From the IMG/VR virus record IMGVR_UViG_3300025927_000137, positions 1 through 25,073 of that record: a stretch of DNA of 25,073 nucleotides; one strand, 5' to 3'. A program made the translations under genes and the position numbers. A model generated the notes under the pieces. It made no database searches, had not been told where the DNA came from, and saw nothing but the letters and a program-made list of their open reading frames with translations. Each line of letters begins with the position of its first letter. Within the stretch, counting starts at the first letter, position 1. The DNA is from a virus. This document shows, in pieces, positions 1-25,073 of the stretch.

Positions 1-1634
1 TATGCGCCATATAAGCGATTGACAAAGTTATAGGCACCCGATACCCCAACTATCTGCCATAATGCATCCTCTGACTTTAAATCGCGTTCCCATGTCAAAT
101 TTCTAAACATCTTCCATGAATGTCCGTACATCTCATACTTTGAGGTCATACACCTGTCAAGCCTGCGCCCCATATTCTCGCTTGCGAACCTATATGGCAG
201 CCATTGACCGTATGGCGTATCATGCCTATCCCGCCGTTCGTAATTAATATCGATTTGAGTCTTGTCAACAAAATTCAGGTCGAAAAAGTGCTTATCCAAA
301 CTAACATATTCAGCATTAACAGGCCAAAGACAAATATTACCCTCTGCCTGCAATGCACGAACCATAGGAATGAGCCAAAGTATATCGCCCAAACTGGCAA
401 ATTGACCTATGACGTATTTATCCCGCTTGACGTGCTGAATCGTTCTTCGTGGATTAGCGCCATGTACGCCAAACTGGTCTGTCAGTATTTTATTCGGCTG
501 ATTATATCCTTCAAATGCAAATCGTTCAGCAACATCGTCGGATGCGAACCTGATACCATGTTTTGTTTCAAGATAACGGCGGTATATACGGCATATTTGG
601 TGATCTTCCGGGTGGAATTGAGTTATCTCCGGGTCTGTAGCTAATATTTCCATAAGGCGCTTAGAGCGCAATGAAAAACCACCGTTACCTACATTAAGGC
701 CATCCTTGTACCACCACGGTGCGCCGATATAATCATATTGCAACCAATCATTGTTCCATGATTTCCAGTTATTCACAAATCCGTCATGCTGAAATACCAA
801 TACATGCGATGTTGGTATGTGCTTGTACATCTCATAGATACATAGCCTCGAATATTCCTCTTTACTTCGGATGTCAGGATGTAATAAACTGATATGCCCG
901 AAGTTGATTTGTTCGGTGCATTTTTTTAATGGCTCTTGTATGCGCTGCGGGTTGTTATCAATACATAGCAAAGTCACATCGGGCAAGTCCCAAAATTTAA
1001 AGTCGTCAGCAACATCCGGATAGTCATGGTGTCCTAAACTACTTTCGATACCTATGTGCTGAACAACTGATTGCTTGAGGCAGTAAGCCCCGTCCGATTT
1101 AAGGCAGGCGACGTGGTCCCAATTTGACGGCTCTTGCAACGCGGGTTTGATATATCTCTCATAAGCGACACGGTCAACGCAAAAATTGATTCCACCGACT
1201 GATTGTTTTTTGTACATAGTATCGGTTTCTTCGATTATTTTGTGCCTGCCCATTGTGGTGCAGTGGAAGCCGGTTAGTAAAGTACCGGGGATGTAGTGCT
1301 TGATAAGTTCGGTTACAGCGTTTGGTTTGATTAGAGTATCGGAGTCGAAGTTGATGATGTGTGTGAAACCCTGAGCGAATAATGCGTCATATCCAGATAA
1401 AAGTGTTTTCTTGACTCCGATATTATTATCATTGGTTCGCATCCGAATAGTTTGAATATTTTCGTTTTTCCTGAAATAATCATTAAGCAATTGACTTACT
1501 GCCAAATCGGTACTCCTGTCGTTTATGATTAATATCTGATGCGTCTCGGGTAGCTGCAGCCTTTCCAACGACCAAAGACATTCTTTTAGATAATTCGGGC
1601 GGTTAAATACCGGAACTAATATCCCTATTTTCAT
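1..1634 (-). CDS. Multi-domain glycosyltransferase (GT2 + DUF5672-like + GT9-like), 3' end outside window
   Basis: The frame is open for 544 codons from ATG at 1634 to the window edge, so the C-terminus is missing. Residues 1-130 look like a GT2 (GT-A) glycosyltransferase: start MKIGILVPVFNRP, then NDRSTD, then a DSD metal-binding motif at 97-99. Residues about 240-390 resemble DUF5672 (FQHDGF, IGAPWW, NGGFSLRS, HPEDHQICRIYRRYLE). From about 405 a third segment (VIGQFASLGDILWLIPMVRAL) looks like the start of a GT9/heptosyltransferase-like GT-B fold. Such proteins transfer sugars from nucleotide donors to glycans or proteins. The start overlaps the stop of the upstream gene by ATGA, so the two are probably translationally coupled. 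Acceptor and donor cannot be told. The GT2 call is firm; the GT9-like call is tentative because the domain is cut. Confidence 0.85.
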   Translation of the reverse strand, partial: MKIGILVPVFNRPNYLKECLWSLERLQLPETHQILIINDRSTDLAVSQLLNDYFRKNENIQTIRMRTNDNNIGVKKTLLSGYDALFAQGFTHIINFDSDTLIKPNAVTELIKHYIPGTLLTGFHCTTMGRHKIIEETDTMYKKQSVGGINFCVDRVAYERYIKPALQEPSNWDHVACLKSDGAYCLKQSVVQHIGIESSLGHHDYPDVADDFKFWDLPDVTLLCIDNNPQRIQEPLKKCTEQINFGHISLLHPDIRSKEEYSRLCIYEMYKHIPTSHVLVFQHDGFVNNWKSWNNDWLQYDYIGAPWWYKDGLNVGNGGFSLRSKRLMEILATDPEITQFHPEDHQICRIYRRYLETKHGIRFASDDVAERFAFEGYNQPNKILTDQFGVHGANPRRTIQHVKRDKYVIGQFASLGDILWLIPMVRALQAEGNICLWPVNAEYVSLDKHFFDLNFVDKTQIDINYERRDRHDTPYGQWLPYRFASENMGRRLDRCMTSKYEMYGHSWKMFRNLTWERDLKSEDALWQIVGVSGAYNFVNRLYGA

Positions 1635-2272
1635 CCCCTTAAAATTAAATGTAATCTTTTCAAACTATCAATATCCCGTGTCCTGTCGCGAATATCATTA
1701 CTCGTCTTTGCCCGGAAGTGCCATGAATCAAACCGCTCAAATCCGTTCAATCCCGCATCGATACGGATATTAACAGGCGTTGGTTCAATGCGGCCCTGCA
1801 ATAATTGGCCTATCAAAACATCCTCCGCTCCGTGTTCGGCTTCGGTTAATTCATCCCGCAATATATCCAAAACATCAGGTGAAAAAAAGATGCCAGCGCC
1901 GGAAATATAAGGCAATGCGCCGACATTATCAGGCCATCCATTCAGCCAACCTGCATAACATTTGGTTTTCGGCAGATTATAGGCTTCTTTGATAAGTCCG
2001 TCTTTCAGGATATAGGAGCATGAATTGGTTCGGAAGATAAAATCATATTCTTTATAATCTATCGCATCCAAAGCCAGTTTGAATTTCCAATGCATCATTT
2101 CGTATTTGTCGGAACAATCGACAGATAATTCATTACCGAGCCATCCTTTGTTGCCGCCGTAATAGTAGACAACGTCAACGTCGTTATGCGGCACATCTGT
2201 TAGTTGCTGCAATTGCATGAATTTATCGAAAGGCCATTCGGTGTAGGAAAGGACGAGGATTAGGATTTTCAT
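1631..2272 (-). CDS. Putative glycosyltransferase (fringe/GT31-like)
   Basis: 213 aa starting MKILILVLSYTEWPFDKF. Features seen are an N-terminal hydrophobic strand, YDFIFRTNSCSY near residues 77-88 (the position where fringe/GT31-like enzymes carry the donor-site loop), PYISGAGIFFSPDVLDIL near 121-138, and a later acidic EDVLIGQLL. The order 'SGAG, short helix, EDVLIG' is typical of GT31-like and related GT-A enzymes. No classical DXD is evident, so the metal site is uncertain. The gene lies between a 57-aa gene and the large glycosyltransferase with 4-base ATGA overlaps on both sides, placing it in one operon of sugar-modifying genes. It could instead be a non-catalytic member of that fold. 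Function in glycan transfer is inferred from motifs and neighbours. Confidence 0.6.
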   Translation of the reverse strand: MKILILVLSYTEWPFDKFMQLQQLTDVPHNDVDVVYYYGGNKGWLGNELSVDCSDKYEMMHWKFKLALDAIDYKEYDFIFRTNSCSYILKDGLIKEAYNLPKTKCYAGWLNGWPDNVGALPYISGAGIFFSPDVLDILRDELTEAEHGAEDVLIGQLLQGRIEPTPVNIRIDAGLNGFERFDSWHFRAKTSNDIRDRTRDIDSLKRLHLILRG

Positions 2273-2442
2273 AGATTTCTACATTCAACAAGTGATATGA
2301 TTTCATTTATTGATAATAGCAGCCATTTAAGAGTTCCGGTGTACCCGTCTCTGGTTAATTGAAGATTAAAAAATTCTTCTTTATTTGTTGATTTAAGAAC
2401 CCCGTTTTTAACAAGTATTTCTAAAATTTCTTTTTCTTCCAT
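2269..2442 (-). CDS. Small hypothetical protein, 57 aa
   Basis: 57 aa starting MEEKEILEILVKNGVLKSTN and ending LVECRNL. It fills the gap between the epimerase (stop 3 bases upstream of this start) and the glycosyltransferase-like gene (ATGA overlap at 2269-2272). That spacing is the main evidence that it is translated. The sequence is mostly helical in appearance, with a short hydrophobic stretch (KWLLLSINEIISLV) too short and mixed to be a sure membrane helix. I do not recognise a family. Confidence 0.6.
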   Translation of the reverse strand: MEEKEILEILVKNGVLKSTNKEEFFNLQLTRDGYTGTLKWLLLSINEIISLVECRNL

Positions 2443-2445
2443 GAT

Positions 2446-3234
2446 CTATAATTTTAACATCCTCATAATCCCCTCCTCAAACCCAATGCATCCCGGTATC
2501 CCCGGACTTGCCACGCTATATTGCATATCGGTTTTTGAAGGTGGAAGTTTCATTATTTCAAGCCTGCGACCCTTAACCCGCTCGATAACAGCAATAGCCT
2601 CCATTATCGTCATGCCCTTACCCGTACCAACATCGACTAATCCCGGAGGTGAGTCTAAATTATCAATGATCGCCCGAACAGCATCGTCAATGTAAATAAA
2701 ATCCCGTACCTGCTGGCCGCCGTTGATAATAAGCCTGTCTTTCTCTAAAGCGGCCTTAACTATACCCTTGTTATTGCCATGCCCGTAGATGTTGAAGAAC
2801 CTTAGCCCAGTCGCGTTCTTGCCGATTGCAAGATGCTCAATATAGCGTTTAGTATAAGCATAAGGATTAGTCAGTTCTGCCGCGCTGGTGCTGCTTGCGT
2901 ATATAATCCGCGTCGGTATGCTCATTATCTGCTTCGTGTAAACGATATTGCTATCGAATAGTTCAGGGATAAACGAATCGGACGTAGTGGTTACGGCGGC
3001 AAGGTGGATGATGTAATCGGGAATAGTTTCGGGTAATTCGTTATAACCTCCGCATATCACATTATAATCTGATAGCTTCGGCAATAAATGCCTGCCAATA
3101 AAACCGTTCGCCCCGGGCATAAATATTGTTTTTTTATCGTTCAATTTAACTCCTGTTTTTAAATTCTCCGACCAGTATAGTGTTTCATCAGGTGGGATGT
3201 CTTTTAGTTCGGTGGATGGGGGTAGGGTGTTCAT
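2446..3234 (-). CDS. NAD-dependent epimerase/dehydratase (extended SDR)
   Basis: 262 aa. A Rossmann nucleotide-binding motif GANGFIGRHLL lies near residues 42-52. It is followed by IIHLAAVTTT (the HLAA strand typical of sugar-nucleotide SDRs), an ASST segment and the catalytic YxxxK as YAYTK near 126-130. RDFIYIDDAVRAI near 185 is the usual second signature of this family. Members interconvert or dehydrate nucleotide sugars (for example UDP-glucose 4-epimerase or GDP-mannose dehydratase relatives); the exact substrate is not readable. At 262 aa it is shorter than the usual 300-340, mainly in the C-terminal substrate domain. It starts 3 bases after the methyltransferase stop, so the two are cotranscribed. 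It probably supplies an activated sugar to the downstream glycosyltransferases. Confidence 0.88.
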   Translation of the reverse strand: MNTLPPSTELKDIPPDETLYWSENLKTGVKLNDKKTIFMPGANGFIGRHLLPKLSDYNVICGGYNELPETIPDYIIHLAAVTTTSDSFIPELFDSNIVYTKQIMSIPTRIIYASSTSAAELTNPYAYTKRYIEHLAIGKNATGLRFFNIYGHGNNKGIVKAALEKDRLIINGGQQVRDFIYIDDAVRAIIDNLDSPPGLVDVGTGKGMTIMEAIAVIERVKGRRLEIMKLPPSKTDMQYSVASPGIPGCIGFEEGIMRMLKL

Positions 3235-3237
3235 TTA

Positions 3238-3909
3238 TCAGACAAGGCGCTTTTTAGTTATGATATAACCAGGGCCGCTTTTTATATACTCAACCTCAAT
3301 CATTTGGCCAATTGTTTTTAAAATTGCTTTAAAATAATTCTTCGTTATCTCAACATCTGTTGGTATACTCGCCAAAATTGAGTTCCAATAATTTTCGCCT
3401 GTTTGAATCAGTTCCTCCTTCTCGCACACCACCACAAAACTATGATTAAAGTCACACCCACTTACCCAAACCTTATGCCCAAGTTCGGACAGATAACCGC
3501 CGATTTCGCTACCGTCAAATGAATGAAGATGCTTCCTGTTATTCTTCGGATGCCAGTACTCCTGCGATTTGTGAGGCAGGTATAAAAACAAAATTCCGCC
3601 GACTTTAATCTTCGTCATCCAGTAATCAAGCACATTGTAAACATTCTCTTTGATGTGCTCCAAACAATGGCTGCTAAACAAATACTCAAACTGCCCGTTT
3701 GGCAATCGCATAGCATCATACGTCGGATCGATAGACGGCTCAATGCCGATAGCTCCGGGTAGCATCCATTTCTCTTTGGAATATCCCACATCGAGGCCAA
3801 CACCGATACAATAGTGCTGCGCTAACTGGCGTATCCATAATGATGCGCCTCCTATGGCCTCATGGGAAGGGTATTCAACACCGTTAAACTTTATAAATTC
3901 GAGTGGCAT
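3238..3909 (-). CDS. Class I SAM-dependent methyltransferase
   Basis: 223 aa. GVGLDVGYSKEKW near residues 36-48 fits motif I of a Rossmann methyltransferase. IGIEPSIDPTYDA follows as the second strand with an acidic ribose-binding residue. FEYLFSSHCLEHIKE is the typical 'fDlvvs.hvLEH' motif IV region of Methyltransf_11-like enzymes, and VGGILFLYLPH is the post-IV strand. It is most like enzymes that methylate sugars or small molecules, not DNA: there is no DPPY or Cys-based catalytic motif. It sits directly upstream of the epimerase in the glycan operon, 2 bases after the small membrane gene, so O-methylation of a sugar is a reasonable inference. Substrate unknown. Confidence 0.8.
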   Translation of the reverse strand: MPLEFIKFNGVEYPSHEAIGGASLWIRQLAQHYCIGVGLDVGYSKEKWMLPGAIGIEPSIDPTYDAMRLPNGQFEYLFSSHCLEHIKENVYNVLDYWMTKIKVGGILFLYLPHKSQEYWHPKNNRKHLHSFDGSEIGGYLSELGHKVWVSGCDFNHSFVVVCEKEELIQTGENYWNSILASIPTDVEITKNYFKAILKTIGQMIEVEYIKSGPGYIITKKRLV

Positions 3910-3911
3910 AG

Positions 3912-4169
3912 TTATTTTTTTTCGCGTAAATGCTTAATACCTTCGCTTATTAACAGGTATGGCATGTATAAAATAGCCAAGTAAAACGGCGAACCGAATA
4001 TGCTTATCATGGTTATTTGAGGCCAACCACTTAGTCCTTCATTATAATGTATACACCAAAATGGTATCAATACAATTGATGATACTATCGCTACAAGAAA
4101 ATACAATCCCAGCCAAAAAGCATCGTCTAATTCTTTTATTTTTTTCATGGTTGTTTTATTTAGTGGCAT
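3912..4169 (-). CDS. Small membrane protein with two transmembrane segments
   Basis: 85 aa with two clear hydrophobic stretches: about residues 18-39 (FWLGLYFLVAIVSSIVLIPFW) and 52-73 (ISIFGSPFYLAILYMPYLLI). The tail is charged (KHLREKK). A hairpin membrane topology with basic ends is compatible with a holin, but no lysis enzyme lies nearby in this window, so that stays a guess. A second ATG at residue 8 (position 4148) is an equally possible start. It follows a 41-aa gene by 2 bases and precedes the methyltransferase by 2 bases, so it belongs to the same transcript. Confidence 0.65.
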   Translation of the reverse strand: MPLNKTTMKKIKELDDAFWLGLYFLVAIVSSIVLIPFWCIHYNEGLSGWPQITMISIFGSPFYLAILYMPYLLISEGIKHLREKK

Positions 4170-4171
4170 AT

Positions 4172-4297
4172 TTATTTATTAAAATCTACTTCTTTATTTT
4201 CCCAACAGCGGGTACATTTAAATGTACACTTTCCAAATGCAATATATACGAATACCCATTTGTGATCGAAAATACTGCACAGTAATTTACTTCCCAT
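4172..4297 (-). CDS. Tiny Cys-containing protein, DUF1660-like
   Basis: 41 aa. It begins MGSKLLCSIFDHKWVFVYIA and later has the Cys pair CTRCW. The layout 'KLLCxxFxHKW ... CxRCG/W' matches my recollection of the DUF1660 'prophage protein' family of very short phage proteins, probably zinc-binding through two N-terminal and two C-terminal ligands. The start lies 11 bases inside the preceding 33-aa gene, and the stop is 2 bases before the next start. Family assignment rests on the motif pattern only. Confidence 0.55.
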   Translation of the reverse strand: MGSKLLCSIFDHKWVFVYIAFGKCTFKCTRCWENKEVDFNK

Positions 4298-4388
4298 CTC
4301 TTATCATCCTAACCAACGTGTAAATTATCATCACAAGCGGTGGAGTGTCCATTGCAATTCCGAATATCAATAGCATGTTACTTGTCAT
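4287..4388 (-). CDS. Very small single-pass membrane protein
   Basis: 33 aa starting MTSNMLLIFGIAMD and ending VRMIRDGK. Most of it is hydrophobic, with a basic C-terminus, so one membrane helix is likely. It overlaps its neighbours by 11 bases on each side (stop of the 62-aa gene, start of the 41-aa gene), a regular chain that supports translation. No family recognised. Confidence 0.45.
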   Translation of the reverse strand: MTSNMLLIFGIAMDTPPLVMIIYTLVRMIRDGK

Positions 4389-4566
4389 ACTCCCTCTTTT
4401 CTCCCTTATGCGGGTCGCTTTCCTGTTTTGGCATAGGCAATGTTTTGGCATGTTCCTTTAATATATGCGCCGCATGCGGCGATATTTTCCGGCTCTGCTG
4501 ATCTGCCTCCGACTGTAACTTTGCCGCTGTAACGTCGTCTACTAACGGTTGGAGCCTTTTTCCCAT
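4378..4566 (-). CDS. Small ribbon-helix-helix-like protein
   Basis: 62 aa: MGKRLQPLVDD, then two helix-like segments (VTAAKLQSEADQQSRKIS and PHAAHILKEHAKTL), then a charged, flexible tail. A short strand followed by two helices of this spacing resembles Arc/CopG-type ribbon-helix-helix DNA-binding proteins, which act as dimers in autoregulation. The start lies 25 bases inside the upstream 92-aa gene in another frame. Alternatively it is just a small helical phage protein. The DNA-binding role is inferred. Confidence 0.5.
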   Translation of the reverse strand: MGKRLQPLVDDVTAAKLQSEADQQSRKISPHAAHILKEHAKTLPMPKQESDPHKGEKREYDK

Positions 4567-4820
4567 TTCTTTACTTGCTTTAAAACATTACTTAACGCGG
4601 CCTCAAAATCATAATGATAACAAACAGCCTCAAATTTTGAATTTGCCTGCACACGTATTATTGTATCCCGGTTTATCATTTCTTTCTCAATGGCACGGGT
4701 CGCTATTCGCGAACGGCCTATTACCTGCGCGGCTGTTTCACCAAATAGTTTGTGATAGTCGAGTTGAATGTCTATTCTGCCGGGGCATAGCCGCATTAAT
4801 TCGGTAATAATTTCATTCAT
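4542..4820 (-). CDS. Hypothetical protein, possible regulator at the head of the glycan operon
   Basis: 92 aa starting MNEIITELMRLCPGRIDIQL. The centre (KLFGETAAQVIGRSRIATRAIEKEMI) could form a helix-turn-helix pair, but I do not recognise a family. It is the first gene of the leftward run that ends in the glycosyltransferases. Its start codon sits inside a perfect 7-3-7 palindrome, which would suit autoregulation by this protein or by the small ribbon-helix-helix-like protein encoded next. Function unknown. Confidence 0.5.
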   Translation of the reverse strand: MNEIITELMRLCPGRIDIQLDYHKLFGETAAQVIGRSRIATRAIEKEMINRDTIIRVQANSKFEAVCYHYDFEAALSNVLKQVKKWEKGSNR

Positions 4821-4835
4821 ACTACAAAGTAGTAT
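4819..4835. promoter_or_regulatory. Palindrome over the start codon of the 92-aa gene (candidate operator)
   Basis: ATACTAC-AAA-GTAGTAT, arms of 7 bp with a 3-base centre and no mismatch. It overlaps the ATG at 4818-4820 and the presumed transcription start region of the leftward operon. Protein binding here would block transcription or ribosome access. The site is seen directly; its role is inferred. Confidence 0.45.
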
Positions 4836-4875
4836 ATAATATTATTAGCAAACAACTTTATTTTAAAATTGTTAA

Positions 4876-5043
4876 ATGGCTATGAATATTCAAGCAGTTT
4901 GGGAGGTGGTTGCAACTATTGTATTCACTCTCGCCGCATTTAGTTACCCGACAGCAGCTCCGTATTATTAGGGTTTTCGCGGCTTCGCTATTATATTGGC
5001 TATAGTCGGCTGGTTCCTGATCTTCACAACCTTATTTCATTAA
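4876..5043 (+). pseudogene. Two-helix membrane protein gene interrupted by an in-frame TAG
   Basis: The frame starts MAMNIQAVWEVVATIVFTLA and reaches TAG after 31 codons (4969-4971). It then continues in the same frame for 23 more codons (start GFRGFAIILAIVGWFLIF) to TAA at 5041-5043. Each half has one clean hydrophobic helix, so the joined 55-residue product would be a normal hairpin membrane protein of holin-like size. The TAG could have arisen from TGG (Trp) or another codon by one change. Possibilities are a recent nonsense mutation, a base error, or readthrough of the amber codon; alternatively only the first 31 residues are used. It is one of two plus-strand genes here with a single in-frame stop, and is transcribed away from the 92-aa gene. 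Confidence 0.5.
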
Positions 5044-5077
5044 AAAAACCGGGCGAGTTTGAGTGCTGCATCCCGGT
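5042..5077 (-). terminator. Rho-independent terminator of the capsid operon
   Basis: Read on the minus strand, ACCGGG (5077-5072) pairs with CCCGGT (5053-5048) across an 18-base loop and is followed at once by a run of seven T. Flanking bases can add one A-T and one G-T pair. It lies about 115 bases beyond the capsid stop codon, where a transcript from the structural genes should end. In the plus direction there is no T run, so it acts on the minus strand only. The loop is longer than usual. The 5078-5191 stretch holds no convincing gene. Confidence 0.6.
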
Positions 5078-5191
5078 CTAAAAACCATATCTAAAACCTT
5101 ATGAAAACTAAAGGTAATTATAAAATTCTGATATATACAAATAAAAAAGCCGCTCATTTCTAAGCTGTCATTAAATATAAACTCAAATCAC

Positions 5192-6475
5192 TTAACTTGC
5201 GAAAGCATCAAGCGTTACCTTAACGAATGATTCAGGATAGAAGTTCGCTAAAGCAATTCTTTCTTCGATGAGAACGGTTGTAATGTTCTGTACAAAGTTA
5301 GTCCCGTTTTCCTGAGAGAAGCGCAATGTTGCATCTGCCTTTTGGAAGATACGGGCACCCATCGCAAAATCACCTACAAATCCTTCTGATGGATTAAACA
5401 CTGTATGCTGAATTACCGGCAAATCTCCTAAATACAGCATATTGTTTGACGCATTGAAGCGGATAGGATAAGTGTATAACTGCACATCCCCGGTTGATTT
5501 GTTAATCAGAATTTGCAGATAATCTTCCGGCGAAGTCCATGCGGCAGTAGCAACCCTTTTCTGGCGACGTACATAAGTCGAAGCAGCCAGTAACTTATCG
5601 ATGTTATTCGATGAGGTTGTTACGCCTGAGTACGGCAATGAAAGAGCGGTGGCGTTGGTATACAACCCTGAAAGGTTATTGGTAGTGCCATTACCTTTGA
5701 ACACCTGAATATCCTCCGCATCATACAGTTTCATTGGAAGATCGGCAGACAGGAATGATGTTGCTCCTACAATATCCTCCAAAAACTCATCGGCTACGTT
5801 AATCCAGCCTGCGATTTTAACTACAGGTGCATCAACGATAGTTTCAAGGTAATCGAATTGAGGCTTGGTAGTTGCCGGAGCAACAGTAGTAATTACACCA
5901 TTAGCGTCATCATTGGCAAAGCGTACATAACGAACCAGGTTAGAAATAGTAGGAGACACCGGGATAAAATTACGGGCATGTACTATTTCGTGAGCCGGGC
6001 CGATAATTGGCGTATACAGCGGAGCGACAGCGCCGGAAGTAACCAACATTGTTGATGGGGCTTTCAATTCAACCGCATACCCTCCCTTTTTATTGGACAG
6101 ATATTGCTTAATTTCAGCCTCTTTACCTTCCATTGCCTCTGCGATAGAATCCCCGAATGTTTTACGGCGCTGGTTGTCCTGTTCAACTTTCGCCTTATTC
6201 ATCTCGGTGAGTGAGTTTTTTAACTCATCGATCATCTCCTGCTGGCTCTTGCCTTTAGCTTCGGATGCTTCTTTAAAGTCCTTTAGGGAATTTTCCAGTG
6301 ATTCTGATTTTTGCAGAATGGCTGCGTTTTGATCTTCGGTAGCTTTTTTATAGCCCTCTAAAGATTTCTGAGTATCGGCATCCAAAGCGTTGAATGCCTT
6401 ATTCATAAGTTCGATACCCTGCTTTACTTCTGCGGAGGCATCTTCACTTGCTTTGATAAATATTTTTTCTGACAT
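5192..6475 (-). CDS. HK97-type major capsid protein
   Basis: 427 aa. Residues 1-115 are charged and coiled-coil-like (MSEKIFIKASEDASAEVKQG, with repeated Glu/Lys heptads), typical of the N-terminal scaffolding (delta) domain removed by the prohead protease. From about 130 the shell domain begins (GGYAVELKAPSTML, PLYTPIIGPAHEIVHARNFI), with the usual HK97-fold features: an extended loop with Gly/Asn-rich segments (FKGNGTTNNLSGLYTN) and a C-terminal strand region (DATLRFSQENGTNFVQN, EERIALANF). It forms the icosahedral shell. It follows the protease by 2 bases, the canonical order portal, protease, capsid, though here the plus-strand cassette splits the run. A minus-strand terminator lies downstream. 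Confidence 0.95.
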   Translation of the reverse strand: MSEKIFIKASEDASAEVKQGIELMNKAFNALDADTQKSLEGYKKATEDQNAAILQKSESLENSLKDFKEASEAKGKSQQEMIDELKNSLTEMNKAKVEQDNQRRKTFGDSIAEAMEGKEAEIKQYLSNKKGGYAVELKAPSTMLVTSGAVAPLYTPIIGPAHEIVHARNFIPVSPTISNLVRYVRFANDDANGVITTVAPATTKPQFDYLETIVDAPVVKIAGWINVADEFLEDIVGATSFLSADLPMKLYDAEDIQVFKGNGTTNNLSGLYTNATALSLPYSGVTTSSNNIDKLLAASTYVRRQKRVATAAWTSPEDYLQILINKSTGDVQLYTYPIRFNASNNMLYLGDLPVIQHTVFNPSEGFVGDFAMGARIFQKADATLRFSQENGTNFVQNITTVLIEERIALANFYPESFVKVTLDAFAS

Positions 6476-6477
6476 TT

Positions 6478-7260
6478 TTAGTTAATTGTAAAAGACGTGA
6501 AAACTGATTTCTGACTATTGATCGCCAATCCTGCAAAGAGAGAAACCGGCTTTGCTTCTTCTTGAGTGCCCTTCGGCGGCTCTGCTTCCACAAGTGATTT
6601 TTTACCCAATTCGTATAGTTGCGAACCGTATTGTTTTACCGCTATTTCAAGCAGTGCAAATGTTTCATCTGTCAATGTGCCATTTCTGAGCAACTTCATC
6701 ATGATGCCTACCTGATCGTTTATCTGTTGTGGTGTCAATGATTTGAAGCCGGTAAATGGGGTTTGGTCATTTGCGCCCAATGTCACACATGACCCTTCAT
6801 ATAATTTTATCTCACTTATCTCCCTGTAGGTATCCCATTCGTAGGTAGCATCATCCTTCACAACATTGCTCCACTTCATAGCGACATAGCCGATAGAGTT
6901 TTGTATGACCAAGCCGCTGCCCATCAACTCTAAAGCATCTTTGCCGTAGCTTGTTTTATCGTTCACCGGCGTTTCGTGGTACAAACCCTGTGCTCTTTCC
7001 TCTAACAGAGTCGGCTTGCCTAATGGTTGCGCCCAATTATGTTGGTTAAGAAAAAAGATTTCATTTGTTCCAATCGGGCCGCGTTCGGCTATGGTTTTTG
7101 CAAATGCTCCGGGCTTGATAATATCGTCGTCGTAATCAAGATTATTAAATGCAGACCAGTACCCGGTGACAATCCCGTTCTTGGTATCAATGTCGCCGAC
7201 CTGCATTGTCATTGATTTGAATTGCATTAATCCGTATGGGGTATCTTCTTTTTGTTGCAT
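6478..7260 (-). CDS. HK97-family prohead protease
   Basis: 260 aa from ATG at 7260 (start MQQKEDTPYGLMQF). The frame stays open further upstream to 7365, but that part would overlap the divergent promoter and regulator gene, so I chose the later start. GIVTGYWSAFNNLDYDDDIIKPGAF is the classic prohead protease opening (GyasvFn..D..gDii.pGAF). FFLNQHN carries the likely catalytic His, and a later YVAMKW...EISEIKLYEGSCVT matches the region with the catalytic Ser. It cleaves the capsid scaffold domain during head maturation. The C-terminal 70 residues are a charged extension. Promoter for this start: only a weak TATATTTT box at 7271-7278 with no good upstream element. Confidence 0.92.
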   Translation of the reverse strand: MQQKEDTPYGLMQFKSMTMQVGDIDTKNGIVTGYWSAFNNLDYDDDIIKPGAFAKTIAERGPIGTNEIFFLNQHNWAQPLGKPTLLEERAQGLYHETPVNDKTSYGKDALELMGSGLVIQNSIGYVAMKWSNVVKDDATYEWDTYREISEIKLYEGSCVTLGANDQTPFTGFKSLTPQQINDQVGIMMKLLRNGTLTDETFALLEIAVKQYGSQLYELGKKSLVEAEPPKGTQEEAKPVSLFAGLAINSQKSVFTSFTIN

Positions 7261-7303
7261 TATGGGTATAAAAATATAGTATAAAAAAATAACTTTAGGA
7301 TTT

Positions 7304-7334
7304 TTTGGTATACAGAAACGTTTCTGTATATTAG
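7304..7334 (+). promoter_or_regulatory. Bacteroidota-type promoter of the HTH-like gene
   Basis: TTTG at 7304-7307, 19 bases, then TATATTAG at 7327-7334 (consensus TAnnTTTG). The ATG follows 4 bases later at 7339, so the transcript would be leaderless or nearly so. The spacer is filled by the 22-bp palindrome, which would let a bound protein cover both elements. Confidence 0.5.
7309..7330. promoter_or_regulatory. 22-bp perfect palindrome (candidate operator)
   Basis: Arms TATACAGAAAC and GTTTCTGTATA meet without a spacer and without mismatch. The site occupies the spacer of the rightward promoter and lies 49 bases upstream of the protease start on the other strand. The adjacent 74-aa HTH-like protein is the natural candidate to bind it and repress its own gene. 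The palindrome is seen; the binder is inferred. Confidence 0.6.
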
Positions 7335-7338
7335 CGGG

Positions 7339-7563
7339 ATGACAGCAACTGAACTTTTCGACCACATTACATCAGAATCAAAATGGTATGCCGGGTACAC
7401 CACACCGCAACATGCCAATCTTTTGAAAAAACGGTTTAAGGCCGGTACACTTGAATTTCAGACGCTTACCAAATTGTTCAATCACTTTGGGTATTACCTT
7501 TATGCGGATTGGATATTTCAAGGTGACAAACCGAAACCGGTTGAACTTGTGGAACGCGCATAG
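7339..7563 (+). CDS. Small HTH-like regulator of the plus-strand cassette
   Basis: 74 aa: MTATELFDHITSESKWYAGY, then HANLLKKRFKAGTLEFQTLTKLFNHFGYYL. The pattern 'sWY.gy ... qa..lKkrf.aG.l....l.kll..fGY' is that of small Xre/lambda-repressor-like helix-turn-helix proteins of Bacteroidota phages, as I recall them. The C-terminus is a short Pro/Lys tail. It is the first gene of a two-gene plus-strand cassette inside leftward head genes, with a dedicated promoter and a perfect palindrome immediately upstream. Probable role: autoregulator of the cassette, possibly also of the divergent protease and capsid genes. The HTH call is by pattern only. Confidence 0.6.
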   Translation: MTATELFDHITSESKWYAGYTTPQHANLLKKRFKAGTLEFQTLTKLFNHFGYYLYADWIFQGDKPKPVELVERA

Positions 7564-7576
7564 GGTAGTACTTATG
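7547..7576 (+). promoter_or_regulatory. Candidate promoter for the structured RNA
   Basis: TTG at 7547-7549, 19 bases, then TACTTATG at 7569-7576 (one mismatch to TAnnTTTG). It overlaps the end of the HTH-like gene. Transcription would begin near 7581-7585, just before the outer stem of the RNA element at 7592, which is why it is worth noting. Prediction from consensus only. Confidence 0.35.
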
Positions 7577-7591
7577 CTGGTTTTAAGATAA

Positions 7592-7682
7592 AAAATAACA
7601 AGGCACCTATGCTCGACCACAGAGATAGCGCGTAAAAGCCAAAATAGGAACAGATGGACGCATTTGTTAGCCTTGTTATTTT
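7592..7682 (+). ncRNA. Structured intergenic RNA candidate with three-way junction
   Basis: A 13-bp perfect outer stem pairs AAAATAACAAGGC (7592-7604) with GCCTTGTTATTTT (7670-7682). Inside it are CCTAT (7606-7610) pairing with ATAGG (7644-7648), and an 8-bp hairpin AACAGATG-gacg-CATTTGTT (7649-7668) with one G-U pair. Single unpaired A residues separate the stems, giving a compact three-way junction. The 3' strand of the outer stem is U-rich and leads into more U (TTATTTTACC), so the element could also end its own transcript. It fills the gap between the HTH-like gene and the secreted protein gene. It could be a small RNA, a 5' leader controlling the secreted protein, or a large terminator. 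I do not recognise a known RNA family. Confidence 0.5.
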
Positions 7683-7694
7683 ATTTTACCTTTA
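7663..7694 (+). promoter_or_regulatory. Bacteroidota-type promoter before the beta-helix gene
   Basis: TTTG at 7663-7666, 20 bases, TACCTTTA at 7687-7694, then ATG at 7698. It overlaps the 3' half of the RNA element, so RNA from an upstream promoter and initiation here may exclude each other. As placed, the message would be leaderless. The same -7 sequence TACCTTTA occurs at 17266-17273. Confidence 0.45.
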
Positions 7695-7697
7695 GGC

Positions 7698-9770
7698 ATG
7701 AAAAGAACATGCTTAACCCTAATTATCAGCCTGCTATCTTTGGCTTGCATGGCAGACGACACCGCTGCTATCCAGTTGGCTTTAAACTCCAGCAACTACA
7801 CGCTGCCAGTAAAACCCGGCGGTTACTTCATTTCATCGACTATTACAGTTCGCCATAACTTTAACCTGAATGGCCAAACGGTAACCTATACCGCTTTAAC
7901 CCAACGGGCTTTATTGATACCGGTTATCAATACGCATATAACAATCAGCAATGGCACGTTAATTGGCACGAGCAATGCATCGAACCCGAACGGTAATATT
8001 GGTATTGATTATGAAGGGGATTACTCAACTATTGACCATTTAACAATAAGTAATTTTACGGCCTATGCGATACTGGCAAACAACGCAAACCATCCGACAA
8101 TAACTAATAACACGATAACGCGCATAGGTTATATCGCCATAAGTTTAATATCAAGCGCCCCGATTACCGGCGGATTGATCTATAATAATACGATTGACAG
8201 AACCGATCAGTTACCAGCTTCGATATCGCAGGCTGCTTTTATTCTTCGCGGCGCAGTTGGTGACACTTCATCAAACTGGATTATACGAAAAAACACAATC
8301 AATATGCCGCTAAGCCCCTCCGCTATTGCTGCTGAATGCTTTGAGGGTAGGTATGTTAAAAACGTCCTGATTGACAGCAATACTTTTAATGGAAGTTCGA
8401 TTGCAAACTCTATTGTTCGCTCTGCCTTTGTAGTTTCAAGGCATAATACTTACTTAAAGCAATCTCATGAGGCTTTAGAGTTCGCCGACACAAGAAATTC
8501 AAGGGCTGATTTTGAAACTATTGGTAATCAGTACGCAAAGGGTATATTTATTGATGGATTTTCCGCTTATGGTGGCGATAATACAGATAGCGTAACTAAC
8601 TGCACAATTACAACCACGGCGGATAATTCCATCGAAGCCAATGGGGTTGTTGCAAATATTTATATAGCGAACAACACTTTATCAACCCGTAATGTCGGCA
8701 TAAGGCTACAAAAAGCAAATAACTTTACGATACAGAACAATACCATGACCGGCAATGGCGTGGGTACAAATGCGATCTATTTGGATAATTCAACCGGCAA
8801 CGTGTCGTTGGCCTGCGGCGCGATGACTGGATTTATCAATAAGCCGTTACATATCTACGGCTCTACGCCAATTGTAACGGCAAATGTATCCTTGACCAAT
8901 TTTAGTTCAACTACTACCGGCTACAGCACCTACCTGACTGGCGGTGCAACTGTTTCGGCTATTACCGTTACACCTGTTCCAATGCCGACCGGCTGTACCT
9001 CCGGATCTGCACCAATCATAACTTATGCGAATCAGTCATTTACGGCATTAACAACTATTAGCCCGGTTAATCCGACTAATACAGGTGGAACACCATCAGG
9101 TTACAGTATAAGTCCAGCATTACCAAGCGGGCTATCATTCAATACGACCACGGGTGTGATAACCGGTACGCCAACGCCATATCAAACGGCGGTTATATAC
9201 ACCGTAATAGCAAGCAACCTAATCGGTGCTGATACAACTACATTTACAATTGCTATCGCAAACCCGGCGTTTACTTTCGGCTCATTGCCGACAAAAACAT
9301 ACGGGAATGCTGATTTTTCACCTGGGGCGACAAGTCCGGCAAGTATAGGTTATACAAGTTCAAATTTATCGGTAGCCGTCGTTACAGGCGGTCAAATACA
9401 TATCGTCAATTCAGGTAGTTCAACTATAACGGCTGATAATGGCTATCAGACCATTCCGCAAACATTGACGGTGAATAAAGCGGTACTGACAATCACAGCT
9501 AATAATAAAGCTCGTCCTGTCGGGACAGCAAATCCGCTATTGACAGTTGCCTACTCAGGTTTTGTGAATAACGAGGATCACACCGTATTAACATCACAGC
9601 CGACCATCTCAACAACAGCAAATATTGGGTCACCTGTCGGGGCTTACCCCATAACGCCATCGGCCGCGACCGCGCCCAATTATAGTTTTGTGTATGTTGA
9701 TGGTACGATGTATGTGTTTAATGATTTGGGGCCGCTGATATATAACGGAAAGTTAATAATTGCTTATTAA
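7698..9770 (+). CDS. Secreted right-handed beta-helix protein with Ig-like and MBG-like domains
   Basis: 690 aa. Residues 1-19 are a signal peptide (basic KR, then CLTLIISLLSLAC, likely cleavage after CMA). About 25-420 is a repetitive Asn/Thr-rich region of pectate-lyase-like parallel beta-helix turns (many 'NNTI', 'SNTF', 'IRKNTINM' rungs). About 434-523 is a He_PIG-like Ig domain (the ALPSGLSFNTTTGVITGTPT signature). About 524-690 is 'mostly beta' MBG-type repeat material (LTVNKAVLTITANNKARP, TVAYSGFVNNEDH, then SFVYVDGTMYVF) common in surface proteins of Sphingobacteria-like Bacteroidota. No type IX secretion C-terminal signal is obvious. The gene runs against all head genes; its TAA overlaps the convergent MuF-gene stop at TTAA. 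It could be a host-expressed surface protein (lysogenic conversion) or a receptor-binding or depolymerase-like tail protein; the signal peptide favours the first. Confidence 0.85.
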   Translation: MKRTCLTLIISLLSLACMADDTAAIQLALNSSNYTLPVKPGGYFISSTITVRHNFNLNGQTVTYTALTQRALLIPVINTHITISNGTLIGTSNASNPNGNIGIDYEGDYSTIDHLTISNFTAYAILANNANHPTITNNTITRIGYIAISLISSAPITGGLIYNNTIDRTDQLPASISQAAFILRGAVGDTSSNWIIRKNTINMPLSPSAIAAECFEGRYVKNVLIDSNTFNGSSIANSIVRSAFVVSRHNTYLKQSHEALEFADTRNSRADFETIGNQYAKGIFIDGFSAYGGDNTDSVTNCTITTTADNSIEANGVVANIYIANNTLSTRNVGIRLQKANNFTIQNNTMTGNGVGTNAIYLDNSTGNVSLACGAMTGFINKPLHIYGSTPIVTANVSLTNFSSTTTGYSTYLTGGATVSAITVTPVPMPTGCTSGSAPIITYANQSFTALTTISPVNPTNTGGTPSGYSISPALPSGLSFNTTTGVITGTPTPYQTAVIYTVIASNLIGADTTTFTIAIANPAFTFGSLPTKTYGNADFSPGATSPASIGYTSSNLSVAVVTGGQIHIVNSGSSTITADNGYQTIPQTLTVNKAVLTITANNKARPVGTANPLLTVAYSGFVNNEDHTVLTSQPTISTTANIGSPVGAYPITPSAATAPNYSFVYVDGTMYVFNDLGPLIYNGKLIIAY

Positions 9771-10570
9771 ACTGCTTTTAATATCGGCAATCCGCTTGCA
9801 GAAAGTATAGGAACGTAAATCGTAGTACATCTACAATTAATTACTTCATTTGCTGGTAATGACATATCTCCAGGATACATACATTGATAACCACCTACTA
9901 TGAAATAATCGGTGTTTTCTACCTGCTGACCGTTCGCGTCCACATGATTAGGCCGCGTGTTATTATCAAGTATTGATAACCATTGCTTTGCAGTGAGGTA
10001 ATCTGCATCTTCGTTTCCTAAAGCCGCCCCGCAATTAGCCGCAGTAGTTGTTTCCGTTCTGCTTATCATCATAGCCCTGTAGCGTGTAAATCCGTCAGAG
10101 CCTAAAGTATCTTCCAAATAGGTGGCTTGCTCCGATAGTGTCATGTCGGCGCTGTCTGATAAGGCCTTTCTTATCTTTTCACGAGTGGTTTCTGTTACAT
10201 CTGAAACTCGCTGAGCAGCATGGTCTGTAAAGAAAGCTTGCATAAGCCTTGACCACTTCTCGCTAAAAAACGACATGATGCCCTTTTGAGAGCGTCCAAC
10301 GCTGTTTATCCAGCGCCGGGTATATGCGGCCTGCCTAACGCCAATTTTTAAATACAGGTCACGATAGGCGGTTTCTACAGGTTGTTTTGAGACGAGATAA
10401 TCAGCAAGTTCCGGCGTGATGCTGCCATATCGTTTGATATGGTTCAAAACCGGCGCTACCTGTGCCTTTAATGCAGTTCTGAATAGCTTAAATCCATATC
10501 GCTCATAGCCACCATGCAACTTTCGCCATTGTAACTCAAATTCTGCTATATTGATATTTACGGTATTCAC
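9767..10570 (-). CDS. Phage head morphogenesis protein (SPP1 gp7 / MuF-like)
   Basis: 267 aa. The N-terminal 150 residues are helical and charged. The C-terminal part has the MuF signature: MISRTETTTAANCGA, WLSILDNNTRPNHVDANGQ (the 'D.rtR..H...dG' motif), MYPGDMSLPANEVINCRCT. Members are minor capsid proteins attached to the portal and needed for head assembly or for DNA exit. The start overlaps the portal stop (ATGA at 10567-10570), the usual order. Its stop overlaps the stop of the convergent beta-helix gene. Confidence 0.92.
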   Translation of the reverse strand: MNTVNINIAEFELQWRKLHGGYERYGFKLFRTALKAQVAPVLNHIKRYGSITPELADYLVSKQPVETAYRDLYLKIGVRQAAYTRRWINSVGRSQKGIMSFFSEKWSRLMQAFFTDHAAQRVSDVTETTREKIRKALSDSADMTLSEQATYLEDTLGSDGFTRYRAMMISRTETTTAANCGAALGNEDADYLTAKQWLSILDNNTRPNHVDANGQQVENTDYFIVGGYQCMYPGDMSLPANEVINCRCTTIYVPILSASGLPILKAV

Positions 10571-11973
10571 ATGCCCAGCCCTGCACCGGCTGTAATAGTC
10601 GAATCTGTCAATTGTATGTCTTCCAATAATTGATAGGTTTTTTTGACGAGTAACTTATCAGCCATCGGATCAAGTATTTTACCAAAACCCTGGAATTCGC
10701 GCTTCTCATTGTATGTAAGATGATCCATTGCGTTCAATGCCTGTGCCGTCTTTAGGAAATCATCGGCCAGTTCAGGCAACACGGAATAATCAAACATCCA
10801 CATTAACCGCTCTCCTGGTTTTTCGTATTGAGGGCATGTATCGCGGGTCAGTTTATCGGTTATCAGGTTGCCCAATGTCATTACCGGGTTGTAGATGAAC
10901 TGCTTCATGTGGGCATCTACGTTATTGTCAGTAGATGCGCTCATATCGTTCAATAATGTAATTGGAACCTGATATGCATTAGCTATATCTACCCTGTCAA
11001 ACCGAAGCGATTCAATAATCTGCAAATCGGCTGACGGTAACCCGAACTGTGTCCATTTTGCCGGTGCCCCAGATACGAAAATTCGTTTAACCAAATCATA
11101 TCCGTTCTTTGCTTCGGATATCTGCTGCTTAATATCATTCTTTACCTTCGGATCGCTAATAGGCGGAACTCCCGGTGCAGCCTCCGGGGATAACATGCCA
11201 TATACGCCGCCGTTCTTCATTTGTTTGTTCTGTTCAATCCTTGCATCTTTGTTTTTTACAAGCGTCATTATCTGCGCACGTAATGGTGATTGCCCGTATA
11301 GCTGGCTGCCGTAGGTGGTAAACTCAGGATTGAATGTCTTGAAATGGCTCACCGCATCGCCTGGGAAGTCAGGTATTTCCATCGTATAATTGCGCGAATT
11401 ATACACGTTGTACCCCTTTACTGGCTTTAGTTCACCGCCTGATATGATGTGAATATATGGGGATGGCAATACATACATTTGCGTCCATTTCCGCGACTTT
11501 GGCAACCCTACATAGTAGTTATAGCTATTACCTGTAAGCAGGTAAAATCCGGCCAATTGTTTTAACCATTCTGTTGTGGTTTGGTATGGATTCGGCTTTT
11601 GTATCAGGTCATTAAGCTGCGCAATATACGTTTCCTGTATGCCTTTAATTTGGATTCGATAAAACTCAGCTTTCACCATATCGGATTGACGCAGAACTTT
11701 ATATTTCTGCGCTTGCTGAATTTTATCCTCTTTAATGGAGTATAATATCAGCGGACAGTAAGATAGCTTGCTTAAAATTCTGTCAATACAGGTATAAACA
11801 TCGCCGTTGCCCTGGTAGCCATTTTGTACGTAATTTAGTGGATTGTCATTGAAATAGATAGGTTGATTGTCGCCTATCCACCGGAACATATTCTCATTAT
11901 AAAGCCCCACAGCGGCGAGGGTATTAACCACGTCTTTCTTAGTAAATAAGCCCAGCCTGTTCAATATGTCCAT
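10567..11973 (-). CDS. HK97-family portal protein
   Basis: 468 aa. Typical portal features: NGDVYTCIDRILSKLSYCPL near the N-terminus, LNDLIQKPNPYQTTTEWLKQLAGFYLLTGNSYNY near 120-155 (the 'P...t...f.......l.GNay' region), and a C-terminal ADLQIIESLRFDRVDIANAY followed by VPITLLND, characteristic of portal proteins ('...ia..fgVPp.ll.d'). A dodecamer of this protein forms the DNA entry channel and docks the terminase. It has a near-perfect promoter directly upstream, so portal, MuF and perhaps later head genes can be transcribed separately from the terminase genes. Confidence 0.95.
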   Translation of the reverse strand: MDILNRLGLFTKKDVVNTLAAVGLYNENMFRWIGDNQPIYFNDNPLNYVQNGYQGNGDVYTCIDRILSKLSYCPLILYSIKEDKIQQAQKYKVLRQSDMVKAEFYRIQIKGIQETYIAQLNDLIQKPNPYQTTTEWLKQLAGFYLLTGNSYNYYVGLPKSRKWTQMYVLPSPYIHIISGGELKPVKGYNVYNSRNYTMEIPDFPGDAVSHFKTFNPEFTTYGSQLYGQSPLRAQIMTLVKNKDARIEQNKQMKNGGVYGMLSPEAAPGVPPISDPKVKNDIKQQISEAKNGYDLVKRIFVSGAPAKWTQFGLPSADLQIIESLRFDRVDIANAYQVPITLLNDMSASTDNNVDAHMKQFIYNPVMTLGNLITDKLTRDTCPQYEKPGERLMWMFDYSVLPELADDFLKTAQALNAMDHLTYNEKREFQGFGKILDPMADKLLVKKTYQLLEDIQLTDSTITAGAGLGM

Positions 11974-11980
11974 TGGCTAA

Positions 11981-12011
11981 CAAATATATTGTTTTATTAT
12001 TGATTTGCAAA
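11981..12011 (-). promoter_or_regulatory. Consensus Bacteroidota promoter of the portal gene
   Basis: On the minus strand: TTTG (12011-12008), 19 bases, TATATTTG (11988-11981), then the ATG after 7 bases at 11973. Both elements and the spacing match the Bacteroidota housekeeping consensus exactly. It fills the 40-base gap between the terminase stop and the portal start. Confidence 0.7.
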
Positions 12012-12013
12012 TG

Positions 12014-13303
12014 TTACCATTTATATCCGATTTCTTCTTCCTCGTCTGGAATATTTGGTGGGATGTATTTTCTAATGGTTTCTTCGGAATCTCCCCATCC
12101 TGAGTTTGACCAATTGAATTGGTTAGCTGATAATTGATTTTGAATAGCGTACCGTGCCGCGTCTAAAAGGTGGTTAAACATATCTATTGGCGTGCCTGAT
12201 TTTTTGTCATTCCATGCATAGTTATTCAATTCCTTAATTAAATTTATACTATCTGGATCAATTATCAGATGATAATCCTGCATAATCGCAATACCGGCTG
12301 ATATGCTGCCGGGGCCTTTTACAGCTTCGATTATATTTAAACCCTTTGATTGTATTTCGGTTATTAGTCTTGGCTCTGCACTATCGGCTACGATTAAACT
12401 ATCACCTGCATGATATTTATCGCGCTCAGCTATATCAGATGTAGTTAGCCGCTGTTCATAAAAACACTCCTTTAGGAAAATTCGCTTTGTGGATGAATGG
12501 ATAGATGTTTTTATTAAAGTAGACGGATCGACGCTAAAGCCAAAATCCTGCCCAAATACCGGCACAGAGTGTTCTTCAAAATCACCTATTGACCAATTGG
12601 TATAAATAACACCTTCGGCCTTATCGAGCCATCCGCCCAATATTACATGCTTATATTTTACTGGATTTTTAAATTCAAGTTCTTTAACCTCTTGCACAAA
12701 AGAAGGGTCAAGGTTTTTTTCATTATCCCTGTAATCGGAATGGATGTAAGTCACATTACCTTTTACGCCATTCCATCCCGGTTCAATACCGGCTTCCTCA
12801 AAGTACTTTTTGTATATCCAATGCTCTTTTGTGGCAGGGTTAAGTATAAGTATTACCCGGTTTTGTACACCTTTTTGCCTGATTGAGAAGTTTATCTTAT
12901 CGAAAATCTTCTCGTCTGTCAACTCCTCGGCTTCGTCAATTATCCATGTCGTTACACCCTGTAATGATTTTAAATTAGCTGTTTGATCGCCTGATGACGT
13001 TTTAATACCCCTGAAAATTATCTGGCTTCCTGATTTACGATTTACAACCTCTGTTTTATTTATATCGAAATGGTTTTCAAATCCCATTAAGTTTATCTTT
13101 TCCTCAAACTCCGGGATGATTGATAAATGCGCCGATGTCATCGTACTGCGTGTAAACAGTATTTTATGTCCTACCTCGAACGATAATGCGCTGGCAAACG
13201 TACCTACGGCGAATGATTTTGCTGATCCCCTACCGCCGGTTATGACGAAATAGCGGGTATTTGAAAGATATAATGGCTTATACTTCAGGTTTAGTAATAT
13301 CAT
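12014..13303 (-). CDS. Terminase large subunit
   Basis: 429 aa. Walker A GGRGSAKS at residues 23-30, an adenine/coupling region with LFTRSTM (45-55), and Walker B TTWIIDEAEE at 118-127. A nuclease domain follows from about 245 (FGQDFGFSVDPSTL with the first metal-binding Asp, then SLIVADSAEPR, and LLDAARYAI near the end). It resembles the Terminase_3 / PBSX-type family and has the usual length. It cuts concatemeric DNA and pumps it into the prohead. It overlaps the small-subunit gene by 26 bases and is separated from the portal by the promoter gap. Confidence 0.96.
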   Translation of the reverse strand: MILLNLKYKPLYLSNTRYFVITGGRGSAKSFAVGTFASALSFEVGHKILFTRSTMTSAHLSIIPEFEEKINLMGFENHFDINKTEVVNRKSGSQIIFRGIKTSSGDQTANLKSLQGVTTWIIDEAEELTDEKIFDKINFSIRQKGVQNRVILILNPATKEHWIYKKYFEEAGIEPGWNGVKGNVTYIHSDYRDNEKNLDPSFVQEVKELEFKNPVKYKHVILGGWLDKAEGVIYTNWSIGDFEEHSVPVFGQDFGFSVDPSTLIKTSIHSSTKRIFLKECFYEQRLTTSDIAERDKYHAGDSLIVADSAEPRLITEIQSKGLNIIEAVKGPGSISAGIAIMQDYHLIIDPDSINLIKELNNYAWNDKKSGTPIDMFNHLLDAARYAIQNQLSANQFNWSNSGWGDSEETIRKYIPPNIPDEEEEIGYKW

Positions 13304-13592
13304 CCGACATTCTTATACTTATATCCTGATGTTTATCATCTTCGAAACCTAAAGCGCCTTTAAGGGTGAATGATATAGGGTTATCAGGGTCACCGGCTAA
13401 TTGAATTGGTATTAACTTAGAGGCAAGTTTATAAAATTCGGTTGGGTTTTGTTTACCCCATGCAGAAAGTCTAACATCATCATCATCCTGTAATTCGCTA
13501 AAAGCCTGAGCGAAAGCATCTTTCACTAAAATAGTCACCTTATTTTTAGCCCCAACTGGCCTGCCTGGCGCTTCTCCTTTTACAAAAGGCAT
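13278..13592 (-). CDS. Terminase small-subunit-like protein
   Basis: 104 aa. It starts MPFVKGEAPGRPVGAKNKVT; 'GRPxGAKNK' is a common opening of small phage DNA-binding proteins next to terminases. A helical part (VKDAFAQAFSELQDD, FYKLASKLIPIQLA) follows, then an acidic end. Position immediately before and overlapping the large subunit supports the role of recognising the packaging site. It is shorter than many small terminases (140-180 aa), and the winged-helix part is not clear, so the call is mainly contextual. An A/T-rich 31-base gap precedes it. Confidence 0.7.
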   Translation of the reverse strand: MPFVKGEAPGRPVGAKNKVTILVKDAFAQAFSELQDDDDVRLSAWGKQNPTEFYKLASKLIPIQLAGDPDNPISFTLKGALGFEDDKHQDISIRMSDDITKPEV

Positions 13593-13623
13593 TTTATTAT
13601 AATTTATTTATTTATAATCAAAA

Positions 13624-14187
13624 TTACAAATTAAACTTACCAAAAAAACTATCCGCTGCAAGTTTATTTTTATCAAATTTGGTTTTCTGCCTGAATGGCT
13701 GTATCTCTTTATACTGCAAGGCACCACACTTATACTGCTGAACCATGGTTTTAATATCGTATTCACCAACTCCAAAATCAGCATGACAACCAACTTCACG
13801 CAACATCAACAATGATTCATATTGTAATTGAACATGCTCTGACTTTAGTGTTTTTCTATCAGAAAGTAACAAGTCAGATTCTTTTGCCTTTATTTCGATA
13901 ATTAAAGGCCGTGGTGGTAAGAAAATATATAAGTCTGGCATTTTATACTCACAGGCCTGCATCGACCTTATATTGGCTAAAAATGGGCTTAAATGCAATC
14001 CTGCTGCAAAATCAGATAAAAACATAATATGTTGCTCGGTCAGCCATTTGCATATCAATGTTTGTAAGTCGGTTTCTGCATTTCTGCTGCTGCGCCTGTT
14101 TTTATCTTCTTCCTCTGTAACTACTGTATGTTTTTTAGCTGATTTAATACCTATCAGTCCATACTCAATCTTTTTGTCTGTGTTCAT
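13624..14187 (-). CDS. VRR-NUC-like PD-(D/E)XK nuclease
   Basis: 187 aa from ATG at 14187; an alternative ATG at 14214 would add 9 residues and lengthen the overlap with the upstream gene to 50 bases. The core is ETDLQTLICKWL, then YKMPDLYIFLP with the PD acid, then PLIIEIKAKESD with the E-x-K pair, then a VQLQYESLLMLREVGCHADF helix-strand. This order matches VRR-NUC domains of phage endonucleases and Holliday-junction-type resolvases. The likely role is cutting branched DNA during replication or packaging. It lies between the primase-like gene and the terminase genes, where many phages carry a resolvase. Confidence 0.75.
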   Translation of the reverse strand: MNTDKKIEYGLIGIKSAKKHTVVTEEEDKNRRSSRNAETDLQTLICKWLTEQHIMFLSDFAAGLHLSPFLANIRSMQACEYKMPDLYIFLPPRPLIIEIKAKESDLLLSDRKTLKSEHVQLQYESLLMLREVGCHADFGVGEYDIKTMVQQYKCGALQYKEIQPFRQKTKFDKNKLAADSFFGKFNL

Positions 14188-14347
14188 ATAACCATTGTTT
14201 AGCCTTGTCATCATTAATAAATTCCTCCCTCTCCCTGATATATTGCTCGATTATACCGGGCACGTATTTGCGTGGTGGCTTTTTGGGGAATTTCAATTCT
14301 GGCTGGATGTTGCCGTTCATGTCGGATCTTAATTTTTTAGGTGGCAT
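14165..14347 (-). CDS. Small hypothetical protein between primase and nuclease
   Basis: 60 aa from ATG at 14347 (MPPKKLRSDMNGNIQPELKF), where the start lies inside the last codons of the primase-like gene. A start at 14389 would add 14 residues and a longer overlap. It is Pro/Lys-rich at first, with a charged helical C-terminus (IIEQYIREREEFINDDKAKQ). No family recognised. Overlaps on both sides indicate a cotranscribed phage gene. Confidence 0.55.
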   Translation of the reverse strand: MPPKKLRSDMNGNIQPELKFPKKPPRKYVPGIIEQYIREREEFINDDKAKQWLYEHRQKD

Positions 14348-15182
14348 ATTCGGCAAATTGATTTTTATACCCCTTATAAACATTGGCAACCGGCTTTTCT
14401 AAGTCAATATCAGAACCGGTCATTGACCTGAAATTTTGCTCAACCAAGCCTACAACTGTATCGTAATCCAAACCAAAAGTATTACAATATCCGGCTACTC
14501 TTACCAAAAAACTATGTTTTGCGCCATCAACAAACAGATCAGTTAATTGCGCTTTCTTAACAGCTCTTTCAAATACACGCTCAGTATTGGTTTCATAGGA
14601 TTGACTGCGATTTATTTTAATCACCTGCGGCTTTGATATCTGTGTAAATATCTCAGCCCTGTGGTTGACATGGGCATTATCATCATAAGAATAACCGCGA
14701 AGGCTTGCTACGTTGGACGGCGCAGTATCGCATTTTATACCAAACTGCTTAAAAACGTTTTTTAAAGCCTGTAAATGTAATTTATGCTTCTCAGGAAAAG
14801 CTATCGGAACAAGGCCCCATATCCCATATCCACTGGCTGAAAAGCCGCAATACGATATATATGGCAGATTACCTATTTCATGCGTCAACTCCTCGAAATT
14901 ATCGATATGTTCATTCCCTTTGTAATCAATATCGAATTGTATTAACCCAGAGTGTTTAATCAGATGCGCCTCGTCCCGTTTGGTAAATGTACCACTCGGG
15001 GTAATCGCCGGGATAAGCGCCTTTGCATCGTCGCGGGATTTTTTATCTTCCATCATCCTGATGGCATCAATTTTCTCCTTGTGTTTTCGTGAATTAATAA
15101 AAGTGAGTAAGTTAATATCTACCGGAGTAGTGTCGAAATAGTTAGTGTAACAACTTACAGTTACGTTCATTACTGATTCCAT
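14337..15182 (-). CDS. BT4734-type primase-like protein (VirE N-terminal / AEP-related)
   Basis: 281 aa. The N-terminal half matches the BT4734/BF3469-like (VirE_N) domain of Bacteroidota mobile elements: HSGLIQFDIDYKGN with the FDID acidic pair at 83-86, YISYCGFSASGYGIWGLVPI near 107-126, and DTAPSNVASLRGYSYDDNAH near 155-174. This fold is related to archaeo-eukaryotic primases, with the acidic pair as metal ligands. The C-terminal 90 residues are helical (a PriCT-like region, GAKHSFLVRVAGYCNTFGLDY). Likely role: primer synthesis or replication initiation together with the neighbouring RepA-like ATPase. A second start at 15170 (MNVTVSCYTNYF) is equally plausible. Confidence 0.82.
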   Translation of the reverse strand: MESVMNVTVSCYTNYFDTTPVDINLLTFINSRKHKEKIDAIRMMEDKKSRDDAKALIPAITPSGTFTKRDEAHLIKHSGLIQFDIDYKGNEHIDNFEELTHEIGNLPYISYCGFSASGYGIWGLVPIAFPEKHKLHLQALKNVFKQFGIKCDTAPSNVASLRGYSYDDNAHVNHRAEIFTQISKPQVIKINRSQSYETNTERVFERAVKKAQLTDLFVDGAKHSFLVRVAGYCNTFGLDYDTVVGLVEQNFRSMTGSDIDLEKPVANVYKGYKNQFAEYAT

Positions 15183-15420
15183 AATCGTGTTAATTTAACA
15201 ACCGTGTTAGCTATCGTGTTAACATGCATCCCTACATATAGGGATGCTGTATTAACATAACATACGTTAGCCTGAAAATTTAGTATGTTAACATACTTTG
15301 CAAAAACTGCGTTTTTGATATAGTTAGCCATGTTAATTAGTATATTTTAGTGTGTTAACATAGTAGTTTTAAAATGGGCAATCTTCATCAAGTGTGTTAA
15401 TATCGTAGTTAACATGGCTA
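15183..15420. repeat. Iteron-like repeat region, candidate replication origin
   Basis: The A/T-rich gap between the ATPase and the primase-like gene contains three direct copies of CGTGTTA (15186, 15203, 15215) and many variants of TGTTAAC. It also has a 16-bp palindrome with centre GTTAAC (15282-15297), a 7-3-7 palindrome CAAAAAC-tgc-GTTTTTG (15301-15317), and inverted 12-bp copies of TAGCCATGTTAA at 15325-15336 and 15409-15420. The last copy lies inside the ATPase coding end. A strong hairpin at 15226-15247 is part of the same region. Position between replication genes and repeat density suggest an origin or a multi-site operator. No protein gene is seen in 15183-15368. Confidence 0.5.
15226..15247. 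other. Perfect 9-bp hairpin in the repeat region
   Basis: GCATCCCTA pairs with TAGGGATGC across the loop CATA. It is the only G/C-rich element in the A/T-rich gap. There is no T run after it on either strand, so it is unlikely to be a simple terminator. A single-strand initiation or nicking site is conceivable. Confidence 0.5.
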
Positions 15421-16532
15421 TTTCCATTTAAACGCGGTTTTTGAACCAATTCCTTTTTTAGTCTACTATATACCTTTTGAGCTACATCATGAAAAATCCA
15501 CCCGTCATTTATATAAAAAGTTATAAACTCTCTCGACTTACTCATACCAAAAGTTACCCCATATCTCATAAAATAATCCTTAACCTGATCCTGTAGTTCA
15601 CTGTACTTGTATTCCATTTTAGACCTGAACACAGCATCCAAAACCTGGGAATGTGTTTCAGGCGGAACATCTACCGGTGTGAGTGCGCGTTTGCCTTTTG
15701 GTGGTTCTATCAATGGGATATCAGATATATAAGGAATCCCATATTCATCAATTTTGAAACCAAATGGAATAAATTCTTTGCTGCGGCAGTACTCTGGCTT
15801 AACTATCATTTGGTCAGGGTTCTGTAAATCCTTTGAGACGGAAATAACAGATTCGGCTTTATTTGTTAACTCAGAGCCAACGTGACCACGGGCGTTATTG
15901 TCTCCTTTGTTGGTGTGTAGAACTACGGCGATGTGGATATTGAGTTCCTCTGACCATTTAAGTAATTTTGAGGTTATCATACTTGATTGCTCCTCATCGT
16001 TTATAGATGTTATAAGGTCGCGGATGCCGTCGATAACAACAAAGCCTAAATTTTCGGTATTATATAAAGCGTACTCAATAATTTCAAGGCGCTCATTTGG
16101 GGTGTATTTACGTAGTCCAGCGGCGGTAAGATTGACAGGTTCTTCACGGTTAGATAGCTTGGCGACACGCCTGATAACTCTTTGCAGGTGAAACCGTGAT
16201 TGTTCCGTGTCGAATAGAAATATATTCTTTTGATTGTCAGGCAGGCTTACTTTCATCTTCTGCATAAGCCAGTCTCCGGTTTCAGCAGCAGCAAGCGCCA
16301 TAGCCATAGCGAACGTCTTACCCTGTTTGGCTTTGCCGATCCATAGTGAAATATTACCAAGCGTTCCAATTTCTGAATTTAACTCACCGTCCAATATTTC
16401 AAAACATATTGGAGGCGTTTCTATAAACTCTTTTGCTGTAACAATAGCAGCCTGGAGTTTTTCTCCGATTGAGGATAATTTAATATTCTCATCAGGTATT
16501 GAAACTGTTGGGTCGATTAGAATAACGGTCAT
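15369..16532 (-). CDS. RepA/RecA-like ATPase (AAA_25 type), replicative helicase candidate
   Basis: 387 aa. Walker A GKAKQGKT at 66-73, KNIFLFDTEQSRF at 101-113 (the acidic strand after Walker A), Walker B LGFVVIDGIRDL at 161-172, and a later sensor-like IAVVLHTNKGDNNARGHVGSEL at about 195-216. This is the layout of the RepA/AAA_25 branch of RecA-fold hexameric helicases and loaders found in plasmids and phages. The C-terminal 120 residues look like a small DNA-binding or primase-contact domain. It starts 1 base after the DUF3820-like gene and is followed by the repeat-rich gap. Likely unwinds DNA at the phage origin. Confidence 0.82.
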   Translation of the reverse strand: MTVILIDPTVSIPDENIKLSSIGEKLQAAIVTAKEFIETPPICFEILDGELNSEIGTLGNISLWIGKAKQGKTFAMAMALAAAETGDWLMQKMKVSLPDNQKNIFLFDTEQSRFHLQRVIRRVAKLSNREEPVNLTAAGLRKYTPNERLEIIEYALYNTENLGFVVIDGIRDLITSINDEEQSSMITSKLLKWSEELNIHIAVVLHTNKGDNNARGHVGSELTNKAESVISVSKDLQNPDQMIVKPEYCRSKEFIPFGFKIDEYGIPYISDIPLIEPPKGKRALTPVDVPPETHSQVLDAVFRSKMEYKYSELQDQVKDYFMRYGVTFGMSKSREFITFYINDGWIFHDVAQKVYSRLKKELVQKPRLNGNSHVNYDINTLDEDCPF

Positions 16533-16533
16533 G

Positions 16534-16815
16534 TTATAAAGCTATTAAGTGTCTTTCAATAGCTTCTTTAATACGTGGCTTTAAATCCGGCATTTGGACA
16601 AACCATTGCAGATAACGTATTTCATCGCCGGAAATTAATGTCTTTAATTCACGGCCTTTATACTTGCCGAATGGCATAAGTTCGACAGGATTGTTTTGTG
16701 GTAAGTGTTTAATGTAATTTCCGCATCCATTACAATATGCGGAAATGTGAGGCCCGGCTTGGCGAGGCGTGTAGTCATTTATTAAGCCGCATTTTTGGCA
16801 GTTAATATCTTCCAT
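16534..16815 (-). CDS. Zinc-ribbon / DUF3820-like protein
   Basis: 93 aa. The N-terminal zinc ribbon has CQKC at 6-9 and CNGC at 28-31. From residue 47, MPFGKYKGRELKTLISGDEIRYLQWF is the conserved opening of DUF3820-like proteins ('mpFGKYkG..l..lp..Yl.Wl'), a short module seen in phage and exonuclease-related proteins. It immediately precedes the ATPase (1-base gap), so a role in replication is likely but not defined. The 131 bases upstream (16816-16946) carry only a 5-3-5 inverted repeat at 16901-16913 and no clear promoter. Confidence 0.75.
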   Translation of the reverse strand: MEDINCQKCGLINDYTPRQAGPHISAYCNGCGNYIKHLPQNNPVELMPFGKYKGRELKTLISGDEIRYLQWFVQMPDLKPRIKEAIERHLIAL

Positions 16816-16946
16816 TTGATAAAGAAACCTGGCATATAAGGAAATGCTCAGGTTGTTAAATTATCAATAAATATCTTGCGGTAAATCTGCTCCTTATTTC
16901 AGATTACCAATCTCCTAATCTACTATTTCCACCACACAAAAACAAA

Positions 16947-17141
16947 TTATTTATCACCACCAGTTCGCTTAGCCATACGCTTCCTGTTTTTCCTAATCCC
17001 TAAATGATATAGACAGGCCATAGTTAAGTTATCGAATTTCTTTAAAATATCATTCTTTTGTTTTTCAGACAGCGATACCGTATGAGATTTCTTCTTATTC
17101 TCTTCCCGTAATGTGCGCGGTCTGCCTAAGCGTTTCTCCAT
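16947..17141 (-). CDS. Small basic DNA-binding-like protein, regulator candidate
   Basis: 64 aa: MEKRLGRPRTLREENKKKSH, then VSLSEKQKNDILKKFDNLTMACLYHLGI, then a basic tail (RKNRKRMAKR). GRPR is an AT-hook-like motif. The middle, a strand 'HTVSLS' followed by two helices, could be a ribbon-helix-helix fold. It is the first gene leftward of a divergent control region with a consensus promoter just before its ATG, the usual place for a phage regulator. Function is inferred from size, charge and position. Confidence 0.6.
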   Translation of the reverse strand: MEKRLGRPRTLREENKKKSHTVSLSEKQKNDILKKFDNLTMACLYHLGIRKNRKRMAKRTGGDK

Positions 17142-17145
17142 AAAA

Positions 17146-17176
17146 CAAAGATAGTAATTTTGTTATAATAAACTAA
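17146..17176 (-). promoter_or_regulatory. Leftward promoter of the divergent control region
   Basis: On the minus strand: TTAG (17176-17173, one mismatch to TTTG), 19 bases, then TATCTTTG (17153-17146), a perfect TAnnTTTG. The ATG at 17141 follows after 4 bases, so the message would be leaderless. An imperfect palindrome TAAAC...GTTTA (17169-17187) covers the upstream element and may be an operator. Confidence 0.55.
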
Positions 17177-17243
17177 ATATTTGTTTAACTAAAATTAATC
17201 TATTTGATAATCAGTTAGTTACAACCATTTTGTTATTAAGCTA

Positions 17244-17273
17244 TTGACAATACCAAAACCTTTTGTACCTTTA
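17244..17273 (+). promoter_or_regulatory. Rightward promoter of the small-gene train
   Basis: TTG at 17244-17246, 19 bases, TACCTTTA at 17266-17273, then an A-rich leader of about 20 bases before ATG at 17298 (AAACAAATTAAAAACTT), typical for Bacteroidota translation starts. It is the only good promoter seen for the plus-strand genes from 17298 to 21074. Confidence 0.6.
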
Positions 17274-17297
17274 TATCGTAAAACAAATTAAAAACTT

Positions 17298-17438
17298 ATG
17301 AAAACAAAACTAACCCAATCCTTCCGCCACGTATTCGCTGGCGAGGGTGATAACAGAGAGATGGCGGTGGTGTTTATAGCACTGTTCGTTCCGGTAATGA
17401 TGTTGATAACGGTGTTTGGGCATGCGGGGGCTTATTGA
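17298..17438 (+). CDS. Small membrane protein, first gene of the plus-strand train
   Basis: 46 aa starting MKTKLTQSFRHVFAGEGDNR, then a hydrophobic helix (MAVVFIALFVPVMMLITVFG) near residues 22-41 and a short end. One membrane segment with a basic N-terminus. It has the only promoter and A-rich leader of the region directly upstream. The next gene starts 1 base after its stop. Function unknown. Confidence 0.65.
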   Translation: MKTKLTQSFRHVFAGEGDNREMAVVFIALFVPVMMLITVFGHAGAY

Positions 17439-17439
17439 G

Positions 17440-17664
17440 ATGGAGAAGTACAGCCAGCAAATCAGGAACGCGTTCAGGACATGGAGTGAATTAGCGGTGC
17501 TTGAACCTGAAAACGAAACAACCAAAGAGTATGCTAATTGGAAGCGCAGGAATAGAGTAGCAGGGAATAAGTTTGAGGCGTTATGCAAGTCGGAAGGGTT
17601 ATATTATATAGAGGTCTATAAAGAGTTACTTACACCGGAATTAAAATTTACAGCAATTAAATAA
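17440..17664 (+). CDS. Hypothetical protein, 74 aa
   Basis: Begins MEKYSQQIRNAFRTWSELAV. The start chosen is the ATG 1 base after the previous stop; an ATG at 17416 would overlap the previous gene. Charged and largely helical, with no Cys and no membrane segment. I do not recognise a family. The downstream gene follows after 8 bases. Confidence 0.6.
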   Translation: MEKYSQQIRNAFRTWSELAVLEPENETTKEYANWKRRNRVAGNKFEALCKSEGLYYIEVYKELLTPELKFTAIK

Positions 17665-17672
17665 TTATCATC

Positions 17673-18284
17673 ATGGCAAAAGTATCGGATTTAAAATTTG
17701 AGTTTGGCGGCAACGAAATGAAAGTTGGAGTTACTGTTGGTGTGGATGGCTATTTCAAATGCACTCTTCCAAAAGAAATTGCAACCGCTTTAAAGCTAAC
17801 ACCAGAGCTAAGATCAACAACATTATCCGGCATACAATCGTCGTTCTACACCGCATTAGACAGGTATAAAAAAGCAGAAACAACGCAAGTTGTTTATATA
17901 GCGGTAAAATACGGAGCTTCTGGATGGTATAAAGATAAAGCTAATGGGACACCCCTTTTTGATAATAGTTTTGCAAGCCCTTATAATCTCCGAAATGATT
18001 TATCAAGTGTTGGCCTTGAATTTAAAACCGTTTTACTTGAAACGGTTGATGGTGTGGAGCAATGGTATTTATGTACGGTTGCCGGAGGTGTAATAAAAAA
18101 GCATCAGGTTTTTTATTCACGGGCCGGTTGGAAGATGCTCGATTATTCGGAGGTGTATCTGGAAACCTTAAATAAGGCACGTGAAAACATGAGAAACCTT
18201 TCCGAAATGCTGCATAAGTTTATAGAACAGGATAAAGAACAAATGCAATTAACGCTATCTGCTGGTAAGCTTTTATTAAATTAA
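17673..18284 (+). CDS. Hypothetical protein, 203 aa
   Basis: Begins MAKVSDLKFEFGGNEMKVGV. The first 150 residues look beta-rich (alternating VGVTVGVDGYFKC, QVVYIAVKYGASGWY, QWYLCTVAGGVIKK). The last 50 form a charged helix (YLETLNKARENMRNLSEML). It is the largest intact gene of the plus-strand train, soluble, with a methyltransferase gene starting 4 bases later. No family recognised; an early phage accessory role is inferred from context only. Confidence 0.7.
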   Translation: MAKVSDLKFEFGGNEMKVGVTVGVDGYFKCTLPKEIATALKLTPELRSTTLSGIQSSFYTALDRYKKAETTQVVYIAVKYGASGWYKDKANGTPLFDNSFASPYNLRNDLSSVGLEFKTVLLETVDGVEQWYLCTVAGGVIKKHQVFYSRAGWKMLDYSEVYLETLNKARENMRNLSEMLHKFIEQDKEQMQLTLSAGKLLLN

Positions 18285-18288
18285 AACA

Positions 18289-18798
18289 ATGATAATTAAC
18301 CGAACATGGGCAATGCCCAATAGCAATACATTTGATATTAAGCCGATAGGTGAATTAATAAGGCGATACGTTAAACCCGATATTTACAGCATCGACCCGT
18401 TCGCAAATAAAAACCGAATCGCTCAGATATGCAATGATTTAAACCCGGAATATGGCACTCAGTATTGTTTAGATGCTATTGATTTTTTAAAAATTCACCA
18501 TGATGGACACGTAGACCTCGTATTATATGACCCGCCATATTCACCGAGGCAGGTCTCCGAATGTTATAAAGCATTGGGTAAGACTGTAAATATGGCTACC
18601 ACACAGGCAAGCTATTGGGGTAATCAAAAGAAAGAAATCGCCCGGATTGTAAAAATTGGCGGTTATGTTATTACATGTGGATGAAATACAGGCGCAATTG
18701 GTAAAACATACGGGTTTGAAATAGTAGAAATACTACTTGTTCCACACGGTGGCTGGCATAATGATACTATCGTAACAGTAGAAAGGAAAATATCATGA
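18289..18798 (+). pseudogene. Phage adenine DNA methyltransferase interrupted by an in-frame TGA
   Basis: The frame begins MIINRTWAMPNSNTFDIKPI and carries the N6-adenine catalytic motif in LVLYDPPYSPRQV near residues 79-91, then IARIVKIGGYVITCG, and stops at TGA (18682-18684, codon 132). The same frame continues for 37 more codons, starting NTGAIGKTYGFEIVEILLVP and ending at TGA 18796-18798. In the phage methyltransferases I know, this junction reads 'sfGWNs.giGK..GfEi.EilLv.HGG.HNDTi.tvE', so the TGA stands exactly where Trp (TGG) is expected. The true end overlaps the next start as ATGA (18795-18798), as in neighbouring gene pairs, which supports the longer frame as ancestral. It is either a fresh nonsense mutation or base error, or a gene read through at UGA. 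Truncation would remove conserved C-terminal strands. Confidence 0.8.
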
Positions 18799-18992
18799 CC
18801 ACCCTAACAACCCGTATCCAAGACGACCGGATAATAGCAACCCTCCCCGGCCTGCCACACATCGAAATCCGCCCCTCCACACTATCAAACTGGATGGACT
18901 CGAATATGGACACCGGCGGCGTTCCGAACTGTTTGTATATGGTGAGGAATTTGCAGGAGTGTGTTGCTGCCTACCTGAAAGACAATTTGTAA
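18795..18992 (+). CDS. Small hypothetical protein, 65 aa
   Basis: Begins MTTLTTRIQDDRIIATLPGL and ends AAYLKDNL. It starts in an ATGA overlap with the full-length methyltransferase frame. If ribosomes stop at the inner TGA, 111 bases earlier, coupling to this gene would be lost. A short beta-like start is followed by a helical end. No family recognised. Confidence 0.6.
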   Translation: MTTLTTRIQDDRIIATLPGLPHIEIRPSTLSNWMDSNMDTGGVPNCLYMVRNLQECVAAYLKDNL

Positions 18993-19014
18993 AACTATAA
19001 AAACCGAAAAAGAG

Positions 19015-19215
19015 ATGAAAACAGAAATAGAAGAACAAATAAACGCCACTATCGACAGAGAGCTTGGCATGGGATTAACCGATTTGGAGATTAGCACCGT
19101 ACGCGCATTATGTCGCGCTGCATATAGTATGGGGTTCGATCATGGTAAATCTATAAAGCCAACATTAGAACTGGTCGGTGCTGATTCCCTTATCGAAGCC
19201 CTTAATAAATCATAA
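19015..19215 (+). CDS. Small hypothetical protein, 66 aa
   Basis: Begins MKTEIEEQINATIDRELGMG. Acidic and helical, with RALCRAAYSMGFDHGKSI in the middle. An A-rich leader (CTATAAAAACCGAAAAAGAG) sits before the start. The next gene starts 2 bases after its stop. Function unknown. Confidence 0.6.
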   Translation: MKTEIEEQINATIDRELGMGLTDLEISTVRALCRAAYSMGFDHGKSIKPTLELVGADSLIEALNKS

Positions 19216-19217
19216 CC

Positions 19218-19409
19218 ATGAAATGCCAACCCCACCACCATTTCCCCCAAATAGCCAAGCTATTTAACTACCCCACGCGGCCAAACAAAACGGTGCGCAT
19301 CGATGGCAACTTTCATGACTTGAAAGCAAACCGATCCTTCTGTTGCTTCGCTCAGATCAAGGATGGATATTGTAGTATGTGCGGCTGTATGGCTGATAAT
19401 TTGTTGTAA
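19218..19409 (+). CDS. Small Cys-rich protein, 63 aa
   Basis: Begins MKCQPHHHFPQIAKLFNYPT. The C-terminal part has clustered cysteines (FCCF, then CSMCGC) that together with the early C/His cluster could bind zinc. No family recognised. Stop and next start are separated by 1 base. Confidence 0.55.
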   Translation: MKCQPHHHFPQIAKLFNYPTRPNKTVRIDGNFHDLKANRSFCCFAQIKDGYCSMCGCMADNLL

Positions 19410-19410
19410 G

Positions 19411-19608
19411 ATGGACAAAATGGATAAGAAAGCAGCCCTGTGGGTAAACTCACTATCATTAACGACACTAATCGTTAGCTCAATGATACTAATTATTTGG
19501 CCTCAGCTTAAATTTAGCTCAGATAATGAATTATGGGCAATTATAGCAAGTATCTGGACATTTTCTGTTCCGTATTTTATTATCAGCAGACATATTTTGA
19601 AATCGTAA
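19411..19608 (+). CDS. Small two-helix membrane protein, 65 aa
   Basis: Starts MDKMDKKAALWVNSLSLTTL; the frame is open further upstream but would overlap the Cys-rich gene. Two hydrophobic segments, about residues 9-31 (ending MILIIWPQL) and 39-59 (LWAIIASIWTFSVPYFII), with a Lys/Arg end. Holin-like in shape, but no lysis gene is near. Function unknown. Confidence 0.55.
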   Translation: MDKMDKKAALWVNSLSLTTLIVSSMILIIWPQLKFSSDNELWAIIASIWTFSVPYFIISRHILKS

Positions 19609-19617
19609 CTTTACCCT

Positions 19618-19716
19618 ATGAATGCATTAACAATATTAGGATTCGCCGTACAGGGTGCGGCAGTCTTGCTGATCCTGTTTAAGACGGATTGGGGATATGT
19701 GAGGAGGGAATTATGA
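19618..19716 (+). CDS. Very small single-pass membrane protein, 32 aa
   Basis: MNALTILGFAVQGAAVLLIL is followed by a charged tail ending VRREL. One membrane helix. Its stop overlaps the next start as ATGA at 19713-19716, which is the main reason to accept it. Confidence 0.5.
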   Translation: MNALTILGFAVQGAAVLLILFKTDWGYVRREL

Positions 19717-19886
19717 AAGACGGTATGACCATATTAGCCCGAAAGAAGCCCACACGCCTCCCCTGGCTCCGCATCGACATAATCCAATGCGACCGTGTTA
19801 TAGGCTCATTCAGCAGCCCGGCGATTGCAAGGCATTGGATAAAGGGGAATGGGTTGAAGGGGGCGAGGATAAATTTTGTGAGATGA
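19713..19886 (+). CDS. Small basic protein, 57 aa
   Basis: Starts MKDGMTILARKKPTRLPWLR at the ATG inside the ATGA overlap. Basic (many Arg/Lys), with IDIIQCDRVIGSFSSPAIAR as a possible strand-helix core. ATGA overlap also with the next gene at 19883-19886. No family recognised. Confidence 0.5.
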   Translation: MKDGMTILARKKPTRLPWLRIDIIQCDRVIGSFSSPAIARHWIKGNGLKGARINFVR

Positions 19887-20245
19887 AAAAGGAAACCAGC
19901 ATGATAGAAATCCATCGTAACTACTTTAGTTCGCGCGTTTTTCCCAACCATATAGCCGATGAGGGTATTGTAAACGCTTTTATTGATTTGATAAGAGATT
20001 TACCCACTCCTTGTGATGAGGAATATAATACTTCGGCAGAGTATAGCCGAATTTCATTTTATCCGGCTATGTCGTGGAAAGGGTATTTATTTGACAAAAA
20101 CGTTTCGGATGCTCTCATTAAATTGGCTGCGGAAATAAACGATGGCATGAAAAGGCTTTATGATAAAGGTAAATCTGACGGCAAGAACTTATTAATGCAA
20201 CTGAATAATGATGAAATATCTACCGAGCAATTCTTAAAAAAGTAA
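19883..20245 (+). CDS. Hypothetical protein, 120 aa
   Basis: Starts MKKETSMIEIHRNYFSSRVF at the ATGA overlap; an upstream ATG in frame (19787) would cover the previous gene. Acidic and soluble, with helical C-terminal half (ALIKLAAEINDGMKRLYDKG). No recognisable motif. The next gene starts 5 bases after its stop. Confidence 0.6.
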   Translation: MKKETSMIEIHRNYFSSRVFPNHIADEGIVNAFIDLIRDLPTPCDEEYNTSAEYSRISFYPAMSWKGYLFDKNVSDALIKLAAEINDGMKRLYDKGKSDGKNLLMQLNNDEISTEQFLKK

Positions 20246-20250
20246 CCACC

Positions 20251-20352
20251 ATGCACCACCTAACCACACCCGCAATTTTTCTCTTATCGTACATTGGGAT
20301 AATTGCCACAATTTTATTAGCAGCGACTTTGCAAAGCAGGAGGGAGCCGTGA
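20251..20352 (+). CDS. Very small single-pass membrane protein, 33 aa
   Basis: MHHLTTPAIFLLSYIGIIAT begins a single hydrophobic helix that ends before SRREP. Stop TGA overlaps the following GTG start (GTGA at 20349-20352). Small phage membrane proteins of this kind are often untyped; function unknown. Confidence 0.45.
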   Translation: MHHLTTPAIFLLSYIGIIATILLAATLQSRREP

Positions 20353-20648
20353 AAGGGGTACCGTATACGTGCCCCGATATAGACGAGGTAATAAAGCGAA
20401 TGAAAGAGGCCGAATCCGCTTGCAAGGATGCACTATATTATCTCGACAAAGAGGATTTTGATAGTGCCAAATCGGCCATCAAAGATTGCATGTCAATAGT
20501 TGAAGACTACACAGGAAGATATGGTAATCCTTTGGAAGAAATCAGGTCTTCAAATAGCCAGTTGCGTGATAATTGGCAAGAGTGCGAAACAAGGATAATA
20601 GAACTTGAATCAGAAATAGAGGAGCTTAAAAATCAAGTAGCACCATGA
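20349..20648 (+). CDS. Helical coiled-coil protein, 99 aa
   Basis: Starts at GTG (MKGVPYTCPDIDEVIKRMKE) in a GTGA overlap. Two helical stretches of charged heptads: residues about 12-50 (KRMKEAESACKDALYYLDKE) and 70-96 (SQLRDNWQECETRIIELESE). Likely a coiled-coil oligomer. Ends in an ATGA overlap with the next gene. Function unknown. Confidence 0.6.
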   Translation: MKGVPYTCPDIDEVIKRMKEAESACKDALYYLDKEDFDSAKSAIKDCMSIVEDYTGRYGNPLEEIRSSNSQLRDNWQECETRIIELESEIEELKNQVAP

Positions 20649-20776
20649 AACAAACCCCACAACAAAAAGCCAACTGGCACCACGCCAAACTACGCATTAA
20701 GGACGCCGCAAGGTTCGGAAGGATGTGCTGGGAAAGGTATCCGGTTGATATATTAAGGATAGGAGGGTGGTTGTGA
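20645..20776 (+). CDS. Very small basic protein, 43 aa
   Basis: MKQTPQQKANWHHAKLRIKD followed by an Arg/Trp-rich end (RFGRMCWERYP, IGGWL). Overlaps both neighbours (ATGA at 20645-20648, GTGA at 20773-20776), so it is held within a translational chain. No family recognised. Confidence 0.5.
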   Translation: MKQTPQQKANWHHAKLRIKDAARFGRMCWERYPVDILRIGGWL

Positions 20777-21000
20777 AACTGATCATAGAAAACAAATCCG
20801 ACCTGTCAATGACTGATGCTATGATTCTGATTAACAAAGTCGTAATCATGGGCAAAATATCAAATGATAATAAACAGTATTGTTATTGCACCACTTTTAC
20901 CGTTGCCGGAAATGGTTATGTTATTTATTCGGATGTGAATAAGAAAAGTGATAGGCTCGTATTGATGAATGATAAGAATGTAACAGATCGGCCTATATGA
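20773..21000 (+). CDS. Small hypothetical protein, 75 aa
   Basis: Starts at GTG 20773 (MKLIIENKSDLSMTDAMILI) in the GTGA overlap; another GTG lies 6 bases earlier. Alternating strand and helix pattern (VVIMGKISND, YCYCTTFTV, YVIYSDVNKK), which could be a small alpha/beta domain. Function unknown. Ends in an ATGA overlap. Confidence 0.6.
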   Translation: MKLIIENKSDLSMTDAMILINKVVIMGKISNDNKQYCYCTTFTVAGNGYVIYSDVNKKSDRLVLMNDKNVTDRPI

Positions 21001-21074
21001 AACTCCTCCTCAACCTCTTCCTCGCAGCCTACATCCTGTATTTTGTTTATGGGAAGTTCAGGCGGTATCTTTAA
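20997..21074 (+). CDS. 25-aa membrane peptide, last gene of the train
   Basis: MKLLLNLFLAAYILYFVYGK, then a basic end FRRYL. One helix. It starts in an ATGA overlap and its last 17 bases overlap, on the other strand, the end of the Myb/SANT-like gene, so the two transcripts converge. Very short, so confidence is limited. Confidence 0.4.
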   Translation: MKLLLNLFLAAYILYFVYGKFRRYL

Positions 21075-21402
21075 AGTCGCGCCTAATCTTCCTTAATTTG
21101 CAATTCTGCGTGTATATGGCCGACTTTGTCCGTCCCGGCAACAACTTGTACACCTCGTCATTTGCTTTGAACAGATGCGTCCTGAGTATCATTATTTCCT
21201 CTCCCGTCCAGTTGGGATTCTGATGTGGCCTTACCGGGATTTGAACCGGGGTAGACTTGCGGTAATTAAACGCCTTTTCTTCCTGTTCAAGGTATTCAGC
21301 AGGCTGTGGCGTTAATCCCATTTTTTCACAATGGTAGCAATCGTGTTTGTGGCATTCGTATGTGTACGTGCCGAAGCCTTGAAGATGTGGGGGTAGAGTC
21401 AT
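21058..21402 (-). CDS. Myb/SANT-like DNA-binding protein with Cys/His cluster
   Basis: 114 aa. The N-terminus holds a Cys/His cluster ECHKHDCYHCEK (residues 16-27), a possible zinc site. The C-terminal half (NPNWTGEEIMILRTHLFKAN, then LLPGRTKSAIYTQNCKLRKI) has the order 'W..eE...L ... l..l.GRT..AI..... kL' of SANT/Myb-like HTH domains found in phage regulators and near HNH endonucleases. Likely binds DNA. It lies 3 bases downstream of the D12 methyltransferase at the end of the leftward recombination/modification block. Its function may be regulatory. Confidence 0.65.
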   Translation of the reverse strand: MTLPPHLQGFGTYTYECHKHDCYHCEKMGLTPQPAEYLEQEEKAFNYRKSTPVQIPVRPHQNPNWTGEEIMILRTHLFKANDEVYKLLPGRTKSAIYTQNCKLRKIRRDFKDTA

Positions 21403-21405
21403 AGG

Positions 21406-22359
21406 TTAAAATAGTTTGGTTTCATAATAATCGCCTTTTCCATTCCAGAATATCTTCTCGATCGTTTTCTTTTTGTTATTAGTAGCCGATAGACTGGAGC
21501 GATGTGTAAAGGCGTGTACTTTCTTAAACGGCGCATCGTATTCTGATATGTAAACCGGATGCGGGCATTCATTAGCCCATTGATAAAAGCGTTCATAATC
21601 AAAACCACCTTCCTTATATTCGCCTGTTCCTTTATACGGAATATCGCAATAAATAACAGGATTGTTACCTGTAATAACTACGTTTTCATAGGATAAATTC
21701 GTAATTTGTAGGTTTTGTAGGTTTTGTAGGTTTTGTAGGTTTTGTAGGTTTTGTAGGTTTTGTATCCTAGTTAAATGTTCAATAAGTTCCAAATTTTGAA
21801 CTCTATCTTCTTTACCTATGCCGAAAATATTTGAATTTTTGTTTTTTATATAATCGCAAAAGTAAATTCTCCTTTTTTGAACATCTTTTATATTTGCCAA
21901 TTCTGGAATATTTAATTTTAATTCAGACATCGATTTTAGGCATCGATTAACAACAAATTCATGTGCAAGCCTTTTTAATTCCTCAATATTAGCGCCATAT
22001 AAATAACCTTTTTCACTATTATTACCAAAACTCCAGCATGTCATAACATACCCACTATACCAGTCTGCATCAGTCCTTGCCAATTGATCAAAGAAAACCT
22101 CCCGTGTTACCCATTCGTAAAACTTAGGCTCTAACTCACGGTGGGTTTTTAGGTAGTCAACTAAATGGTATATGTGCTGGTTTAACTCGTTGTAATGGAC
22201 GTTAAACCGATAGTCTTTAATTGCAGTAAACGAAATCGAACCGCCGCCGCCGAATAAGTCGTAGAAGTCAGTTAATCCTTTGTGCCTTTCGGTAATGAAG
22301 TGAAGTATATCACTGGCAAGTTTGCGCTTACTACCCATGTATGGTATACCGAGGCTCAA
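21406..22359 (-). CDS. D12-class adenine-specific DNA methyltransferase (Dam-like)
   Basis: 317 aa. IPYMGSKRKLA (5-15) and YDLFGGGGSISF (33-44) form the SAM-binding motif X/I of the D12 family. The catalytic motif IV is CDIPYKGTGEY near 234-244 (DIPY in place of DPPY, a known variant). A target-recognition region lies between. It methylates adenine at N6 in a short site, probably to protect phage DNA or to mimic host methylation. Residues about 199-218 consist of a Gln-Asn-Leu repeat encoded by a 9-bp tandem repeat (21705-21764), just before motif IV. The start overlaps the stop of the winged-helix gene (ATGA at 22356-22359). Confidence 0.92.
   Translation of the reverse strand: MSLGIPYMGSKRKLASDILHFITERHKGLTDFYDLFGGGGSISFTAIKDYRFNVHYNELNQHIYHLVDYLKTHRELEPKFYEWVTREVFFDQLARTDADWYSGYVMTCWSFGNNSEKGYLYGANIEELKRLAHEFVVNRCLKSMSELKLNIPELANIKDVQKRRIYFCDYIKNKNSNIFGIGKEDRVQNLELIEHLTRIQNLQNLQNLQNLQNLQNLQITNLSYENVVITGNNPVIYCDIPYKGTGEYKEGGFDYERFYQWANECPHPVYISEYDAPFKKVHAFTHRSSLSATNNKKKTIEKIFWNGKGDYYETKLF
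21705..21764. repeat. 9-bp tandem repeat TTTTGTAGG inside the methyltransferase
   Basis: Five exact units of TTTTGTAGG between 21713 and 21757, plus a near-perfect unit before (first base differs) and a partial unit after, about 6.6 copies. The unit is 9 bp, so changes in copy number keep the frame and alter the number of Gln-Asn-Leu triplets on the minus strand. Confidence 0.95.
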
Positions 22360-22598
22360 AACAACACCTCCTGATTCTTTATTACTACATCCGATTTACC
22401 TTTACCTATTTCAAATAATCCCGGCTTTACCCGAATAAGTTTGCCAGCTTTTACCATGCGCGAAAGTATTTCACCGATATATTTTTCATGGTTATGATAA
22501 TAATAGGCCGAAAGCATTTCATAGGCTGTTTGGCTCGTTAACTTGCCGTCCTTTCGGCATCGGTCTAAAAGTGCTTGTTGCTTGGATGGGAGGTTCAT
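22356..22598 (-). CDS. Small winged-helix-like protein
   Basis: 80 aa. MNLPSKQQALLDRCRKDGKL, then SQTAYEMLSAYYYHNHEKYIGEILSRMVKAGKLIRVKPGLFEI. The sequence 'helix, helix, recognition helix, LIRVKPGLFEI wing' reads as a winged-helix DNA-binding domain with two short strands. It overlaps its two neighbours by 4 bases on each side (ATGA at 22595-22598 and at 22356-22359). It may regulate, or help target, the methyltransferase; not proven. Confidence 0.65.
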   Translation of the reverse strand: MNLPSKQQALLDRCRKDGKLTSQTAYEMLSAYYYHNHEKYIGEILSRMVKAGKLIRVKPGLFEIGKGKSDVVIKNQEVLF

Positions 22599-22813
22599 AA
22601 TAATTTCAATTGATTAGGGTCTTCGTAATTAATCTTAACAGCCTCACCACAAGAAATATCAAACTCTATTGTAGCCGTAACCATAAACCTACACCCGCAT
22701 TCACAGTCAATATATTCCGTTTTTTCATCGCCATCATATGGATCAAAAAAATCAAAATATATTGTATGCTCTTTTTCGCAATCTGGGCAGTTAATCCATT
22801 TTCTACTGGTCAT
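22595..22813 (-). CDS. Zinc-ribbon protein
   Basis: 72 aa from ATG 22813 (MTSRKWINCPDCEKEHTIYF); a TTG at 22828 would add 5 residues. CPDC, then DCECGCRF 24 residues later, give two Cys pairs of a zinc ribbon. The rest is acidic and beta-like. Its role in the recombination block is unknown. The 57 bases upstream, to the YqaJ-type gene stop, hold only a short open stretch with no acceptable start. Confidence 0.65.
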   Translation of the reverse strand: MTSRKWINCPDCEKEHTIYFDFFDPYDGDEKTEYIDCECGCRFMVTATIEFDISCGEAVKINYEDPNQLKLL

Positions 22814-22870
22814 TTTCCATAATTTCAAGTTCTATTATGCGATAGTATTTCTGTGGTGGTGAATGGCATG

Positions 22871-23524
22871 TTAAATTTTGTCGAGTTGTTTAAGTGCTGT
22901 TTGTAAACTTGCCTCCAATTCCAGTGCATTAAATTTAGCTATTTTAACCCATTCCGCAATAGTCTTGCAGTTTGGCTTTGCTTTCGTGCCGAGGTCTATT
23001 ACGCTGTCACGGGTTAACCATTTAAAGAATAATGGGTAGTAGCTTTCCGGCCTGAATGATACAAAAAGGTGCTTTTCGCATTTTGGGTTAACCGTAAAAT
23101 AATGCAGGGATTGATGGATATTGTCTGCGGGTATATCATTAGCTAAAACAGTACTGATATGCTTCTTTGCGCCGGGGCATTTAAACTCACCTGTGATAGT
23201 TAAGTCTTCTGTAATGCCGTCTGGGGATATACCCAATATTGGTATATCTTCGCATTGCATCCATCCAGGCACAAGAAATTTAACACCTGCGTATTTTTCA
23301 GCCTCGGCACGGGCGTATGATTCCAGTTCTTTGCCACGTAGCATTTCAGGACTTTCATAACTATCGTCATCCATTTCAAATGGCTCTGTACTCTCAGCCA
23401 ACAATTCAAGTAATAGCGTATCTGACGGCACAAACAATCCTTTAGATGTAGAGCCGCCGACCTTGCCGTATTTCAAAGCGAACCACTCTTCGGTGCCCTG
23501 TGTTATTTCGTAATAAATTTTCAT
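22871..23524 (-). CDS. YqaJ-type viral recombinase (lambda exonuclease-like)
   Basis: 217 aa. The opening YYEITQGTEEWFALKYGKVGGS matches the 'qgs.eWl.lR.g.iTaS' start of YqaJ exonucleases. MLRGKELESYARAEAEKYAG supplies the conserved Glu (E66). ILGISPDGI has the metal-binding Asp (D102). GEFKCPGAKKHI has E113 and K115 of the PD-(D/E)XK core, and NIHQSLHYFTV is the usual following helix. It resects 5' ends of double-stranded DNA for single-strand annealing recombination. It shares an operon with the 175-aa gene, overlapping it by 4 bases; no RecT/Bet is visible, but the window ends soon after. Confidence 0.9.
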   Translation of the reverse strand: MKIYYEITQGTEEWFALKYGKVGGSTSKGLFVPSDTLLLELLAESTEPFEMDDDSYESPEMLRGKELESYARAEAEKYAGVKFLVPGWMQCEDIPILGISPDGITEDLTITGEFKCPGAKKHISTVLANDIPADNIHQSLHYFTVNPKCEKHLFVSFRPESYYPLFFKWLTRDSVIDLGTKAKPNCKTIAEWVKIAKFNALELEASLQTALKQLDKI

Positions 23525-24048
23525 GATAACTTAGCTTTTAATTCGTCTTTTAGTTTCAATACGGTTGGTAGTTTCTTTTCTTCTGGCGATAAGGACACCC
23601 AAAGTTCGCCAAGTTCAGTTATTGAACTTGCCTTATTTAATACCGCCAATGCTGCGGTATCTGTAACCTGTGCAGGTGGGTAGTAATGCTTAAATCTCGC
23701 TACGTGGCCGAAGCGTTTATCCGGCATAGCGAAAAGCACAACTGGTTTATTATACCAATCCTCGATATAATCACTATTGAACTCTTTTGCAAAGAATTTA
23801 GCATTCGATACATTAAGTATTACCGGCTTATAGATTTGTTGCTTGGTTGCCAAGTCTGTCAGCCACAATGATGTTTTAGTAACTTCTTTTTGTGTTGACT
23901 GGTCGAATGTAAGTGCATCTTTCATGTCAGATACACAGACAACCATTTCCGGCCTAAGTCCGTGAAGTGACGATTTTAAATCTTCCCCGCTTACATACCG
24001 GGGGTCAAGATTCTTGCGCCAATGCGTTTTTGTTACTTCTGTTTCCAT
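23521..24048 (-). CDS. Conserved phage protein next to YqaJ exonuclease
   Basis: 175 aa. METEVTKTHWRKNLDPRYVS, then SGEDLKSSLHGLRPEMVVCV, FDQSTQKEVTKTSLWLTDL, KPVILNVSNAKFFAKEF, and DKRFGHVARFKHYYPP. I recognise the pattern as a protein often found next to YqaJ and RecT genes of Bacteroidota phages, beta-rich in its first two thirds, with a helical end. A DNA-binding or recombination-helper role is likely from context but not established. It overlaps the YqaJ-type gene by ATGA and the coiled-coil gene by 1 base (TAATG). Confidence 0.6.
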   Translation of the reverse strand: METEVTKTHWRKNLDPRYVSGEDLKSSLHGLRPEMVVCVSDMKDALTFDQSTQKEVTKTSLWLTDLATKQQIYKPVILNVSNAKFFAKEFNSDYIEDWYNKPVVLFAMPDKRFGHVARFKHYYPPAQVTDTAALAVLNKASSITELGELWVSLSPEEKKLPTVLKLKDELKAKLS

Positions 24049-25073
24049 TATACAAGTTTTTTGCTTTCGTTAATAATATCAGATTGTAAAGCCTTTAACT
24101 GCGCCGTGACGAGCTGGCCAATTGCTTTACCTTCTACCGTCCCAAATTCGGGTATTTGGATAGCTTTTATGGCTTCAAACAATACGCGAACTTTATCTTT
24201 ATCCGGTGCTTTTAGGGCGGCTTTTTCTTTAGCCAACCTATCGGCCTCTATTTTAGCCTCCTGATCTTGCTTTTCCTTTAATTCAGCGGCCAATTTATCG
24301 GCGGCATCCTTTTGCTTTTTAAGTTCGGCGGCTTGCTTATCAGCCTCTATTTTGGCTAATCGTGCCTGTTCAGCTAATTTAGCCTCATTCTCTTTTGCCA
24401 GTTTATCGGCGGCATCTTTAGCGGCCTTGCGTTCAACTTCCAACTGCTTTTCCTTCGCCGCTAATTCCTCTTTTACCCTTGCGGCTTCAATGCGCTCGGC
24501 CTCTATACGTTCTGCCTGTAATCTTTCAGCTTCTTTTTTGGCTTCCTCTGCCAAACGCTCAGTTTCAATTCGTAACGCTTCGGCTTTCTCAGCCTGTTCC
24601 TTACGGGCATTAAACGCCAGTGTTTCATTTTCCAGCAAGCGATTAAATTGCTCATCGGTCATTACACCTAACGGAAGGTAGGTCGTATCAGTGCCGAATA
24701 CAGATAGTAATTCAATTCGGCTTGCGGATAACTCAGCTTGCCGTTTTTCCTCTAACCTCTCCTGATGTTTTTCAATTTCGGTATATTCAGTTTCAGTAAC
24801 AATGCATGAATTTTTTACAACGTTAAACAGGGCTTGTATCAAATCGCCTTCTGCGCGTATTCCTTCCTTGCGAGCGTCCTTTATTTCCTCCGCGCCGGTA
24901 CGAACCTTAACTAATTTTAATCGTGCCTCACGGGCTTTCTTAGCATCAATGTCGGTAGGGTTTTCGCGGTCAAGTCCTTTTATTATTTCCGCGTAAGTAA
25001 GGTATTCATTCATGCTTGGCGCAAACGCCATTGCATGTTGTTCAGCCTTTGACCTTTCGATCTTAGTAGTCTC
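24048..25073 (-). CDS. Long coiled-coil protein, 5' end outside window
   Basis: The frame is open to the window edge. Although an ATG exists at 25031, the 14 codons before it (ETTKIERSKAEQHA) read as protein, so the start probably lies outside. Residues counted from 25031: a helical N-terminus (LTYAEIIKGLDRENPTDIDA), a conserved-looking block (KNSCIVTETEYTEIEKHQER, then SVFGTDTTYLPLGVMTDEQF), then about 145-290 of Glu/Lys/Ala heptads, a long coiled coil. I cannot name a family with confidence. It may organise recombination proteins or DNA. First gene visible of the leftward recombination block. Confidence 0.65.
   Translation of the reverse strand, partial: ETTKIERSKAEQHAMAFAPSMNEYLTYAEIIKGLDRENPTDIDAKKAREARLKLVKVRTGAEEIKDARKEGIRAEGDLIQALFNVVKNSCIVTETEYTEIEKHQERLEEKRQAELSASRIELLSVFGTDTTYLPLGVMTDEQFNRLLENETLAFNARKEQAEKAEALRIETERLAEEAKKEAERLQAERIEAERIEAARVKEELAAKEKQLEVERKAAKDAADKLAKENEAKLAEQARLAKIEADKQAAELKKQKDAADKLAAELKEKQDQEAKIEADRLAKEKAALKAPDKDKVRVLFEAIKAIQIPEFGTVEGKAIGQLVTAQLKALQSDIINESKKLV

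Follow-up and report, generated by a model that had tools for sequence, protein, structure and literature searches.

A conserved small gene with exchangeable cargo between the MuF and prohead protease genes of Bacteroidota phages

Why do two genes run against the direction of a phage head operon, and did they arrive there together? The question is raised by the window, that is, the whole IMG/VR record of 25,073 bp analysed here, in which two plus-strand genes, encoding proteins of 74 and 690 amino acids (aa), lie between the genes for MuF and the prohead protease. The initial annotation took them for a single self-regulated cassette inserted in the operon. Their ORFs, coordinates and orientation were re-derived and agree with that description (Table 1). 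The protease gene is divergent from the 74-aa gene, and the 690-aa gene and MuF are convergent, with stop codons that overlap by 4 bp in a common TTAA at 9767-9770, likewise as first described.

Table 1. Features of the MuF/protease junction and the adjoining head genes (window coordinates)
Feature	Coordinates	Strand	Evidence or remark
Major capsid protein	5192..6475	-	PF05065 1.3e-19
Prohead protease, first of protease-MCP unit	6478..7260	-	Peptidase_S78 5.6e-20; phrog_80 2e-35
Divergent intergenic region, protease / 74-aa gene	7261..7338	.	A/T box near protease start
Putative Bacteroidota-type promoter, 74-aa gene	7304..7334	+	TTTG - 19 nt - TATATTAG
Perfect 22-bp palindrome, candidate operator	7309..7330	.	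fills promoter spacer, overlaps -7 box
74-aa small helical protein, phrog_26076 family, candidate DNA-binding autoregulator	7339..7563	+	
Structured spacer, 11-bp closing stem and inner hairpins	7564..7697	+	
Putative Bacteroidota-type promoter, 690-aa gene	7663..7694	+	TTTG - 20 nt - TACCTTTA
690-aa protein, predicted exported	7698..9770	+	signal, beta-helix, He_PIG, Ig-like, MBG_2, short tail
MuF minor head protein	9767..10570	-	PF04233 (Phage_Mu_F) 1.4e-11
Portal	10567..11973	-	phrog_12 3.7e-36
Putative Bacteroidota-type promoter of the portal gene	11981-12011		

A second contig, IMGVR_UViG_3300009098_000015 (37,702 bp), contains positions 7300-9770 at 100% identity, which rules out a one-off assembly error. 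It differs from the window by only 1-2 mismatches where compared (99.99% and 99.94% identity in two comparisons), and by its coordinates it extends about 20 kb beyond the left end of the window and stops at window position 17419. Together the two contigs represent about 45 kb of one phage, encoding portal, MuF, protease, an HK97-type capsid protein, connector, tape measure, tail, fibre-like and recombination proteins. The genome is that of a siphophage-like phage of Bacteroidota.

The junction was compared among 89 related contigs in which both MuF and the protease were seen. The gap between the two genes is at most 60 bp in 64 of them and 182-2245 bp in the other 25, counts that are not independent since the contigs are redundant. 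The genes thus stand between neighbours that are adjacent in relatives, a feature by which morons are recognized. The 690-aa gene is absent from all 89 contigs, and its product had no match in 50,697 phage records. GC content is 40-45% in the two genes and their flanks alike, so that the cargo is not marked as foreign; a deviating base composition is frequent in morons but not strictly part of their definition. Only this cargo is new at the site; the small first gene is known in relatives.

A profile of the 74-aa family built from six sequences identified homologues in six related contigs (L004, L099, L145, L146, L149 and L151) and a copy cut short in L144. All of them are found at the position seen in the window, encoded antisense to the head genes and divergently from the protease gene; the L099 contig ends before MuF. 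ARAGORN did not call a tRNA at a tRNA-like stretch of L099. In Cellulophaga phages the family is represented by phi12:1 gp45 and phi18:1 gp47. The last scan added L200 and L201, where the adjoining protease has no detectable similarity and was identified by position only; L202 and L203 also carry the family, on contigs that begin at or inside the gene. Some ten lineages, the lytic Cellulophaga helsingorviruses among them, thus have the family at this site in divergent orientation to the protease, and the gene is single-copy in all seven matching records that were searched whole. Profile matches to phrog_26076 (3.6e-4 for the window protein, 4e-9 for L004 and 2.7e-49 for phi12:1 gp45), together with synteny of place and orientation, assign the 74-aa gene to that family. 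Five weak matches among 395 bacterial genomes lie in unrelated reading frames or neighbourhoods.

The cargo 3' of the small gene changes from phage to phage. It is an HNH nuclease in L146 and L151, a GIY-YIG nuclease in L004, a glycosyltransferase-like gene in L200 and L201 (read by eye), and elsewhere small genes without assigned function. In the helsingorviruses phi12:1, phi18:1 and phi17:1, the homologous small gene is placed and oriented as in the window, divergent from the prohead protease, and an inverted repeat lies in the intergenic region; the second gene (gp45-gp44 in phi12:1, gp47-gp46 in phi18:1), however, encodes a 100-aa coiled-coil-like protein instead of an exported beta-helix, and extra co-directional genes (glycosyltransferase, methylase) stand between MuF and the slot genes. 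The first position itself holds a canonical HTH_3 protein in L150/L152 (2e-9), and weakly RHH-like genes occur in the slot in L005/L006, L147 and L007. L156/L157, which are without the 74-aa family, have a counter-oriented DUF4468 protein with a signal peptide there. In the window, L146, L202 and L203, the last slot gene overlaps or nearly touches the MuF stop.

The first gene of the slot is thus conserved while its cargo varies between phages, which makes the supposed cassette two elements of different age. One inserted unit is contradicted by the conserved, single-copy 74-aa gene, only the 690-aa gene being private to this phage. The initial interpretation is supported in part, namely as to the accessory nature of the plus-strand genes: both have promoter motifs of their own, a plausible operator is present and the junction is empty in most relatives. 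The proposed comparison of presence and absence gave a divided result, with the regulator-like gene kept in many relatives and the cargo in none. A cassette present in all relatives and cotranscribed with the head genes, named at the outset as speaking against the idea, was found by half, in that the small gene is conserved but the unit is antisense to the head genes.

Morons are well known from HK97 and lambda. Like the moron loci of tailed phages (PMC7067206, PMC6469090), the window has accessory genes with putative promoters of their own, antisense to the operon and placed between two late genes that touch in relatives; for prophage moron loci, antisense orientation and own promoters have been described as a signature (PMC7067206). 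A classical moron, acquired as a pair of genes and active in the prophage, where it would modify the host surface (superinfection exclusion being one example), would also account for the export signal of the 690-aa protein and for MBG/He_PIG domains resembling secreted proteins of Chitinophagales and Mucilaginibacter. Unlike in morons, the first gene here occurs as one conserved copy in lineage after lineage and exchange is limited to the cargo behind it, GC resembles the flanks and nothing points to a temperate life style. A search for tyrosine integrases (Phage_integrase) gave no match in 14 records, a good part of which are fragments. The cultured relative phi18:1, which carries a homologue of the 74-aa gene, gives clear plaques and is without identifiable lysogeny genes (PMC11946311), and the 74-aa gene is conserved in phages without this cargo. 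Arrival as a classical moron is accordingly improbable, and the lysogenic conversion first suggested for the locus is left unsupported.

The promoters of the slot genes appear to be of the Bacteroidota type. A scan of the window for E. coli sigma-70 promoters remained at chance level (10 found, 11.3 expected). The Bacteroidota pattern TTTG-N19-21-TAnnTTWR, based on the consensus in PMC9723704 and PMC7366714, occurs 9 times against 3.0 expected, and none of 100 shuffles reached 9, in a test designed partly after inspection of the sequences. One box ends 4 nt before the ATG at 7339, another 3 nt before the ATG at 7698, and a third match precedes the portal gene. The motifs (TTTG-N19/20-TAnnTTTG-like) thus favour the view that both slot genes have promoters of their own. 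Among relatives, the first slot gene has a -7 box no more than 40 nt away in 9 of 10 lineages (0.67 expected from shuffles), the motif for this count having been picked after several lineages had been seen. In L200 and L201, found later, TATATTTG stands 4 and 3 nt before the ATG, respectively; before the 74-aa family the box usually stands a few nucleotides from the start codon, and in the helsingorviruses it is farther away. Of 10 relatives, 7 also have the A/T box that lies near the protease start (TATTTTTATA read in the sense of the protease). The terminator scan yielded a weak terminator-like site at 7558-7577 and none after 9770, and the site count did not depart from chance.

In Flavobacterium psychrophilum the -7 box sits at -12 to -5 (PMC9723704). 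By this spacing the 74-aa and 690-aa mRNAs would start at or within one base of their ATGs, and would be leaderless. Leaderless mRNAs are rare in F. psychrophilum, at 5.5% (PMC9723704), and about 3.7% of the 5' UTRs of B. thetaiotaomicron are shorter than 10 nt (PMC7366714).

The 22-bp palindrome noted initially, TATACAGAAACGTTTCTGTATA, is perfect. When the whole window was Markov-shuffled, some perfect palindrome with 11-bp arms appeared in 5 of 200 cases; for shuffles restricted to the 81-bp intergenic region the figure was 2 of 300. It fills the 19-nt spacer of the 74-aa promoter and overlaps the -7 box, so that a protein bound there would be expected to block this promoter. Because of this position, our best guess is that the 74-aa gene is autoregulated through the palindrome. 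The palindrome sequence itself is not common to relatives. The intergenic region of phi12:1 contains an inverted repeat with 12-bp arms that exceeds chance (0 of 300 shuffles), repeats in L004 and L147 are marginal, and in the other lineages no inverted repeat rose above chance in the shuffle test.

The 74-aa protein probably binds DNA, with three helices and basic residues in its predicted model. The description of the gene as HTH-like holds as far as helicity in the model is concerned and fails on matches: the protein had no Pfam family at an E-value of 1, the L004 homologue none at 5, and Foldseek and VIA-align searches with the model gave no structural match. Having no HTH profile or fold match, it was not classed with the Cro/CI-type HTH regulators. 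These empty searches, and a palindrome that is not conserved, would fit a non-DNA-binding early protein, for example one of host takeover, with the palindrome serving a host regulator or another regulator of the phage. The three-helix model with basic residues, the fixed divergent position and the replacement of the 74-aa gene by a canonical HTH_3 protein elsewhere argue for DNA binding instead, and make such an early protein a somewhat unlikely explanation.

The spacer between the two genes had been described as a structured RNA. It folds at -33.5 kcal/mol (z -2.7), and 1 of 200 shuffles was as good, which is real but weak. Rfam gave no credible match for 7564-7697, the 3' arm coincides with the 690-aa gene promoter, and the structure is not conserved, relatives being without such a spacer; in L149, for example, the following gene starts within the small gene's stop codon. 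The spacer was also considered as attC-like, but its core site matched poorly by eye and the idea was dropped.

The 690-aa protein begins with a predicted export signal, MKRTCLTLIISLLSLACMA, to be cleaved by SPase I or at the lipobox LSLA-C17. The lipobox pattern at C17 is followed by acidic residues at +4/+5 (C-M-A-D-D, the DD of which may already be the beginning of the beta-helix), without the K or Q contained in the surface-lipoprotein export signal of C. canimorsus (PMC5080379). Domain matches are Beta_helix PF13229 (1e-11; 45.2 bits against a curated cut-off of 25.9, residues 102-267, hence a member of the family), PF05345 (He_PIG, 2.3e-8) and PF18676 (MBG_2, 5.7e-21). About 19 aa follow MBG_2, and no T9SS C-terminal sorting domain was among the Pfam/NCBIfam matches. 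The He_PIG part matches solved chains of the SraP adhesin (7.3e-6), and proteins of Ferruginibacter, Chitinophaga and Mucilaginibacter share up to 52% identity with the last 170 aa. The C-terminal Ig/MBG stretch is thus like that of He_PIG/MBG_2 surface proteins of these Bacteroidota, but the beta-helix part is without a close relative there, with one weak, frame-broken match in 395 Bacteroidia genomes. A single-sequence structure prediction was unusable (pLDDT 35). The domains suggest a fibre-like, probably sugar-binding protein.

Where would such a protein go? A signal peptide was initially taken to speak against a virion part, and in a paper on Bacteroides phages the absence of signal peptides was taken as support for phage origin (PMC6199706). 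The N-termini of 69 proteins marked as virion by MS/MS in the records of six Cellulophaga phages were read with a crude signal-peptide rule; the lists are the depositors', and co-purification of exported proteins is possible. Eleven of the 69 pass the rule, one of them (phi13:1) apparently spurious. The remaining ten are tail-end proteins (phi10:1 gp91-gp94, phi19:1 gp101-gp104, phi39:1 gp25 and gp26), several annotated as pectate lyase, and their Sec-like signals contradict the exclusion from the virion. No paper on the route of Sec-signal phage tail proteins into virions was found in the literature searched. Like the 690-aa protein, phi10:1 gp93, phi19:1 gp102/gp104 and phi39:1 gp26, annotated as pectate lyase or structural protein and listed by MS/MS, have a Sec-like signal followed by an extracellular, probably beta-helical domain; they differ as products of tail operons and have no significant similarity to it.

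These virion proteins favour an accessory spike or fibre encoded off the tail operon, next to a 74-aa gene that is merely a conserved and unrelated neighbour. Two further proteins point the same way: a related beta-helix/MBG protein without a signal peptide on a 100-kb phage contig (L086), a few small genes downstream of a fibre gene, and a 1082-aa fibre-like protein with a signal peptide in the phage's own tail operon, where its start overlaps the stop of the preceding Mtd_N-like gene. A search of cultured phages with the signal-peptide fibres gave no useful match. The 690-aa gene, however, stands opposite the head operon strand with a putative promoter of its own, its beta-helix part has no homology beyond chance to the MS/MS-listed proteins, and the phi18:1 slot genes gp46/gp47, although with a different cargo, are absent from the MS/MS virion list. 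A spike beside an unrelated neighbour is a serious contender, which we rate below an even chance. As to the location of the 690-aa protein by itself, association with the virion has nearly even odds, the cell surface or secretion is a substantial possibility at slightly lower odds, and any other location is doubtful. The gene lies outside the tail operon, unlike those of the signal-peptide virion proteins, which counts against the slot reading.

The reading we prefer, with a probability of roughly 0.6, is a regulator-led accessory slot. What is established is the anatomy, the synteny, the promoter motif and the domain content; DNA binding, autoregulation, leaderless translation, export and the final location are inferred. 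A dimer of the 74-aa protein would occupy the palindrome in the spacer of its own promoter, the host polymerase making leaderless mRNA until the protein accumulates, and the protein may also time the protease-capsid unit on the other side. The 690-aa gene would be the cargo of the current phage, transcribed from its own promoter. Its product would leave through Sec or as a lipoprotein and act outside the cytoplasm as a beta-helix adhesin that binds or cleaves glycans, either on the virion, as an accessory spike, or at the infected cell's surface.

A bolder and unlikely version would extend to a wide group of Bacteroidota phages: the small gene as a conserved late-gene switch, and the module behind it as a permanent docking site for cargo. 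The switch would repress its own leaderless promoter and time the protease-capsid unit; nucleases, glycosyltransferases and exported adhesins would be exchangeable cargo, and the exported ones would belong to a class of Sec-exported phage spikes, added to the virion once they have left the cytoplasm.

An odd insert is in this way turned into a rule, a fixed regulator-like gene with a variable cargo slot inside a capsid operon, and phi18:1 on Cellulophaga baltica #18 offers a cultured, lytic system in which to test it. For Bacteroidota phages a common shortcut is also removed, as a signal peptide is no proof against membership in the virion. In one relative (G407), signal-peptide proteins with beta-helix and He_PIG domains are encoded in the tail/lysis region, the He_PIG part being 39% identical.

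Between MuF and the protease of Cellulophaga phage phi10:1, too, lies an accessory block consisting of four counter-oriented genes, eight co-directional genes and two tRNAs. In the window, glycosyltransferase-like, sugar epimerase-like and methyltransferase-like genes are inserted between the capsid and connector genes. The glycosyltransferase cargo of two relatives, L200 and L201, resembles this insert.

A Bacteroidota-type -7 box was identified just 3-9 nt upstream of the ATG in 7 of the 64 ORFs of the window phage, which suggests that the mRNAs of these ORFs are leaderless or carry a very short leader; phi12:1 has no such box at this distance. One intergenic gap in the window carries two palindromes, GCATCCCTACATATAGGGATGC and AGTATGTTAACATACT, a possible operator pair.

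Around the small gene of the relatives, the homologue of the 74-aa gene in L144 ends early, with about 30 matching residues, and is possibly a decayed copy. In L099, a tRNA-Leu-like stretch, for which ARAGORN called no tRNA, is flanked by the protease and the small gene.

Classic Sec-like signal peptides are present at the N-termini of ten tail-end proteins that are virion-listed by MS/MS in phi10:1, phi19:1 and phi39:1. The tail/lysis region of the window phage and three relatives encodes large fibre-like proteins with signal peptides, among which one has a GDSL lipase domain, one He_PIG and one a YadA stalk.

In L146 and L151 the capsid protein ORF is extended at its N-terminus by a segment that contains two hydrophobic stretches and is absent from other relatives. 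A D12-type adenine methyltransferase in the window contains a tandem (Asn-Leu-Gln) repeat mid-protein, and the underlying 9-base repeat could be variable in length.

Locations of the features (L-numbers, compared phage contigs or records)
Feature	Location	Remark
Accessory block, phi10:1	L185:28248-31842	
Insert between capsid and connector genes	window 1-4170	
-7 boxes near ATG	window 7304-7334, 7663-7694, 11981-12011, 17142-17153	further ones on contig to left
Palindromes	window 15226-15247, 15282-15297	same gap
Short 74-aa homologue	L144:4652-4798	
tRNA-Leu-like stretch	L099:3560-4000	
Signal-peptide tail-end proteins	L185:41847-47391; L189:117-6254; L191:16625-20172	
Fibre-like protein, window phage	L090:6133-9381	contig left of window
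Fibre-like proteins, relatives	L173:2559-10253; L170:12200-15631; L094:2704-5781	
Extended capsid ORF	L146:11160-12596; L151:3052-3600	
Adenine methyltransferase	window 21406-22359
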